From a virus, in the IMG/VR virus record IMGVR_UViG_3300006329_000017, positions 1-59,021 of that record: DNA of 59,021 nucleotides. One strand, given 5' to 3'. Below are positions 1-59,021 of this stretch, in pieces. The notes beneath the pieces are model-generated. The model was not told the DNA's origin. It made no database searches and saw only the letters and a list, made by a program, of their open reading frames with translations. The stretch's first letter is position 1; every line of letters starts with the position of its first letter. Both the position numbers and the translations under genes were made by a program.

Positions 1-147
1 AACATCTCTGCCTGAGACCCGACTGGTAAGTCGATTCACCTTTCGGTGCAGCACCACCTGTGTCTCATCACCTTAACCAGCTATATGCCAGTAAGTTTAT
101 TCAGTCACACCCAATGTGCTGATCAGGCACAAAGTTATTATGGCATG

Positions 148-174
148 AAAAAAGGAGGGTGTCAACCCCTCCTT
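148..174 (-). terminator. Rho-independent terminator
   Basis: On the minus strand, an 8-bp stem (AAGGAGGG with CCCTCCTT) and a 7-base loop run into a T tract. It lies just downstream of the DUF4278-like gene and ends the leftmost transcription unit. Confidence 0.85.
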
Positions 175-180
175 GTAATC

Positions 181-300
181 TTACTTCTTCTCAACCTTGA
201 TTCCTCTATAGACTAGAGGTTGCTGATTAGATTGTTTTGCATCCTGATTAGGACGATTGTTGGTGTCGTAAGAAACACCTCTGTATGTGACTTGTGCCAT
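181..300 (-). CDS. DUF4278-like 39-aa protein
   Basis: A 39-residue reading frame starting at ATG 300 and ending at TAA 181. It contains two copies of a YRG motif (VTYRGVSYD near the N-terminus and LVYRGIKV near the C-terminus), the pattern I associate with the short DUF4278 proteins common in cyanobacteria and their phages. The role of that family is unknown. The gene is followed by a strong terminator and is the last gene of its unit. No membrane segment or catalytic motif is visible. The cyanobacterial family membership supports a cyanobacterial host. Confidence 0.7.
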   Translation of the reverse strand: MAQVTYRGVSYDTNNRPNQDAKQSNQQPLVYRGIKVEKK

Positions 301-338
301 TTTGGTTACCTTAGGTAGGGTTGATTAGACCCGTTCCT

Positions 339-500
339 TCAGTCGGCATTTGCGTCACTATCTTCCACACATCCCTTTAGAAAGACCTCAACGAGTTCTT
401 CCTTTTGTTCGTTAGTTAAATCCCTATTAGTTCTGACACCCTCTGCTAACCAGAGTGCATCAGTACAAGCAAGAGCTGTAGCTAGAATGATGGGGTACAT
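339..500 (-). CDS. Small 53-aa protein, possible exported or membrane N-terminus
   Basis: A 53-codon frame from ATG 500 to TGA 339. The first 15 residues are hydrophobic (MYPIILATALACTDALWL) and could be a signal peptide or a membrane anchor. The rest is acidic and has two cysteines. A late promoter (CATAAATA) lies 87 bases upstream. Small proteins of this style (hydrophobic start, LTxEQK-type helix) occur in many T4-like cyanophages, but I know no function. The frame, start spacing and promoter make it a real gene. Confidence 0.65.
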   Translation of the reverse strand: MYPIILATALACTDALWLAEGVRTNRDLTNEQKEELVEVFLKGCVEDSDANAD

Positions 501-586
501 AGTGATGAACGATCCGTTCCGTGTCGGCTTACTTGCGTCTTGATCTGTATCAAGATGAACGTAATGTCATGATAGCATGACAAAAC

Positions 587-594
587 TATTTATG
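587..594 (-). promoter_or_regulatory. T4-type late promoter CATAAATA
   Basis: Minus-strand CATAAATA matches the T4/cyanophage late consensus NATAAATA read by gp55. It is placed upstream of the 53-aa gene that starts at 500. Confidence 0.6.
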
Positions 595-609
595 CAAGTT
601 TACATTCTC

Positions 610-840
610 TTAATTCTGTTCGGTAAACCCATCGGACGTGTACGTCTGAGATCCCTGCGTAAAGCACGGAGGAAACTCAAGTGGTCCATAATACCACGAT
701 GAGGGTCTCTCAGCGAGCCAATCACCTTGTTCTCTTGGTAAGAATGTTTCTTCTTCCATGGTCTCCTTGTCAATAACTTTGCTCCTAAACCAGTTGGTTA
801 AGTTAGAGCTCAAAGTTTGCAAACGTGTCTTCATTAACAT
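610..840 (-). CDS. Conserved-looking 76-aa protein downstream of nrdB
   Basis: I place the start at ATG 840 because GGAGGT lies 10 bases upstream. This gives a 76-aa protein that overlaps the end of nrdB by 38 bases. A longer frame upstream lacks a better site. The C-terminal half has many aromatics and prolines (WYYGPLEFPPCFTQG). Many cyanophages carry a glutaredoxin (nrdC) at this position, but this protein has no CPxC motif and is not one. Its position suggests co-translation with the ribonucleotide reductase genes. Function not recognised. Confidence 0.6.
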   Translation of the reverse strand: MLMKTRLQTLSSNLTNWFRSKVIDKETMEEETFLPREQGDWLAERPSSWYYGPLEFPPCFTQGSQTYTSDGFTEQN

Positions 841-1939
841 TTTGTTTGATACCTCCGACAACATAAGACTCAATCTCGGTCTCCTGTGGTGCATTCTGCT
901 GACCTTTGCTATTTAGCCAGTGATTTGTCCACGGTAACGGATTGTTCTTAGCTGAGATATCAAACTCTGGTTTAAGTCCTATGGCTTTCATTCTACGATT
1001 AGCAATCCACTCTATGTACTGACATAATAGTCTGTCATTGAGTCCAATCATAGATCCTTTTTCGAAAAGGTATCTTGCCCAATCTTTTTCTTCATCAACT
1101 GCTTTGAGGAACATCTCTCTGACGTTTTCCTCCTCCTCTTTGGCGATCTGTATCATCTCTGGATCGTCACCCTTCTTCCACTTGTGGATTATCTTTTGAG
1201 TAAGGATAAGATGCTGACTTTCGTCTCGTGCGATGAGAGAGATAATCTTAGCGGATCCCTCCATAAGTTTGAGTTCACCAAACGCAAAACTGCAAGCGAA
1301 CGAGACGTAGAATCTAATACCTTCGAGAATGTTAACATTGATTACTGCTCGATAAAGTCTTCTTTTAATGTCATGAAGAGTCCAAGTTGCTGTGGGGGAT
1401 TGTTTGTATCCATCCTTCCACATGTTACCTACCGCCCATTCTTGTGCTGTATCGATGAAGTCATCGTATGCTGCGGTAACACTTTGTGCTCTCTTTATTA
1501 TTTTATCGTCGTCCAAGGTTGTGTCAAGCACTTCACTTGGATCAGCGTAAACATTTTTAATAATATGGGTGTAAGATCTGGAGTGAATACCCTCCATGAA
1601 CTCCCATATACTCATAGCACCTTCCAACTCAGGTAAAGAACAGTATGGTTTAAATGCCATACCTGGTCCTCTTCCTTGCACAGAGTCTAATAGGATCTGA
1701 TACTTGAGGTTACTTGTATATATGTGTTTCTGTTGTTCGTTTAACGTTTTGTAATCTGCTCTGTCCTTCTGTAGTGAAACCTCCTCAGGTCTCCAGAAGT
1801 AACCTAGTTGTGATTGTGACAAGCGTTCGAAGTCAGGATACTTATAATCAATGTATTGTTGCATTCCTAAAGGTGCACCAAAGAACATTGGTTGTTTCTT
1901 TGTGTCAATCTTCTGTGCATTAAAGACTGTTGTACCCAT
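803..1939 (-). CDS. nrdB: Ribonucleotide reductase class Ia, beta subunit
   Basis: Supplies the diferric-tyrosyl radical that NrdA uses to reduce ribonucleoside diphosphates, raising the dNTP pool during phage replication. The 378-aa length is normal for the family. Metal and radical residues are visible: D85, E116, H119 and the radical tyrosine Y123 in the MEGIHSRSY block, and a second ligand block at ARDESQH. The start is directly next to the stop of ho1 (1940), so the two are probably translationally coupled. In this phage the usual nrdA-nrdB adjacency is broken by the heme oxygenase gene. Confident call. Confidence 0.96.
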   Translation of the reverse strand: MGTTVFNAQKIDTKKQPMFFGAPLGMQQYIDYKYPDFERLSQSQLGYFWRPEEVSLQKDRADYKTLNEQQKHIYTSNLKYQILLDSVQGRGPGMAFKPYCSLPELEGAMSIWEFMEGIHSRSYTHIIKNVYADPSEVLDTTLDDDKIIKRAQSVTAAYDDFIDTAQEWAVGNMWKDGYKQSPTATWTLHDIKRRLYRAVINVNILEGIRFYVSFACSFAFGELKLMEGSAKIISLIARDESQHLILTQKIIHKWKKGDDPEMIQIAKEEEENVREMFLKAVDEEKDWARYLFEKGSMIGLNDRLLCQYIEWIANRRMKAIGLKPEFDISAKNNPLPWTNHWLNSKGQQNAPQETEIESYVVGGIKQNVNEDTFANFEL

Positions 1940-2638
1940 CTAACCTCCTATGAAACCTGTTGCCACTTTCCATAATCCCTTGAGTGAAGTAAGTAGTGGA
2001 TACTTATCACGGGTTTGTATCTCGTCAAACAAATACATGTTGAGTCTAAATGCGTAGTTCGCTTCAGTGATCATAGCATTCTTTTGACTCTCGTCAAGTG
2101 GTAGTTCATCTAAAGCAGCACGATACTCTGTCTTAAATGCTTTAGCATCCTCTATGTAAGGAAACTCATAGAAGTTTAGACCTGCTCCCTTGGGAGGTTT
2201 TAATGCCTTCTCTGCTATGTTCTTTAATATCTGACCACCTGATAGGTCACCAATATATCTAGTGTAATGATGTGCTACAAGAAGATAAGGATCATTCTGT
2301 GCAACCTCATTAAGTCTATGGATATATGTCTTACATGCTTCAGACTCACCTTTATATACATCATTCCTCCACATAGGACCATAGAAATATCTAAGATCCT
2401 GCTCAAGAAATGCAGTACGATTTAGTTTTACCTGATACTTCTTAAGAATAGAAGCAATAGGATCTTCTGTAGCCTTTATCAGTTCTTCCATCGTACTATA
2501 GACATAGAAGAAGTTAGTTATTAGTTTCTTATACTCTTCTTCATCTACCACACCTCGGAGGAAAGCACCAACAAACTTAGTATTTTCTGCTGCCGAGTGG
2601 GACTTCTTAGTCCCTGCCTTTAGTTCTGCACTAAACAT
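1940..2638 (-). CDS. ho1: Heme oxygenase (biliverdin-forming)
   Basis: Opens heme to biliverdin IX-alpha, CO and iron using reduced ferredoxin; in cyanobacteria this is the first step of bilin (phycobilin) synthesis. The preferred start is ATG 2638, giving 232 aa that begin like cyanobacterial HO1. A frame extension upstream to 2680 is less likely. The proximal heme His is H14 (GTKKSHSAAEN), and the distal helix shows GDLSGGQ. Its ATG overlaps the nrdA stop (ATGTTTAG), and its stop abuts the nrdB start, so it is embedded in the reductase operon. No pebS or pcyA partner is in the window. A known cyanophage auxiliary metabolic gene in an unusual place. Confidence 0.95.
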   Translation of the reverse strand: MFSAELKAGTKKSHSAAENTKFVGAFLRGVVDEEEYKKLITNFFYVYSTMEELIKATEDPIASILKKYQVKLNRTAFLEQDLRYFYGPMWRNDVYKGESEACKTYIHRLNEVAQNDPYLLVAHHYTRYIGDLSGGQILKNIAEKALKPPKGAGLNFYEFPYIEDAKAFKTEYRAALDELPLDESQKNAMITEANYAFRLNMYLFDEIQTRDKYPLLTSLKGLWKVATGFIGG

Positions 2639-4967
2639 TACATGCCTCACATTCTGATTCATCACCAGATAATATTTCATTCACGAGATTATTTAGATAC
2701 ATACCCTCGTTGTCCTCATGTGGTTGTTCATCCTTCCATCCGATTGGATGTGCAGGTTCATCAACATCCTTCTTAGCATCATATGTATTCTGATAGTAAG
2801 AAGTTTTCCATCCTAATTTATAGGTAGTCAAGAAGTCTCTTGCCATCACATCCATAGGAACTTCATTGTCAGGATAGTTCTCTGGATTGTATGACCAGTT
2901 ACCACTTATTGCTTGATCAAAGAACTTCTGCATCACTGCTACGACATTGATGTAACCCTCGTTAGATGGCATATCCCATAGTAATGTGTAGTTATTCTTT
3001 AGTGATTGATAAGACGGAACAATCTGCTTAAGCGGTCCTTTCTTTGATTTTTTAATGGACAAGTAGTCTCTAGGTGGTTCGATTCCATTGGTTGCATTTG
3101 ACACAACGGAACTGCTCTCCGAAGGCATCTGTGCGGACAATGTGCTGTGCCTGAGACCGTGGGTGGTGATAGATGTCCTAAGACTATCCCAATCATGCTT
3201 GAGGTTATGAGGTACTATAGAATCTACATCTCTCTTATATGTATCGATAGGTAGTATTCCATCAGCATATTTTGTGTCATCAAATCCTGCACATCTTCCT
3301 CTCTCCTGAGCAAGTTGGTTAGATGCTTTCAGTAGATAGTATTGGAATGATTCTGTTAGGTCATGAACCAACTGCCATGCAGCAGGGTCATCATACTTGA
3401 CACCATTCTTAGCAAGATAATGTGCTAAACCAATGTATCCTATACCCAATGACCTGCGTGCTATTGTGCTGCGTTCTGCTGCCTTTACAGGATAGTTTTG
3501 ATAGTCTATTAGTTCTTCTAGTCCACGAACAGCAAGGTCACAGAGTTCATCCATCTGATCTGTGTTTGTTATCTTACCTACGTTGATAGCAGATAGAATA
3601 CAGAGTGCAATCTCTCCTCCTTCATCATCTATATGATTGATAGGGTCAGTAGGTAGAGTAATCTCTTGACATAGGTTACTCATGTTAACTTTATCCTTAA
3701 AGGATGAGTGCTCATTACAATGATCGATATTCATAATGTATATACGACCTGTCTCTGCCCTCTCCTTGAGGATGTCAAGCATTAATTCTTTTGCTTTAAC
3801 TGTAATTCTGGGGATGGATTCGTCCCTTTCGTAACTGCAATATAGGTCATCAAACCTATCGGTCCCAAAACTCTCATACAAGTTAGGACAATTATGGGGA
3901 GAAAAAAGCGAGATTTCCTGATTCCTGATAAACCTTTCATAGAATAACTTACTGATCTGAATACTATAATCTAACTTTCTGACTCTGTTGTCTTCTGTTC
4001 CTTTGTTGTTCTTGAGGACGATGATGTCTTGGATTTCCTGATGCCAGATAGGAAAGTGGACAGTAGCTGATCCTCCTCGGACACCGTTTTGCGTACAGCA
4101 TCTGACAGTTGACTCAAATTTTTTAAGGAAGGGGACCACACCTGTGTGCTGAACTTCTCCACCCCTGATTTTAGAATTGATTCCCCTGATTCTACCTGCG
4201 TTAATACCGATACCAGCCCTCTGTGCGACATATTTGCCAATAGCCATATCACTGCTAAAGATACTATCGAGGGTGTCATCAATATCAACCAGAACACAAG
4301 ATGCAAATTGACGAATGGGTGTTCTGACTCCAGCCATGACGGGGGTTGGGATGTTGATTCTGTGCTTGCTGATTGCGTTGTAGTACCGTTTGACATAATC
4401 GATTCTTGATTCGATGGGATAATTTTGGAAGAGAGTAGCAGCAATTAACATGTACATCTGCTGTGGTGTCTCAAACACCTCACCAGTACTGCGATCTTGT
4501 ACTAGATATTTATCTACGACCTGTCGTAGACCTGCATATGTGAACAGATAATCTCTGTCCCAATCAATAAAGTCATGAAGTTCTGACCATTCCTCTTCCG
4601 AATACTGTTTGATAAGGTCAGGATCATACACACCCTTGTCAATACACTCCTTAATATGCTCTATAAGAGGTGGAGGATTGTCTGGATGTCCTTTATATAC
4701 AGATTTTCTATAAGAAAATAGAAGTAAACGAGCAGCAACGTACTGATAGTTAGGTTGCTCTAATGTAATCAAATCATTTGCAGATTTGATAAGGATCTCT
4801 TGTATGTCAGATGTCATTATATTCTCATAGAATTGCAAATTAGAGTTCATCTCTATTGCTGATTCAGATACACCTGCGAGTCCATCACATGCGAACTCCA
4901 CCATGCGGTGAAGTTTGTCGAGGTTAAGGGGTTCGACTACACCGTTACGCTTTACTACGCTGATCAT
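2631..4967 (-). CDS. nrdA: Ribonucleotide reductase class Ia, alpha subunit
   Basis: Catalytic subunit that makes deoxyribonucleotides. The 778-aa protein shows an N-terminal ATP-cone (about residues 1-90), active-site cysteines C224 and C456, the radical-site cysteine C433 in the NLCQE motif with E435, and the C-terminal shuttle pair C773/C776 (CEAC). All residues needed for class Ia chemistry are present. The start overlaps the primase stop by 4 bases (ATGA), and the stop overlaps the heme oxygenase start. It forms a replication-nucleotide cassette with primase, ho1 and nrdB. Confident call. Confidence 0.97.
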   Translation of the reverse strand: MISVVKRNGVVEPLNLDKLHRMVEFACDGLAGVSESAIEMNSNLQFYENIMTSDIQEILIKSANDLITLEQPNYQYVAARLLLFSYRKSVYKGHPDNPPPLIEHIKECIDKGVYDPDLIKQYSEEEWSELHDFIDWDRDYLFTYAGLRQVVDKYLVQDRSTGEVFETPQQMYMLIAATLFQNYPIESRIDYVKRYYNAISKHRINIPTPVMAGVRTPIRQFASCVLVDIDDTLDSIFSSDMAIGKYVAQRAGIGINAGRIRGINSKIRGGEVQHTGVVPFLKKFESTVRCCTQNGVRGGSATVHFPIWHQEIQDIIVLKNNKGTEDNRVRKLDYSIQISKLFYERFIRNQEISLFSPHNCPNLYESFGTDRFDDLYCSYERDESIPRITVKAKELMLDILKERAETGRIYIMNIDHCNEHSSFKDKVNMSNLCQEITLPTDPINHIDDEGGEIALCILSAINVGKITNTDQMDELCDLAVRGLEELIDYQNYPVKAAERSTIARRSLGIGYIGLAHYLAKNGVKYDDPAAWQLVHDLTESFQYYLLKASNQLAQERGRCAGFDDTKYADGILPIDTYKRDVDSIVPHNLKHDWDSLRTSITTHGLRHSTLSAQMPSESSSVVSNATNGIEPPRDYLSIKKSKKGPLKQIVPSYQSLKNNYTLLWDMPSNEGYINVVAVMQKFFDQAISGNWSYNPENYPDNEVPMDVMARDFLTTYKLGWKTSYYQNTYDAKKDVDEPAHPIGWKDEQPHEDNEGMYLNNLVNEILSGDESECEACNV

Positions 4968-5950
4968 ACTCGTTTCCAGTCTGTGAATTTTAATTTTGCT
5001 TCCAATCCATTATATGTGTTGGATAATATTATAGCAGAAGGGTCAAGTCCTGCCAACACCATATCATTGATGTCTTTCTGTTCGACATTCTTTGGCCAGA
5101 TCACTATATTATCCTGCTTGCTAATGGATTTTTCCATTCGCTCAATGATCTGTTTGTTTCTTGGTTCGTTGTCATATACATAGACAAACTCATAATCCCA
5201 AGCACTAAGGTCAACATCGGCACCGCACATAGCGATAGCATTGTCCACAAAGAGGGAGTCCAAGGGTCCTTCTGTAACATAAACTTTTTCATTTTGGTTG
5301 ATAGTATCAAGTCCAAAGACCTTTTGATGATCATCGAACATTATTGTAATGTATCGTAACGTTGTATGCTTTGCCAAAGATCTACCCTGAATGCCAAACC
5401 ATGTACCATCTGCACGAACGAGTGGGATAATAATTCTGGGTTGATCATTGTGGAGACTATCAAACGTTTTCTTCTGTGTGTTGACCCAAGTCTTAAACTT
5501 CTCAGCATAGAATAGTCTTGAGAGTTGACTCTCTGGAACCTTCCTATCGAGAAGATATTTCTTTGCAGGGTGTTCTTTATTTAGATCAGAAATACATTTG
5601 AGATCGTGTGGTTTTTTAAACTTTGGTGTACTGTCAGGGATAGTAAATTTCTCTACCGTTGTACCCTTACCAGTAGAGTTCATACGATACTTTTCTAACT
5701 GATATTCACTATACAAATCAGGAGCAAAGTCTTTCAGAAAGTTCGCAGTAGTCTTCCCAACACCACAGTTGTGGCATTTGTATACCATACGTCCTTTGAC
5801 CAGAAAAAAATACCCCCGAGCCTTGTTCTTATTCTTCTTGGAATCTCCACAGAAGGGGCAACGGAAGTTGTATAGTGAGTTCTTAACTCGTTTAAATTTT
5901 TCTAATCGAATGGATAACCTATTAATATAGAGGTCATCAACTGTACTCAT
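4964..5950 (-). CDS. 61: DNA primase (T4 gp61-like)
   Basis: Synthesises RNA primers for lagging-strand replication, working with the gp41 helicase. The 328-aa protein has an N-terminal zinc ribbon (CPFCGDS and CHNCG, about residues 31-63) followed by a Toprim-like core with an acidic segment (VYVTEGPLDSLF, then YVYDNEPRN) typical of phage primases. Length fits the cyanophage gp61 family. Overlaps nrdA by 4 bases at its 3' end and the coiled-coil gene by 14 bases at its 5' end. Confidence 0.92.
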   Translation of the reverse strand: MSTVDDLYINRLSIRLEKFKRVKNSLYNFRCPFCGDSKKNKNKARGYFFLVKGRMVYKCHNCGVGKTTANFLKDFAPDLYSEYQLEKYRMNSTGKGTTVEKFTIPDSTPKFKKPHDLKCISDLNKEHPAKKYLLDRKVPESQLSRLFYAEKFKTWVNTQKKTFDSLHNDQPRIIIPLVRADGTWFGIQGRSLAKHTTLRYITIMFDDHQKVFGLDTINQNEKVYVTEGPLDSLFVDNAIAMCGADVDLSAWDYEFVYVYDNEPRNKQIIERMEKSISKQDNIVIWPKNVEQKDINDMVLAGLDPSAIILSNTYNGLEAKLKFTDWKRV

Positions 5951-6341
5951 TAATTGTGCTAGTGGGTATTGATATCATAGTACTTTCTGCTCCACTTGTC
6001 AAGAGTGGACGGATTATTCTCTGTCCGACTGGACTAACGAGGAAAGATAGAAGAGAAAGAGCACCAAAGATACTCCACATTTTCTTTTCCATCGTCCTAA
6101 GACGGTCATCGACTTTACGGATGTCTCTTTCACAACCACGTTTGATTGAGTCTGTTTCTCTGTTGAGGTCTGCATGTAACCTATCTACCTTCTCGAATAA
6201 TACCTGATCTATCTTATCTTGCTTATCTAACTTCTCATTATGAACTGCCAGTAGTTGACCCATCTTCACGGAGTTATCCTGTAATGATGATACTACTTTT
6301 TCTAATCTTTCTAGTATAGCTGTGTTTATATTCTGGTCCAT
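5937..6341 (-). CDS. Coiled-coil protein with one membrane segment
   Basis: The 134-aa protein has a long charged heptad-like helix (about residues 8-90) followed by a hydrophobic segment (IFGALSLLSFLVSPVG, about 91-107) and a short polar tail. This looks like a membrane-anchored coiled coil. Similar small proteins occur beside primase in cyanophages; a spanin- or holin-type role is possible but nothing here proves it. The stop overlaps primase. The start lies just after the stop of the basic capsid-arm protein. Confidence 0.7.
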   Translation of the reverse strand: MDQNINTAILERLEKVVSSLQDNSVKMGQLLAVHNEKLDKQDKIDQVLFEKVDRLHADLNRETDSIKRGCERDIRKVDDRLRTMEKKMWSIFGALSLLSFLVSPVGQRIIRPLLTSGAESTMISIPTSTINEYS

Positions 6342-6342
6342 C

Positions 6343-6756
6343 CTACTGGTTCTTTAACGCTTTCATCCTTAGGTCGTAGTAAAATTTGATCACCTGATTG
6401 GGATACAAACGTTTCACATATATCTTTTTATGATTCTCAGGTCTGTAGATCTTCCTGAGTTGTATCTTAATGTCTGCTTCGGACTTACCATAGAGTACAT
6501 ACTCTTGTGCACCGTCATAACATACTTTAAAAGGCAGGTACCTGTCATTCTCCTTCTCAGATTTAGGAGTGACGTGTCCTACCACAAGTCCTTCATTACA
6601 CTTACTCTTATACTTACGCTTCTTCCTCAGTCTAGGTTTCTTTTCGCTGTTCGAACCTAGCATTGGATCAAAACCTGCCACAGGACCACTAGCATTGGCA
6701 GATCCAGAGAATCCACCAGTACCTGCACTCATTGTTGGGGCATCTTCGTTAATCAC
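6343..6756 (-). CDS. Basic protein carrying the gp23 N-terminal arm motif
   Basis: A 137-aa protein starting with GTG at 6756, which overlaps the upstream stop as GTGA. Residues about 3-33 match the mature N-terminal arm of this phage's major capsid protein gp23 (residues about 51-81), sharing APTMSAGT, GFSGS and GPVAGFDP. By eye this is 25 of 31 identical, although codons differ. The rest is a different, lysine/arginine-rich domain (RLRKKRKYKSK, then a small beta/alpha region). Small basic proteins of this kind are widespread in cyanophages with unknown function. The shared arm suggests capsid association; see findings. Confidence 0.75.
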   Translation of the reverse strand: MINEDAPTMSAGTGGFSGSANASGPVAGFDPMLGSNSEKKPRLRKKRKYKSKCNEGLVVGHVTPKSEKENDRYLPFKVCYDGAQEYVLYGKSEADIKIQLRKIYRPENHKKIYVKRLYPNQVIKFYYDLRMKALKNQ

Positions 6757-7127
6757 AATTTCCTTAGTGTGTCGTAGATAGTTTCATCAAGTGGTACATC
6801 TTCTAGTACTCCTTCATTACCATCTTCGGGATACCTGCTGAGGTATATCAAAAATGTTTTGACAGAGGAGTAGTATTCCCTCTCAAGTTTGTACATTAAT
6901 AAAGGTAGGGTACCTTCACCAAATACATTAAACAAAACTATTAAGTGATTCAGAATCAGTGTGGTACGCAGTACTCCTGTCTTTAGATAACGCTTAAGCA
7001 ACCTCTTAAGGTACTTAAACTTTTTCATATCTTCCAGAAAGTCATCCACAGTCACAGACTGTGGATTCTCGTAGTACTTGATTGCGAACATCAAATGATT
7101 CTTCTCATCTAGATGATCAAATCGCAT
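6753..7127 (-). CDS. Conserved cyanophage protein, 124 aa
   Basis: A mostly helical 124-aa protein (FDHLDEKNHLMFAIKYYENP at the start; basic helix KRLLKRYLKTG; hydrophobic ILNHLIVLFNVFG). I recognise it as a family repeatedly found in T4-like cyanophages next to structural genes, without an assigned function. The hydrophobic stretch (about 56-80) is more like a buried helix than a clear membrane segment. It is co-translated with the arm-motif protein through a GTGA overlap. Confidence 0.75.
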   Translation of the reverse strand: MRFDHLDEKNHLMFAIKYYENPQSVTVDDFLEDMKKFKYLKRLLKRYLKTGVLRTTLILNHLIVLFNVFGEGTLPLLMYKLEREYYSSVKTFLIYLSRYPEDGNEGVLEDVPLDETIYDTLRKL

Positions 7128-7152
7128 TACTTATAATATGGTTCGGTTTTAT

Positions 7153-7977
7153 TTAGCTACCGAAGGTTAGAGTAGCAGCTCCGTTGGTGTACTTCTGTTC
7201 AGCACCTTTACTTGTGTTAAGAACACAACGATACTTGTAACCGTTAAGTGTAGTACCACCGAGACTACTGTATGCAAGTGTTGCAGTAGTGAAGTCAGCG
7301 TATGTGATACCAGTGTCAAGGTTAGCAGTGATGTCCACCCAACGTGTAGTAGCTGTAGCTGTCTGTCTTTGCCACTTGTACTGCTTTGTACCAGACTGAT
7401 CGACTGTGAAGGCAGCAACGAATGTTCCTGCACCAGAAGATGAGGTGGAGTTAGCAGGTTGTGTACCAACTGTGATAGTTTCTAGTACATCTGCTGCGAT
7501 TGTATCGTCATCAAGATCACCAGAAGTTCCAACTGCAACTTTAAGAGGTACGATGCACTCAGCTTTATGCTTGGTGTCACCATTGTGTGTTTGGTATGTA
7601 CGATACTGCCACCATCCTGGACCTGAGATACCACGAGTCTTGTTAGATGCGATGCTATCTTCAGTTGTATCTACAAATACCAATTCGTAGGAGTTAGAGT
7701 CTCCTCCAAGTATAACGTACTCAGCCACTGCCTTTGGCGGTGTCCTTTTGATTACACTAGCAGCAGCAACAGTTGCTGTACTACCTGCATATACTTTATG
7801 CAATTCGATAGATGTTGTACTTGTTACTTGCTTAACGATATAAGCAACGCTACTAATCTCTAGCACGTCGCCTACTACTACGCTATCTCCCGCATTCTTA
7901 GACACAGTAGCATCACCATTGGTGACTCCAATTGTGTTAGAGAATGCAGCTGCGTCAATTTTTCCTACGACAGACAT
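7153..7977 (-). CDS. Virion structural protein, Ig-like/beta-sandwich
   Basis: The 274-aa protein is almost entirely beta-type, rich in T, S, V and G. It has an N-terminal module with a VVVGDVLEI turn and a C-terminal Ig-like module with a WQRQTATATTRWVDI strand and a conserved Y-x-C near the end (GYKYRCVLN). Such proteins are found as minor head or neck decorations in cyanophages. A perfect late promoter TATAAATA lies 37 bases upstream and an AAGAGGA ribosome site precedes the ATG, consistent with a virion protein. The exact location on the particle is unknown. Confidence 0.75.
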   Translation of the reverse strand: MSVVGKIDAAAFSNTIGVTNGDATVSKNAGDSVVVGDVLEISSVAYIVKQVTSTTSIELHKVYAGSTATVAAASVIKRTPPKAVAEYVILGGDSNSYELVFVDTTEDSIASNKTRGISGPGWWQYRTYQTHNGDTKHKAECIVPLKVAVGTSGDLDDDTIAADVLETITVGTQPANSTSSSGAGTFVAAFTVDQSGTKQYKWQRQTATATTRWVDITANLDTGITYADFTTATLAYSSLGGTTLNGYKYRCVLNTSKGAEQKYTNGAATLTFGS

Positions 7978-8013
7978 TGTAATTCCTCTTAAAGTTGTTG
8001 GTATCCTATTATT

Positions 8014-8021
8014 TATTTATA
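8014..8021 (-). promoter_or_regulatory. T4-type late promoter TATAAATA
   Basis: Exact T4 late consensus on the minus strand, 37 bases upstream of the beta-sandwich virion gene start at 7977 and just after the stop of the preceding small gene. Confidence 0.8.
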
Positions 8022-8023
8022 AT

Positions 8024-8218
8024 TTATCGAGCCTTGATTGCCTTTGAGACTTGCTCAAACAACCTGTCATCAGCATCAGTCTTAGTAAGTTTGACTGCTT
8101 TGCCTATGATCTTAAGGCAGATATCTATTAATTTCTCTCCGAGCTCTGCGTCATCGGGGATCTTATCTACTGCATCTGATATGATTTTTGATGCGATTGG
8201 AAGTAAAAAACCTAACAT
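8024..8218 (-). CDS. Small conserved helical protein, 64 aa
   Basis: A 64-residue protein starting MLGFLLPIASKII, with an amphipathic N-terminal helix and a charged C-terminal half (KIIGKAVKLTKTDADD). I recognise this as a short family recurrent in T4-like cyanophages. Function unknown; a membrane-associated role is possible from the first 14 residues. It precedes the late promoter of the structural gene. Confidence 0.7.
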   Translation of the reverse strand: MLGFLLPIASKIISDAVDKIPDDAELGEKLIDICLKIIGKAVKLTKTDADDRLFEQVSKAIKAR

Positions 8219-8236
8219 GATAATAACTATAGTTAA

Positions 8237-8422
8237 CTAAACTATATAGGCTTCCGACCCCATCATCTTATCTCTTGTGGCAATACTTAACTGGTACATC
8301 TTCTCATGTAAGGTTGCTACTGGCCAAGAATCATATGGATGCTTAGTCTTTCCTGGTATGTACTTATAGTTTCGGTCAAACCATTCATCGTATGGTACTC
8401 TGTCTGGTGCCTTGTATGTCAT
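8237..8422 (-). CDS. Hypothetical 61-aa protein
   Basis: A 61-codon frame whose ATG overlaps the stop of the upstream lysine-rich gene (ATGA). Rich in aromatics and prolines (VPYDEWFDRNYKYIPG). No motif recognised. The overlap with a co-directional neighbour and the dense packing support it as real. Confidence 0.65.
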   Translation of the reverse strand: MTYKAPDRVPYDEWFDRNYKYIPGKTKHPYDSWPVATLHEKMYQLSIATRDKMMGSEAYIV

Positions 8423-8676
8423 TTCTTATCTGCTGTAAATTTACGGTTCTTCATGTAACCCCACTTGCCTTTGTGTAATGCTCTTACACCTTTGGGGTTC
8501 CTGATAGCATTCTTCTGTTTCTCTTTGGCATCAGCATCCTTAGCCATAAATTCCTTGTACCTTTTCTTACCGTACTTGGATTTATACTTGGTTTCTTTTG
8601 CCTTTACTTTTTCTTGTTCGTAGGATTTAAGCCTATCGGCAGCAGCATCGTTATCCCACTCTAGGATTGCTGTCAC
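8419..8676 (-). CDS. Lysine-rich hypothetical protein, 85 aa
   Basis: An 85-aa, strongly basic helical protein (many K, Y, A, E; KYKSKYGKKRYKEFMAK). Overlaps both neighbours by 4 bases (ATGA), so it is translated with them. A DNA- or scaffold-binding structural role would fit the composition and the neighbouring virion genes, but no family is recognised. Confidence 0.7.
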   Translation of the reverse strand: MTAILEWDNDAAADRLKSYEQEKVKAKETKYKSKYGKKRYKEFMAKDADAKEKQKNAIRNPKGVRALHKGKWGYMKNRKFTADKK

Positions 8677-9173
8677 CTTCTTGCCTCTTTCTTTTTCTTA
8701 TCATACTCAGCAGTTGCTGCAAGCATCTTCTTCTTAAGATTATCCTTTGCTTTGCTAGTCTTACTGTGAGCAGTAGCACCTACAGATGCAGGTAGAGCAG
8801 CACCTGTTACTGCAACCTCTTTGATTGGTTCGATTTCTATATCAACTCTAGCATCATATCCATCAGGGACACGAGACTTTGCTAGTGCGAGTGATTCTTT
8901 CTGTAACTTATCTCTTCTCTTGATGACTGCACCTCGTACCTTTCTTCTATACTTAAGATACTTGTCATCTTTTTGGTTCTTTTTACCGTCGTTGTTGATG
9001 TCAGAATCTTCTTTACCGACGGGATCTAATTTTTCTTGCATAAGATCCTCCTTCTTTGGATTAATCATGATACCTTTTTTGACTTTGGTCCCGCCTTTCA
9101 TAATAGCAGGTTGATGGTCCTTGTCACGACGATCATTCTTATTTAATAGTGTTTGTTGTGCTCTGGAACTCAT
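8673..9173 (-). CDS. Basic structural-type protein with EF-hand-like loop
   Basis: A 166-aa lysine-rich protein. Residues 58-69 (DINNDGKKNQKD) fit a 12-residue calcium loop with D/N/D/N/D at positions 1, 3, 5, 9 and 12, as in dockerin/EF-hand loops. The segment after it (YRRKVRGAVIKRRDK) is highly basic. Proteins with this acidic loop plus basic tail are common among predicted virion proteins of cyanophages. Joined to the next structural gene by an ATGA overlap. Function unknown. Confidence 0.7.
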   Translation of the reverse strand: MSSRAQQTLLNKNDRRDKDHQPAIMKGGTKVKKGIMINPKKEDLMQEKLDPVGKEDSDINNDGKKNQKDDKYLKYRRKVRGAVIKRRDKLQKESLALAKSRVPDGYDARVDIEIEPIKEVAVTGAALPASVGATAHSKTSKAKDNLKKKMLAATAEYDKKKKEARR

Positions 9174-10660
9174 GAGTTTACCTCCATTGCTTTACGCCAA
9201 TCATAACTTTCTCCCATACGTCTTGCAACATTACGGGAACCACGAGAAACACTACGGGCAATCTTACCAACGACTTTCTTGATACCAGCTTTTAAACCAC
9301 CACCTGAGGAACCAGATGATGAACTACTAGAACTAGATGGTTTGGAACCTCCACTACGACCTGAACCTGAGACATAACTGTTACCAGTTACACTAGATTT
9401 TCCGTCTGTACTAGAACTAGATGATGTAGAAACACTGGACTTCACTTTTTTCTTAGCAGACGCACGAGCATCTTTATATCCAGACTTAAAGTCTGATCCA
9501 GCTTTCTTAGCAGCACTACCCACCTTACTAGCAACGTTAACTGCTGTACCTGCAGCTTTACCTGCTTGATATGGTACTTTCTTTAACCCCTTCTTAACAG
9601 CTGAACCTGCACTCTTAAGTGCTGACTTCACTTTTTCTGCACGAGAAGGACCAGAGTTGTCTTTGCTAGGTTGCTTGTCTTGTAATGTCTTACGAGCAAT
9701 GGCACCTGCATCTCTTGGTTTTTCTTTCTTTGGTGCTTGTACTGCAACATTAGGGAATGCTGAATGCTTTGATGGTGCTTCTGTTAACAACTCTATGCCA
9801 TCTATAGCTTCGAGTGCTTCATTAAGTGAACCTTCATCCAACTCTTCTAATGCTTCTACAAATAATGTTTCGAGTTCTTCGAAACTAATCTCATCGATGT
9901 AATCATCATCTAGGTCGATGTATCTTTCGATAAGATCATCGATAGTCTCTTCACCAAGCCTTTTCTTTTTCTGAGCAGAGTATAAACGAGAAGACTGTGC
10001 TAGTTTCTTCTTAGCCTTCTCTTTATCACCTGCTACTGCTGCCTTACCTCTTTCCACTTCAGCCTTCTTGGATGCTTTTAGTGCGAGGTCAGCAGAGATT
10101 TCTGTAATAGTGTCCTCTTTGACATGATCTGCTTTTTTATAGACGGGTTCCCCCTTCTTGTTCTTCATGCCTTTCTTAAAGTTCTGCCATGCAGGAGTGT
10201 TACCTTTCTTATCAGCGTTAGTAACTGTCATAGCTTCCAACATAGATCTATGCAAGTCATCTATATCAATAGACTCCTTAGGACCTTGTACACCTATGTC
10301 TTCTGCATACTTAGCAGTCTTCTCTCCTTTCTTACCTACTACAATGTAACGACCATCAGATTTACGACCAGTGATAACCATTGATTGTCCACCAGGTGAG
10401 ATAACTCTACCGATGTTACGATCATCAGGTGAGATACGCTTGTTCTTATCGATCAATTCTTTCTCGATAGGAAATCCACCATACCCTTCGAAAGTATCTT
10501 GGATAGGTGACTCATCGATGATCTTAATGATCTTATCAACTGTCTCCTGCATACGTTGGGAGGGAGCTTGTGACTCTCTGTCAACATGTTTTAGGATTGT
10601 CATCTGTTCATCAAGGGTATAACCCATGAGTTCTGCAGACACTTTTATGTCAGTTGTCAT
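9170..10660 (-). CDS. Large predicted virion structural protein with gp21-type sites
   Basis: The 496-aa protein can be divided by composition. Residues 1-130 are a mixed alpha/beta domain (VISPGGQSMVITGRK). Residues 180-240 are a lysine/alanine-rich coil. Residues 240-295 are a very acidic helix region. The C-terminal 200 residues are basic and low complexity, with long serine and glycine runs. Candidate prohead-protease sites follow the T4 rule (L/I)xE before A: LNE|A near 279-282 and LTE|A at 292-295. This points to a head protein that is cut during maturation. No enzymatic motif is seen. The neighbours are structural-type genes on the right and left. Confidence 0.75.
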   Translation of the reverse strand: MTTDIKVSAELMGYTLDEQMTILKHVDRESQAPSQRMQETVDKIIKIIDESPIQDTFEGYGGFPIEKELIDKNKRISPDDRNIGRVISPGGQSMVITGRKSDGRYIVVGKKGEKTAKYAEDIGVQGPKESIDIDDLHRSMLEAMTVTNADKKGNTPAWQNFKKGMKNKKGEPVYKKADHVKEDTITEISADLALKASKKAEVERGKAAVAGDKEKAKKKLAQSSRLYSAQKKKRLGEETIDDLIERYIDLDDDYIDEISFEELETLFVEALEELDEGSLNEALEAIDGIELLTEAPSKHSAFPNVAVQAPKKEKPRDAGAIARKTLQDKQPSKDNSGPSRAEKVKSALKSAGSAVKKGLKKVPYQAGKAAGTAVNVASKVGSAAKKAGSDFKSGYKDARASAKKKVKSSVSTSSSSSTDGKSSVTGNSYVSGSGRSGGSKPSSSSSSSSGSSGGGLKAGIKKVVGKIARSVSRGSRNVARRMGESYDWRKAMEVNS

Positions 10661-10683
10661 TGCTTTTTAGTAGTCCGTAACTA

Positions 10684-11781
10684 TTATTTAGGTGTTGCAA
10701 CCTTTCTAAAGTCGGAAAACTTAACTCCGAATTTAGTTGTTGCTTGTCCAGGTGTCATGTCCTGTACTGCTTGACGATATTTATCTGTACCAACCTTCCA
10801 ATCATTTCCTGATCCATCATCTGCAGAGAAGTTAGATTGATCCTTCCTGTTCTTACTAGCATCTGTAACTTCTGTTACATGATGCAACCATGTGCGGAAT
10901 TCATCACCATGCTCATCCTTAAGGATGACATAGTTACTACCACGATGAACAATAGTACCACGAATACCAGTGTCATCATACTCTACTAATGTACCTACCT
11001 CAAAGATCTCTTCTTCGATGTAGTGTTCTCTCAATTCTTCTTGGTTAAGTTTAGGTGCAAACAACCATGACTCTGTTTTTGCTTTCTCTTGCTTGGCTTT
11101 TGCCTTCTTGAGTTTCTCAGGTGGTGTCATACCTGCTTTAACATCTGCCATCAGTTTTAGAGAGTGTGCCTTACTAAAACCTTTAGGCATACCTAGATGA
11201 AAATTATCATGGTCATCACCTGACGCATGTTTCCTCTGATCTGATGCTGAAAGTCTTTCTACAGGGTCTTCGGAGTCTTTGTTTCTTGCTCCTCCAGACT
11301 GTATATTAATACTCTTAAAGTTATAGTGCTTACCGTTATACTTGTCAGTTAACTTCTGAAATTCTTTTACACGATCATCACCTACTACCATAGTAACATG
11401 CTCATGCCCCTCATCATTGAGGTCACGAAGGATATCAAATATATTTCTATGCTGTTCAGAATTTTGGATCTTATCCTTATGATTCTTAAACATCTTACGC
11501 ATGTGATCAACCTTTTGATTAGCATCTAGAGGGTTCTTCTTATGATCCTGTGTCCTACTAGGATAGATCCTGTAGTTACCAGAGTCACCACCTGCTTTCT
11601 GCACAGCATCAAGCATCTTACCATGACCTGCATGTGGTGGATTAAATCTACCAAAAGTTATGGCAACATGTTTGTCTGCAGCCTGCCTTTCCGCTTTACC
11701 ATTACCTGTAGGTTTGGCTTTCGGATTGGTTTTCTTGGTAGCATCGTATGCTTCAGTTATAAAGACGTGAAATGTTAACAT
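10684..11781 (-). CDS. HxGH nucleotidyltransferase with capsid-targeting-like N-terminus
   Basis: The 365-aa protein has the cytidylyltransferase/NMNAT-type signature FGRFNPPHAGH (H50 and H53), followed by a Rossmann-like region with MVVGDDR. Family members move NMP or NDP groups to small molecules such as nicotinamide mononucleotide. The substrate here is unknown. The first 11 residues end in ITE|A (I8-T9-E10|A11), the T4 gp21 cleavage rule and the form of a T4 capsid-targeting sequence, so the mature enzyme may be packaged. The C-terminal third contains a small beta domain (VGTLVEYDDTGIRGTIVHRG). The ATG directly follows the stop of the KxDG protein. Confidence 0.8.
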   Translation of the reverse strand: MLTFHVFITEAYDATKKTNPKAKPTGNGKAERQAADKHVAITFGRFNPPHAGHGKMLDAVQKAGGDSGNYRIYPSRTQDHKKNPLDANQKVDHMRKMFKNHKDKIQNSEQHRNIFDILRDLNDEGHEHVTMVVGDDRVKEFQKLTDKYNGKHYNFKSINIQSGGARNKDSEDPVERLSASDQRKHASGDDHDNFHLGMPKGFSKAHSLKLMADVKAGMTPPEKLKKAKAKQEKAKTESWLFAPKLNQEELREHYIEEEIFEVGTLVEYDDTGIRGTIVHRGSNYVILKDEHGDEFRTWLHHVTEVTDASKNRKDQSNFSADDGSGNDWKVGTDKYRQAVQDMTPGQATTKFGVKFSDFRKVATPK

Positions 11782-12960
11782 TTATCCCCAATTTTTTGCA
11801 ACGGTGAAGTTAGCACGACTGAACTCTAATCTATCGACCAGTTTCATAGCAGTACCATTTTTAATAGCAACGAATCCCTCAGGACTTGTTACTCGGTACC
11901 CATCTTCATCCTCTATAAACGTACCAATGCCTTTAACCTTTTGTAGTCTACTGATGATGATGTTTTTAGCAGTCATCAATGCAGTAAAGGCATTCATAGC
12001 ACTATGTATGGCAGTTTTGTTACTATTTAGGTATGAAATAGTTTGTCGTTTCTTTTCTTGCCATTGTTTCTTTGCTTTCTCGGTCTTTTTCTTCGCTATT
12101 TCCATGTCAAAGCGTCCTGACACAAAGGCAACAAACCCCCTAAGCATAACAGCAGAGGATGATGGAACGTTACCACTACGAACTACTTGGTTAAAGTACA
12201 TCTTAAACATTGCAGTGTATTCGAATGGTTTCTTACCACCTAAGAGGTCAAGAAAGTTTCTACCCTTAGTCATGCTAGTCTTAGCAGAATTTATATTCTT
12301 ATTAACTGCTGCTTTCTCCATAGCAGTTAGAGTAACCTCCTTACCTGTAGTCTGGAAGTCTGAAGATAATACTGCTACGTCAGGTACACCTTGTAGTCCT
12401 GCTACATTTGCACCAAAGGATGCAGTTGCTTCTGGTAATGATGCTCCACTATATGTTGTATGAAATACTATACCCAACTTTGATGCAGCAACCTTATTAC
12501 CTAGTTCACTACCTTCTTGTGCAAAGTATGTAATAGTATTAGGTCTAAACTTATATCCACTTACACCACCCATCTTCGCTAGACCAGGAGTACTTGTGTA
12601 CAATAGATCACCTTGTAGAATACCTGAGATAGGTAATTTCTTAAGTTCTGATAAACATTTCTTTAGGATACCATTTATAGGACCAGGATAATGATGATCT
12701 ACATCTGCATCAGAGAACGCTGCTTTAGGTACCTTATTAAATACTGACTTGGTTCCTACAAAGAATAGTCCTGTCTCTGGATCAGTACCACATACAATAG
12801 CAGGTGCACCGTCCCATTTAGTTGTGATCCTAGTACCTGTAACCTGTGTCCCTAGCATGTCACGAAGGGACTCTAAAAATTTTATTGCATTTAGACCACC
12901 TGCATACCCATTATTAATGAGTTCATCTTCCAGATGTTCTAAGTGTGTGTTCTTACTCAT
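11782..12960 (-). CDS. Ligase-like covalent nucleotidyltransferase (KxDG)
   Basis: The 392-aa protein carries signatures of the DNA/RNA ligase and mRNA capping superfamily: motif I TTKWDGAPA with lysine K48, a GDLLY strand (117-121), motif IV PEGFVAI (E361-G362) and motif V MKLVD (K373). A helical, lysine-rich insert separates the N- and C-terminal motifs (about 220-350). In such enzymes the motif I lysine forms a covalent NMP intermediate. It is not a standard T4 Rnl1 or Rnl2 and could have lost sealing activity. Sits between the nuclease-like gene and the HxGH nucleotidyltransferase, abutting the latter. Confidence 0.7.
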   Translation of the reverse strand: MSKNTHLEHLEDELINNGYAGGLNAIKFLESLRDMLGTQVTGTRITTKWDGAPAIVCGTDPETGLFFVGTKSVFNKVPKAAFSDADVDHHYPGPINGILKKCLSELKKLPISGILQGDLLYTSTPGLAKMGGVSGYKFRPNTITYFAQEGSELGNKVAASKLGIVFHTTYSGASLPEATASFGANVAGLQGVPDVAVLSSDFQTTGKEVTLTAMEKAAVNKNINSAKTSMTKGRNFLDLLGGKKPFEYTAMFKMYFNQVVRSGNVPSSSAVMLRGFVAFVSGRFDMEIAKKKTEKAKKQWQEKKRQTISYLNSNKTAIHSAMNAFTALMTAKNIIISRLQKVKGIGTFIEDEDGYRVTSPEGFVAIKNGTAMKLVDRLEFSRANFTVAKNWG

Positions 12961-12964
12961 GTCC

Positions 12965-13975
12965 TTATTCTAGCACCTCTACGTTGGATCTGTTCTGGAT
13001 AAAGTCCAGTGGATAAATTGCCACACGAGCACCACTATAGCGTGTACTGTCATACTCAAAACCCCTTCCTGCTCTGTATGTGGCACCTAGAACTGGTCGG
13101 TATTCATCTAGATCGTTTGAGTGTATAGCATTACCATTCCATCTGGTATGCTCACTGAAACTAAATGAGTATGTTGATTCCGTTTGTCTGGTCAACACAG
13201 CATTAGCTTGCCCAATAACATGTACATTATCAATACCAAAAGCACTACCATAGTTAGGACCATAGATTGATCTCATCATTAGAGTACCACCTGATACTAA
13301 TTTATACACTGGATTTGTTAATCGGTCATCTACAATACGTTCTGCAACTTCTCCTAAGAAACCTTGCACCTCATCATCATCTAAAATTAATCTTGGGTCT
13401 GCCAGTGAACCTGCTTTAGAACTCAAACCACCATACTGTTGGTATGCTTTAGCACCACCTGCCTTCTTGTGTGATATGTAGAGTACCTTATCACCTTTAG
13501 AGTTTACAATAGCAAAGTCTGCTTTAGCTTCTCTACCGTTAACTTTATCAGTCACATTGACTACACCTACACAGTCCTGTACAGAACCAGTGGGTGTGTT
13601 GAGTGTAATAGGACCGATCTCTCTGACTATTTCTGTAATTCTTTGATTCAGTTGTTGCATAGCAGCAGTCTCAGCAGCAAGTACATTTGTTCTGGTTGGT
13701 TTACGAATTCTATTGAGAGCAACATACCCTGTCCTACCACGGTTAGTAACTTTGGCCACCGCCAATCTACCAATAGTTTCTTGCCTATTAGATGCTAAAG
13801 TAAGTGAGTCTCCTGCTGATAATACACCATGAGAACTCTGCTTATTTAAGGTATAGAAAGTTGCTTCTAAGTTATTCTCAATAACTAATTCTAAATCTTG
13901 CCAACTACTATTGTTAGCAATATACTTATTAAAAGAACTCTGACCATCTGTAGTGGGTCTTGATAGGAGTGCCAT
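12965..13975 (-). CDS. SH3-like / PD-(D/E)XK nuclease-like protein
   Basis: The 336-aa protein appears to have an SH3-like beta domain (about 45-95, ending GRTGYVALNRI) and then a central region with ADFAIV (D153) and LYISHKKAGG (S168-H-K170), which fits the D...(S/E)xK core of PD-(D/E)XK nucleases. E102 in a preceding helix could be the third acidic residue. This is a motif-level proposal only. It starts the nuclease-ligase-nucleotidyltransferase trio and has its own late promoter overlapping an upstream terminator, so the trio is probably expressed late. Confidence 0.6.
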   Translation of the reverse strand: MALLSRPTTDGQSSFNKYIANNSSWQDLELVIENNLEATFYTLNKQSSHGVLSAGDSLTLASNRQETIGRLAVAKVTNRGRTGYVALNRIRKPTRTNVLAAETAAMQQLNQRITEIVREIGPITLNTPTGSVQDCVGVVNVTDKVNGREAKADFAIVNSKGDKVLYISHKKAGGAKAYQQYGGLSSKAGSLADPRLILDDDEVQGFLGEVAERIVDDRLTNPVYKLVSGGTLMMRSIYGPNYGSAFGIDNVHVIGQANAVLTRQTESTYSFSFSEHTRWNGNAIHSNDLDEYRPVLGATYRAGRGFEYDSTRYSGARVAIYPLDFIQNRSNVEVLE

Positions 13976-13976
13976 T

Positions 13977-13999
13977 AAAAAAGAGGGTATTACCCCTCT
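13977..13999 (-). terminator. Rho-independent terminator
   Basis: On the minus strand, AGAGGG/CCCTCT stems around a 6-base loop are followed by a T6 tract. It ends the upstream mazG-side unit only a few bases before the ATG of the nuclease-like gene (13975). Confidence 0.75.
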
Positions 14000-14006
14000 A
14001 TTTATT
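13999..14006 (-). promoter_or_regulatory. T4-type late promoter AATAAATA overlapping the terminator
   Basis: The NATAAATA match touches the outer base of the terminator stem. A late transcript starting about 6 bases downstream would begin inside the hairpin and so lack a full stem, letting it escape termination. Confidence 0.65.
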
Positions 14007-14157
14007 GATGATAAGAAGGAGCATATCCTTCCTTCGGGTCTTTTTGTTCAGACTTAAGTCTATTATATAACTCTTTGGTTTTTGTATCACTCTTACGATG
14101 CATCCAAAGGTTCATTATAATAGTATCAAACTCTTCATTAGTTATCTTTAAGTCCAT
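14002..14157 (-). CDS. Hypothetical 51-aa protein
   Basis: A 51-codon frame from ATG 14157 to TAA 14002. The start lies inside the end of the preceding gene (overlap 20 bases, different frame). Charged and helical (KITNEEFDTIIMNLWMHRK), with a lysine-rich middle and an aromatic C-terminus. It fills the gap before the terminator exactly, which argues that it is a real gene. Function unknown. Confidence 0.65.
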   Translation of the reverse strand: MDLKITNEEFDTIIMNLWMHRKSDTKTKELYNRLKSEQKDPKEGYAPSYHQ

Positions 14158-14341
14158 TCCTTACCTCATCTACAGTGTTTAAAAGTTCGGTAACCTGAAC
14201 TAGGTTCTCGATGTTGTGTAAAATATCTGCAATATGTTTACTCACATACGGGGGTTCCGTCCTCGATGAAAAGGACAGTGCATTCCTGAGGTCTTCCTGT
14301 GCCTCTCTTAATGAATCTTCTACTTGTTGACTCAGTGCCAT
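14138..14341 (-). CDS. Conserved cyanophage helical protein, 67 aa
   Basis: A 67-aa all-helical protein (MALSQQVEDSLREAQEDL start; VSKHIADILHNIENL core). I recognise the start and core as a small family common in T4-like cyanophages near mazG and gp41. Function unknown. It begins inside the upstream membrane-protein frame and ends overlapping the 51-aa gene. Confidence 0.75.
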   Translation of the reverse strand: MALSQQVEDSLREAQEDLRNALSFSSRTEPPYVSKHIADILHNIENLVQVTELLNTVDEVRNGLKDN

Positions 14342-14513
14342 GATTGTCGTTCCAATGTCGAATGTTACCTGCGATAATAAAACAATTAGTTATTACTAAC
14401 TGTACAAAGATAAAAGTTCTGATGATGCAGATAATATCATCATACCTCTTTGTGGTTTCGTCTTGGAAAGATCCGAGTGCGTACTTCCAGATCTTCCACA
14501 CTTCACCCATCAT
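14238..14513 (-). CDS. Conserved cyanophage single-pass membrane protein
   Basis: Residues 1-55 (VWKIWKYALGSFQDETTKRY, then a hydrophobic IICIIRTFIFVQLVITNCFII segment, then NIRHWN) match a small membrane protein seen widely in cyanophages. In relatives I recall it ending near RHWN. Here no stop occurs and the frame continues 35 more residues through the next gene, a 104-base overlap. The ATG overlaps the 25-aa micro-gene stop (ATGATG). The N-terminal part is convincing; the tail may be an out-of-frame extension. Confidence 0.65.
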   Translation of the reverse strand: MMGEVWKIWKYALGSFQDETTKRYDDIICIIRTFIFVQLVITNCFIIAGNIRHWNDNHGTESTSRRFIKRGTGRPQECTVLFIEDGTPVCE

Positions 14514-14587
14514 ACCCAGTACTTATATAATGTATATATTACACCAATTAGTACGATGGTAGCGAGTGCACCCATTACATAAATCAT
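14510..14587 (-). CDS. 25-aa membrane micro-protein
   Basis: A 25-codon frame that is almost all transmembrane helix (MGALATIVLIGVIYTLYKYW). The AAGGAGGG site lies inside the end of mazG, and the start overlaps the mazG stop as ATGA. Its own stop overlaps the next membrane-protein start the same way. The strong ribosome site and double coupling support it despite its length. Confidence 0.6.
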   Translation of the reverse strand: MIYVMGALATIVLIGVIYTLYKYWV

Positions 14588-15270
14588 ATGTCACCCTCCT
14601 TACGGTTCTCTGATTCTTCGATTGAGAACTCACCACCAGGATATCTAGCAGCAAGTTTAAGTGAGTTAGTATAGAACACTTCATCCAAACGAATGTCAAG
14701 TGCCCTTGCTGCACACGCAGCATACCATAGTACATCACCCAACTCTTTGATAAGATGCTCTTTGTTAGCATCGTTCCAAGGTTTCCCTTGGTACTTCAGC
14801 TTCTTAACGATCTCACAGAACTCACCTGCTTCAGCAGTTAGTCCTTGAGATGCAGTATCTAAACGAGCAATGTCACATCCCTGTTCAGATAGTTGTCTCA
14901 ACCTATCAATGTATTGTATCTTATCTTTACTAGCATCAGAACAAGTCTTGTCTTGGAAGTCCATGTACTTGTCTAAGTCTATCTGAAACTTAGTCTTGTC
15001 CTTCTTCTTCTTTTCATCGGTTCTAATTTTCTCTGCTGCTTGCCATGCAGTAAACCCTTTCTGTTTGATAAAATCTTCTGGAGTTTTAGGTGTTTCATCT
15101 GCAATCTTCTTAGCACCTTCTGCCATATCATCTTTGGCATCTTGTGCAGAGTTATTCATTTCCTCTGCTACTTTCTGTGCATTGTCAGTTGATGCAGGGT
15201 CAAAGGGTACAGGACCAGGTACTTCATTTTCATGGTCGTGGTCATGTCCGTGGGAATTCTTCTTGCTCAT
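14584..15270 (-). CDS. mazG: MazG-like nucleotide pyrophosphohydrolase with long N-terminal extension
   Basis: The C-terminal half (about 110-215) is a MazG domain: EAGEFCEIVKK and KELGDVLWY carry the acidic metal ligands. Cyanophage MazG enzymes hydrolyse (d)NTPs and have been proposed to affect ppGpp or to recycle nucleotides. The N-terminal ~105 residues are unusual: a histidine patch (HGHDHDH), then acidic and lysine-rich low complexity. Typical phage MazG proteins are about 140 aa, versus 228 here. Overlaps gp41 (ATGA) upstream and the micro-gene downstream. Confidence 0.88.
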   Translation of the reverse strand: MSKKNSHGHDHDHENEVPGPVPFDPASTDNAQKVAEEMNNSAQDAKDDMAEGAKKIADETPKTPEDFIKQKGFTAWQAAEKIRTDEKKKKDKTKFQIDLDKYMDFQDKTCSDASKDKIQYIDRLRQLSEQGCDIARLDTASQGLTAEAGEFCEIVKKLKYQGKPWNDANKEHLIKELGDVLWYAACAARALDIRLDEVFYTNSLKLAARYPGGEFSIEESENRKEGDI

Positions 15271-16637
15271 ATCTTAAATGAATCGAATTTGGTGGCGGTC
15301 TTGGCAATCTCTAAGACCTCTTCTTCACTACCTGAGTCGGTAAGTTGCTGCTGTTCACAATCATACAGCTTCATCTTTGATCTGTCAATACCTATGACAA
15401 ATCTTTTGTGAACTGTTGGATCATTATAACGGTTCTTTAATTGTTTAACCATTATTTGATTTACTCCCTCGAGCTCCTCTGTACTAATAAGAGCAAACAT
15501 GAGGTCAGCAGTAGCAGGGAGACCAAAGGATTCGGAGGTATCAGTAAGATCCACATCAGAACTACCATATCCAGAACGAGTAGTCTGAGTAGCTGAGACG
15601 ATTGGGACATTTGCTTCCACCGCAAGACCCCTAAGTTCCTCAGCAATTGCTTTAACGAACGTGTAAGAATTAACAATTGTATTTTTATAACGAGATGACG
15701 AACATATATTAAGGTAATCTATGAATATAATATCAGGACTAAACCCTTTCTTCATTGCTAACTCATTGATCAGTGACTTAAAGTGACCGACATGAGCAGA
15801 TGCAGTTGGGTATTCCTTAATGATAAGTCTGCCTTGTGTCTTTTTATTTAGCTTGTCTATCTTAGTCCTAAATTGTGCCTTACTAAAGAGTGGATCTTGG
15901 AGTTGTTGGATAGGTACATTAAGTAAGTTAGCATCTATCCTTTCTGCAATCTTCTCTTCAGCCATCTCCAAAGTAATATAGAGAACGTTCTTACCTTGGA
16001 GTAAACTAGAACTAGCACAATGGCACATAAACAAAGACTTACCCACACCAGTACCTGCAAGAGCAATGTTGAGAGTTTTATTAGGAAGTCCACCCTTTGT
16101 AATCTTGTTGAGGAGTTCCAGATCGAACGGAATCTTTTCCTCAATGGTGTGGTAGAAATCGTATCTTTGATCTGCGTCTCTAATATAATCGTGTCCAACT
16201 GTGTCATCAAAACTTGTACCTAATGCTTCCGACATAATATGTGGAATAGCATCCTTACTTTGTGTCTTATCCTGACCGTCAGCAATCTTAATACTATCCA
16301 TGAGAGCAAGGTAGATAGCACGTTCCTTACACCACTTTTCTGTTGTATCTAACAACCAATCTTTATTATAATGATCTCTATCAATCCTATTATCTAGGAA
16401 ATCTTCGATCTCCTTAATGATTTCTTCACTTATATCTCTCCTTTTTTCTACCTCAATCTTAAGTGCCTGAGGTTCAGGCATTGCAGAGAACTCCTGTACA
16501 TACTCCTGTACAGCAGTAAACAAAACCTTATTATTAATGGTGTCAAAATAATCATCCTTAAGAAAAGGCATGACTTGCCTACAATAATTCTCATCAAGGA
16601 TGAGTTTACTGAGGGTGATCTCTTCGATCTTTTGCAT
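15267..16637 (-). CDS. 41: Replicative DNA helicase (T4 gp41, DnaB-like)
   Basis: Hexameric 5'-3' helicase that moves on the lagging strand and recruits primase. The preferred start is ATG 16637, overlapping the oxygenase stop as TAATG; this gives 456 aa. An N-terminal helical domain is followed by a RecA-fold ATPase with Walker A GTGVGKS (about 195-201), Walker B IIFIDYLN and a TQTTRSGYG loop. All expected DnaB motifs are present. Clustered with uvsX, gp43 and mazG as in other cyanophages. Confidence 0.95.
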   Translation of the reverse strand: MQKIEEITLSKLILDENYCRQVMPFLKDDYFDTINNKVLFTAVQEYVQEFSAMPEPQALKIEVEKRRDISEEIIKEIEDFLDNRIDRDHYNKDWLLDTTEKWCKERAIYLALMDSIKIADGQDKTQSKDAIPHIMSEALGTSFDDTVGHDYIRDADQRYDFYHTIEEKIPFDLELLNKITKGGLPNKTLNIALAGTGVGKSLFMCHCASSSLLQGKNVLYITLEMAEEKIAERIDANLLNVPIQQLQDPLFSKAQFRTKIDKLNKKTQGRLIIKEYPTASAHVGHFKSLINELAMKKGFSPDIIFIDYLNICSSSRYKNTIVNSYTFVKAIAEELRGLAVEANVPIVSATQTTRSGYGSSDVDLTDTSESFGLPATADLMFALISTEELEGVNQIMVKQLKNRYNDPTVHKRFVIGIDRSKMKLYDCEQQQLTDSGSEEEVLEIAKTATKFDSFKI

Positions 16638-17203
16638 TAGAGGTAGTGTAAATAAGTGCTGACCACCCACTTGTCATGAGACAGGGGTGCTTTTCCTGAG
16701 TGAGGGAACATCCATGTGGGAGGGAAGACTAAGGCACTACCCTCCTTTGGTTGGATGCTGTGATCTATATTATGAAAGCATGTTTCTCCACCTTTGTCAA
16801 CATCATTAAGATAAAAGAACAAGGCAAGGAATCTTCTAGCACTATCATGGTTACCTACATCCACATGTAGATCAAACCTATCATTCTTTTCTTTATCATA
16901 GTGCTTGAGTTTAATTTGCTCAAATGAATTTTCTATTGGCCAGAAGTCTTTACAATTGACCTCTGCCATATAGATCTCAGAGAGACGCTTGATATATTGG
17001 ATCAATTGTTGATGAATCTTAACCCATTCATCCTTAGGATTTTCTTTCTCGATCTCATGGGTAATGTTAAACATATTCCATTGAGGTCTACCCTTCTGCT
17101 CCCACCTTTCTAGTTCAGTTTTCTTTCCTAGATCAATGATATTACGACAGAGACTGGGATCTAATGCCAGAGGGTAGTGTCTGACATAATCTTTAAGCTC
17201 CAT
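16637..17203 (-). CDS. 2OG-Fe(II) oxygenase, prolyl-4-hydroxylase type
   Basis: Start chosen at ATG 17203 because AAGGAG lies 8 bases upstream; 188 aa. The iron triad is visible as HVD (H113, D115) and H168 (PHSGKAPL). The 2OG-binding basic residue K178 sits 10 residues after the last His, as in prolyl-4-hydroxylases. The substrate is unknown: phage members could hydroxylate proteins or nucleobases. Lies between uvsX and gp41 and overlaps both, so it is expressed with replication genes. One of three such oxygenases in the window. Confidence 0.88.
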
Positions 17204-18212
17204 ATCCGAACTCCTTAGCAGCAACTTCATCTAGTGCTTGTAGAACTTCGGGTGTAAAATATTTCTCTGGGTTACTCAAGATTTGTTTAGGATATAGATT
17301 AACTTCTCCCATCTTATATCTGTTACCTATTCTTGTAAACACTCCGTGTTTCTCTCCTAACTCAAGAAGACCATAATACTTATCAAGTCCTCTCTCATCA
17401 TAGAATAGTCTTGATTCTATCTTAGCATTCTCTTTGGTGAACCTAGACTTCTTAGTCTCACATTTGATAATGTTACCGATCACATCCTTACCATCTTTCT
17501 CTTTAGATTTGCTGAGGTATATGATAGTAGATGCTGCATACTTAAGACCACTACCACCACCCATCTCTTTCATAGGTACATAAGCACCCACTACATCATA
17601 GGTATGGTTGGTAACAATCATTGGTACATTTGCTTTACCTAATTTGAGAGTAAGAACTCTGAAGATAGACTTAACAACCTGTGCTCTAGTCATGTCACGA
17701 GTATCTTTACCTGCTTCAGTATCTTCTACCTCTTTACTGGTAGATAACATACCAAGACTATCTAACACAAACATCAATGGTTTACGTTCTTCTTCTTTCT
17801 GTGCCAGATACTTATCAATAATCTTAATTGCTTGCTGACGAAACTCCTGTACAGTTACAACAGGCACAATCATCATACGATTAGAATCGATACCACGACT
17901 CTCAATCATCTCTTTACTTATAGCACTCTCAGACTCAAAATAAATAACCCCACCATCACTATGGTCGTTGAGGAAAGACTGTACAATCCCAAGACAAAAA
18001 TAAGTTTTGCCTGTACTCGACTCACCTGCGAGAGCTGTGATCTTGTTCCCTGGAACTCCACCTTTGATGCTTCCTGAGACAAGAGCGTTAAAGAGGTAAC
18101 TGCCCGTGTCGATAAAATTATTTGTGTCACCAGAAGCGACACCATCACTAACGATACTAGCGTATTCATTACCTATTTCTCCTGCTATGTCCTGTAAAAA
18201 TGAACTTGTCAT
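17193..18212 (-). CDS. uvsX: RecA-like recombinase UvsX
   Basis: Strand-exchange protein for recombination-dependent replication and repair, working with UvsY and gp32. Start ATG 18212 overlaps the gp43 stop (ATGA); 339 aa. Walker A GESSTGKT lies at about 63-70, Walker B is LMFVLDSLG, and MIVTNHTYD and [10 protein letters not shown] mark the L2 region. Length matches T4-like UvsX. Part of the gp43-uvsX-oxygenase-gp41 unit. Confidence 0.96.
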
Positions 18213-20695
18213 CCGAAAATATGCTCCAATGTAACTTTTTTTTCTGGTGTCCAACCTATTGCATCAAGGATACCCTTAATAGGAGACAAGAAACTCTTGT
18301 CAAATTGTACCTCATAATCCACTGATCCGTCAAGTTCGAACTCGGTTGGAAGAGTCTGGAAGAATGAGATAACATTCTCTCCTATGCGATTAGGTTTACG
18401 AAGGTAAAGGTATTTGATCTTCTCACCCTCTTGGATGAAAGGAAACTTGTTTTGTATCTTATGCTTCTTCACATAATGATTATAAAGTAGAGATCCACGA
18501 ACGTGTATAGGACACCCCTTACCATATATGTCCTTGGTGGATGTAAACTTTTCTATGTTATTGCAACTACGAGGAAATGATATATCCTCCAATGGCATAG
18601 ACTCAAACTTCTTTCTAAACTGTGCAATGAATTTCTGCACATCAGATTCTTGTTTGGTCATGACCAACTCAAGTGCTTCTTTAATAGCACCTCTGCATGG
18701 CATAGGTGTGGAAGACTTAACTGCTTCGATACCCATCATCTTTAGTTTAGGTTCAGCATACTGAACACCCTCACTATTCCATACATTTAAGATGTATCGT
18801 TTCTTGGCAGTCCATATACCTTTGTTGGCAATGTTCTCCCTCTTCATGACCATCTTCTGAGAGTATGCGTTTACATAGGTGGCCAACTCCTCGTAAGAAT
18901 TCTCGATATACTTCTCAAATTCCACGTCACACACCTTCTCAAGGAACCTAAGTGTGCTTTGATCGCTCTTCTCTCTGTTCTGGAATACCTTCTCCACAAG
19001 AGGACCAAGGTGCAAGTAAATGCTATCGGTATCACTAGCAATAACGTAATCATAATCTTCTGTCTTTAATAATTTGTTGAGGTAAGTATTCATCTTATTC
19101 TCTATCCATCTGATAGAGACCTGTCCTGATAATGTGATTGCTTCAGCATTAGCAAGATTGTAATACCTAAAGTATTGGTTACCAATAGCACCATAGGCAG
19201 AGTTAAGTTGGATCTTTCTTGCCATCTGGATGTTATTAAACTTAGAAATATCTTTCCTAAGTTTATCGGAAGGAGAACTTTCATAGTCCTTCTTCGCTTG
19301 TATCATCTTCTTCTTATAGATCGTACGTTCATCGTAGATCCTTTGCATTATTTCTGGAAGAAAACCGTGGATGTCCCTTCTATACTGTGCTCCGTTGGCA
19401 CACACTGCAAAATCTCCAGAGATTTGTACATCTCTAGCGAGCAATCCTTCCACAGATGCGGATGGATGTCTTCTATCCACCAAGGTTTCTGGGCTAATGT
19501 TGTACTGCATGATGAGATGAGGGTACAGACTATTGAGATCAAAACTGACGACCCAATCGTACATACCTGGTTTAGGTTCCTTGACGTAGGCACCTGCGTA
19601 TTGTTCATTCTTACGTTCTCCTCTTTTCGGTGGGACAACAACGTTTCTCTTTTTAAGATCGTTGTATATTAATGTGTCCCACATTCGCACCTGTGAATAC
19701 ACATCAGACAAGTTAACCTTAGCGTCATATGCTAAGGACAATGCTAACTCAATCAGTTTCATCTTGCCTTCCAACTGGTCAACAAGTTCCACGTCATGAA
19801 TATTATATTCTACGAACTTCTGCCAATCATTTGTATAGAATGCTTTAAAGTTCTCATACTCACTGTGATCTAACTTGTTCTCACCTAGTTCGACTTCAGC
19901 AATATGATCCAGACGATAAGATGCTTGTGCTGAATAAGTAAACTTCTGATACAAATCAAGATAGTCAAGGACCGTAACACCTGCAATATCATATGCAAGT
20001 TGCTTACGACCCCTGATAACTATCTCTCGATCCAATACTCTGTTCCACGGAGACAGAGACTTCTTCCACTTCTCACCTAACACACGCTCGACCCTGCGAC
20101 AAATGTATGGAATATCATACAAGTTGCAGTTCCATCCAGTAATGACATCAGGAGTTTCAGAGACCCACCACTGTAGGAAGTCCTCTAGCAACTCTGATTC
20201 CGTATTAAATAACCTGTACTCATGTTCCCCTTGGAACTCACGAGTACCCCAAGTAGTAATCTTCTTGGTGATGAGATTCTTCATCGTAATACAAAGCATC
20301 TCTTCACGACACTCCTCTACAGAAGGGAATCCATTATCACATGCGACCTCGATGTCAATCGTATAGATCTTCATCAGATCCATATCGAAATCAATCTCAT
20401 CAGGAAATTTATCTGCTATGAATTGATATACAAATCTATCATACCCATGCACCTCTAGACCTTCCACATTCTCGTACTTCTCAATGAAAGAACGAGCATC
20501 CCTAGCTCCATCGAACCTTTTGGGATGAGCATACCGACCATCTAGAGTTTTATATTTTGACTTCTTGGTTTGATCCTGAGGTACAAAATATAACAGGGGT
20601 CTGATCTTCTCACGATAAGTGATGGCATCACCATCTTCATACCCTCGGTAAAGGATATCATCACCAAGAAGTAATACGTCTGTATAAAAACCCAT
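18209..20695 (-). CDS. 43: DNA polymerase family B (T4 gp43)
   Basis: Replicative polymerase with proofreading. The 828-aa protein has an N-terminal exonuclease (motif I YTIDIEVA with D114 and E116), polymerase motif [10 protein letters not shown], motif B with [10 protein letters not shown] and motif [10 protein letters not shown]. It appears intact in one piece; no intein or homing endonuclease insertion is seen. Interacts with the gp45 clamp encoded in this window. Followed by uvsX with an ATGA overlap. Confidence 0.97.
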
Positions 20696-20880
20696 TAAGT
20701 AAGTGCTCTGTACTTCTCCGCTATTTCAGGAGATGGATCAATTATAGTAAAAACATTGTCACTTGTCAAGAACAAGTCACGTTGATCCGTGTGCAAAGGA
20801 TACTTCTCTAATGCACCGTCCTTAGTAATCATCATGCAATTTTCTATCAGAATGGATGGTTCTTCATCCAACTCTGTCAT
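20695..20880 (-). CDS. Small acidic protein upstream of gp43
   Basis: 61 aa from ATG 20880 (alternative ATGs at 20883 and 20889). Begins inside the end of the LSm-like gene, and its stop abuts the gp43 start. Contains TELDEEPSILIENCMMI and a C-terminal helix. I recall a comparable short protein next to gp43 in other cyanophages. Function unknown; its coupling to gp43 suggests a role in, or dosage control with, the polymerase. Confidence 0.65.
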   Translation of the reverse strand: MTELDEEPSILIENCMMITKDGALEKYPLHTDQRDLFLTSDNVFTIIDPSPEIAEKYRALT

Positions 20881-21244
20881 CATTCCCATCAGGTGTATCA
20901 GGGGGTTTGATTGTAGTATCAGTATCTTTAGCATTTTCTTCTAGTAGTTCATTGTATTTGGACAGAAGGTTGTCATGTGGTTCATATATTAATGCAACCG
21001 AGGGTATCGGTACCATGATGTATGAATGTTTAGAAAGTGGCACATAGGTTTGGAACTCAACGTCCAAGTGATCTAAGTCCATTGACTCTCCTTCTTCTAA
21101 TAGCATCGCTTTGTTAGGTTGTAGCGTAAGTGCATAGGCAAAGTCTAACTTGTAAGCAAGAGGTGTACCATCTTGGTTACGCATCTCCTTAACGTCAGCT
21201 ATAACGTCCTCTCCGTTTTGCATTCTTACGACCCTTACGCTCAT
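20864..21244 (-). CDS. LSm/Hfq-like small beta protein
   Basis: The 126-aa protein starts VRVVRMQNGEDVIADVKEM, which resembles the Sm1 strand pattern (V-x-L/M-x-NG-x-x-I-x-x-x-V). A strand-rich core and an acidic, disordered tail follow. The protein encoded at 42228-42686 has a similar start, so these may be two divergent copies. An LSm-like fold would bind RNA or make rings, but this is a pattern-based proposal. Overlaps genes on both sides. A conserved cyanophage family of unknown function is the safe call. Confidence 0.65.
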   Translation of the reverse strand: MSVRVVRMQNGEDVIADVKEMRNQDGTPLAYKLDFAYALTLQPNKAMLLEEGESMDLDHLDVEFQTYVPLSKHSYIMVPIPSVALIYEPHDNLLSKYNELLEENAKDTDTTIKPPDTPDGNDDRVG

Positions 21245-21437
21245 AGTCTTTCTCCATTAGTTGATTAAATGTTGTCTTTACTAAGTCAGTAAAGGATCTT
21301 CTTGCAGAGATATTCTTTTCCTCTGCGAGGATGTGTACCATCTGCATAAACTCTTCAGTATACTCAGGTGGTATGTCCACAGTTAGGGTTTCTGCCTTAT
21401 CATTATACCGATGGCATAGGTTTACATACATGTTCAT
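21195..21437 (-). CDS. Conserved small cyanophage protein, 80 aa
   Basis: ATG 21437 gives 80 aa; a TTG at 21455 sits inside the upstream terminator's T tract and is unlikely. Core: NMYVNLCHRYNDKAETLTVD with helices after it and a basic C-terminus (YERKGRKNAKRRGRY). It is the first gene of the gp43 unit after a terminator. Related small proteins occur ahead of gp43 in cyanophages. Function unknown; the basic tail could bind nucleic acid. Confidence 0.65.
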   Translation of the reverse strand: MNMYVNLCHRYNDKAETLTVDIPPEYTEEFMQMVHILAEEKNISARRSFTDLVKTTFNQLMEKDYERKGRKNAKRRGRYS

Positions 21438-21451
21438 AGTGTTATTGGCAA

Positions 21452-21478
21452 ACAAAAAGAGACCTCTGGGGTCTCTTT
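21452..21478 (-). terminator. Rho-independent terminator
   Basis: A 9-bp stem (AAAGAGACC/GGTCTCTTT) with a 5-base loop and a T run on the minus strand. Separates the 83-aa gene from the gp43 unit. The symmetric A/T flanks would allow weak use from the other strand. Confidence 0.82.
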
Positions 21479-21500
21479 AGTTGTACATTATATATGTACG

Positions 21501-21752
21501 TTATTCAGATACAATTTTCAGTCCACCAGAAAGTTTTGCTTCCAGTTTATGAAGATGTTCTAGCACATGGTCTAATTTAGTACTGAGTTCAGCAACAGAG
21601 TCAATAATCTGAACGTGTTGTGGATCTGAATACTCAACATTAAATACACTTCCATCACTTCCCTCTGGATATGATGTAACTGTTACACCTGCTGTAGTAG
21701 GAACAGGTGTCGGCTTAGGATCTATCTGTAAATCAATGTCTGACGCTTTCAT
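21501..21752 (-). CDS. Hypothetical 83-aa protein with C-terminal coiled coil
   Basis: An 83-aa protein with a proline/threonine-rich N-terminal half (DPKPTPVPTTAG) and a C-terminal amphipathic helix (VAELSTKLDHVLEHLHKLEAKL) that should form a coiled coil. AGAGAGAAAC lies ahead of ATG 21752. Followed directly by a terminator, so it ends its own transcript. No family recognised. Confidence 0.6.
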   Translation of the reverse strand: MKASDIDLQIDPKPTPVPTTAGVTVTSYPEGSDGSVFNVEYSDPQHVQIIDSVAELSTKLDHVLEHLHKLEAKLSGGLKIVSE

Positions 21753-21799
21753 TTGTTTCTCTCTACTAGGGTTTATGTTAACACATTATTATGTAGGTG

Positions 21800-21964
21800 T
21801 CAATAATCATCATCATTCGTATGTGATTCTACCCATTCAGCGTTGTTTCTACAGTACGCATCAGCATCTATTTTCATGTGCAGGTGTGCACCTGTATGAA
21901 TACCCTCTATCATTGCTACCATGCCAAGAACCATGACTGGTAGCATCCATAGAGGGTGACTCAT
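21800..21964 (-). CDS. Small membrane protein, 54 aa
   Basis: A frame from ATG 21964 to TGA 21800 (an in-frame ATG at 21976 would add 4 residues). The N-terminal 25 residues form a hydrophobic, methionine-rich segment (PLWMLPVMVLGMVAMIEGI). This is followed by a His-containing stretch and an acidic tail (NDDDY). Likely a single-pass inner-membrane peptide. Function unknown. It fills the gap between hsp20 and the 83-aa gene. Confidence 0.6.
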   Translation of the reverse strand: MSHPLWMLPVMVLGMVAMIEGIHTGAHLHMKIDADAYCRNNAEWVESHTNDDDY

Positions 21965-22001
21965 TATCTTACCCATAGGGAAGAAATATAACTGTCTCTA
22001 T

Positions 22002-22433
22002 TTAGAGATAGTCTTTACGAGCATGATGTTCTGGAACGATCTTTCCTAACAATACGTTAAGTAATCCGTTATCAAAGTCAACATGTTTGATCTCTACATC
22101 TTCAGACATCTGCCACATTCTAGTGAAAGATCTCTTGGCAAGACCACGATGCATGAATTCTCCCTCTTCCTTCTTATCTTCTATCTCTGCTGTCACATAG
22201 AGTTTACCATACTCTGTGTAGACTTTAACTTCTTCCTTTTTAAATCCTGCTAGTGCTACTTCTAATCTACTTTCGTGATTACTTAGATGGATTAGGTTAT
22301 AGGGTGGGTAGTTACTGTTCTCATTGTAGGAAAAGAACTGATCGAAGTAACTGTCGAGTCCTATACCATACTTATTGATCTTATCCATCAAGGCAGGTAG
22401 ATCAGCTGCACGATATCTTGCTAAATTTGTCAT
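22002..22433 (-). CDS. hsp20: Small heat shock protein Hsp20
   Basis: 143 aa from ATG 22433, preceded by AAAGGAGAC. Contains an alpha-crystallin domain: beta strands around SRLEVALAGFKKEEVKVYTE and the conserved GLAKRSFTRMW motif (family A-x-R-x-F). Phage Hsp20 proteins are near-universal in T4-like cyanophages and are thought to assist virion protein folding or protect proteins during infection. A perfect late promoter lies 57 bases upstream, pointing to late expression. Confidence 0.92.
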   Translation of the reverse strand: MTNLARYRAADLPALMDKINKYGIGLDSYFDQFFSYNENSNYPPYNLIHLSNHESRLEVALAGFKKEEVKVYTEYGKLYVTAEIEDKKEEGEFMHRGLAKRSFTRMWQMSEDVEIKHVDFDNGLLNVLLGKIVPEHHARKDYL

Positions 22434-22489
22434 AATAGTCTCCTTTGTAAGCGAGTTGTTTGATTGTGGATCCTTTCGGCATCCATATG

Positions 22490-22497
22490 TATTTATA
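22490..22497 (-). promoter_or_regulatory. T4-type late promoter TATAAATA for hsp20
   Basis: An exact late consensus on the minus strand, 57 bases before the hsp20 ATG. It forms a divergent pair with the plus-strand promoter at 22562. Confidence 0.8.
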
Positions 22498-22561
22498 GCA
22501 CACTTCTTACCCACTAGCAGTAGTGCTATCCGTATAAGTACCTGGTGAACATAATTTTTTT

Positions 22562-22569
22562 GATAAATA
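22562..22569 (+). promoter_or_regulatory. Late promoter GATAAATA for the plus-strand island
   Basis: The only NATAAATA match that drives the plus-strand genes. It lies 34 bases before ATG 22603, which has a CGGAGAA ribosome site. Confidence 0.7.
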
Positions 22570-22602
22570 GAGCTAGTAATCCTACAACTAAAACGGAGAA
22601 CA

Positions 22603-23115
22603 ATGAAGAAATTAATTTTACTTCTTGGTATGGGGATGCTGTTACCAACTGCTGCGAATGCAGATCTAGTTCATAGATTGACGACCAGTACACAGTTAAC
22701 TGTAGACGGGGCAGCAACACAGAGTACAAGAATAGGTAGTACTTACAGTGTAAGTGGTAACAACATCAAAGTGGCATCATCAGACGATCACTTCGGTAAG
22801 TTAGTAACACCAAGTGGTACTGCTGCTGCAACACTTGACGCAGGTACATACGATATTAATACTGCAGGCTCAGCTTTCAGCTTTAGTGAAAGTTTCGTCG
22901 CAGGTGACGCTGTAAATACTATCGGTAGTGGTGTAGACGTGACCAGTGGTGTTGTCGCAGACATGCCAGCTTTCGGTATCACAACTACTCAAAGTGGCGG
23001 TGTCGCAGGAACCCTTGCAGGAACTATAACCTCAGCAGGTTTGATGACAATAACAGCTGGTGGAGCTGGCACTACAGCTACGGGTCAATTCGTATCTGAA
23101 CTTACCATAAATTAG
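22603..23115 (+). CDS. Exported beta-rich protein 1 of plus-strand island
   Basis: A 170-aa protein with a clear signal peptide (KK charge, hydrophobic core LILLLGMGMLLP, AxA cleavage at ANA|D near residue 20). The mature part is almost all small residues (G, A, T, S, V) with repeated beta-strand patterns (VDGAATQSTRIGSTYSVSGN) and no catalytic motif. I recognise it as part of a conserved cyanophage gene set that precedes peptide deformylase. Likely periplasmic, surface or virion-fibre type. Function unknown. Confidence 0.8.
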   Translation: MKKLILLLGMGMLLPTAANADLVHRLTTSTQLTVDGAATQSTRIGSTYSVSGNNIKVASSDDHFGKLVTPSGTAAATLDAGTYDINTAGSAFSFSESFVAGDAVNTIGSGVDVTSGVVADMPAFGITTTQSGGVAGTLAGTITSAGLMTITAGGAGTTATGQFVSELTIN

Positions 23116-23126
23116 GGATATATATA

Positions 23127-23579
23127 ATGAAGAAGGTAGTATTAGCTAGTCTTACTATCATGTCACTAGGTACCCCAGTGATGGCGGTGCCCGTGGTCCC
23201 CAATTTTACCCAAGGCTCCATGACTAGCCACACCGAGACAACTTCTACGGTGACGGAGACCATAAATTCTATAGATTATAATACAGGATGGCAATATTCA
23301 GTGACAGGGACAGGGGTTTCCCACAATGGCGACAGCATCTTACCAGATGGAGTGACAACATCAGGAAGCATAGACCTTCTTGGAACGTCAGGAACGACAC
23401 CCCAAACTACACATGGTCTGGATCTCTCAACACTAGGAGACTATACCATAACGACACCAGGAGCTGCCTTCCAACTCACAAATACATATCAAGGACCAGG
23501 GATCTCCAACCAGACCGTGATCCAAAGAGAAACCACCGTAACAAGCGTCACAGATACAACAAGTATCTTCTCCCAGTAA
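23127..23579 (+). CDS. Exported beta-rich protein 2 of plus-strand island
   Basis: A 150-aa protein with a signal peptide (MKKVVLASLTIMSLGTPVMA|V). The mature region is threonine/serine rich (NFTQGSMTSHTETTSTVTET), with a conserved-looking end (QTVIQRETTVTSVTDTTS). It follows protein 1 by 11 bases with a GGGATATATATA spacer, so the two are co-transcribed. I know related proteins from other cyanophages, all uncharacterised. The stop lies within the region that encodes the apparent signal sequence of the next gene, in another frame. Confidence 0.8.
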   Translation: MKKVVLASLTIMSLGTPVMAVPVVPNFTQGSMTSHTETTSTVTETINSIDYNTGWQYSVTGTGVSHNGDSILPDGVTTSGSIDLLGTSGTTPQTTHGLDLSTLGDYTITTPGAAFQLTNTYQGPGISNQTVIQRETTVTSVTDTTSIFSQ

Positions 23580-23608
23580 TAGCAGCACTTACATGTTCTC
23601 CTGCTGCT

Positions 23609-24436
23609 ATGGCTACAGACGTAGGTGGTGTTTCTGCGACTGCCAATCCAATCGCCAACTCTTCAGGCTCAGTCACCAACCAGGCAATACAAGTTTTACA
23701 AGGTCCATATATTAACAACCAGTATGGTGGTGGTATATCATGTCAAGGACCTACCCTCAATATTACTCCATTCGTCACTGGGGCGTTATCTGAACAGCAT
23801 CCTTATGAATCGTACTATAATGACCCTGTATACAACAACGCTGATAATGATGATGACGGTATTCCCGATAATCCAGGTGAAGTTCTTTACTACATTCCAA
23901 CAAGAACTGGTCAGAAAAACAATACCAACCTATCCTTGGGTATCAGTGCGACAGTTTCTATACCCCTAGACAGACAACTGCAGCAGGGTTGTAAGAACGC
24001 CTTTAATACACAGATAGCCTTACAACAACAAGTCTTGGCTAATAAGCGGTTAGACTTTGAGATCGCAAGGCTAAAGAACTGTGGTGAATTGATGCAGCGA
24101 GGCATATCGTTCGCACCAGGTACACAATATGCTAAGGTCTGTGCTGATGTAGTTGTAGCTAACCATACTATAGTAGGTAATGAACATAAGGATGGTCACA
24201 CCCACTCAATACCACAGCAGTTCCTCAACTGGGAACCTAAGCAGACATCTGTAGTGGAAATAGATAAGGACGGTAACAAGCAATTAAAGCAAGTTACATT
24301 TGAGATCAAGACTAATGGTACCGAAGTATCTACATTCTCATACGATGCTAACGGGAACGCTACGTTGATCAAACGGGAGAACCTCGGACCAAACGAGAAC
24401 TTCCAACTAGAGAATAAAGACAAACCAGAGAAATGA
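23609..24436 (+). CDS. Exported protein 3 of plus-strand island (start uncertain)
   Basis: The clear coding region starts around VGGVSATANP and continues through SSGSVTNQAIQVLQGPY to the 24436 stop. I recognise this as a conserved cyanophage family with a NxxTGQK...LSLGISATVSIPLD block and a late helix (QQVLANKRLDFEIARLKNCGE). The first in-frame ATG is 23609, giving 275 aa. However, the 17 residues before it (KYLLPVIAALTCSPAAMA) look like a signal peptide with an AMA cleavage site, and no ATG, GTG or TTG precedes them before 23288. Continuing to 23288 would create an arginine-rich, non-protein-like head that shadows gene 2. The stop overlaps def (ATGA). Confidence 0.75.
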   Translation: MATDVGGVSATANPIANSSGSVTNQAIQVLQGPYINNQYGGGISCQGPTLNITPFVTGALSEQHPYESYYNDPVYNNADNDDDGIPDNPGEVLYYIPTRTGQKNNTNLSLGISATVSIPLDRQLQQGCKNAFNTQIALQQQVLANKRLDFEIARLKNCGELMQRGISFAPGTQYAKVCADVVVANHTIVGNEHKDGHTHSIPQQFLNWEPKQTSVVEIDKDGNKQLKQVTFEIKTNGTEVSTFSYDANGNATLIKRENLGPNENFQLENKDKPEK

Positions 24437-24870
24437 TTAAAGATCTAATTAACAACACAGACACCCTCCTCTCACGGAGGGTTAATAATTGCTCATACAA
24501 CTTAGATAGATCTGAGTTAGCACAGACATTGGTAGAGAGTATGCTACACCATAGAGGTGTAGGTCTGTCTGCTAATCAGATTGGTATAGAAGAGAGAGCA
24601 TTCGCTATGGTATCTGACATAGAGACCATGCAAGTTATTGTGGTGTTTAATCCTAAGATTATTAAAGAGTATGATAGAAAAGAAATGATGGAAGAAGGAT
24701 GTCTATCCTATCCAGAGACATTCTTAAAGATAGAAAGACCATGGGGTATCGTGGTCAAGTTCGAGGACGAATATAAGAGAGTACATAAAGTTAAGATGGA
24801 AGGACTGATGGCAAGAATATTTCAGCACGAATACGATCACATGGAGGGAATTAACTTTACCCAGAAATAA
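24433..24870 (+). CDS. def: Peptide deformylase
   Basis: Removes N-formyl groups from nascent proteins. Cyanophage versions are thought to help mature host photosystem D1 and phage proteins. The 145-aa protein is short for the family but has all three motifs: GVGLSANQIG (43-51), EEGCLSYP with metal-binding C90, and HEYDH (H132, E133, H136). The ATG overlaps the stop of exported protein 3. Followed at once by a strong bidirectional terminator. Confidence 0.95.
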   Translation: MIKDLINNTDTLLSRRVNNCSYNLDRSELAQTLVESMLHHRGVGLSANQIGIEERAFAMVSDIETMQVIVVFNPKIIKEYDRKEMMEEGCLSYPETFLKIERPWGIVVKFEDEYKRVHKVKMEGLMARIFQHEYDHMEGINFTQK

Positions 24871-24872
24871 AA

Positions 24873-24894
24873 AAAGACCCCCTAAGGGGTCTTT
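24873..24894. terminator. Bidirectional terminator between convergent units
   Basis: A 9-bp stem AAAGACCCC/GGGGTCTTT with a 4-base loop, flanked by an A tract on one side and a T-rich tract on the other. It ends def on the plus strand and the 53-aa gene on the minus strand. Confidence 0.88.
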
Positions 24895-24906
24895 ATTATT
24901 TTAAAT

Positions 24907-25068
24907 CTATCTCAGGAGATCCGAACATATTTTCCTACAACTGTTCGTTGTGCTATCGCAGTCAATTAGACATTCGAAGTAGTCGTCTATTAGGTCGTCT
25001 GTAGAATTGTACAGGGGTAGCGTCTCAACATGATTCCATTGTGCTAATTGATTATGAGATACTCTCAT
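24907..25068 (-). CDS. Conserved cyanophage 53-aa protein
   Basis: ATG 25068 follows GATAGGAGG. 53 aa; the sequence RVSHNQLAQWNHVETLPLY, then DDYFECLIDC and CRKIC, is familiar from many T4-like cyanophages. Four cysteines in the C-terminal half could form disulfides or bind metal. Function unknown. A late promoter lies 87 bases upstream. Confidence 0.8.
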   Translation of the reverse strand: MRVSHNQLAQWNHVETLPLYNSTDDLIDDYFECLIDCDSTTNSCRKICSDLLR

Positions 25069-25154
25069 GGTCTTTCCTCCTATCTTTAAACCCATAATAT
25101 AGAGGGGTTTCAGTGCATCTTGTTGCTCCGTGTGTAGGTTTCCCTGACTGCCAT

Positions 25155-25162
25155 TATTTATG
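25155..25162 (-). promoter_or_regulatory. Late promoter CATAAATA
   Basis: Minus-strand NATAAATA match between the 267-aa structural-type gene and the 53-aa gene; drives the latter. Confidence 0.65.
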
Positions 25163-25195
25163 CAGCAAACACCATTTTGTCACAAAAATTTATGC

Positions 25196-25999
25196 CTAGT
25201 CCTTTTTCTTTTTCTGTTTCTTAAGAGGGGGTAAACCTTTCTTTTCTCTATATTCATTTGCTTTGATCTCCCACCTATTAATATGAGGAGGAGTCCTTCC
25301 TAGTATTGCATTGACCTTAGCAACTCCTTTCTTAGCCAGTGGTTTAAATACTTTCATCAAAGCATCGGCAAGAGGTTTTGCTAACAACGCTGACGCTGCT
25401 GCAGTAGTAGCAATTGCTGCTGTAGTTGTGACCACAGAGAGTTCTGGAACATACTCACTAAAAACAATTGGTTCAGGAGGTTGTTCTATAATTTGTTCTG
25501 TTGGTGGTTCTACTTTCTCTACACATTGCTGAGTAATAGGATCCCTGACCTTAGGTCTAACACAAGGGGTCTCTGGTACCTCTGGTGGAGGTGGCATTGG
25601 TGGAGGTTCTATCTTAAAGTCTGGTTTATATTCTTCTTGCTGAAATTCTAATTCATCTGAAACATAATCTATAGGATTAAATGATGGTGTACCTGCGTCA
25701 CAGAATGTCTGTACACCTTTAGGATCATCCTCCATTAGTTCATCATTCTTTCCTTTGTTATCCTTGTGTGCTTCCACACAACCAGGTATATTAACAATAG
25801 GTTTACCTAGTTCAGTAACAACTGGAACTGTAACATTTCTGACAACAGGTGGGTTATTATTCTGTACCTGTATCTCTCCATTAAAAGACCCCCTGATCTC
25901 TATCACTGGGATATCGACCTGTACATTGGGTACATTAGGGGGTTGTATTGTATTAATCTCCTGTACCCTTACAAATATATCATGTATAGGGTCAGACAT
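25196..25999 (-). CDS. Conserved proline-rich cyanophage protein, likely structural
   Basis: A 267-aa protein, highly recognisable from its start (DPIHDIFVRVQEINTIQPPN) and VEIRG/NNNPPVVRNVTVPVV blocks as a family conserved in T4-like cyanophages. A middle proline-rich linker (EPPPMPPPPEVPE) leads to a hydrophobic alanine-rich segment (VVTTTAAIATTAAASALLA, about 198-215) that may insert in membrane. The C-terminus is very basic. Probably a virion or membrane-associated structural protein. The stop of the next gene upstream abuts its start. Confidence 0.75.
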   Translation of the reverse strand: MSDPIHDIFVRVQEINTIQPPNVPNVQVDIPVIEIRGSFNGEIQVQNNNPPVVRNVTVPVVTELGKPIVNIPGCVEAHKDNKGKNDELMEDDPKGVQTFCDAGTPSFNPIDYVSDELEFQQEEYKPDFKIEPPPMPPPPEVPETPCVRPKVRDPITQQCVEKVEPPTEQIIEQPPEPIVFSEYVPELSVVTTTAAIATTAAASALLAKPLADALMKVFKPLAKKGVAKVNAILGRTPPHINRWEIKANEYREKKGLPPLKKQKKKKD

Positions 26000-26239
26000 T
26001 TATGGTATAGGGTTACTAGGTGCAGGTAATGCTGGTCCTGTGGTAGGGGGAACTGAAGGTACAGCAGGTAATGCTGTCTTAACTAAACCTGGTAATGCCT
26101 TTTGTAATTCTTCGGCAACTCTTACTTTAGTTGCTTCCACAATAGCATCTTTTCTGATGAATACATATCCACCAAGACCAACTACACCAAGTGCTACAGC
26201 ACCTGAGAAGATGGCAATTCCATTAATAATTTTTTGCAT
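26000..26239 (-). CDS. Small membrane protein with proline tail, 79 aa
   Basis: An N-terminal transmembrane helix (IAIFSGAVALGVVGLGGYVFI, about 8-28), a charged helix, and a proline-rich C-terminus (PAVPSVPPTTGPALP). This topology recurs in cyanophage accessory proteins around this locus. It abuts the proline-rich protein gene, so the two are co-translated. Function unknown. Confidence 0.7.
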   Translation of the reverse strand: MQKIINGIAIFSGAVALGVVGLGGYVFIRKDAIVEATKVRVAEELQKALPGLVKTALPAVPSVPPTTGPALPAPSNPIP

Positions 26240-26242
26240 GAT

Positions 26243-26452
26243 CTAATCCTCGTTGTCATGTTCTTGTGAGTATATAGGAGGTCCTAGAGTCTTGTACTCT
26301 AACTGTTCCCTAAGAAACGTTATCTCTGCTTTTAGTTCATCAATCTTCTTGATGTTTATGTCGATCTCCTCTTGGTAGATGTGAATCATACTTTCCAGTC
26401 GTTCGTTTTCAGAAATTAGTTCGTGATATGGTCTAATATCATTATAATCCAT
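26243..26452 (-). CDS. Coiled-coil protein, 69 aa
   Basis: ATG 26452 is preferred over 26467, because the upstream late promoter (26475-26482) would start its transcript too close for the earlier ATG. The 69-aa product is nearly all heptad-type helix (ENERLESMIHIYQEEIDINIKKIDELKAEI, read as two shorter blocks). Likely a structural or adaptor coiled coil. No family recognised. Confidence 0.65.
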   Translation of the reverse strand: MDYNDIRPYHELISENERLESMIHIYQEEIDINIKKIDELKAEITFLREQLEYKTLGPPIYSQEHDNED

Positions 26453-26474
26453 GTACAATAGTAACATGAACTAT

Positions 26475-26482
26475 TATTTATG
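26475..26482 (-). promoter_or_regulatory. Late promoter CATAAATA
   Basis: NATAAATA match overlapping the stop codon of the 203-aa membrane gene (the TAA is part of the motif). Drives the coiled-coil gene and those following. Confidence 0.65.
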
Positions 26483-27089
26483 GCAAGGGTTCCTCGCAAG
26501 CATCGTTAAGTCCTGAAACCATGTTACCACCGATCTCAGCACCTTGGTTACCACCAAACATTGCAACCCAACCTGCAGCTAACCATCCTACGAATGGTAT
26601 ACCTGATACAGCAGGAGCAGCAGCAGCACCAACGCTAGTTCCGACAAGTCTTCCTGTCTGTTTTCCACCACCTACCGCCTCGATGCACTCGACGGTCTTG
26701 GCAGTTAACTTTCCCACAGCACCACCTGCAGCACCTTCTACGATAGTAGATGGATCTTGCCATGATCTATGGTTAGAAACTGGACCTCCCTGATTGGTCT
26801 GTCCATCCATGACATACTCCTCAACAATCTGAGTTGTATTGTTTGCTAGTCCTAAGAAACCACCCTTTCTCTTGATGTCCTTAGTGATATGCATTGTCTT
26901 AGGATCGTTAGCAGTGTAACTAATCTTATATCCATCTTCTGATGCTGAGACAACATAGGAAGTATAGTCACCCACTGGTGGGTTGATATATGGTACCTTA
27001 CTATTTTGTCTAGTTGCTAGTAAACCTATCATTCCGATATGTGATATACCAAAGACGGTTCCTAAACTAATTCCAATCCACTTGTTCAT
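26478..27089 (-). CDS. Conserved cyanophage membrane protein with glycine-zipper
   Basis: A 203-aa protein: an N-terminal hydrophobic anchor (WIGISLGTVFGISHIGMIGLL), a beta domain (VGDYTSYVVSASEDGYKISY), and a C-terminal glycine/alanine-rich helical hairpin (GRLVGTSVGAAAAPAVSGIP, GWLAAGWVAMFG) resembling glycine-zipper pore or membrane proteins. I recognise the order and these blocks from many T4-like cyanophages. No experimental function is known to me. A lysis-related or membrane-remodelling role is possible but unproven. Confidence 0.78.
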   Translation of the reverse strand: MNKWIGISLGTVFGISHIGMIGLLATRQNSKVPYINPPVGDYTSYVVSASEDGYKISYTANDPKTMHITKDIKRKGGFLGLANNTTQIVEEYVMDGQTNQGGPVSNHRSWQDPSTIVEGAAGGAVGKLTAKTVECIEAVGGGKQTGRLVGTSVGAAAAPAVSGIPFVGWLAAGWVAMFGGNQGAEIGGNMVSGLNDACEEPLP

Positions 27090-27093
27090 TGTC

Positions 27094-27498
27094 TTACTTT
27101 GTATCTGGGACTATCTTCACAGGACCTTGCTCTATTCTAATGGTCTGTGCAGGTGCAGTTTCTGATGCTTTAGCTATAAGAAACTCCATATCTTTCTTAG
27201 ATATGTTAGCTCCTCCATTACCATTGTCACCATTCTTTTTCTTACCTCCTGCAGCGACCCCGAAGGTAGCTAAAGTTCCTGTGAACACCGAAGCTATGAA
27301 AGTTGGATCAATTCTTTCTCCTCGTTCGTAACCTGGTATTTTAACATAATTTAAAGTTAAAATTCCTGCGGACCAGACGAGAACGACTACTCTTATTAAA
27401 GTCGCTAAGTATTGGAGTTGTTCCTCCTTATCGTCAACTTTCTCTTTTAGTTTACCGAGGATACCTTTTGGTTTTTCCTCTTTCTTTATTTCAGCCAT
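27094..27498 (-). CDS. Conserved membrane protein, holin-like candidate
   Basis: A 134-aa protein with a charged N-terminus, two hydrophobic segments (ATLIRVVVLVWSAGILTL about 32-50; FIASVFTGTLATFGVAAG about 67-84), a polar glycine/asparagine linker and a charged C-terminal helix. This layout is a conserved cyanophage family. Two short membrane helices are also the general form of class II holins, so lysis is one possibility. No catalytic partner (endolysin) is next to it. A late promoter precedes it. Confidence 0.7.
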   Translation of the reverse strand: MAEIKKEEKPKGILGKLKEKVDDKEEQLQYLATLIRVVVLVWSAGILTLNYVKIPGYERGERIDPTFIASVFTGTLATFGVAAGGKKKNGDNGNGGANISKKDMEFLIAKASETAPAQTIRIEQGPVKIVPDTK

Positions 27499-27519
27499 AA
27501 ATCATCACAACCTCTCAGC

Positions 27520-28974
27520 CTATTTATCAAATAAATTATTACCAATTACTAAATCGTCTATACCTTTCTTAGAAAACATCTCCTTCGCCTCCCAAATCCT
27601 AGACGCTATGGGCGATCCCCCGATATTTAAGGAAGTATTAAGAAGTACAGAGTCACCTGTGATTTCTTTATATTTCCTTAAGAGTCTAGCAAAACTATCA
27701 TCACCATCAACTGTCTGAATCCTACAAGATCCATCTACATGTGTGACTGATGTGAGTTCTTTATCTAATACGGGTACTGATGTGTTCATGTACGGGGAGT
27801 CACCATCGTAATCAAAATACTTAGAGGTATCTTCCTTCAGTACAGCAGCACCAAATGGTCTAAATCCTTCTCTATGCTTGACTCTTTCGTTAAGAAACTG
27901 CTTGGCCCTGCGGTTCCTTGCTTGCATCAAAATACTTCTATGCCCTAGAGCACGGGGACCAATCTCTCCATGTCCCTGATACCAAGCTACTATCCTACCA
28001 AGACTTAACTGTAGTGCTGCCTTCTCTATAGTCCTATCATCTGGTTCATCCTCTGGTGCTTCATCATCTTGCCAGAATGGGAACCCTTCATTACTAAATG
28101 GTTCTTCATGGAACCTTCTTCTTAAAAATTCTACTGCTCCTAAGGATAAACCACAGTCATTTGCATGAGGTGGTATCAGGACTTGCTGACCTGTTTTCCT
28201 GATCTTACCATTAAAGTTGCAATTCTGTGCAACACCACCACTATACCCAATGATGTCATCGCCACCAACGGGATGGCTGAGATATAAAGCAAGCTGGTCT
28301 CCAGTGTATTCATGAACTGTCCTTAACCAATTGATATCAAAGTCTTTATCCCACTTCCTATGCCAAGATTTGTAATTCCATATAGATTTTATGTTAGTAA
28401 AACCGTAGTGAGATATTTTATCATAGTACTCTTTATCTATAAGACCATAGGCAGCAAGTCCCATGACTTTACCTGCTAAATCTAATCCTTGTGGGTCTGC
28501 TTTTAGTCCTACCTGTATACCTACGTTAGCCATCTCCTTACCGATGGATCCATATTCCTCTGCACTATGAGTCAGTGACACTTTCTCACCCTGTATCAGG
28601 GAGAATGAGTGGTCATCATTACCAAACCCATCATAAACATAACCAGTATGAGGTACTTCCCCAACTGGCCAGATGCTTAGGTGATGTGCATAGTGGTGGT
28701 CTACTGCAAACGTCCTGCAGGGAAACCCCATCTCTAATTCTCTATATGATTCTCCTTGTTCGAAATTGATATCATCTGTAATGATAGCAATAGCATCTAA
28801 ATCATCTACCTTGACACCCCAAGAGTCTAGGACATCTTCCCATTGCCATATGTTGTCCCATCCATGATGTTTTATACCGTATAACCTTTCCGTTGCACAA
28901 TACTTAACCTTCTTACCGTCAGTGTAAGTAACATTGGAATCGTGGTCATCGATTCTCAATCCAAGAAACTTCAT
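27520..28974 (-). CDS. NodU/CmcH-type carbamoyltransferase
   Basis: Transfers a carbamoyl group from carbamoyl phosphate to a small molecule or sugar. The 484-aa protein has the N-terminal Kae1-like domain with metal histidines (DHHYAHH, H93-H98), a D-G-x-G-N region (YDGFGND) and a C-terminal YrdC-like domain with GPRALGHRSI and REGFRPF. Common in marine T4-like phages; the acceptor is unknown (antibiotic- or nodulation-factor-type substrates, or surface glycans). Overlaps regA by 4 bases, so it is linked to the replication unit. The late promoter of the next gene lies inside its last codons. Confidence 0.9.
   Translation of the reverse strand: MKFLGLRIDDHDSNVTYTDGKKVKYCATERLYGIKHHGWDNIWQWEDVLDSWGVKVDDLDAIAIITDDINFEQGESYRELEMGFPCRTFAVDHHYAHHLSIWPVGEVPHTGYVYDGFGNDDHSFSLIQGEKVSLTHSAEEYGSIGKEMANVGIQVGLKADPQGLDLAGKVMGLAAYGLIDKEYYDKISHYGFTNIKSIWNYKSWHRKWDKDFDINWLRTVHEYTGDQLALYLSHPVGGDDIIGYSGGVAQNCNFNGKIRKTGQQVLIPPHANDCGLSLGAVEFLRRRFHEEPFSNEGFPFWQDDEAPEDEPDDRTIEKAALQLSLGRIVAWYQGHGEIGPRALGHRSILMQARNRRAKQFLNERVKHREGFRPFGAAVLKEDTSKYFDYDGDSPYMNTSVPVLDKELTSVTHVDGSCRIQTVDGDDSFARLLRKYKEITGDSVLLNTSLNIGGSPIASRIWEAKEMFSKKGIDDLVIGNNLFDK
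27521..27528 (-). promoter_or_regulatory. Late promoter GATAAATA
   Basis: NATAAATA match at the very end of the carbamoyltransferase gene (it spans GAT AAA TA of the last codons and stop). Drives the holin-like gene at 27498. Confidence 0.65.
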
Positions 28975-29384
28975 TCAGCAGCGACCTTCTTCTTCCCAAT
29001 ATTATATTTGGATTCTAAAGTCCAGTCTCCTTTATCTTTATAACTAAGTACCTTGATCTGATTCAGAGGTGCTATCTCTGTGGGTTGAGTTGCTAGTTCT
29101 ACTAGACCCCAATCAAATAGTAGTTTTGTAATTCTGTTCCTACGTTCTACATCGTTCTTAGTTATGTTTGCAGGTTTACCATCTAGTGCAAACAGTTCCT
29201 TAAAATGAACTATGTAATACTTGCCCTTCTTGTGTAGGATATGGCAAGATTGATAGAGTTTTTTCTCTTTCCTTGATGCTACACCTATTCTAGTAAGTGT
29301 CTCTCTTATTTTGAGAAAGTCATCAGGTTCTTTTAATGAAACCTCAAGCATCATATCTTGAGACCAGTTGATCTCGTCACTCAT
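28971..29384 (-). CDS. regA: RegA translational repressor
   Basis: A 137-aa RNA-binding protein that represses translation of early mRNAs, in T4 including clamp and clamp-loader genes. Matches the cyanophage RegA family: VSLKEPDDFLKIRETLTRIG, then KKLYQSCHILHKKGKYYIVH and FKELFALDGKP. It is the last replication gene of the clamp unit, overlapping gp62 (ATGA), a position that would let it autoregulate the unit. Confidence 0.92.
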   Translation of the reverse strand: MSDEINWSQDMMLEVSLKEPDDFLKIRETLTRIGVASRKEKKLYQSCHILHKKGKYYIVHFKELFALDGKPANITKNDVERRNRITKLLFDWGLVELATQPTEIAPLNQIKVLSYKDKGDWTLESKYNIGKKKVAAE

Positions 29385-29773
29385 TTTATTCCTCCAGTAT
29401 CAAGTTTCGCTTTGATGACTTCTAATTCTTCTTTTGAGAGTATAGAAAGAGCAGTTCTAGCTTTCTCATTACTATATCCATAGAACTCTTTAACGAGTTC
29501 CAAATCATTATCAGTCGATTGTTTTTGCCAAGGAGAAAATCTCTTTGATTTCCTAATACTATATAGAAAATAATGATATTGGAGAGCGTTATCTAAGTTA
29601 TAATATCGATTCATTTCATTGACATGAATGATACAGTCCATGTGACTAGATAACATCTTGTTAACCACATACTTAGGATACTTCTTCATAGCACGTTCAT
29701 TGTCCTCAAGTTTTCCCATCTTAAGGTTGATGCCATTTAGATAATCTTTTAGGGGAAACTCAAACTCTGCCAT
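29381..29773 (-). CDS. 62: Clamp loader small subunit gp62
   Basis: Partner of gp44 in loading the gp45 clamp. ATG 29773 gives 130 aa (EFEFPLKDYLNGINLKMGKL). The helical core with VNKMLSSHMDCIIHVNEMNR and YHYFLYSIRK matches cyanophage gp62. It is separated from gp44 here by an oxygenase and a Dam-like methylase, whereas T4 has them adjacent. Overlaps Dam and RegA genes. Confidence 0.88.
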   Translation of the reverse strand: MAEFEFPLKDYLNGINLKMGKLEDNERAMKKYPKYVVNKMLSSHMDCIIHVNEMNRYYNLDNALQYHYFLYSIRKSKRFSPWQKQSTDNDLELVKEFYGYSNEKARTALSILSKEELEVIKAKLDTGGIK

Positions 29774-30620
29774 AAAGTAATGCCTCAAGTGGATTTGGTG
29801 GTTGTATATCGTAGTTTGATATCAGCAGTTCTTGCTTCTTATTATTAGCACGATGCTGCATACCATACGTTAGTGTAAAATATTTCTGGTTATAGTTACT
29901 ATATAATTTTTCTATCTCATCGTCAACATTGTATGTAATCATCCATCTGTATGCACATACACTACAGTCATCATAGAATCTCTGGTGATCAAAGTTCTTA
30001 TGCAGATCTGCTTTGGTACCATATAAAAACGATTTGATTTTGTATGGTGGATCTAAGAACACAAATGGATTAGGATGCTGATCGTTATCAAGTTCATCTT
30101 CCATCAAGTCTTTGTAATCTAAGTTGGTAATAGTCCAGTTCTTTATGATATCTGGATACTTTCTAAGATTACCTGCACCTCTAAGAGAAAAGTTCTGATT
30201 AGATGCTGATTCAGAGAACGCAGAGTTCTCAGTTAAGCCAGAATAAGAACACTTATTAAGAACCCAAAAAAGAACAGCTTGGCGAAAAGAGTCTGCGGTT
30301 TGTATCTCATCTTTTGCTCCATTAAATAGAGACTTTGCTGAGATTGGGTCAGGATGATCCTTTTTGATAGCAATGCAAGCATCTGATAAGTCTTGTCCAT
30401 CTGATTGTAATACTCTCCAGAAATTATAAAGGTAATCATATTTGTCGTTCACCCATACTGGTACGTCAGGGTGTAACTGACTATAGTATAGTGCCATGGA
30501 AGCACCACCTATGAAAGGTTCTCTGTACTCCTCAATTTGAGCAGGAAACCATTTATATAACTGTGCTGCTGCCCTTGATTTACCACCAGGATAGCGTAGT
30601 GGAGTCTTCAGTAGTTTCAT
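29760..30620 (-). CDS. D12-class N6-adenine DNA methyltransferase (Dam-like)
   Basis: Methylates adenine at the N6 position using S-adenosylmethionine. The 286-aa protein has the alpha-class order: PGGKSR (11-16) and EPFIGGAS for AdoMet binding, then the catalytic FLDPPY (DPPY 190-193). Dam-like (GATC) specificity is likely but not provable here. Embedded between gp44 and gp62 with ATGA and 14-base overlaps, so it is made together with the replisome. It could mark phage DNA against host restriction or time replication. Confidence 0.9.
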   Translation of the reverse strand: MKLLKTPLRYPGGKSRAAAQLYKWFPAQIEEYREPFIGGASMALYYSQLHPDVPVWVNDKYDYLYNFWRVLQSDGQDLSDACIAIKKDHPDPISAKSLFNGAKDEIQTADSFRQAVLFWVLNKCSYSGLTENSAFSESASNQNFSLRGAGNLRKYPDIIKNWTITNLDYKDLMEDELDNDQHPNPFVFLDPPYKIKSFLYGTKADLHKNFDHQRFYDDCSVCAYRWMITYNVDDEIEKLYSNYNQKYFTLTYGMQHRANNKKQELLISNYDIQPPNPLEALLYGRV

Positions 30621-31234
30621 AATACATGCATTTGTGCCATGGGTACACCCATTGGCCCTGCGTTCACTCTACCATGGGGCAAAGTATTAAATGACATGGT
30701 GTATCTATCAGCACCTTCTGGATTAGGATTACTAAAGTGACGTAACCAACCAGGAAATACTAATAGTTTACCACGTTCTGCTTGGAAGTTTTCATAAGGA
30801 CCACCAAAATCATCACGAATTATTTCGAGTGTGTCGAGGTTCCTTATATCTACTGGGTCTTGGAAAACAGTGTCCGAACCTTCTGTGAAATAGAAGACCC
30901 CAGAGAGATAGCTATAAGGGTGACGATGCAAAGGATGACCAGCCCCTGATCCAGAGGGTGAGAAGTTTGCCCATGCGAGCGAGATTCTGAGTTCATCGAC
31001 TTGGAGGAAGAGTTCTGATCTGACATCATCTACAGCATCTAAAAAAAAATTAATTAAAGGTTCCATCTCTGGATCCTTATGTATGTCACCTCTGCTAGTG
31101 CGAACACCTGCAGGGTAATTATACATTTGCATATCAAGAGTCTTAATAAACTCAAGTGCTTGGTCTATTGCTTGGTCATCATCGATACGATACTCCCAAA
31201 CTCTAGTAGGAAATATGTCATGGTGTGTCTTCAT
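30617..31234 (-). CDS. 2OG-Fe(II) oxygenase (TIGR02466-like)
   Basis: A 205-aa protein with a double-stranded beta-helix oxygenase signature: HPLHRHPYSYLSGVFYF supplies iron ligands (H103/H105 region), WLRHFSNPN supplies the distal His (H166), and R177 would bind 2-oxoglutarate. The family is common in marine phages; substrates are unknown. Overlaps gp44 and Dam by 4 bases each. Its position in a DNA-modification/replication unit makes a nucleobase or replisome-protein substrate a reasonable guess, no more. Confidence 0.85.
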   Translation of the reverse strand: MKTHHDIFPTRVWEYRIDDDQAIDQALEFIKTLDMQMYNYPAGVRTSRGDIHKDPEMEPLINFFLDAVDDVRSELFLQVDELRISLAWANFSPSGSGAGHPLHRHPYSYLSGVFYFTEGSDTVFQDPVDIRNLDTLEIIRDDFGGPYENFQAERGKLLVFPGWLRHFSNPNPEGADRYTMSFNTLPHGRVNAGPMGVPMAQMHVL

Positions 31235-32172
31235 TTAAACTCGCAACGCATCATTAACTCTGTAAGAAATGCCACAAGATTAATTTCCTGATCCATGACA
31301 AAGGTTGCTTTGTACTGGTACTCACCAATAACTAGCACTGCTTCTGGAATAGATTTAGGAAGCAGATATGTATAGAGGTTATCGTAGATCTTACGCATGA
31401 TAACTTGTGGTTCATTATCTATATTAGATGAGACCCACTTCTTCATACTTGTAAACTCACGGTCTCTAAGATACCCTATAAGGTCACTGATCTTAACATC
31501 ACTAACCTGTGCCAGAATACCTGTATCAATTTTACCTCTAGCAGCATACCTCTGCAACTCATTAAGAGTTCTTCTAAAGTCAGGAAAATGTTTTTGTATT
31601 ACTTCTGCAACTACCTTGAGTTCGAACTCTATATTCTCTTGCTCAAGTATAGAATTAATTCTTTTAAGGAATGCACTTGCTAACTGTGCTTTCTCCTTAC
31701 CTTTGATATGAAAATCAACTACAGAACACCTAGAATGTAGAGGTTCTATGATCTTATTTTTATAATTACATGTGAAGATGAACCGACAGTTCTTTTGGAA
31801 CTCCTCAATCGACGCACGGAGTAAGAGTTGTACGTCTGGGGTCGTATTATCTGCCTCATCCACAATGATAATCTTGTGACTAGACCCAGATGTAAGAGAA
31901 ACAGTACTAGCAAAGGTCTTTGCCTTATTGCGTACAGTGTCCAAGAATCTACCTTCATCAGACCCATTAATGACATAAAAATCTGCTCCTAATTCTCTAC
32001 ATAATGCCTTAGCAATAGTAGTTTTACCGATCCCTGCAGGACCTGACAACAATAGATTAGGGATCTCACCTTGCTCTAAGAATCCTTTAAACATTTTCTT
32101 GGATTCATCAGGCAAGATGCAATCATCCACCTTTTCGGGTCGATATTTCTCAACCCATAAAAAATCATTCAT
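31231..32172 (-). CDS. 44: Clamp loader ATPase gp44
   Basis: AAA+ subunit that opens and loads the gp45 sliding clamp. 313 aa with Walker A GPAGIGKT (44-51), Walker B IIVDEADN (DEAD form, 105-108) and the SRC arginine-finger motif (HSRCSV). Typical RFC-like length. Its start lies 20 bases after the 41-aa gene. The usual partner gp62 is displaced by two inserted genes. Confidence 0.95.
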   Translation of the reverse strand: MNDFLWVEKYRPEKVDDCILPDESKKMFKGFLEQGEIPNLLLSGPAGIGKTTIAKALCRELGADFYVINGSDEGRFLDTVRNKAKTFASTVSLTSGSSHKIIIVDEADNTTPDVQLLLRASIEEFQKNCRFIFTCNYKNKIIEPLHSRCSVVDFHIKGKEKAQLASAFLKRINSILEQENIEFELKVVAEVIQKHFPDFRRTLNELQRYAARGKIDTGILAQVSDVKISDLIGYLRDREFTSMKKWVSSNIDNEPQVIMRKIYDNLYTYLLPKSIPEAVLVIGEYQYKATFVMDQEINLVAFLTELMMRCEFK

Positions 32173-32192
32173 AATAAAAAAATCAAAAAAGG

Positions 32193-32318
32193 TTAACGAC
32201 GTTTGGAAAACTTGTTATCCATCTTTATCTTAACATAATACATTCCAATTATCCATAGGGAAAATAATAATCCCTCAAAATAACCCATGGTATTCCATGC
32301 TTCTACAGCAGCATTCAT
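32193..32318 (-). CDS. 41-aa single-pass membrane protein
   Basis: A 41-codon frame whose ATG 32318 overlaps the methyltransferase stop (ATGA). Core hydrophobic helix GLLFSLWIIGMYYV, then a basic tail (KIKMDNKFSKRR). Small proteins with this order are found ahead of gp44 in cyanophages. Function unknown. Confidence 0.68.
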   Translation of the reverse strand: MNAAVEAWNTMGYFEGLLFSLWIIGMYYVKIKMDNKFSKRR

Positions 32319-33202
32319 TTCACATACTCCTCATGTAATTCACACCCAATATAATGTCTATTGAGTGATTGTGCAACCCTTGCAGTAGTTCCTGATCCTA
32401 TAAAAGGATCAAGAATAATATCACCCTCTTTACTACCTGCCTTAATGCAAGGTTCGATTAAGTCAGGAGGGAATACAGCGAAGTGAGTCTTCATCTTACT
32501 AGGTTTATTAGTAACAGACCACACACTACGCTTATTCTTCTTAGGATAACTCTTAGTCAATCCAGTATGAGGGTTAAGACCAGTACCAGGATTGTGATAC
32601 TTACCACTCTTCCTATTCCTAGTACCCCAATCCTTAGCAGGTTCTTTGATTGCTTCATTATCATAGAAATACTTCTTATTCTTACTGAGTAAGAAGATAT
32701 ATTCATGTGATTTTGTGCAACGATCCCTTACTGATTCTGGCATTGGGTTTGGTTTGTGCCATATAATGTCTTGACGTAGATACCACCCATCAGCACGGAG
32801 AGCAAACGCAAGCATCCAAGGAATACCGATGAGATCTTTTTCTTTGAGTCCATCTATCTTGTTACCTCTTCTGGGACAATTAGTTGGGTGGTCTTGATCG
32901 CTAGTAGCAAGTGTTTGTTTTGCTAATGCTTGACCTTTACCAGGTCTATAGTTGTAATAACTATCACCTATGTTAACCCATAGTGTACCATCGTCAGTTA
33001 ATACATCCCTAACTGATCTGAACACTTCCACCAACTGTTGTATATATTCCTCAGGTGATTGTTCTTGACCTATTTGATTCTCTTCATCCCCATAATTTCT
33101 TAATCCATAGTAAGGAGGTGAGGTTACACACATCCTTACTTTCTCATCGATTGTCTTGAGAGTATCTCGACAATCACCAACTAATGTGACATCAATACTC
33201 AC
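32315..33202 (-). CDS. Beta-class DNA methyltransferase (TSPPY)
   Basis: An N4-cytosine or N6-adenine DNA methyltransferase: motif IV TSPPYYGLR near the N-terminus and the AdoMet motif DPFIGSGTT near the C-terminus, the beta-class order. Start GTG 33202 is preferred, with GGAG 7 bases upstream; a TTG at 33220 would add 6 residues. About 295 aa. Together with the D12 methylase, the phage can place two different marks. No restriction partner was seen, so a solitary protective or regulatory role is likely. Confidence 0.87.
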   Translation of the reverse strand: MSIDVTLVGDCRDTLKTIDEKVRMCVTSPPYYGLRNYGDEENQIGQEQSPEEYIQQLVEVFRSVRDVLTDDGTLWVNIGDSYYNYRPGKGQALAKQTLATSDQDHPTNCPRRGNKIDGLKEKDLIGIPWMLAFALRADGWYLRQDIIWHKPNPMPESVRDRCTKSHEYIFLLSKNKKYFYDNEAIKEPAKDWGTRNRKSGKYHNPGTGLNPHTGLTKSYPKKNKRSVWSVTNKPSKMKTHFAVFPPDLIEPCIKAGSKEGDIILDPFIGSGTTARVAQSLNRHYIGCELHEEYVK

Positions 33203-33893
33203 TATCTGGCTCCAATGCAATCAGATATTCTAATGATGACACATTATCCTCAGCAGCTTTACTTATGACACCAGTAAACTTGGCAACCTTACACTCATAT
33301 ATGTCTAACTTATATGATGTACATAGTTTTCCTGGTCTTATTACACTTAGGTTCTCGATCTTGAGACAGAAACAAAACTCTCGATCAACTGAACCTAACT
33401 CTATTTCTAGAGAGTTAGATGCTGAGTTCCTTTTATCAGTGACAATAGCAGAAAGCTTGCCTTGGTTACCAGTAAAACAAATATCTGGCAACTGATAAGT
33501 GGATGCTATTCTCTGAATCTGGTTAAGGTTCGTAACGTCCAACGAAGTTGATACAACTGGGTCACCCATGTCCTGTATGGTCTCAGGAGGTTGAGTAACC
33601 ATACGTTCTTCAGCATAGTAATACTTAATAAGACTACGCTTCGAAACAATATCTACACGTTGTTCTTGGAACTCAACGTCACCATTTTCCAACGTCTTGA
33701 TACTGTTAATCAGGTTACCTAGATCATAGATCGGTGCCTGTTTCTTAAAAGTAAACGCAGGGAAATCTGCAGCAGCAAGAATGTTCTTGTTGTTTGAGAT
33801 TGTTGCAACTTTGTTGCCTGGTTTAAACACAATAGAAGGGTTAATTTCTCTGAAAGAAGTCAACACTTCCATTTCATAATCAGTAAATTTCAT
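33192..33893 (-). CDS. 45: Sliding clamp gp45
   Basis: Trimeric PCNA-like ring that holds the polymerase on DNA and, in T4, mobilises late transcription with gp55 and gp33. ATG 33893 overlaps the DUF3310 stop as TGATG; 233 aa. Family signatures include the start KFTDYEMEVLTSFREINPSI and a typical T4-like clamp C-terminus (SLEYLIALEPDS). The known coupling of gp45 with gp55-directed late promoters fits the NATAAATA sites in this window. Confidence 0.92.
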   Translation of the reverse strand: MKFTDYEMEVLTSFREINPSIVFKPGNKVATISNNKNILAAADFPAFTFKKQAPIYDLGNLINSIKTLENGDVEFQEQRVDIVSKRSLIKYYYAEERMVTQPPETIQDMGDPVVSTSLDVTNLNQIQRIASTYQLPDICFTGNQGKLSAIVTDKRNSASNSLEIELGSVDREFCFCLKIENLSVIRPGKLCTSYKLDIYECKVAKFTGVISKAAEDNVSSLEYLIALEPDSEY

Positions 33894-34201
33894 CAATAGC
33901 TTAACTCCTGAGATGGGATGTCATTAATTTGCACGTCTCCAGGATAAGATGTTCCTGAGAAGTAATATAATAGTATAGCATAATGAATGATTTTTAGCAC
34001 GTCATTTTTATGCTGTCCTTTTTTAGCATACCTAGAAGCATACTTAATAATATTGGATTGACAGAACGCTTCTGCTGTACCGATAGCCTCAAGTAGGTCT
34101 AAGGTCTGTACACTCTTCTCATCTTTAGAATAGTGTGATCTGTATGTGCCACCAATATAGTCTTGCACAATTTTAATAGTGTCGTTTTCCCTATACTTCA
34201 T
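33893..34201 (-). CDS. DUF3310-type small protein
   Basis: A 102-aa protein with the DUF3310 pattern: an N-terminal arm, IGTAEAFCQSNIIKYASRYAKKG (the GNxxKYxxRxxKK block) and a helical C-terminus. DUF3310 proteins are widespread in phages and sit near nucleotide or replication genes; some are annotated as nucleotide kinases without firm proof. Translation is coupled to gp45 and the oxygenase by overlaps. Confidence 0.8.
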   Translation of the reverse strand: MKYRENDTIKIVQDYIGGTYRSHYSKDEKSVQTLDLLEAIGTAEAFCQSNIIKYASRYAKKGQHKNDVLKIIHYAILLYYFSGTSYPGDVQINDIPSQELSY

Positions 34202-34752
34202 GAGAATCTTTCTAGTTGAGTAAAATAAACATCATCGCATTCGACATGAGATAATGCTTCTCTGACAAATGGATTTCTAACATTTGATTGGTTCCACCAG
34301 TGAACAACTTGTCTTGTTCCTCTAGTAACTGGTCTTACTTGATGTACTATACCAGTTGGATAGACTACTGCCCATCCTGCAGGTAACTTAGTATACACCG
34401 AGTAGTCACCTAAACGCAACTCTAACTCACCACCTTCGTAATCTTCATTAAGAAACAGTGTGGTGGAGACATCGAGTCGCATACCATCTGCGTTTGTAAT
34501 TTCATCAGCGTGCCAACCATAATTATCTCCTTGGAGATATTCTTTATAGGTGAAACCTGATCTGTAATTACTGCATGTAAGGGCATCATGACCAGATCGA
34601 TCCACATACATGTCAAGGATACCATCCTCGTGACTAAATCCTTTCATTTCTATACAGGACTTGAGGTGGTTTCCCACCACCTCTGCCTGTAGATTGCTAG
34701 TAAGAACTTGGTCTATCTGTTTCTGGTTCAGAATTCTGATCTTGTGGAACAT
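34198..34752 (-). CDS. PKHD-type 2OG-Fe(II) hydroxylase
   Basis: A 184-aa oxygenase with iron ligands H81 and D83 (GWHADE) and H137 (PTGIVHQV), and R147 ten residues after the last His for 2-oxoglutarate. Strand DVSTTLFLNEDYEGGELEL fits the PiuC/PKHD family, which is common in cyanophages. The substrate is unknown. Start ATG 34752 lies inside the end of the cobS-like gene (56-base overlap), which is long for this genome; the N-terminal residues FHKIRILNQKQIDQ support it. Confidence 0.85.
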   Translation of the reverse strand: MFHKIRILNQKQIDQVLTSNLQAEVVGNHLKSCIEMKGFSHEDGILDMYVDRSGHDALTCSNYRSGFTYKEYLQGDNYGWHADEITNADGMRLDVSTTLFLNEDYEGGELELRLGDYSVYTKLPAGWAVVYPTGIVHQVRPVTRGTRQVVHWWNQSNVRNPFVREALSHVECDDVYFTQLERFS

Positions 34753-35875
34753 ATGCGTCAGGTAGGTCTACTTTAGCGTCAATTTTGGTGTAGAGTTCTA
34801 AGAATGACTCCTTAGTCTCATCGTCAAAGCGGTTTAAACATACTTTAAGTGCCTTCATACGGTCTTTAAAGATGGCAAACGCACGGATTACATGAACCAA
34901 TCTACGAGTTGAGATTACTTCATCGACCCCACCTTCAGCGAAGGTCTTACGGATGATCTCTGCCCATGTAACAAGATTCTCTGTGTACTCATCGTCACAG
35001 CAGTTTAATTCTGTGCAATAGTTGTTAAGAATCTTCTTCTCATAGTTAACATTAGGGTATTCTTGCTCAAATGTCAAGGGGAACCTCTCTAGGAATGCTT
35101 CATTCAGTACATTAGTACCAACGAACCTACCATCGTCAGATCCTTTACCCTTAGTGTTAGCAGTTGCGATAACTGTAAATCCTGGAGCAGGTTTTACATA
35201 CTTCCCAACCTTCTTGAGGAATACACCCTTGCCTTCCAAAATTGATTGTAGGCAGAGGATTTTATTACTGGCGAGGTCAAGTTCGTCGAGTAAGAGAACT
35301 GCTCCACGTTGGAGTGCTTCGATGACAGGACCGTTATGCCAAACAGTTGACCCATCAACAAGACGGAAACCACCAATAAGATCATCTTCATCTGTTTCTA
35401 CTGTAATGTTTACACGAATAAGGTCTCTACCTAACTGAGCACATGATTGCTCTACACCGAATGTCTTACCGTTGCCAGACAATCCTGTGATGAATATAGG
35501 ATAGAAGATCTTGGATTTTATAACCTTCTTAAGGTCGTTAAATGTACCGAATGGAACATAGTTTGGATCCTTATCGGGTACTAAGTCCTTACTTGCTAAG
35601 TAGGATGGGTCAAATGAATCAACGAGTTGAGTCTTTGGTTGTGTTGACTCTTTATAAGTCTTTTCTAATGCTTCACGAACTGTGAATGTCCAGTTGCCCT
35701 TGCTTGTCTTCTGCACTAGGTTGGAACATGATCTAGTAAGTCTTGCATATATGCTAGGAGTCTTTACTCCGAAGTGTTTTGCTGCGTCTGCTACTCTCTT
35801 GCTTGTAAAATCACCCTTGTCTGGTGATAGGAAGTTTAGTAGTTCGTCATTGCTGAATGTTGATGTAAAAGGCAT
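34697..35875 (-). CDS. cobS: CobS-like AAA+ ATPase
   Basis: 392 aa with an N-terminal winged region (about 1-80) and a MoxR/CobS-type AAA+ domain: Walker A GLSGNGKT (131-138), Walker B LLLDELD (194-200), sensor 1 ATANT. In bacteria CobS forms the cobalt chelatase with CobT and CobN. The cyanophage gene was named on this basis, but no B12 pathway is present. The neighbouring VWA/HExxH gene makes an AAA+-VWA chaperone pair more likely; see findings. Confidence 0.88.
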   Translation of the reverse strand: MPFTSTFSNDELLNFLSPDKGDFTSKRVADAAKHFGVKTPSIYARLTRSCSNLVQKTSKGNWTFTVREALEKTYKESTQPKTQLVDSFDPSYLASKDLVPDKDPNYVPFGTFNDLKKVIKSKIFYPIFITGLSGNGKTFGVEQSCAQLGRDLIRVNITVETDEDDLIGGFRLVDGSTVWHNGPVIEALQRGAVLLLDELDLASNKILCLQSILEGKGVFLKKVGKYVKPAPGFTVIATANTKGKGSDDGRFVGTNVLNEAFLERFPLTFEQEYPNVNYEKKILNNYCTELNCCDDEYTENLVTWAEIIRKTFAEGGVDEVISTRRLVHVIRAFAIFKDRMKALKVCLNRFDDETKESFLELYTKIDAKVDLPDAYVPQDQNSEPETDRPSSY

Positions 35876-35905
35876 TGGATTTTTGTTTCTATAGTATTAA
35901 TGATA

Positions 35906-35919
35906 TAGCCATATGGCTA
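35906..35919. promoter_or_regulatory. Perfect 14-bp palindrome upstream of cobS
   Basis: TAGCCATATGGCTA is a perfect inverted repeat 31-44 bases before the cobS start, extended imperfectly on both sides (GATA...TATC). An operator or protein-binding site is possible. Confidence 0.5.
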
Positions 35920-35930
35920 CGATATCAAGT

Positions 35931-35963
35931 GATAGTGGACACTAATAATAGTGTCACGCTATC
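35931..35963. repeat. Hairpin spanning the VWA stop codon
   Basis: GATAG and GACACTA pair with TAGTGTC and CTATC around an ATAA loop (12 paired positions with a small internal bulge). It includes the TGA of the VWA gene. No T tract follows, so it may be an mRNA stabiliser or regulatory stem rather than a terminator. Confidence 0.5.
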
Positions 35964-38164
35964 TGTCCTGCGAAGGTTGATAGGAGTCTTCTGTTAGACC
36001 CTTTACCCTTAAGAGATTTCTTAAAAGCATTCCTCAAGTCACGCTTGTTTGGGTTCTCCTTGACCTCCATGGATGTTTCCTCGGTCTTAGGTGGAGCGAT
36101 AACATACAACTCAGAGTATGCTGATGATTTTACAATGGCAAGTTTGTCTTTCTTCCACTGTTTCTTGTACTCATCTTGCTCCCAGATACCTTGACGGTTT
36201 AAGTAAGAACTGAACTCTCTTGGTGAGCAGAGACGGAACCCAATTACGTTGCACCATGTGTATCTGTCTCTGATTACTCTAATAAGTGCTGAAGTCATAC
36301 CATAACCACCGTTCTTGATATCTGTGTAGTACCTACCAGTTTTCTTATCTCTAAGAATAGTATTGTAACCACAGTGATACTCATAGTTTCTGTCAACGTA
36401 ATCAGTTTTTTGATGTACATAACCAATTTGCTGTGCTTCACCATCAGATAGAACAACTAAGTGACATTTTTCTACACCATGTGCTGTTTTCCACTTAGGT
36501 AAAAGATCTACCATAGTTGCTAGTCCTTCGTTAAGTGGAGTTCCACCTAGTCCTAGGAAGTATGGTGGTTGTGGTACTCTCATTGAGTCATAACTGTAAG
36601 AATGATATCTCTCAAAGTACTTTCCAACTCTGAAAAGATTTCTAGCATGTCTAGCAAACTCTTTATTGTTAACTTCACTTGTCAAGAAGTTGTATAGTCT
36701 GAATCTTGCGTCCATCCATAGGTCACCTAGGTCTTGCTTTGCAATCTTCTCAAGAGAATCACGATCTTTATATCCATAGTAACCATCGTGCTCACATACG
36801 AAAGCATATACATCGAATGGGATGTTAACTTTATTACAGAACTGACATAAGTTGATAAGTTGCTTGATAGTAGGGAAGATTTCGTTGCTCATAGAACCAG
36901 ACCAATCAAGTAGGAATACTAGACCATGGTTCTTACCATTTGGTACTGCTGTAATCTTTCTGAATATGTCATCAGAGTACTTGTACTTGTGAAGTTTAGT
37001 TGTATCAAGTGTACCAGTTCTTGATTCTGCAGAACGTGCATGTGATGTTGCTGCTTTCTTACACTCGAACTCTTTTACAAGGTATGATACGTCTTTTTTA
37101 GATCCTTGTAGGAACTCATGATACTCTCTATCAATCCAATCGAAACTCTTAGTACCATTATGAATCTCAGTGTCTTCTCTCCACACTTGCTCACATTTGT
37201 CCCAGATATAGTCAGGTTTTACAACAACTTTATCAGATTTTACTGTAGGAACGTTAGTGTAGATTGACTCATAACCATCTGTCTTTGCCATCTCTTGAGT
37301 TTTAGAATCAAATGACTCTTGAGTAGTAACTTCTGAGTGCTCTTCCCATGTTTCGCCACCTTCTCTACCGTGGTCTGGTAATTCACCTAGTGCTGAGTCA
37401 CCACCGAAGGCATCAACATCATTTTCTGTCTTATCCCATGGTTGGTTAGGGTTGATGATCTCTTGATCAGGAGTCTGTTCTCCTTCTTCTTCTTTTTCTT
37501 CCTTATCACCCTTTCCTTCTGATAGATCTTCACCTTCTGGAAATTCTGGAGGTGTTCCTTGACCGCCACCACTTACAGGGATTGAGAATGATGTCTCTTC
37601 CTGTGCTTCTTCCTTTTGTTTCTTATCAAATTCTGCTTTCATGTACTTAAATATATCCTTCGCAGCACTCAGTGCTTCCGCAAATGTCTCAGCAACCCCT
37701 ACAGCGTCTCTGAGAGGTCTCTCAGCATCATTAAATGGGATCATTGCATATGAACCAACCTTAAAGTGAAGGTTAACTCTGTCAATGAATGATAGTTCCT
37801 CTATATCTCTGGTGTTTATGTCGAAGAAATCGATATCATTAAGTGTCTCATAACCTTTATAGAAGTCTTTTGTAAGACCAGGATACTTACGCTTCATTAA
37901 CTTCTCAATGCGTGCATCCTCAGTTACGTTTATGAATGCCATTGGGACACCGATCTTTTTAGGGTCTTCGTTTGGTGTGAAGAGTGCGTGTCCTACCTCA
38001 TGACCCACGAGCATATTATATACGTCATTGCTTGTTTCCCAGATTGGGAGTGTCAAAACACGATTCTCTACATCAAAGGATGCTGTTTCTACTTTCTTGT
38101 GCTCCACGACTAGATTCTCTGTTGCGAGGAGTTTAGCAAGGGTTCCTTTGATCTCGTGGTTCAT
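35954..38164 (-). CDS. VWA-domain protein with HExxH zinc motif (CobT-like)
   Basis: ATG 38164 gives 736 aa. N-terminal region has GHEVGHALFT (HExxH at 55-59) followed by INVTEDARIEKL, like a metallopeptidase or metal site. Then come a long acidic, glutamate-rich linker, a von Willebrand A domain with the MIDAS motif DWSGSMS, and a second acidic/MIDAS-like region (LSDGEAQQIG). Chelatase CobT/ChlD and ViaA-type proteins share the acidic-VWA plan. It is placed just upstream of the cobS-like ATPase. Function unproven; a partner of that ATPase is the best inference. Confidence 0.85.
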   Translation of the reverse strand: MNHEIKGTLAKLLATENLVVEHKKVETASFDVENRVLTLPIWETSNDVYNMLVGHEVGHALFTPNEDPKKIGVPMAFINVTEDARIEKLMKRKYPGLTKDFYKGYETLNDIDFFDINTRDIEELSFIDRVNLHFKVGSYAMIPFNDAERPLRDAVGVAETFAEALSAAKDIFKYMKAEFDKKQKEEAQEETSFSIPVSGGGQGTPPEFPEGEDLSEGKGDKEEKEEEGEQTPDQEIINPNQPWDKTENDVDAFGGDSALGELPDHGREGGETWEEHSEVTTQESFDSKTQEMAKTDGYESIYTNVPTVKSDKVVVKPDYIWDKCEQVWREDTEIHNGTKSFDWIDREYHEFLQGSKKDVSYLVKEFECKKAATSHARSAESRTGTLDTTKLHKYKYSDDIFRKITAVPNGKNHGLVFLLDWSGSMSNEIFPTIKQLINLCQFCNKVNIPFDVYAFVCEHDGYYGYKDRDSLEKIAKQDLGDLWMDARFRLYNFLTSEVNNKEFARHARNLFRVGKYFERYHSYSYDSMRVPQPPYFLGLGGTPLNEGLATMVDLLPKWKTAHGVEKCHLVVLSDGEAQQIGYVHQKTDYVDRNYEYHCGYNTILRDKKTGRYYTDIKNGGYGMTSALIRVIRDRYTWCNVIGFRLCSPREFSSYLNRQGIWEQDEYKKQWKKDKLAIVKSSAYSELYVIAPPKTEETSMEVKENPNKRDLRNAFKKSLKGKGSNRRLLSTFAGQIA

Positions 38165-38343
38165 CGTATTTTTTCGTATTTGTTTTGTATATACACATGA
38201 TAATCGAAAACCCTCCGCTTGGGAGGGTTTAGTAGACACTTTTTTAAGTGGTTGCGTCTGGCTCGTGCTTGCCTTAATGCTTGTGGTTTTAGCTTTCGCT
38301 TGGGTGGCTTCCCAGAATTATGTTGCCAGTTGGGGGTGGTCAT
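38161..38343 (-). CDS. Basic 60-aa protein containing a terminator hairpin
   Basis: 60 aa, rich in K, R and P (KPPKRKLKPQALRQARARRN), preceded by GGACA. Its TGA overlaps the VWA ATG (ATGA), as at many real junctions here. However, a terminator-like hairpin (38208-38230) lies inside its coding sequence, so readthrough would be needed for the last third. Either a real nucleic-acid-binding micro-protein or a shorter peptide. Moderate confidence. Confidence 0.5.
   Translation of the reverse strand: MTTPNWQHNSGKPPKRKLKPQALRQARARRNHLKKCLLNPPKRRVFDYHVYIQNKYEKIR
38208..38230 (-). terminator. Terminator-like hairpin
   Basis: A 9-bp stem (AAACCCTCC/GGAGGGTTT) with a 5-base loop and a short T4 end on the minus strand. 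Lies after the 55-aa gene and inside the 60-aa frame. The short T run suggests partial termination. Confidence 0.6.
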
Positions 38344-38347
38344 TGTC

Positions 38348-38515
38348 CTAAAAGGATGCTTCTGCTAGTGTATCATGTAAATCTGCAGCGTCAAACTGCA
38401 CATAAGTCAACTCATCATTGTATACCCATCTAATCTTAGACCATATAAAGACAAATTCGTCTTCACTTAAGTCTAAAAAGAGTGCTCGCTCATTCCAATA
38501 GATGTGATAGGTCAT
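38348..38515 (-). CDS. Conserved cyanophage 55-aa protein
   Basis: 55 aa from ATG 38515 (overlapping the gp46 stop as ATGA) to TAG 38348. Starts TYHIYWNERALFLDLSEDEF, which I recognise as a short family that follows gp46 in cyanophages. Acidic, no catalytic motif. Function unknown, possibly tied to recombination by position. Confidence 0.72.
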   Translation of the reverse strand: MTYHIYWNERALFLDLSEDEFVFIWSKIRWVYNDELTYVQFDAADLHDTLAEASF

Positions 38516-40230
38516 GTGTCGTCTTGGATTTTCATGGTGGAAAAGTCGGACTGCTTATCGAATGAGATAATCCGTTCGAATTTATCTAATAGTATATCAC
38601 CTTTATGGGATATTACAAATAGATTAGTATTCAGACCCAATCCCCTTAGAATCTTGAGTAGTTCATCAGTACTACCCTGATCAAGGGAAGAATCAAATAC
38701 TTCATCGAGGATTAGTAAATTTGTACTAACACTGTTCTTCATCTTGGCGATTTCTCTCCAAGTAAAGAGTAATGCTAGGTCAATCTTCTGCTTCTCACCC
38801 TCTGAAAAGGACGCATATGAGAAAGAATCCCTGTATCTAGACAGTATATTCTCATTAAAGTTCTCATCCAGAGTGAAATTCACATAGAAGTCCATACTCT
38901 GAAGATATTTATTGATTTTATTGTTTATAACAGGTACAAATTTCGAAACAATCTTGGACTTGATACCATCATCCCTTAACAACCCAGACACCACCTTAAG
39001 ATTGTCTGCCTGTTTGTTCACGTTGGCACAAAACTTCTCTTTCTCTCCTAATTTCCACTCAAAATGGACTAAATCCTGCTTCTCTTGCTCTAAATTAGTT
39101 GCTTCACTACCTACCTCTGTCATCAACCTAGTATTCTCTTTCAGAATACGCACCTCTTCCTTGGTTAGTGCCTGTATTTCATACCTATAACCGTTAACAA
39201 CTGATGATTTCTCTCTCAGATCCTTTACTTCGGTGTCCATACTATTAATATGGTCTTTGATCTGGGTATGTGCAATATTATACTCTTCTACCTTATCTTT
39301 TAGTTCTGTAATCTTTGTGTGCTTAAGTGATTCATCAATAGTTTGAGTACATACTGGACAAGAATCATTCTTTTCGAAGAAATTCATGTCTTTTTCAGAG
39401 TCTTTCTTCTTAAGATTGATCTTGGTCTTCATTATCTTGACCTTCTCAAGTTTTTCTATTGACCTATCAAGTTCTAAGAGTTGTGGAGTGATCTTATTGA
39501 TCTCCTTTTCCTTCTCTTTTATCTGATCTTTGATCTCTTCTACTCTCTTCTCATTATCCTCAAACTTTTTCATCATATTACCAGTAGTTCTCTGGTCTAC
39601 CTGCTCTAAGTTCTCTATATTTTTTCTTTGCATCTCAACTTTCTGTTGAGCAAGATCTAATTCATACTCACACTGGTTTTTTTCTTCTCTAACATCCTTC
39701 ATCCTCTCTTTGAGGAGTCCATTCATGAACGAGAAGATCTGGATGTCCAATATATCTTCGATAACTTCTCGCCTGTTAGGTGCGGTAAGTTGCATGAAGG
39801 GGACAAATGTGGATGAACCAAGGATGACGACCTGTGTGAAACTCTTGTAGTTGAGTTTGAGAATACTCTGTTCGAGATATTTCTGAGTATCTTTAACTGC
39901 AGCGTCCTGATCAAGGAGATCACTGTTCCTAAAAATCTGAAAGACATTTGGTTTAACTGCTCTAATTACTTTGTATTTAATAGTTCCAACTGTAAATTCC
40001 ACCTCAACCCTGAGTTCCTTCTCATTAATACTGTTAATAAGTTGTGATCTGCTGATCTTTCTAAAGGGTTTATTAAATAAAGCAAAGCACAGGGCATCCA
40101 ACATGGTGGATTTACCTGCACCGTTACTCCCTACAATAAGGGTACTCTGTTTTTCACCCAGTGGAATCTCTGTGAACTGCTGTCCTGTGGACAGGAAGTT
40201 CTTCCATCTGATCTTCTCAAATTTAATCAT
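38512..40230 (-). CDS. 46: Recombination endonuclease subunit gp46 (Rad50-like)
   Basis: 572-aa SMC-type ATPase that, with gp47, degrades host DNA and starts recombination-dependent replication. Walker A GSNGAGKS (34-41), long coiled coils on either side of a zinc hook (SCPVCTQ), signature ASFSEGEKQK and Walker B LLILDEVFDSSLD. Complete. Overlaps the next small gene and the 55-aa gene. Confidence 0.95.
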   Translation of the reverse strand: MIKFEKIRWKNFLSTGQQFTEIPLGEKQSTLIVGSNGAGKSTMLDALCFALFNKPFRKISRSQLINSINEKELRVEVEFTVGTIKYKVIRAVKPNVFQIFRNSDLLDQDAAVKDTQKYLEQSILKLNYKSFTQVVILGSSTFVPFMQLTAPNRREVIEDILDIQIFSFMNGLLKERMKDVREEKNQCEYELDLAQQKVEMQRKNIENLEQVDQRTTGNMMKKFEDNEKRVEEIKDQIKEKEKEINKITPQLLELDRSIEKLEKVKIMKTKINLKKKDSEKDMNFFEKNDSCPVCTQTIDESLKHTKITELKDKVEEYNIAHTQIKDHINSMDTEVKDLREKSSVVNGYRYEIQALTKEEVRILKENTRLMTEVGSEATNLEQEKQDLVHFEWKLGEKEKFCANVNKQADNLKVVSGLLRDDGIKSKIVSKFVPVINNKINKYLQSMDFYVNFTLDENFNENILSRYRDSFSYASFSEGEKQKIDLALLFTWREIAKMKNSVSTNLLILDEVFDSSLDQGSTDELLKILRGLGLNTNLFVISHKGDILLDKFERIISFDKQSDFSTMKIQDDT

Positions 40231-40486
40231 GCAATGAGGGAGGAAATACTATATCGTCAGGTTGGATGACAGTGTAATGATACCCAAACTGATGACAGTT
40301 TTCTTTTACTTGGTCTTCATCAATCTCCATCATTCTAAGATCTCGATTGTATCCGTCTGCAACCAAGTGTTGATGATAACGTTCAGCATCATCAGGGTGC
40401 TCAAAAATTTGGACTACTCTTTCTTTGAGTGTTTCATCTCTAACAGCATACACCCCTCCGCTTCTTTTGTCAACTAGAACGTACAT
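40223..40486 (-). CDS. DUF3110-like small protein
   Basis: 87 aa from ATG 40486 (TGATG overlap with the gp47 stop). MYVLVDKRSGGVYAVRD, then IFEHPDDAERYHQHLVADGY, resembles the DUF3110 proteins of cyanobacteria (FExEDDAxRYxxLLEA). Conserved between gp46 and gp47 in cyanophages. Function unknown. Confidence 0.75.
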   Translation of the reverse strand: MYVLVDKRSGGVYAVRDETLKERVVQIFEHPDDAERYHQHLVADGYNRDLRMMEIDEDQVKENCHQFGYHYTVIQPDDIVFPPSLHD

Positions 40487-41520
40487 CAAATCCTCTGTGC
40501 TTCTACATAAAGTGACTTAAGGATAGCAAATATTTCATCCTTATTATCAATTTCACTCACACATTTCTGTAAAATAGTTAGAGTGTCTTCTGCTTCTATA
40601 GAATCATCAACATCCTCTAAATGTAAGAACTGATCTTCTATAATTTTTAGGTCAGCAACATCAGCATCATTAATAGATTTTAAAGTCTTATCAAATAGAA
40701 CTCTATCCTCCTTTGTCTCAACGATTAGCTTGACGTAGCTACCTTTTAGAGTGTTATATTGTATATCAGAGGTCTCTTCATCCTTATAAACGATCTTATG
40801 AAACATTTTGTTGGGATTCTTATGAAAACTTAACCTCTTAGTTTTAGTATTTAGTGTATGGAACCCTCTTTCTTGACCGTAATCATTCCAATAGAGTTGG
40901 TACGGGTTACCTAGGTAGTGAATGTTACCCTTTACACTCTTCATATGGAAATGACCAGTGCATGTTAGATCAAACCTATCGAATATAGAGGGATCGTCTC
41001 CGTGTTCCATGGTGTGACCTGGAACAGCCTCAAAACCGTTAAGCTCAAGATGCCCAAGACAGACGCTCGCATTACTAGAAGAGATAAGATCATAGGATCT
41101 CTTTCTGTTTTCGTCACATATCCAAGGTATAAGAAGAAAATCACACCCGTCAACAGATAGTTCAGTTGGCTCAGCGATAACTGTAATGTTCTCGTATTCA
41201 GCAAGTAATAGTTCTGGTGAGTTAACTCTAAGAGTGTTTTTGTAGTAAATGTCATGGTTACCTACCATCATATACTGCTTCACCCCTCTCTTTAGAAGAG
41301 GATCGAACCACATTTCTTTAGCAGCATCTAATGAGAAAAAATTAACATACTTTCTTCTATCGAAAGTGTCTCCTAAATTGATGATCGTTTTGATCTTATG
41401 CTTATCAATGAAAGGAAGTACTGTTTCGGTATAAAAAGTTCTGTATTTGTCTATGTAATATTGGTTGTCATTTCTGACACCAAAGTGTTGATCAGTTATC
41501 AGTAGGATCTTGGATGTCAT
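40486..41520 (-). CDS. 47: Recombination endonuclease subunit gp47 (Mre11-like)
   Basis: 344-aa calcineurin-like phosphoesterase nuclease. Metal motifs: TDQHFG near the start, NLGDTFDRR, VGNHDIYY and CTGHFH. Forms the nuclease complex with gp46. The start overlaps the 52-aa gene. Confidence 0.95.
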   Translation of the reverse strand: MTSKILLITDQHFGVRNDNQYYIDKYRTFYTETVLPFIDKHKIKTIINLGDTFDRRKYVNFFSLDAAKEMWFDPLLKRGVKQYMMVGNHDIYYKNTLRVNSPELLLAEYENITVIAEPTELSVDGCDFLLIPWICDENRKRSYDLISSSNASVCLGHLELNGFEAVPGHTMEHGDDPSIFDRFDLTCTGHFHMKSVKGNIHYLGNPYQLYWNDYGQERGFHTLNTKTKRLSFHKNPNKMFHKIVYKDEETSDIQYNTLKGSYVKLIVETKEDRVLFDKTLKSINDADVADLKIIEDQFLHLEDVDDSIEAEDTLTILQKCVSEIDNKDEIFAILKSLYVEAQRI

Positions 41521-41650
41521 ACTCTATAGTCACCTTCTTACTCATCCTACCACGAGAATCCAAATATGTCGAGTGCTCTATATTGATGTCGTCTTTCATC
41601 ATTGAGATCTCATCCAACAGCAGTTTTAATCTATCGTTTGTTCTACCCAT
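41492..41650 (-). CDS. Conserved small protein between gp55 and gp47
   Basis: 52 aa from ATG 41650 (inside the last codons of gp55) to TGA 41492 (inside the start of gp47). The sequence RTNDRLKLLLDEISMMKDDI with GRMSKKVTIEYDI is familiar from cyanophages. Short helix plus strand. Function unknown. Overlaps on both sides argue that it is real. Confidence 0.7.
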   Translation of the reverse strand: MGRTNDRLKLLLDEISMMKDDINIEHSTYLDSRGRMSKKVTIEYDIQDPTDN

Positions 41651-42131
41651 AGCGTTGATTAGTCTCCACTCTTGACTTAATGTAGTTCATGTCTGCAGAG
41701 TTCTCGTTTCCATCTGTATGGAATACTTCTTCGTACCCTTTACGTTCCAGAATTTTTTCTCTAATAGATTGTTGTCTCTTCTCCTTTGCAATTCTCCTTA
41801 GATATGCGTAGTAAACTATCTGTGTGAAATAAGCAAAAGGATTTTTAGATTTCTCTGGGTCAAAATTGTGTATGTATTGGATGCAATTCTCAATGCCATC
41901 CCCAATCATGTCTTCTCTATACATATAGTTTATAAAATTTGGTCTATATGATAGGTGTGTAGCGATTTTAAGGAAGCATTCACCAATATAATTAGAGACA
42001 CGAGGTTTAGGATCACCTGCTTCTTCAGCTTCAGTAATCTGTTGTCTATAGATAATCAACTCAGCTAAGAATTTCTTATTATCTACATAGTGTTCCTTCT
42101 TTTTAGTGGACTTCCGTGCCATAGTAGTCAT
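41643..42131 (-). CDS. 55: Late sigma factor gp55
   Basis: 162-aa sigma-70-like factor that directs host RNA polymerase to late NATAAATA promoters with gp33 and gp45. The core SNYIGECFLKIATHLSYRPNFINY and NPFAYFTQIVYYAYLRRI matches cyanophage gp55 (conserved region 2-like). An alternative ATG lies 9 bases in (42122). Late promoters across this window are its likely targets. Confidence 0.9.
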   Translation of the reverse strand: MTTMARKSTKKKEHYVDNKKFLAELIIYRQQITEAEEAGDPKPRVSNYIGECFLKIATHLSYRPNFINYMYREDMIGDGIENCIQYIHNFDPEKSKNPFAYFTQIVYYAYLRRIAKEKRQQSIREKILERKGYEEVFHTDGNENSADMNYIKSRVETNQRYG

Positions 42132-42227
42132 TTATATTAACTCACGGTTAGCATAATTATAGTTCATGGTGACACAATTGTAAAGGGGGCTTGACAAACC
42201 CATTTACAATGGTTAGACTCAACACTG

Positions 42228-42686
42228 TTAAGGGTTGGAAGGATCCTTAGGCTCTTTTTTATACATATGCTCTAGAAACGAGCGTGCGTCCTCAACTTTG
42301 GCGATTAGACCCATATTAGGACTCAAGGGTACCTCTCCTCTCTCAGGTTCGTGTTCGTGTAATATTTCTTTCTTCACCCAACGTTTATACATTCTTATTG
42401 CGTCCTTACTCATAGGAGCAATGCTGATAACTGATCTTTCTTCGATGACGAAAAACTCTTCGTCGGAAAAATTCACCCACTTAATAAAACCAACAGCGAT
42501 TTTTTGATCACTTGGTTGATTTCCTTCCATTTCTACGATCTTAGTCTTAGCAGGGTGCTGTATGAACAGAAGATCTTCCTTAGAGTCTGGATCTTTTGTC
42601 AACAAAACCTCACCAAGGATCTCCTCCCCAGTAATGAGTTTGACTGTACCGTGAAATTGTTCGTCGTGTCGGATGTAGTTAATCAT
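42228..42686 (-). CDS. LSm-like small beta protein with acidic tail
   Basis: 152 aa. Begins FHGTVKLITGEEILGEVLL, an Sm-like strand-turn pattern (V-x-L-x-x-G-x-x-I-x-G-x-V) similar to the 20864-21244 gene. Continues with strands (VGFIKWVNFSDEEFFVIEE) and a helical C-terminus. Conserved cyanophage family of unknown function; RNA binding would follow from an LSm fold but is not shown. Overlaps uvsW. Confidence 0.65.
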   Translation of the reverse strand: MINYIRHDEQFHGTVKLITGEEILGEVLLTKDPDSKEDLLFIQHPAKTKIVEMEGNQPSDQKIAVGFIKWVNFSDEEFFVIEERSVISIAPMSKDAIRMYKRWVKKEILHEHEPERGEVPLSPNMGLIAKVEDARSFLEHMYKKEPKDPSNP

Positions 42687-44136
42687 TTTTTAATTTAACT
42701 TCTTTGATTTCGTAATCAAAATTCTCTTCCTCATATATTTTTCGTCTTGCGACTAAATGACGAAGAGTATAGTTAAGTTTGGAACCTCTCGCACAGTCAT
42801 CCGCTATATCGAATAATGTAGCCTGTGCTTTGTTCTCACCCTTCCTAAGAACCCTACCAATAGACTGAAGATTTCTGACCCTCGACTTTGATGGACTCGC
42901 AAATATAACATTGTGCAGATTCTTAATATTGATACCAGTAGAGAAGGTTCCATAAGACGCTAGTATTATAGCATTCTTTTCCTTCTCACATATAGAACGT
43001 GCTTCTTCACGTTCCATAGCATCTATACCACCATGTATAAAGAAAATCTTACGACCTTCCTTTACTTTACTATTTAGCAATTCCCATAAAGGTTCTCCGT
43101 GTTTTTCGACGTAGTTAAATAAAATCAATGTGTTTCCCCGTAGATCACACGCAAGATTTATGATGAGATTATTGCGTTTTGGGTGTGTAATTAGGTAATC
43201 TATCTCCTGAAAATAGTCATCAAACGGTACAAATCCATGCTTACATAAGAGGATACACACCTTCAGTGGTGTTAGGTGTCCTTTTTTCATGAGATCTATG
43301 GTCTTAGTTACCTGATCCACCTTACCAAACAAACCTTCCAACACTAATTGATGAGTTTCCATACCATCTAAGGTACCTGTCAACCCCACTCGGTACTTAG
43401 CGTCATGACATTTGTTGAGAATCCCTGTCAGACTTTTCGCTTTGTAAAGATGTGCTTCATCCCCGATAATGACATCAAAACGTTTAAAAAATTTGCGGGG
43501 TTCCTTATAGATGCTCTGCCAAGTACTGATAACCACAGAAGAGTCCACATATTTTTCTGCACCTGCTTGGATTTTATGTATTTCATTTGTTCTCCATCCA
43601 TATGATTTAAAATCTTTTGCCAACTGTTCTACTAAAGACACGGTTGGTACTATAATAAGTATGTTTCTATCAAATTTTAAGTGCCAACGCACTATGGCAT
43701 AGATGATCAGGGATTTTCCTGATCCTGTTGGGGATAATAAAAGTTTGCGATGGTGCCTAAGTGCCTGATAAATTGCTCGTAACTGGTAGTCTCGTGCTTT
43801 AAAAGGTAATCCCAGTGATCTAACGTAGCCCGCAACACTCTCAGGGCTGATGATAGATTCCCAATCGTCTGGTCGTCCATAAGTACTGTCCTCAATGTCA
43901 AATTCATAACCTTTTTCTTCTAAGAAATCAACAACATAATCAAAAAGACCCGCATATATCTCACCAGTAGCAGGTGAATACAAGCGGATCTTGCCATCCC
44001 ATTTCCATTTTTGGTACTGTGGCATATACTTAGCACCTGGAACATCAAATATAAAATGTTCACTCAGTTCCTTGTGTACATGCGGTTCTGCAGTTACCTT
44101 AAGGTAAACCTCGTTTTTCTTGGTGATAACTGTCAT
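42679..44136 (-). CDS. uvsW: UvsW helicase
   Basis: 485-aa SF2 helicase that unwinds branched DNA and R-loops, switching origin- to recombination-dependent replication. Walker A SPTGSGKS (135-142), GDEAH box, GLTGTLDG, and C-terminal motifs V/VI (SIGRVLRKGENKAQ). ATG 44136 overlaps the uvsY stop as TGATG. Order uvsY-uvsW is as in T4-like phages. Confidence 0.95.
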   Translation of the reverse strand: MTVITKKNEVYLKVTAEPHVHKELSEHFIFDVPGAKYMPQYQKWKWDGKIRLYSPATGEIYAGLFDYVVDFLEEKGYEFDIEDSTYGRPDDWESIISPESVAGYVRSLGLPFKARDYQLRAIYQALRHHRKLLLSPTGSGKSLIIYAIVRWHLKFDRNILIIVPTVSLVEQLAKDFKSYGWRTNEIHKIQAGAEKYVDSSVVISTWQSIYKEPRKFFKRFDVIIGDEAHLYKAKSLTGILNKCHDAKYRVGLTGTLDGMETHQLVLEGLFGKVDQVTKTIDLMKKGHLTPLKVCILLCKHGFVPFDDYFQEIDYLITHPKRNNLIINLACDLRGNTLILFNYVEKHGEPLWELLNSKVKEGRKIFFIHGGIDAMEREEARSICEKEKNAIILASYGTFSTGINIKNLHNVIFASPSKSRVRNLQSIGRVLRKGENKAQATLFDIADDCARGSKLNYTLRHLVARRKIYEEENFDYEIKEVKLKND

Positions 44137-44558
44137 CAATAATTCTCATACTTCCTCAGTTCGATAACGTTTTTAATCTGAAATCCTCTATTGGAGCACT
44201 GTTTAAGAACGTTCTCCAAATAATTTATACAAGTTTCGAGGTAGTCCATTTTTTGTTTGGTACGGATGAACTCATCATCTGCCCAGATGTATGTGTTGAG
44301 GTCACCTTTGAGTACCTTATGGTTAAAGGGATTATCTTGGTACACCTTCGATGGTGCCTTACCAGAATAGTACTCAAACTTCTGTTTATACATGCGGTTC
44401 TTCTTCATTTCAGCATCAGACAGCATCAGTCTGAACTGAGACCACAAGTTTAGGTACTTTTCATGTATGACAGTTACCTTAAAATTTTCCGTGTCAAGAT
44501 CGTTCTGGTCGATTTTACAATCTTCCTTCCACATCTCACGGATGTCATCAAGATTCAT
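44136..44558 (-). CDS. uvsY: Recombination mediator UvsY
   Basis: 140-aa helical protein that loads UvsX onto gp32-coated DNA. The start DDIREMWKEDCKIDQNDLD, the lysine-rich middle and the helical C-terminus are characteristic of cyanophage UvsY. Its ATG overlaps the stop of the tube-like gene. Confidence 0.85.
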   Translation of the reverse strand: MNLDDIREMWKEDCKIDQNDLDTENFKVTVIHEKYLNLWSQFRLMLSDAEMKKNRMYKQKFEYYSGKAPSKVYQDNPFNHKVLKGDLNTYIWADDEFIRTKQKMDYLETCINYLENVLKQCSNRGFQIKNVIELRKYENY

Positions 44559-45154
44559 GCTAATTCAGTTCTTCTCTTACCTATTGTATCTTGGATGTCG
44601 TATAGATCGTAACGAAAGCTCGCTTGAGCTACAGCATACTCCGTACCATCTATTGTAGCATTAAATTCTAGTGCTGACAAGGAGACAGGGAACATGTTCT
44701 CAAACGTGACAAAGAAATTTGTCTGAAAATTACTGTTTAATACTGCTAGTGATCCATCAGAACGTACATTGGTTAGTATTTTACCAGTGTCCATCTTCTC
44801 TTCTGACCTATCTTCTAGGAAAGTTCTTTCTGCTAGAGTTCTACCAGTTGCCATACCTCTCATCCAGTTATGGAGAATGAGATAGTTCTCTAAGTCCTCA
44901 TCAATAAGGAACTGTAGATTAAGTGGTTCATAATTAATACCATGTGAATCCCACGGTATAGTACGACCCATAATTGTGGGTTGTTCTACCTGATTGATAC
45001 TGATACCAGGAATGTTTGCGGTCTGTGCAAAGTAAGTTACCTTAGGATAATCTGCCAAGACAAACTTAAATCCAATAGGAGATAAAAAATTTCTATTTTC
45101 TATCTGTCCTTGGAATGAGTCGTAACCTTTATTACCTAGGTATGATCCCGCCAT
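44555..45154 (-). CDS. Tail-tube-fold virion protein, baseplate initiator candidate
   Basis: 199 aa. Its core (GFKFVLADYPKVTYFAQTANI with VEQPTIMG, NYEPLNLQFLIDEDLENYL and a C-terminal ATIDGTEYAVAQASFRYD) fits the tail-tube fold of T4 gp19/gp54 proteins. This phage's tube gp19 is encoded at 51901-52551, so this copy is more likely the baseplate tube initiator or tail terminator. Assignment between those is not decidable from sequence alone. Overlaps uvsY. Confidence 0.65.
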   Translation of the reverse strand: MAGSYLGNKGYDSFQGQIENRNFLSPIGFKFVLADYPKVTYFAQTANIPGISINQVEQPTIMGRTIPWDSHGINYEPLNLQFLIDEDLENYLILHNWMRGMATGRTLAERTFLEDRSEEKMDTGKILTNVRSDGSLAVLNSNFQTNFFVTFENMFPVSLSALEFNATIDGTEYAVAQASFRYDLYDIQDTIGKRRTELA

Positions 45155-45525
45155 TACTCTTCGTCTTTTTGATTATTTAGGTACTCAATGACCTCATCAT
45201 GATCTTTTGCTGCTCTTTCGAAGGCAGCATACTGTGCTTCTATACTAAAATTATCTAATCCTTCTACCTCTGAGGGTTCCTGTTTGATAATTACCTTAGA
45301 TTTTTCTTGCTCATCCCAGTGTTCATGTAATTTATCTACCTGCACATCAACATCTCTCATAGTATGCTCTACTTTAAGGTCAAACCACACTCGTTTTAAC
45401 CATGCTATAAATCCCAAAGAGAAAAATTTTACGAATTGGTTGGGTTGTTTGTTTGCCCATCTCTCCATCTTGGCATACCAAGGGTCTACACCTGGTCCAA
45501 ATGTCTTTTCGAATTCGTATTTCAT
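45154..45525 (-). CDS. Hypothetical 123-aa helical protein
   Basis: Aromatic, tryptophan-rich N-terminal half (WYAKMERWANKQPN; FSLGFIAWLKRVWFDLKV) that could lie along a membrane, then acidic helices. Overlaps both neighbours by one base (abutting stops and starts). Sits with structural genes. No family recognised. Confidence 0.68.
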   Translation of the reverse strand: MKYEFEKTFGPGVDPWYAKMERWANKQPNQFVKFFSLGFIAWLKRVWFDLKVEHTMRDVDVQVDKLHEHWDEQEKSKVIIKQEPSEVEGLDNFSIEAQYAAFERAAKDHDEVIEYLNNQKDEE

Positions 45526-45725
45526 TAGTCGTAGATACCGTACGGTGTTAAATCATAATAAGGAGTTTCTAATGGTTCGCCCTTACGAGGTGTTGGTTCA
45601 CCTATCTTTGCTAAGATATCAGCAGGTATTTTCTTCTGACTAATATCATAAGGTATGGGTGCATTTGCTACACATACCCTTACACATTCCCACTCTTCTT
45701 CTGTGAGGTCATAGTTAGTCATCAT
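45525..45725 (-). CDS. Hypothetical 66-aa protein
   Basis: An acidic N-terminal helix (LTEEEWECVRVCVANAP) and a proline/tyrosine-rich end. Start overlaps the 69-aa membrane gene stop (two adjacent ATGs at 45725 and 45722). The familiar layout LTEEEWxCVRxC suggests a conserved cyanophage small protein, function unknown. Confidence 0.65.
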   Translation of the reverse strand: MMTNYDLTEEEWECVRVCVANAPIPYDISQKKIPADILAKIGEPTPRKGEPLETPYYDLTPYGIYD

Positions 45726-45924
45726 GATCGTCCCATGGGTCTGCTAGATCTTTGTTGTCAAAAAATGCTTTGTACACACCAAACGTGGTGAGTCCTGCAA
45801 CCAATACAATAAATGAAATTGCAAATGTCACATTGGGATCAGCATTATAATGTGGAATAATTGCATTACACTTAGTCCAAGTACCAGGTAATGTATACAC
45901 TGGTGGGCATGATAAAAAAATCAT
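45715..45924 (-). CDS. Single-pass membrane protein, 69 aa
   Basis: A short N-terminal domain with two cysteines, one transmembrane helix (VTFAISFIVLVAGLTTFGVY) and an acidic tail (DPWDDHDD). The tail resembles that of the upstream gene (DPWIDEDDEDD), suggesting a shared partner or duplication. Overlaps neighbours by 4-11 bases. Confidence 0.68.
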   Translation of the reverse strand: MIFLSCPPVYTLPGTWTKCNAIIPHYNADPNVTFAISFIVLVAGLTTFGVYKAFFDNKDLADPWDDHDD

Positions 45925-46214
45925 CTTCTTACTACTGCGGGAACGTCACCGTCACCCTCATCATCTTCGTCATCTTCATCAATCCATGGATCTGATATTT
46001 CCATGCCATTGTTAATACGATTCTGTAATGATGCGTGTAACGGATCTTTGGTGAAGTTAACAACCATTAACTCATCACCATTTTTTACATCCTTTAACTC
46101 AGGATGTACAGGTGTCAACTCTCTCTTCTCTTTGATAAACTTATCATTCCAAAACATCAAAACAAATGCCTGATACAATAAGTATAGAGAACATATCGTA
46201 AATATTATTACCAT
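45921..46214 (-). CDS. Single-pass membrane protein with acidic tail, 97 aa
   Basis: N-terminal membrane helix (VIIFTICSLYLLYQAFVLMFW), a soluble region (VHPELKDVKNGDELMVVNF) and a strongly acidic stretch (DPWIDEDDEDDEGDGD). A late promoter lies immediately upstream (46220-46227), so close that the transcript might start near or at the ATG. Function unknown. Confidence 0.68.
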   Translation of the reverse strand: MVIIFTICSLYLLYQAFVLMFWNDKFIKEKRELTPVHPELKDVKNGDELMVVNFTKDPLHASLQNRINNGMEISDPWIDEDDEDDEGDGDVPAVVRR

Positions 46215-46219
46215 TAAAA

Positions 46220-46227
46220 TATTTATA
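46220..46227 (-). promoter_or_regulatory. Late promoter TATAAATA
   Basis: An exact late consensus on the minus strand, 5 bases from the ATG at 46214. By T4 spacing, transcription would start near that ATG. Confidence 0.75.
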
Positions 46228-46235
46228 TCCTTTGT

Positions 46236-46565
46236 CTAGAAGAGATTAGTCCTTGGTATGTACTCTTTTGCTTTTTGTATGTACGGTAAAACTTCAGTCT
46301 CTACTCTCTCTGCTATTTTATCTATAATATTAACATCAATATGCATAAATGGAGGAATGATTCCCAATATTCTAAGTAAACCATCAACAAACAATGCAAG
46401 GGTAGTGAAACCTAGAATCATACTGATGATAGTTGCTTCTCTATTATGCTTTGCCATTGAGGCTTCATCTATTCTTCTGGCTTCTTCTACTGCTTCCCTG
46501 ATAAGGGCATCAACTTCTGCTTTTGTATAGAATTGTCCTATTCCAGGTATGTCATGTAAATCCAT
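46236..46565 (-). CDS. Membrane coiled-coil protein, 109 aa
   Basis: Strong AGGAGG site before ATG 46565. A charged helix (TKAEVDALIREAVEEARRID), a hydrophobic segment (ATIISMILGFTTLALFVDGLL, about 44-64) and a C-terminal amphipathic helix. Similar proteins occur near gp23 in cyanophages. Possibly membrane-remodelling or assembly related; no proof. Confidence 0.7.
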   Translation of the reverse strand: MDLHDIPGIGQFYTKAEVDALIREAVEEARRIDEASMAKHNREATIISMILGFTTLALFVDGLLRILGIIPPFMHIDVNIIDKIAERVETEVLPYIQKAKEYIPRTNLF

Positions 46566-46572
46566 TAGCCTC

Positions 46573-46737
46573 CTATTGCCAGTATTCGTCGAGTCTTTCT
46601 AATACATTCATTAGAATTCTATTAGCAGCTCCACGTTGACGGTCATCCCATTCTGGGTACCACGTTTTGTCATGAAGACCTGTCTTCATCTTCATAATAT
46701 AAGCTGTCATGTTCACTTTGTCAAGCCTTCCGTTCAT
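46573..46737 (-). CDS. Conserved cyanophage 54-aa protein
   Basis: 54 aa from ATG 46737 to TAG 46573. Starts MNGRLDKVNMTAYIMKMKTG and ends with a helix LMNVLERLDEYW; this pattern recurs downstream of gp23 in cyanophages. Basic/helical, function unknown. The next gene's AGGAGG overlaps its stop. A terminator separates it from gp23. Confidence 0.72.
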   Translation of the reverse strand: MNGRLDKVNMTAYIMKMKTGLHDKTWYPEWDDRQRGAANRILMNVLERLDEYWQ

Positions 46738-46768
46738 TTTATACAAATCGTATCCTATTATTTAACAT

Positions 46769-46794
46769 AAAAAAAGACCTCCGAAGAGGTCTTT
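46769..46794 (-). terminator. Strong terminator after gp23
   Basis: AAGACCTC-TTCG-GAGGTCTT stem with a stable UUCG tetraloop and a T7 tail on the minus strand. It ends the capsid unit, as expected for the most abundant late transcript. Confidence 0.93.
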
Positions 46795-46815
46795 GTAAAG
46801 TATATAAGCGATTGC

Positions 46816-48162
46816 TTACATTAAGTTGTCAACAAGAACACGTCTGTAGTAGCGGTTCTTATTAGGATCAAGATCTCCACCGCCTTGGTCTGTGCCTTCC
46901 GCAAATGGGTTAGCAACCATACCGTAACGAGTCTTAAAGCCAATTTTAGGTTGGAATGTATCCTGACCTACGGCTCTGACCATTTGTAGAGGTACATATG
47001 GACAATAGAACAGACCTGCGTCGTATGCTGAACTACCTTTGTATCCTGCAACGTAGAAGTGTCTGTCACTTACGTTTGCTGAATAAGGGTCAACGTACAC
47101 TTTGATGCGTCCGTTTAATGTTCCTGCAAGTGTGGAACTATTGTCATCTGGAAGTAAGTTTGAGTTTCCAGCTAAAGCAGGTGTGTAATCAAGTACACCA
47201 GCCATTGATAGAGCAGAAGCTACGTCTGCAGAACATATTAGAATGTTCCCTTTTCCACGACGAGTTTCATGCCCGATTGCGTTCATGTCTCTTTCGATCT
47301 GGAATAGAAGACCTTTAAACTTCTCAACTGACCATCTACCGTTGGAGTCAACGTCTAGGTCAAATATTCCTGCAGTTGCTGTGTTGTTCTGAGCACCAGG
47401 TCTTGCAACCTTGTATACAGATCTTACAACTTCACGGTTGATTTCAGCAAGAACCTCTGTTGAGAGGATGTTTGCCAATTCTGACTCAGCGTCTAAGCCG
47501 TGAACTGCCTTAAGGTCTTGTGCTAGTTCTAAACTGTACTCAGCTTTGAGTGCTCTGGACTTAGCAGTCACAGTAACTTTCTCAATACTGAAGTTCATTT
47601 CAGCGAACTGGTTACCACTAGCATCACCTAATGCTTCAGCTTCTGCTGTAGGCATTCCGTCTGATGTGTTGTAAGTTCCAGATGCGTTTAGAAGTCCTGG
47701 GTTAGATCCAGACTGTGCTGTTCTACCTAGGTCACTAGCAGCGTTCTCTGCTGAGAACTCTGTGTCTGCTTCGTTAAAGAATGCTTCGGATCCAGCTGTA
47801 CGGTTAGTACCATAGCGTGATCTCATCGCAAAGATAAGACCTGTTGGACCTGTCATTGGTTGTACCCCTGCAATGTCATAAGCAATAAGCTTAGGCATTG
47901 ATCTCCTGATTAGGGAGATTAAAACTGGGTCGAAACCTGCTACAGGACCTGTAGCTGTAGAACTACCACTGAAACCTGCAGTACCAGCAGACATTGTAGG
48001 AGCAGCTTCGTTAAGAACGCCAGCTTCTTCCTTTAAAAATCTTTCTTGGTTTTCTAGCAGGACTGAGGTAACTGCCTTTCTATAACCATCTTTGATATTG
48101 TCTATCTCAGAGTGCTCTAGAATGGGTTTCCACTTTTCCTGCAATGATTCTGAATTAAACAT
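46816..48162 (-). CDS. 23: Major capsid protein gp23
   Basis: 448-aa HK97-fold capsid protein. The first 52 residues are a helical propeptide. The predicted gp21 cut L50-N51-E52|A53 matches the T4 rule, leaving a mature arm APTMSAGT...GPVAGFDP. The body has LIRRSMPKLIAYDIAGVQPM, conserved with T4 gp23. A TATAAGTA late promoter and an AAGAGAA ribosome site precede the ATG. Followed by a strong terminator. Confidence 0.97.
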   Translation of the reverse strand: MFNSESLQEKWKPILEHSEIDNIKDGYRKAVTSVLLENQERFLKEEAGVLNEAAPTMSAGTAGFSGSSTATGPVAGFDPVLISLIRRSMPKLIAYDIAGVQPMTGPTGLIFAMRSRYGTNRTAGSEAFFNEADTEFSAENAASDLGRTAQSGSNPGLLNASGTYNTSDGMPTAEAEALGDASGNQFAEMNFSIEKVTVTAKSRALKAEYSLELAQDLKAVHGLDAESELANILSTEVLAEINREVVRSVYKVARPGAQNNTATAGIFDLDVDSNGRWSVEKFKGLLFQIERDMNAIGHETRRGKGNILICSADVASALSMAGVLDYTPALAGNSNLLPDDNSSTLAGTLNGRIKVYVDPYSANVSDRHFYVAGYKGSSAYDAGLFYCPYVPLQMVRAVGQDTFQPKIGFKTRYGMVANPFAEGTDQGGGDLDPNKNRYYRRVLVDNLM

Positions 48163-48190
48163 TGCGTTTTTCTCTTGGAAAAAATAGATT

Positions 48191-48198
48191 TACTTATA
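48191..48198 (-). promoter_or_regulatory. Late promoter variant TATAAGTA for gp23
   Basis: One mismatch (G for A) from TATAAATA, 29 bases before the capsid gene ATG. Expected position for the gp23 late promoter. Confidence 0.6.
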
Positions 48199-48204
48199 AT
48201 AAAA

Positions 48205-49242
48205 TCACCTTGCCCAACGGCTTAGTGCACTAGCGTATGCAGACATTGCATCACCAGTTACTTCGCCACCCTCAATTGCAACGTCATCGGATTTCTCCTC
48301 AGCAGGTGCAGGTTTGGTTGAGAAATAAGACTCTTTAAGAGTATTTACTTTCTCACGGAAGGCTTCTTCATTGTCAAACTCAACAGCTTCAGCAAGAGAG
48401 TGTAGTTTCTCCTTCTGTGTGAGGGAGAGACCCTCGCTCAGCTCATTCACAATCCCATTCTTGATATAGCTGCCGACCTCTTTTGAGAGATCAACATTCT
48501 CTTCGATTTGTTGGTTGAGTTTTTGCTCCATAGTATCGAGTTGCTTAGTCATTTCATCAACTAAGTCAACTTTTTCGTCGGGAAGATCAATATGATTCTC
48601 GACAAAAACTTGTTTGAGACCAGCCATGACAGACTCTGCCATTTCGGTTTTGATTCCGTGCTCAATTGCGAGTTCGTTATCCTTAATCCAAGAATCCACA
48701 TGGTATTTAAGGGTCTCGTCAACCTTTTCTGCAAGCTCGGACTTCATAGTCTCGACTTCTTCTTCTAGGACTTTTGCATAATCAGTATGCATACGCTCTA
48801 GTTCTTCGTTTATACGGGAAACAACTGCTGCTTCGAAGATAGTCTTTGCTTTCTCTTTAAACTCTTCTGATAGGTCTTCACCTTCAGTAAGAGCAGCAAC
48901 GTCAGCAGAGAGATCGATCTCGATAGTTTCAGTTTCCGCAGGTGTTTCAGCAATAACCTCACCTTCAGGTTCTAGACCTGCTTTTACGTCTCCTTTTGTA
49001 CTAAACTCTGCCTTCTGGCCAGAAGCAGCAGATGGTTTTGTTTGAGGAGGTGTAGCAGTAGGACCGCCACCAGTCTTGTACTTATTGGAATCGTCAGTAG
49101 GTTTAGAATTAAATGGTGTAGGACCACCTAAATCTTGAGGACCACCTTGTCCAGGAGTTCCACCTTCACTTTTAGGTTGTGGATCACCAGGTTTGGCGTT
49201 CTTGGTCACTGCATTTTCATCAATAGTTTGTTCATTAGACAT
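48205..49242 (-). CDS. 22: Prohead core scaffold gp22
   Basis: 345-aa scaffold that fills the prohead and is digested by gp21. N-terminal 110 residues are proline/glycine/threonine rich and disordered; the middle and C-terminal parts are acidic coiled coil (EELERMHTDYAKVLEEEVE; EKLHSLAEAVEFDNEEAF). Possible gp21 sites include IFE|A. Gene order 20-(67)-21-22-23 supports the call. A late promoter lies upstream. Confidence 0.9.
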   Translation of the reverse strand: MSNEQTIDENAVTKNAKPGDPQPKSEGGTPGQGGPQDLGGPTPFNSKPTDDSNKYKTGGGPTATPPQTKPSAASGQKAEFSTKGDVKAGLEPEGEVIAETPAETETIEIDLSADVAALTEGEDLSEEFKEKAKTIFEAAVVSRINEELERMHTDYAKVLEEEVETMKSELAEKVDETLKYHVDSWIKDNELAIEHGIKTEMAESVMAGLKQVFVENHIDLPDEKVDLVDEMTKQLDTMEQKLNQQIEENVDLSKEVGSYIKNGIVNELSEGLSLTQKEKLHSLAEAVEFDNEEAFREKVNTLKESYFSTKPAPAEEKSDDVAIEGGEVTGDAMSAYASALSRWAR

Positions 49243-49284
49243 TGTTGTCTCCCTCTGCGTACAATTTTGGTTATTTGCTATAGT

Positions 49285-49292
49285 TATTTATA
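49285..49292 (-). promoter_or_regulatory. Late promoter TATAAATA for gp22-gp23
   Basis: An exact late consensus on the minus strand, 43 bases upstream of the scaffold ATG. Confidence 0.8.
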
Positions 49293-49294
49293 AC

Positions 49295-49939
49295 TTATAG
49301 ACTTTTTAAGAATGTATCGAATGCGGAAATCTTTCTTTCCGAGATTTGAGATGCGGCTGCGTTGTTAATTCTGTCCTTAATTGTCTCCAATTTCTGTTCA
49401 GATACACCACTTCCAGTCCAAATCCATTCTTTACCTTCTAAAATACCTTCCACAAATGCGTCAGGTGCTGATGGGTCTGCTACTATATCAGCAGCAGTAG
49501 CTAGTGTGAAGTCATCACACACTACCTTACATCCATTTTGTTCTCTAATAGAACCTAGTCCTCGTGAAGAAACACCAAGTTTGATGCCTTCATCAAGAAG
49601 TTCTTTAGTTACACGTCCCATAGGAGTATCAAGTATGCGTGCTTTGCCCACATAGTTGTTACCTTCTTGTCTAAGAGATGTGATTAAATGTGATACACGA
49701 TCTAAGTTTATGGTAGGTCCTTCTGGATGACCGAGTTCTCCCATTGCACGACCCTTTTTAATATAACCTTCGTTATATTTTTGTACTTCTCTATTAAGAG
49801 TTTCCATTGGATACATGCGTCCGTTACGGTTTTTGATAGCACCCTGTAGAAATACACCTTCGATAAAGGTCTTGCGTTTGCTTCCCTTACCTTCGGTTAT
49901 AACCTTGGTATCATTTATCGTTTCCGTTATCAGTTTCAT
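49295..49939 (-). CDS. 21: Prohead protease gp21
   Basis: ATG 49939 gives 214 aa, overlapping the core protein gene. Serine protease of the herpes/T4 prohead type: catalytic His in AMGELGHPEG and Ser in LGVSSRGLGS. Cuts gp23, gp22 and itself at (L/I)xE|(A/G); the protein has its own ITE|G and ILE|G sites, consistent with self-processing. Position between 20 and 22 is standard. Confidence 0.94.
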   Translation of the reverse strand: MKLITETINDTKVITEGKGSKRKTFIEGVFLQGAIKNRNGRMYPMETLNREVQKYNEGYIKKGRAMGELGHPEGPTINLDRVSHLITSLRQEGNNYVGKARILDTPMGRVTKELLDEGIKLGVSSRGLGSIREQNGCKVVCDDFTLATAADIVADPSAPDAFVEGILEGKEWIWTGSGVSEQKLETIKDRINNAAASQISERKISAFDTFLKSL

Positions 49940-50207
49940 CTGGGGTTTCCTCAGTTTCTGGTTCATCAGTTGGTTCGACAGAACTTGGAGTTCCATCTGC
50001 TTCCGCATCAACTTCTGCTTTTGGCTCTGTTTCTCCCTCTTCTGGTTTCTCTGGAGTAGGTGTAAACATTTGCTTACCCACTTCTTGTTTCATGGAGTCA
50101 ATAGAGTCCATGGCCAGTTCCTTCATACGGGAATCAACGTAATCACTAAGATCTTTTCCACCACCGAATACGGTGTTAACAATATCAATTGAGCTTTGAG
50201 AAGGCAT
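49911..50207 (-). CDS. Prohead core protein (gp67/68-like)
   Basis: 98 aa: a helical N-terminal half (SSIDIVNTVFGGGKDLSDYV) and a very acidic, proline-rich, disordered C-terminus (EPTDEPETEETPDETD). Acidic small proteins between portal and protease are core components gp67/gp68 in T4. Overlaps gp21 by 29 bases. Confidence 0.7.
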   Translation of the reverse strand: MPSQSSIDIVNTVFGGGKDLSDYVDSRMKELAMDSIDSMKQEVGKQMFTPTPEKPEEGETEPKAEVDAEADGTPSSVEPTDEPETEETPDETDNGNDK

Positions 50208-50229
50208 AATTATAATCGTATAGTACTAT

Positions 50230-51852
50230 TTAGATATCTCCCTTTTTATAGTCTTTAGGATCCACTCCTGGCTCCTCTTCCACTGGTTCGGGTTCGGGAG
50301 GCATCGCTGCCAATTCCATCTGCATCTTCTCAAGTTGAGCAATTTCTGCGGGTGGAACTACGAGACCAGCTTCGATTTCAGCCTGCATCTGTTCGTCTAT
50401 TTCACCGAATTCAGCATCAGTCTGCTTAAGTATATAGCGTCTCATGTACTCAACACTAAAATACTTACCTACGAAAGGATCCATTTGAGCAAGAAGTGCC
50501 ATCCTTTCGTTCATTACTTCCTTCTCTTTCATTTCAGAGAAGTAGTTGTCAGCAATGAAGTTATATTGGATGTGCTCTTTAAACTCATCCCATTCATCTA
50601 TAGTTATAACACCTTTAAGAATCAATTGAGTCTTAAGGATATCATTAAAGAGATCCGTAAACTTCTTACGCAGTCTTACTATAAATTTCTGGAACTTAAC
50701 TTCGTCTCTAGTGATTTCTGCACTACGTCCGATGTTAAATGAACTTTCGCTTTCTAATCTAGACTCAGGAACATTAAGTGCACGGTAAAGTTTCTTCTGG
50801 AAGTACTTAACATCTTCTAATTCACCTAGGTTTTGTCCACCTGGTAGTGTAGAAATTTCTGTACCCCTTCCACCTTCACGTCTTGGTAACCAGAAGTCCT
50901 CCAACATGGACATGAACTTCTTGTCGTCACGGATTTCTCCTGTGTCTGCATTATATACTAACTTATTCCTATAGCGAGACATAACCTCACGGAGGTATTG
51001 TTCTGCCTTTTGCTTAGGAAGGTTTCCTACATCAATGTAGAAAATTCTTCTTTCAGGTGCACGAGAAAGTCTGTATATAACTAGACTATCCTCAATCATA
51101 CGCAACTGATTAAGTGCTTTAATTGCTTTGTGAAGATGTGAAAGCACATAGTTACGCTGCATATCCATCTGTCCAGAGTGGACGTAGGTAACTGCATCGG
51201 GTGCGATTTTTACACCATTATTCTCGTATCCTTTTAATCCTTTAGGAGAATATATGTAATATTCTACGGACTTAGGTACGATACTTGTAACCTCAGGATC
51301 TACTACTCTCTGTCTATCCTTAGGTTTGTCAAACTCTATAACCTTTTTGATCTTTCTAGGATCAATGTAACGTAGTTCTGTAATTCCAAGAGCAGGATCG
51401 TTAACATCAATCATTTTATGATAAAAAAGTCTTCCGTCGATGTACCATCTACGGAAAATGTCGTATGCTTTTCTATCAAAATCTAATAAAACAAGAACGT
51501 TTTCGAATTCATCCCGAATAACGTTCTTTAGATTCTGACTAATTTTTAAATTTTGGAGGTCAATATCAACAGGGTGATCATTTAGATCTCCTGCTATTGC
51601 TTCGTTTACTACATCGTTAATAGCACTGTCGGCTTCTGGATGCAGAGACATTTCTCTGTATCTTCCTATGAGATCAGCTTCGCTTGCTTTATTAGCAGCG
51701 TCACCCATCTCAACGTACTGACCAAAATAACCACCTGCAACTATTGGACTCGCAGCGTCTTCTGATTCTTTACGCACAAAAGAAGGCTGGGTTCCCTTTC
51801 CAGGAGCCTTAGCCTTCTTTCTATCAAGCGAATAACCAAATAATTGAGACAT
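50230..51852 (-). CDS. 20: Portal protein gp20
   Basis: 540-aa dodecameric portal at the capsid vertex. ATG 51852 is chosen over the TTG just before. Recognisable blocks: LIGRYREMSLHPEADSAIND, YIDPRKIKKV, and DIDLQNLKISQ; a long helical C-terminal region then an acidic tail. A late promoter lies 28 bases upstream. Confidence 0.95.
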   Translation of the reverse strand: MSQLFGYSLDRKKAKAPGKGTQPSFVRKESEDAASPIVAGGYFGQYVEMGDAANKASEADLIGRYREMSLHPEADSAINDVVNEAIAGDLNDHPVDIDLQNLKISQNLKNVIRDEFENVLVLLDFDRKAYDIFRRWYIDGRLFYHKMIDVNDPALGITELRYIDPRKIKKVIEFDKPKDRQRVVDPEVTSIVPKSVEYYIYSPKGLKGYENNGVKIAPDAVTYVHSGQMDMQRNYVLSHLHKAIKALNQLRMIEDSLVIYRLSRAPERRIFYIDVGNLPKQKAEQYLREVMSRYRNKLVYNADTGEIRDDKKFMSMLEDFWLPRREGGRGTEISTLPGGQNLGELEDVKYFQKKLYRALNVPESRLESESSFNIGRSAEITRDEVKFQKFIVRLRKKFTDLFNDILKTQLILKGVITIDEWDEFKEHIQYNFIADNYFSEMKEKEVMNERMALLAQMDPFVGKYFSVEYMRRYILKQTDAEFGEIDEQMQAEIEAGLVVPPAEIAQLEKMQMELAAMPPEPEPVEEEPGVDPKDYKKGDI

Positions 51853-51880
51853 CAATATACCCGTTTACTGTATCATAACA

Positions 51881-51888
51881 TATTTATT
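51881..51888 (-). promoter_or_regulatory. Late promoter AATAAATA for gp20
   Basis: NATAAATA match between gp19 and gp20, correct spacing for the portal gene. Confidence 0.75.
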
Positions 51889-51900
51889 TAGGGAAGTAAA

Positions 51901-52551
51901 CTATCCGCCTACTGTAGGAGGTGTGTTAGTTGTACTTGTCTCTTCTCCCTTAATTGGTAACCAGTATTGTACTTGGAACTCAACTGTGTACTCTTCTGGA
52001 GTATCATTTGTTCCCCAATCTAGATCCAATGCGGATATGTTTGATGGCCAGATGCCTTCTAGTGTAGCCTGTTTGATGACTTCACCATCTCTCGATAGTT
52101 GATCAACAATTGCTCTACCCATGTACTCACCAGTACTCTGAGCAGAAGATCCATTGATCTTATACTCTTGTATGGTTTGTGCCCATGTTTCCATCTGTTG
52201 TCTAATTGTAAATCCTTCGTCGTTGAGAACAGTTACTGACCATGGTTCGTAAGTTCTGTCTCCTGCGATTTTAAGTTGACGACCTCTAAAAGGTACTTCT
52301 ACAACTCCGATAGTTGATGCAGGGAAACTTGCTGCCTTTACCATGAACTGTGTAAGTTCATCTAAAGAAGTAGTTCCTTGTCCCTCATTGTCTTGAGTGG
52401 ATGTTACTAAAGCATCATTTACTGGTTGTAGTGGTGTTAGCTGAGTCTTAGGTAAGTAGATACTAACCTGAAACAGGTTAGGTCTTGCCATTTCAGCAAA
52501 CTTACCTCTAAATTGATCAATCGACTTAGCGTATGGTGCGGTTGTTGCCAT
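51901..52551 (-). CDS. 19: Tail tube gp19
   Basis: 216-aa tube subunit. Starts ATTAPYAKSIDQFRGKFAEM with FQVSIYLP; C-terminal EYTVEFQVQYWLPIKG is typical for T4-like gp19. Strong AGGAG site. Located between sheath and portal, as in T4-like phages. Confidence 0.93.
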   Translation of the reverse strand: MATTAPYAKSIDQFRGKFAEMARPNLFQVSIYLPKTQLTPLQPVNDALVTSTQDNEGQGTTSLDELTQFMVKAASFPASTIGVVEVPFRGRQLKIAGDRTYEPWSVTVLNDEGFTIRQQMETWAQTIQEYKINGSSAQSTGEYMGRAIVDQLSRDGEVIKQATLEGIWPSNISALDLDWGTNDTPEEYTVEFQVQYWLPIKGEETSTTNTPPTVGG

Positions 52552-52584
52552 TGCTATTTACTCCTGATAAGTTAAACGGGTTAA

Positions 52585-55383
52585 TTAAGATACGATTTCA
52601 GAGAAACTAGCACCTGTTCTAGTTGCAGTGAATTGTAGTGTGATAAAGTTAATAGACCTTGTAGGCTTAACAAATATCTCTGCGAAGAATTCTCCACGGT
52701 CAATAGCATCAGGTGGGTTGTTGCTACTGTCACAAACAACTAAGAAATCAACGATTCCTCTTCTTGATTGTACTCCACGAAGGAAAGGATTAACTATATT
52801 TTTAAATCCTTGTCTGGTGAACTCATCATTCATCTCGAATAACTGACTCTTAGCAGCTACTGAGATTGCTCTCTCAATCACTAAGAACAGACGACGAACA
52901 TTGATTCTATCGAATGCACTTGCTATTCCTTGTGCAGTTTTGTCTCCGTAAAGGATGACTCCTTGTCCAGGGAATGAGCAGATTGGGTTGATACGAGCAG
53001 AATATAAACGATCTCTGTGATCTTTTAGAGGTGAGTATGCTAATTTAATAGCGTTTCTCAATTGTCCTCTGTTAAATCCTGCAGGTGAGAACCATGCTTC
53101 TTGGTTAAGAGCAGTGCTCAATGTTAGACCTGCAACGTCAGCATTACATGGTAAGTATCTATATTTATCGTTGTACTTGTCATAAACATACTTATAGTTA
53201 TTATCAAACACACCGTATGATGTGGAAGATAATGCTTCGAAGAACTCAATTACTCTATCTACGATAGTATTAACTGAAGGAACTCCGATCACTCTATCTC
53301 TAGGAGGAGATATGAATGCCATGCAGTCCTTACGAGTAGCAGCAAGGTCAAGCATCTTCTGTGCTTTTGCTGTGCTATCTGTTAGGTTACTCATTGCAGG
53401 ACCTTGGAGAATGTAATCAATCTCTTCTGTCTCTGCGTCAGAGTATAAGTCGTAAGAATCGAATAACTTATCCTTCTCTAGTGTGTATCCATCTACTCCA
53501 CCACGAAGACTGTACTTAACAGTAGAAGAATTGTAAGTGTATAGTAGAGGAATTGCTACTGGGTTTGCACCAGTTGGATCATCCTGTGACTTAAGAGAAT
53601 AAGTGTTCTTAAGTAAATCATACTTGCGGTTAGTAACTGCATTACCAATGTCACCTGTAACGTTAGTGTCAACATCAAATACAGTATTCGCTTCGTGTGA
53701 ACCCCACCAGATATATCTGGAGTTTTGCTTGATAACATCCTTATAATAGATGTTAGCACCTTGAGGTGACTTAGCGTCAGATCCCTTAGATACATCTAAG
53801 AATTTCTCAAGAATAGAACCAGGAACTCCTGTGATACCACCGTCACCATCGATGACTAGGATATGCATTAGGTCTCTGAATCCACCACGGTCTGATGCGA
53901 ACTCAGAAGTACCAGGTCTAGGAGCAATTGCTGACCATTTCTGGTTAGGACCATAGAAGCGAGAAATATACTCTTGCTCTATTCCTACGATACTTACGTT
54001 ATCACCATCGTTCTCTCCAGATGTAACTGTAGAAGAATCCTTAATAACTTGGTTTGCTGCAAAGTTTGTTGATCCTTCGCTGTGTGCAACAGTCAAACGA
54101 CGTTGTATTTTCTCCACAACTGCAGAGTCACCTGTAGCAGAACCAGGAGATCCACCACTGTTTGCTAGTTCTGTGAATGTATCACCAACTTCTAGGTAGT
54201 CAGAACCAGTGTCATCAACTGTTAACTCAATCTTACGAGAAGAAGCATCATAAGCAATGATCTTACCAGTAACGTTACCTGCAACAGCAGTGTAGAAGTT
54301 ATCTGCTTCGAATCCACCAACGAGGTTGGAACCTGCTTCGAAGGTTACGATCATAGAGTAACTAAAGACTTTAGAATATGTGTTAGTAGCACTTACGCTA
54401 ACACCAGATCCTGCTGTAAATTTCCACTCATTACCTGATGAAGGTGAGGATAACCAAAGTACTTGGTCAGGACCTGCGTCAGTAGCAACAACACGGATAG
54501 AGTTTCCGTAAACACCAGGAGTTCTTGCTGCCCATTTCCAGTTATTTGCTGCCTCTTCCGTAACAGCTTCGTAAGTAGAAATGTTCTTAATGATAGGTGG
54601 CGTAACACCTGTGGAAGTCTCTTCGTTGATTGTTGTCTTATTAACTGTAACTGTCTGAAGTGTTACCGCACTTCCGTTAGTATGAGCAGCAGCAGTTGTT
54701 CCAAGAGCACCACGAGTAACGGTTAGGTCATTTGTTGCAATAGCAGTGACCTGTAAAATCTCAGAGTCGATCAAGATGTAACTGTTATTCTGTACACCTA
54801 AGGTAGCAGCAGAAGTAACTGTTAAAGTTGTATCTGAATCACTGTAAGTACCACCTTCATTAACTGTAGAAGCAGTACCTGCAGGTTCGATCAATGCGAT
54901 TTGAGAAGATGCAGCGTGAGATACAGCAGATGTGCTCCATGCTCCACGAGTAACAGTAATGTCTAGACCAGAGATAGCAGTAATCTTAAGAATTTCAGCA
55001 TCGATTTTAAGATAATCGTTAACATCAAATCCAGTTGCAGATGTAACTGTTAGAGTTGTATCTGTAGCGTCGAATGTTGTCTGTGTGATTTGAGTAGCGT
55101 CAATAGCATTCTTTAGAGATGCATTGTCGGCACGCACTACTTTGACAGATCCACCGTATAGTAGGAACTGTGCAACTGCGAACCAATACTCATAGTTGTA
55201 ATCATTTGGTTTACCAAATGTAGCAATTAGTTCTCGTTCTGAAGAAATTGTCTGAACCTCTTCTACAGGTCCTTTCTCAAATGCACCTGCTATAGCAGCT
55301 ACATTATCCACCGTTGCATTGGTGGTATGAGACAGATCTCTTTCTAGTACGACAACACCTGGTGATGCTTGTGTTGATGCCAT
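52585..55383 (-). CDS. 18: Tail sheath gp18 with inserted tandem repeat
   Basis: 932-aa contractile sheath. N-terminus SPGVVVLERDLSHTT and the C-terminal block (FEMNDEFTRQGFKNIVNPFL, then FVKPTRSINFITLQFTATRT) are conserved T4-sheath signatures. Inside, residues about 104-165 and 180-242 are two similar beta modules (DTTLTVTSA... then IDAEILKITAI / IDSEILQVTAI and TVTRGA), an insertion that enlarges the protein well beyond T4 gp18 (659 aa). An AAGGAG site precedes ATG. Confidence 0.95.
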   Translation of the reverse strand: MASTQASPGVVVLERDLSHTTNATVDNVAAIAGAFEKGPVEEVQTISSERELIATFGKPNDYNYEYWFAVAQFLLYGGSVKVVRADNASLKNAIDATQITQTTFDATDTTLTVTSATGFDVNDYLKIDAEILKITAISGLDITVTRGAWSTSAVSHAASSQIALIEPAGTASTVNEGGTYSDSDTTLTVTSAATLGVQNNSYILIDSEILQVTAIATNDLTVTRGALGTTAAAHTNGSAVTLQTVTVNKTTINEETSTGVTPPIIKNISTYEAVTEEAANNWKWAARTPGVYGNSIRVVATDAGPDQVLWLSSPSSGNEWKFTAGSGVSVSATNTYSKVFSYSMIVTFEAGSNLVGGFEADNFYTAVAGNVTGKIIAYDASSRKIELTVDDTGSDYLEVGDTFTELANSGGSPGSATGDSAVVEKIQRRLTVAHSEGSTNFAANQVIKDSSTVTSGENDGDNVSIVGIEQEYISRFYGPNQKWSAIAPRPGTSEFASDRGGFRDLMHILVIDGDGGITGVPGSILEKFLDVSKGSDAKSPQGANIYYKDVIKQNSRYIWWGSHEANTVFDVDTNVTGDIGNAVTNRKYDLLKNTYSLKSQDDPTGANPVAIPLLYTYNSSTVKYSLRGGVDGYTLEKDKLFDSYDLYSDAETEEIDYILQGPAMSNLTDSTAKAQKMLDLAATRKDCMAFISPPRDRVIGVPSVNTIVDRVIEFFEALSSTSYGVFDNNYKYVYDKYNDKYRYLPCNADVAGLTLSTALNQEAWFSPAGFNRGQLRNAIKLAYSPLKDHRDRLYSARINPICSFPGQGVILYGDKTAQGIASAFDRINVRRLFLVIERAISVAAKSQLFEMNDEFTRQGFKNIVNPFLRGVQSRRGIVDFLVVCDSSNNPPDAIDRGEFFAEIFVKPTRSINFITLQFTATRTGASFSEIVS
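54658..55074 (-). repeat. Tandem ~60-residue repeat inside gp18
   Basis: Two protein-level copies at residues 104-165 and 180-242, both with DTTLTVTSA, EIL-(K/Q)-(I/V)-TAI and TVTRGA. Nucleotide copies have drifted, so it is an old duplication. Confidence 0.75.
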
Positions 55384-55423
55384 CTTTAATATCTCCTTGT
55401 GGTCATTACTTGGATGCTTTAAT

Positions 55424-55431
55424 TATTTATT
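55424..55431 (-). promoter_or_regulatory. Late promoter AATAAATA for gp18
   Basis: NATAAATA match on the minus strand, 41 bases before the sheath ATG. Confidence 0.75.
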
Positions 55432-55466
55432 AAAAGGTGTTTTTCCACGGGGAAACTTAGCGGAAA

Positions 55467-55718
55467 CTACCAGTCTGGATAATCTGCTAGGTAAGGAGGT
55501 AAAGGTCTAGGTCTTCTTTTATTCTTTGTAACTCTAGTTATAGTACAGACTTTACACTCATACGAAAAAGCAGAGGGTGTTGCACCTCTGTCTTTACGGG
55601 TCATATAATAATCTTCTAATAAGTTCTTATCTAATCCACATGTCTTACATCTTCTCTCTTTAAATAATAAATGTTCTAACTCAATCTGGGTCTGTATATC
55701 AGTATATGCTTCCATCAT
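55467..55718 (-). CDS. Small CxxC/CxxC zinc-ribbon-like protein
   Basis: 83 aa from ATG 55718 (overlapping the terminase stop as ATGA). Two CxxC pairs (RRCKTCGL and YECKVCTI) with MTRKDRGATPSAFSYECK between them fit a zinc ribbon seen in small cyanophage proteins and in HNH-associated domains. No HNH catalytic residues present. DNA binding is likely; a role with terminase is only suggested by position. Confidence 0.75.
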   Translation of the reverse strand: MMEAYTDIQTQIELEHLLFKERRCKTCGLDKNLLEDYYMTRKDRGATPSAFSYECKVCTITRVTKNKRRPRPLPPYLADYPDW

Positions 55719-57388
55719 GAGAGGTATTCCCACATATAAGATCTATTTCCATACTCATCCATGACACCACCAGTGTTGTCTGTCTGCCATACATCACCAT
55801 CAACAACCTCTATCTCCTCACCTAGACCATCATCAACAAATCCAAAGGGTGCCATGTCTTGTTCTATACCTTCCCTTTGCTCTTTATACATTCTTGCTCT
55901 TACATCGGAGTCGTGAAGTTCTTTAAAATAATCGGAAGTTGCGAGCCAACTAAAAATAACCAAGCACATAGCAAGATCATCATTGCAACCGTCCTCTGCT
56001 TCCCATGCTTGTCCTTTTTGGATGAAGGTTGTGAGTTCTGAGATGATGTCATAGTCGTTTAGTAATAATTTGTCGTCTTCTAGTAACTGTTTTAGGTTAG
56101 AACACCCTTGTTTCTTGACAGTAGTAGACATTTTTACACCTAATTGTACTTTTGTACCACTAAATCCCTGTCCAATGACCTGTCCCGCCCTACCACGCAT
56201 AGCAGACATTAATAGATTATCATATTCTAGGTCAAATTGTAAAATATCTCCTATTTGTGCACCAATATCGTTAACTTCTACCAATACATACGCATGATTG
56301 TATGCACATGCCACTTGATGTATGATATTTGGGAATAATAATGGTTTAATTGTGTTATTTCTATACTTTGCTACCAACTGATAGGGTATTGTTGACGTAT
56401 CTATCACTGTAAATGCACTATAATCCTTAGTTACACCCCTTGCAACGTCCACAGTGATAGTATATTGGTGTCCTTCCTCTGGTTTTATATAAACATCCAA
56501 CCCCTGATTGCTTGTTAGTGGATCTTCATAGGTCATAGTCCTCAATTTAGACGCTGAAATCAATGTATCAACAGATCCTAGGAACTCACACTCAAACTCA
56601 ACTCGAAATTGTTCTTCCGAAGTGTTGGCTATGGTCTGTTCTTTCCATACATCGTCTCTACCAGGCACCTGAGACCAGTGAACCTCCGTAGTTGTGTACT
56701 CGTTCTTACCTCTCTCGGCATCATGCCAGAGTTTGTAGAACATATTCATCCCGTGAGGGGTAGAAATGATAATAACTTTTGTTGATTTACCAGAAGATAT
56801 AGTAGGATACACAGAACTGAAAAACTGGTCAGCAATATGATTCGGAATGAATGCGAATTCGTCCAGAAATATAACGTTAAAGGACATACCCCGAACAGCA
56901 CTAGCAGAAGTAGAAGCAGCGAGGATTTTACTTCCGTTTTCCAATTCGAGTGACCCTTTGTTCCATCCGACAATACCCTGTTGCATCCATTTTGGGAGAT
57001 TCTCATAAGAAAGTTGTAAGCGACCCAACATTTCTCTTGCAGTGGCTGCTTTGTTTGCGAGGATTGCGACATTTACATTATCATTAAAGAGTACATACCA
57101 CAACAAATAGGAAGTAACGATAGTTGACTTCCCTGACTGTCTTGGCAACTTTGCTATATTAAATCTATCTTCATCAAACTTCCTAACCATGTCAACCTGA
57201 AAGTCATACATGTCAAAAGGTACTAGACCTTTGTCTAGTGATACAATCTTGATGTATTTCTGGATGAAATGTACAGGATCTTGGCTACACTTAATAAACT
57301 CCTTCACCTGTTTAGGTGAGAAGTTCGTAGGTACATTCGCCTTTTTAAGGTTCGGGTTACCTAAGTATATGTCCTGTGTTACTGCCAC
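55715..57388 (-). CDS. 17: Terminase large subunit gp17
   Basis: 557-aa packaging motor. Start is GTG 57388, with AAGG upstream and directly next to the nuclease stop. ATPase: Walker A LPRQSGKS (81-88), Walker B VIFLDEF (172-178), coupling motif STPHG. C-terminal RNase H-type nuclease with acids D314 (ITVDVARG) and D322 (KDYSAF). Complete. Confidence 0.96.
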   Translation of the reverse strand: MAVTQDIYLGNPNLKKANVPTNFSPKQVKEFIKCSQDPVHFIQKYIKIVSLDKGLVPFDMYDFQVDMVRKFDEDRFNIAKLPRQSGKSTIVTSYLLWYVLFNDNVNVAILANKAATAREMLGRLQLSYENLPKWMQQGIVGWNKGSLELENGSKILAASTSASAVRGMSFNVIFLDEFAFIPNHIADQFFSSVYPTISSGKSTKVIIISTPHGMNMFYKLWHDAERGKNEYTTTEVHWSQVPGRDDVWKEQTIANTSEEQFRVEFECEFLGSVDTLISASKLRTMTYEDPLTSNQGLDVYIKPEEGHQYTITVDVARGVTKDYSAFTVIDTSTIPYQLVAKYRNNTIKPLLFPNIIHQVACAYNHAYVLVEVNDIGAQIGDILQFDLEYDNLLMSAMRGRAGQVIGQGFSGTKVQLGVKMSTTVKKQGCSNLKQLLEDDKLLLNDYDIISELTTFIQKGQAWEAEDGCNDDLAMCLVIFSWLATSDYFKELHDSDVRARMYKEQREGIEQDMAPFGFVDDGLGEEIEVVDGDVWQTDNTGGVMDEYGNRSYMWEYLS

Positions 57389-57853
57389 TTAACCTTCTTG
57401 TAAAGTACCTTGACTCCTACGGATCTCTCTTAGTTCCTCGAAGTTCTTTTTCTTTGTACCTCCGTCATATTCCCACGCATACCCTTCCTTAATCATCTGT
57501 TCGTTGAGTGATATATCATCTTCGCCAACGTATAACCAACCAAGAAGCCTACCATACTTACCCATGCCACCTTTAAGTTCAGTTCTGATAGTAAGTTCAT
57601 TGTCTCCTTTGATTGTATCTTCTAACGTTCCTTTGAGCCAATTAGTTGCATCTATTCCCAGTGCCTTCTCTTCCAAGTCTCTTGTTCTTTTTTCTGGCGT
57701 ATCAATTCCTGCAACTCTAACTCTTTCTTTCTTGTATAAGTCAAACCCAAGATCAATGGTGACATCAATAGTATCGCCGTCAACAACACGGTTAATCTTC
57801 GTTACTCGAAAGTTGTAACAACTCTTCCGACTCGGTGGGGTCATTGCTCCCAT
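57389..57853 (-). CDS. Thermonuclease-like (SNase) nuclease
   Basis: ATG 57853 chosen for the GGAG 7 bases upstream; 154 aa. Staphylococcal nuclease fold: RVVDGDTIDV, ERVRVAGIDTPE (metal and phosphate site) and KYGRLLGWLYVG, with the catalytic Arg/Glu likely in this region. Its length is normal. Common next to terminase in cyanophages. May process DNA or RNA. Confidence 0.88.
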   Translation of the reverse strand: MGAMTPPSRKSCYNFRVTKINRVVDGDTIDVTIDLGFDLYKKERVRVAGIDTPEKRTRDLEEKALGIDATNWLKGTLEDTIKGDNELTIRTELKGGMGKYGRLLGWLYVGEDDISLNEQMIKEGYAWEYDGGTKKKNFEELREIRRSQGTLQEG

Positions 57854-58346
57854 TTTCATACTCCATAAGTGTATTATTTATCATATCCTCTATTGGAGTT
57901 CTTTTAATTCTAGATTCATGGTCTCTCATTTTCTGTATCCACTCGTTTGTAGGAAATGAATGACCCATGTGTGCTATATCAAACGGATCATCATCTCTTG
58001 AATCATATAATGTAAGTGTATGAGTAAAAGCATCTGGAATCTCTTCATCAAATGATTCATCTGTTATTCCTTTAGGTTCTTCCAATATTACAGTATCCCA
58101 AGGTGGACAATAGGTAGGTTCACCATCTAAACGAGGACTACATGCTTCTGCCTTTGGTGCAAAGTATCCTGCTCCAATAACAGCAAGTGCTATAGATCCC
58201 AAGAGACCTATAGCAGCAACTACTTTCTCATTTGCACGAACTCTTCCAGTAAGTTCTTTTTGTTTTTCTAATAAGGCATCAACCTTCGTGTGCAACACTG
58301 CTATGTGTGCGTCCACTTTCAGATCCTTCAATGTTTTCTTCGTCAT
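57792..58346 (-). CDS. Membrane protein with coiled-coil start and acidic domain
   Basis: 184 aa from ATG 58346. An N-terminal helical coiled coil (AHIAVLHTKVDALLEKQKEL), a transmembrane helix (VVAAIGLLGSIALAVIGAGYF, about 43-63) and an acidic, extracellular-type domain (GEPTYCPPWDTVILEEPKG). Its 3' end overlaps the SNase gene. Function unknown. Confidence 0.68.
   Translation of the reverse strand: MTKKTLKDLKVDAHIAVLHTKVDALLEKQKELTGRVRANEKVVAAIGLLGSIALAVIGAGYFAPKAEACSPRLDGEPTYCPPWDTVILEEPKGITDESFDEEIPDAFTHTLTLYDSRDDDPFDIAHMGHSFPTNEWIQKMRDHESRIKRTPIEDMINNTLMEYENGSNDPTESEELLQLSSNED
57875..57882 (-). promoter_or_regulatory. Late promoter GATAAATA
   Basis: NATAAATA match inside the 3' end of the membrane protein gene, before the SNase and terminase genes. 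Confidence 0.6.
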
Positions 58347-58443
58347 TAGGATACCATGTATCATACATGAATATGTAGTAAATTGCAATTCCCACTGCAA
58401 CGAGAAGGATAGCAATCATTATATTAACTGAATGTACAACCAT
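58279..58443 (-). CDS. 54-aa membrane protein, overlapping neighbour
   Basis: 54 aa from ATG 58443 to TGA 58279. Transmembrane helix (IMIAILLVAVGIAIYYIFMY) and a short polar tail. Start overlaps the stop of the 37-aa gene (TAATG). It overlaps the coiled-coil membrane gene by 68 bases in another frame, so one end may be trimmed. Likely real. Confidence 0.6.
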   Translation of the reverse strand: MVVHSVNIMIAILLVAVGIAIYYIFMYDTWYPNDEENIEGSESGRTHSSVAHEG

Positions 58444-58556
58444 TAGACGTATGCTTCAGCAGCAAGTCTAAATGCTAATCCTAGAGAAACTCCCATCACT
58501 GTGAGTCTACTCATCCACCACATTATCTCATGCTTATGCTTCGTAATACGACTCAT
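58443..58556 (-). CDS. 37-aa membrane micro-protein
   Basis: 37 aa: a basic start (SRITKHKHE) and a hydrophobic helix (MSRLTVMGVSLGLAFRLAA). Its ATG overlaps the stop of the 60-aa gene (ATGA), and its stop overlaps the next start (TAATG), a chained coupling. Confidence 0.6.
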   Translation of the reverse strand: MSRITKHKHEIMWWMSRLTVMGVSLGLAFRLAAEAYV

Positions 58557-58735
58557 AGCTCCATACCCATGGTACAGTAATCAATAAAATGAGGATGCTC
58601 CCTTAGACCAGGGACATCCTCTTTTGAATGTTGTATTGCTTCATATGCATCTTCTGCATACTCACATATCTCATAATGATTTTTTTGTAAGTCGTGATAA
58701 CCGACTGTGTAATGTCTCTGTTGAGTCAGGGGCAT
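58553..58735 (-). CDS. Small soluble protein, 60 aa
   Basis: ATG 58735 is preferred because the late promoter at 58761-58768 would start transcription downstream of an earlier ATG at 58759. 60 aa: TVGYHDLQKNHYEICEYAED with an acidic helix and a C-terminal HFIDYCTMG. Conserved-looking in layout (YEICEYAEDAYEAI), function unknown. Heads the micro-gene chain. Confidence 0.65.
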   Translation of the reverse strand: MPLTQQRHYTVGYHDLQKNHYEICEYAEDAYEAIQHSKEDVPGLREHPHFIDYCTMGMEL

Positions 58736-58760
58736 GATTGTTTCAATCCCGTACTGCATA

Positions 58761-58768
58761 TATTTATA
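58761..58768 (-). promoter_or_regulatory. Late promoter TATAAATA
   Basis: An exact late consensus upstream of the chained small genes leading to SNase and terminase. Confidence 0.78.
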
Positions 58769-58817
58769 GCACAGATTGAGTAATTTTGCTTAGTTCAGTG
58801 TGGACTCACTGACACTG

Positions 58818-59021
58818 TTAGAGAACCTGGATAACTCCATAGCAATCTGGGATCTCATGACATAACTTAGATTCTATACCTTGCTTTAATGTCATAGCAC
58901 TCATAGCACATGTAGAACATGCACCACCTAGTCTTACCTTAACGAACGCACCCTCATCCATATAATCTATCTCAACAAACTCTAACCACCCACCATCTGC
59001 TTCAATGTAGGGTAGTAGTTC
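58818..59021 (-). CDS. NifU-like Fe-S scaffold domain (partial, 5' end outside window)
   Basis: 67 visible C-terminal residues ending in TAA; the start is beyond the window. LLPYIEADGGWLEFVEIDYM, then VKVRLGGACSTCAMSAMTLK and EIPDCYGVIQVL match the NifU C-terminal scaffold domain, which assembles and delivers [4Fe-4S] clusters with its CxxC (CSTC). Such a gene in a phage could supply Fe-S clusters to host or phage enzymes. The beginning and any upstream partners are not visible. Confidence 0.85.
   Translation of the reverse strand, partial: ELLPYIEADGGWLEFVEIDYMDEGAFVKVRLGGACSTCAMSAMTLKQGIESKLCHEIPDCYGVIQVL

Follow-up and report, generated by a model that had tools for sequence, protein, structure and literature searches.

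A small basic protein encoded near gene 61 of T4-type phages bears an apparent copy of the gp23 N-fist

In the T4 capsid, residues 66-91 of gp23, directly behind the site at which gp21 cuts the protein, form the N-fist (PMC7136217). The N-fist touches four subunits in two capsomers and locks neighbouring shell subunits after expansion; in the prohead it lies inside and is disordered, and expansion moves it to the outer surface, where it becomes ordered (PMC9958956). Fists have been described for gp23, not for gp24 (PMC9958956), and portal-facing gp23 subunits have disordered fists (PMC7136217). The gp21 protease reads a short L/I-X-E motif upstream of its cut, and the internal proteins IPI to IPIII, which reach the prohead through a capsid-targeting sequence (CTS) and are processed by gp21, are basic proteins with affinity for DNA at low salt (PMC9026906, which also sets out the targeting logic of the CTS). 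These internal proteins form a highly diverse set in the T-even phages (PMC3012670).

The window analysed here is a viral DNA stretch of 59,021 nucleotides (IMG/VR record IMGVR_UViG_3300006329_000017, positions 1 to 59,021). It encodes gp23 and a small protein, hereafter the carrier, whose N-terminus matches the fist region of gp23. The features are listed below, with a slash marking a predicted or putative gp21 cut.

4964-5950, minus strand: gp61 DNA primase, which marks the slot in T4-type phages too (counterparts in P-TIM40, S-SM1 and Syn9 are annotated gp61 DNA primase).
5937-6341, minus strand: DUF7201 coiled-coil protein, downstream neighbour of the carrier (domain match).
6343-6756, minus strand: carrier gene, 137 amino acids, GTG start, phrog_696 (Syn9 gp190/T4-GC 426 family; E = 8.5e-49).
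6349-6540, minus strand: C-terminal small alpha/beta domain, residues about 73-136 (AlphaFold pLDDT about 85-94).
6601-6645, minus strand: basic linker (EKKPRLRKKRKYKSK region; from the sequence, low confidence in the AlphaFold model).
6658-6744, minus strand: apparent copy of the gp23 N-fist (DAPTMSAGTGGFSGSANASGPVAGF) plus DPML (phmmer match; limits from PMC7136217 via alignment).
6745-6753, minus strand: I-N-E, a triplet of the gp21 type (L/I)xE that immediately precedes the fist copy, putative cut (from the sequence; motif from PMC9026906).
6753-7127, minus strand: DUF7207 (phrog_407, E = 8.9e-49), constant upstream neighbour, in the same position in the cyanophage loci checked.
7153-7977, minus strand: head protein (phrog_613, PHROG match), upstream gene of the cluster; S-SZBM1_136, in its place, was detected in virions (PMC9146016).
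8010-8020, minus strand: a pair of overlapping late-promoter-like ATAAATA boxes, some 35-45 bases upstream of 7977 (weak; motif from PMC2984593).
46816-48162, minus strand: gp23 major capsid protein, owner of the matching segment (phrog_138, E = 1.4e-170; PF07068, E = 6e-145).
47932-48006, minus strand: N-fist of gp23 (A53-F77), immediately behind the predicted gp21 cut LNE/A (aligned to T4 gp23 residues 66-91).

The carrier segment NEDAPTMSAGTGGFSGSANASGPVAGFDPML and gp23 residues 51-81 (NEAAPTMSAGTAGFSGSSTATGPVAGFDPVL, DNA 47920-48012) are identical at 25 of 31 positions. When the carrier was searched against the six frames of the window with phmmer, gp23 was matched at E = 1.9e-12 and the next match had E = 3, which excludes a chance match. 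The aligned stretch takes in the first 33 residues of the carrier and, on the gp23 side, the region around and after the gp21 cut. Both INE before the carrier fist and LNE before the gp23 fist fit the gp21 motif (PMC9026906). The limits of the fist in window gp23 were taken from a HMMER alignment with T4 gp23, in which T4 residues 66-91 correspond to A53 to F77; the block common to both window proteins starts at the same predicted cut and extends four residues past the fist end. The shared block, called an arm in an earlier note on this DNA, thus coincides with the T4 N-fist by alignment, and judged by sequence the segment copied on the carrier is the gp23 N-fist.

At the DNA level the two segments agree at 67 of 93 positions, and 13 of the 25 identical residues share a codon, compared to 10.6 expected from codon usage. 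About half of the identical residues therefore have differing codons, near the codon-usage expectation, which indicates that the likeness is kept at the protein level; with synonymous codons close to random, a recent DNA copy or gene conversion in the window genome is excluded. The earlier note had reported the match of 25 in 31, its place directly after LNE in gp23 and INE in the carrier, and a basic remainder unrelated to gp23, all of which were borne out. It had also proposed conservation of the protein rather than the DNA; this stands, but its statement that the codons differ widely was too strong.

The window carrier starts MINEDAPT and lacks an N-terminal CTS, INE/D being its putative gp21 site. 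Net charge is +8 over the 25 residues behind its fist, and +5 to +10 over the same stretch in cyanophage carriers. A basic linker is followed by the alpha/beta domain, which AlphaFold modelled confidently (residues about 73-136), with low confidence for the first 70 residues. A Pfam search of the carrier gave no match, including none to the Gp23 domain PF07068, while the PHROG 696 profile covers residues 2-136. A PDB sequence search with the window carrier returned nothing relevant, and the fold search with the alpha/beta domain gave no Foldseek match with E < 0.001 against the PDB and a best VIA Z of 4.8, so that fold clues to ribosomal LX, YkzG or AcrIC9 were uninformative. BFVD matches with E < 0.001 were cyanophage proteins wherever named.

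Both phrog_696 and RefSeq apply the name "major head protein" to this family. A true major capsid protein is ruled out, as there is no Pfam match, the carrier has 137 residues and shares only the fist, and the model contains no capsid body; it shows a small alpha/beta domain instead, and the label is wrong. RefSeq also gives the name to the large Syn9 gp220 (L169 39020-42544) and S-SM1 SSM1_226 (L168 38480-40588), which have neither a fist nor visible likeness to gp23. The label is therefore no evidence, and it may be spreading through annotation transfer.

The GTG start of the carrier gene overlaps the stop codon of the upstream DUF7207 gene. Gene order around it is constant in cyanophages: head protein, DUF7207, carrier, DUF7201, gp61, nrdA. 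Matches to the late-promoter-like motif number 20 in the window versus 16 expected by chance. In S-CREM2, the usual place of DUF7201 between carrier and gp61 is occupied by gp161 (L344 7355-7789), which is annotated UvrC, looks GIY-YIG-like by eye and may represent an inserted homing endonuclease. Near the cluster, small proteins of cyanophages begin with MKTFKQF, MKTFRQF or MKTFKQL (L262 about 129 and 540; L263 about 231), starts that resemble T4 capsid-targeting sequences; these proteins may be unrecognised internal head proteins.

The phrog_696 family was matched in 310 phage records (in 282 the match spans most of the query) and in hundreds of metagenomic contigs. A fist-profile scan of 34 records found exactly two places per genome, gp23 and the carrier, in 33. 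That no other protein was returned rules out the fist as a general-purpose tag on many proteins, and a match to an S-CAM4 "short tail fiber" was unsupported by the fist profile. In many metagenomic relatives, S-CAM9 and Sf-FS3, the same slot holds minimal carriers of 58-77 residues in which nothing but a short pre-sequence and a basic tail flanks the fist. This reduction suggests that fist and basic tail are the family core and the alpha/beta domain an addition. Two close relatives of the window carrier (L010 6095-6688, L019 10001-10591) have ~60 additional residues (KEEVLDERLGGKGYSKKATKGGGDWEDSDRG...) within the basic linker, an insert that may be a mobile coding cassette.

Some lineages have lost the fist copy. 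In S-WAM1 and S-SZBM1 the second fist place is a mere 12-residue remnant, and the gp23 fist is kept with a 2-residue insertion. S-PM2 p147 (L171 6421-7134) and its S-CAM4 counterpart (L263 1821-2534) are phrog_4187-type proteins that occupy the slot without a fist, and the gp23 fist is divergent in both genomes. These proteins start SNLNE/MMAGNG or SNLNE/MMAGDG, with a gp21-type site present, and the C-terminal half of long phrog_696 members weakly matches phrog_4187 (E = 0.034). That S-WAM1, S-SZBM1 and the S-PM2 group have lost the fist copy shows that some lineages can do without it. The earlier note had held that homologs in phages with unrelated gp23 arms would count against its reading; S-WAM1 and S-SZBM1, in which the carrier fist is gone and the gp23 fist persists, go part of the way there.

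The same arrangement was found outside the cyanophages. Each of 21 complete T4-like genomes of the enterobacterial type has the T4 fist at exactly two places. For the loci read, the second place maps to the gp61 region, with gp61 immediately adjacent in most, and a gp61 match falls in the same stretch in all but L549. The T4-type carrier, MKTYKEFIKE/DMVAGDSGGNPENISTGTTSGAVVNKGPEQIPKKKK (also given as MKTYKEFIKE/DMVAGDSGGNPENISTGTTSGAVVNKGPEQIPKKKKEESKEKEE), has 54 amino acids comprising a CTS-like start, an IxE site, an N-fist copy and a Lys-rich tail. Its start MKTYKEFIKE resembles the CTS of IPIII. IKE/D fits the gp21 motif (PMC9026906), and the T4-group carriers read have a hydrophobic-x-E triplet ahead of the fist or touching it. 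In a PDB sequence search its best match was T4 gp23 residues 59-94 (E = 0.0085), which span the cut and the fist. This carrier is apparently gp61.1, listed in a vibriophage paper as a conserved hypothetical protein common to T4 and KVP40 and encoded directly before the primase (PMC3468402). PHROG scans place T4-group carriers in families 1823 and 2086, separate from the cyanophage families 696 and 3286; orthology is argued from slot and architecture, the fists being only 27% alike between the lineages, near the shuffled level. Many T4-group carriers (loci L534-L553, phrog_2086) have an N-terminal domain of ~110 residues (YAYKFIRLMQKPFTEWKAYE...) instead of the short CTS-like start, and it ends in a gp21-type site (LFE, LYE or MNE) right before the fist. 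Some annotations read "major capsid domain-containing protein", so the likeness to gp23 had evidently been noticed earlier.

A CTS-like start and a basic tail would also suit an internal DNA-associated or ejected protein of the IPI-IPIII kind, packed with the genome, for which the fist merely holds the carrier to the shell during packaging. The first 25 residues of the T4-type carrier even match phrog_5341, "internal virion protein", albeit weakly (E = 0.076). However, no copy of gp23 is described on these proteins in the sources consulted, and the diversity of the T-even internal proteins (PMC3012670) sits poorly with a carrier fist that matches gp23 in both lineages. We regard this alternative as rather unlikely.

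The earlier note had suggested that the arm serves as a capsid-interaction or processing signal, and one could narrow its role to that of a recognition sequence for gp21 or the scaffold, with no docking in the shell. Its position directly after LNE, INE or, in the T4 group, hydrophobic-x-E would fit such a role. But the gp21 motif sits upstream of the cut (PMC9026906), and many cyanophage carriers lack the triplet, begin at the fist and retain the whole of it. The arm alone is therefore unlikely to be a processing signal, and a pure recognition sequence is quite improbable.

Fists of the two proteins were compared within and between lineages. Within one genome, gp23 fist and carrier fist are 63% identical among cyanophages and 52% identical among T4-group phages, whereas all cross-lineage comparisons give 21-27%, with shuffled controls at 23-26%. 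By this measure the fists have diverged to the shuffled level between lineages and still match gp23 within each, as expected from either co-divergence or capture on two separate occasions. In cyanophages, the two fists of one genome resemble each other more than mismatched pairs do (permutation P = 1e-4), and an alignment-based comparison likewise favours them over pairings with the three closest relatives (P = 0.0017); a partial Mantel test gave a modest correlation that depends on the distance measure (r = 0.21, P = 0.004). Ungapped distances showed little or no co-variation beyond phylogeny in cyanophages, and none was found in the T4 group. By eye, a short TTGYT/TTGFT-type fist occurs on both proteins in S-MbCM6, P-SSM4, Syn9, S-H35 and MS29, and GFTGAAAP on both S-CREM2 proteins; S-RIM2, ACG-2014a and ACG-2014g are counter-cases. 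The co-variation of arms that the earlier note had proposed to test is thus clear between lineages, weak and method-dependent within cyanophages and absent within the T4 group.

Within the carrier family, conservation of the fist (64%) exceeds that of the remainder (44%), whereas the gp23 fist (66%) is less conserved than the gp23 body (82%). These values bear on whether the fist copy could be a functionless relic of an old duplication of a gp23 fragment, or of repeated gene conversion. An N-terminal fragment alone is shared and some lineages lost it, as a relic might be. Its conservation above the rest of the family, the match to gp23 within both lineages despite shuffled-level divergence between them, and the near-random synonymous codons, which leave no room for recent conversion in the window genome, make this very improbable.

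Published proteomes were consulted for carriers in virions. S-CREM2 gp160 (OR473000 128342-129235), the slot protein with a fist (MMAAGATGFTGAAAPEGPVAGYDPLM), is represented by 7 unique peptides in CsCl-purified virions (PMC10665884). In contrast, S-SZBM1_134, whose fist is lost, is not among the 30 virion proteins detected, and its neighbour S-SZBM1_136 is (PMC9146016). This contrast is suggestive; it comprises two cases, and proteins in CsCl fractions can be contaminants. S-PM2_163 and S-PM2_165 are structural by mass spectrometry (PMC2984593), with a numbering that cannot be mapped safely onto the current record. Virion association, which the earlier note had expected of carriers, was therefore seen in S-CREM2 and not in S-SZBM1.

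Retention in virions would be unnecessary if the fist copy regulated assembly by competing with gp23 fists, or with their holder in the prohead, and so timed cleavage or expansion. The ordering of gp23 fists only upon expansion (PMC9958956), the minimal carriers with hardly more than a fist and a basic tail, and the undetected S-SZBM1 member are all compatible with a regulator. Detection of S-CREM2 gp160 in virions argues against it, as do the additional domains on many carriers, which suggest a further role, and we consider a regulator unlikely.

The observed anatomy of the carrier is a fist copy directly after a cut-like site, a constant slot, a one-to-one pairing with gp23 and a basic tail. 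From it we infer, with slightly better than even confidence, a head-accessory protein that is targeted to the prohead, processed by gp21 and docked by its fist in the gp23 lattice. The carrier would enter the prohead, in T4 via its N-terminal CTS-like sequence and in the minimal cyanophage forms perhaps via the short helical pre-sequence. Cleavage by gp21 at (I/L)xE would then yield a mature N-terminus that copies the mature N-terminus of gp23 (MINE/DAPT in the window), unless translation simply starts at the fist. Upon expansion the fist may dock in lattice sites as gp23's own fist does, most plausibly in those without a gp23 donor, next to the portal or at the 5-fold vertices; such sites are the best candidates because portal-facing gp23 fists are disordered and fists are described for gp23, not gp24. 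The basic segment behind the fist would contact packaged DNA or another acidic partner.

This reading agrees with the broader idea of the earlier note that a small basic protein connected with the head reuses a capsid module, as supported by the N-fist identity, the pairing across the T4 superfamily, the CTS-like start and gp21-type site of the T4-type form, and the virion detection in S-CREM2 (PMC10665884). More tentatively, and as a possibility rather than a probability, carriers including T4 gp61.1 might form an unrecognised class of head proteins with a lineage-matched N-fist copy, processed by gp21, which fill donor-free N-fist sites and link the shell to packaged DNA and perhaps to the portal or vertex.

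No description of a gp23 N-fist copy on another protein was found in the openly accessible literature searched. T4 is among the most studied viruses, and gp61.1 is nevertheless missing from the T4 head reviews consulted, including the head proteins named in a recent one. The little-studied carrier is present in T4-type phages, including those of marine cyanobacteria and of gut bacteria, and is probably an overlooked part of T4-type head assembly that is directly testable in laboratory phage T4. That a second protein bears a copy of a capsid protein's mature N-terminus, matching gp23 in each lineage, suggests a docking site whose location merits study. Furthermore, the unknown or misnamed families PHROG 696, 3286, 1823 and 2086 merge into one testable hypothesis, a propagated "major head protein" label is corrected, and the fist may offer a shell-anchoring tag for phage engineering.

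Among the closest known systems, the gp23 N-fist itself is alike in sequence (within a lineage) and in position directly after a prohead-protease cut; in gp23 it leads into the N-arm and capsid body, and in the carrier into a basic segment. T4 gp61.1 shares with the window carrier the slot beside gene 61, a copy of its own gp23 N-fist, a basic tail and (I/L)xE before the fist. However, it has 54 residues and a CTS-like start, whereas the window form has a longer basic linker and an alpha/beta domain and no CTS, and outside the fist the two have no recognisable sequence relation. The phrog_696 proteins called "major head protein" (Syn9 gp190, S-SM1 SSM1_197, T4-GC 426) are the window carrier's own family, under a misleading name, as only the fist is held in common with the major head protein. 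IPI to IPIII are likewise basic and have a short targeting propeptide ending in a gp21 site, as does the T4-type carrier only; they differ in that no N-fist is described on them, and the window carrier differs from them in lacking a CTS. Encapsulin cargo-loading peptides and decoration proteins such as Soc offer an analogy, in which a short element attaches an accessory protein to an HK97-type shell; by that analogy, the element of the carrier would differ in that it reproduces the mature N-terminus of the shell protein itself.
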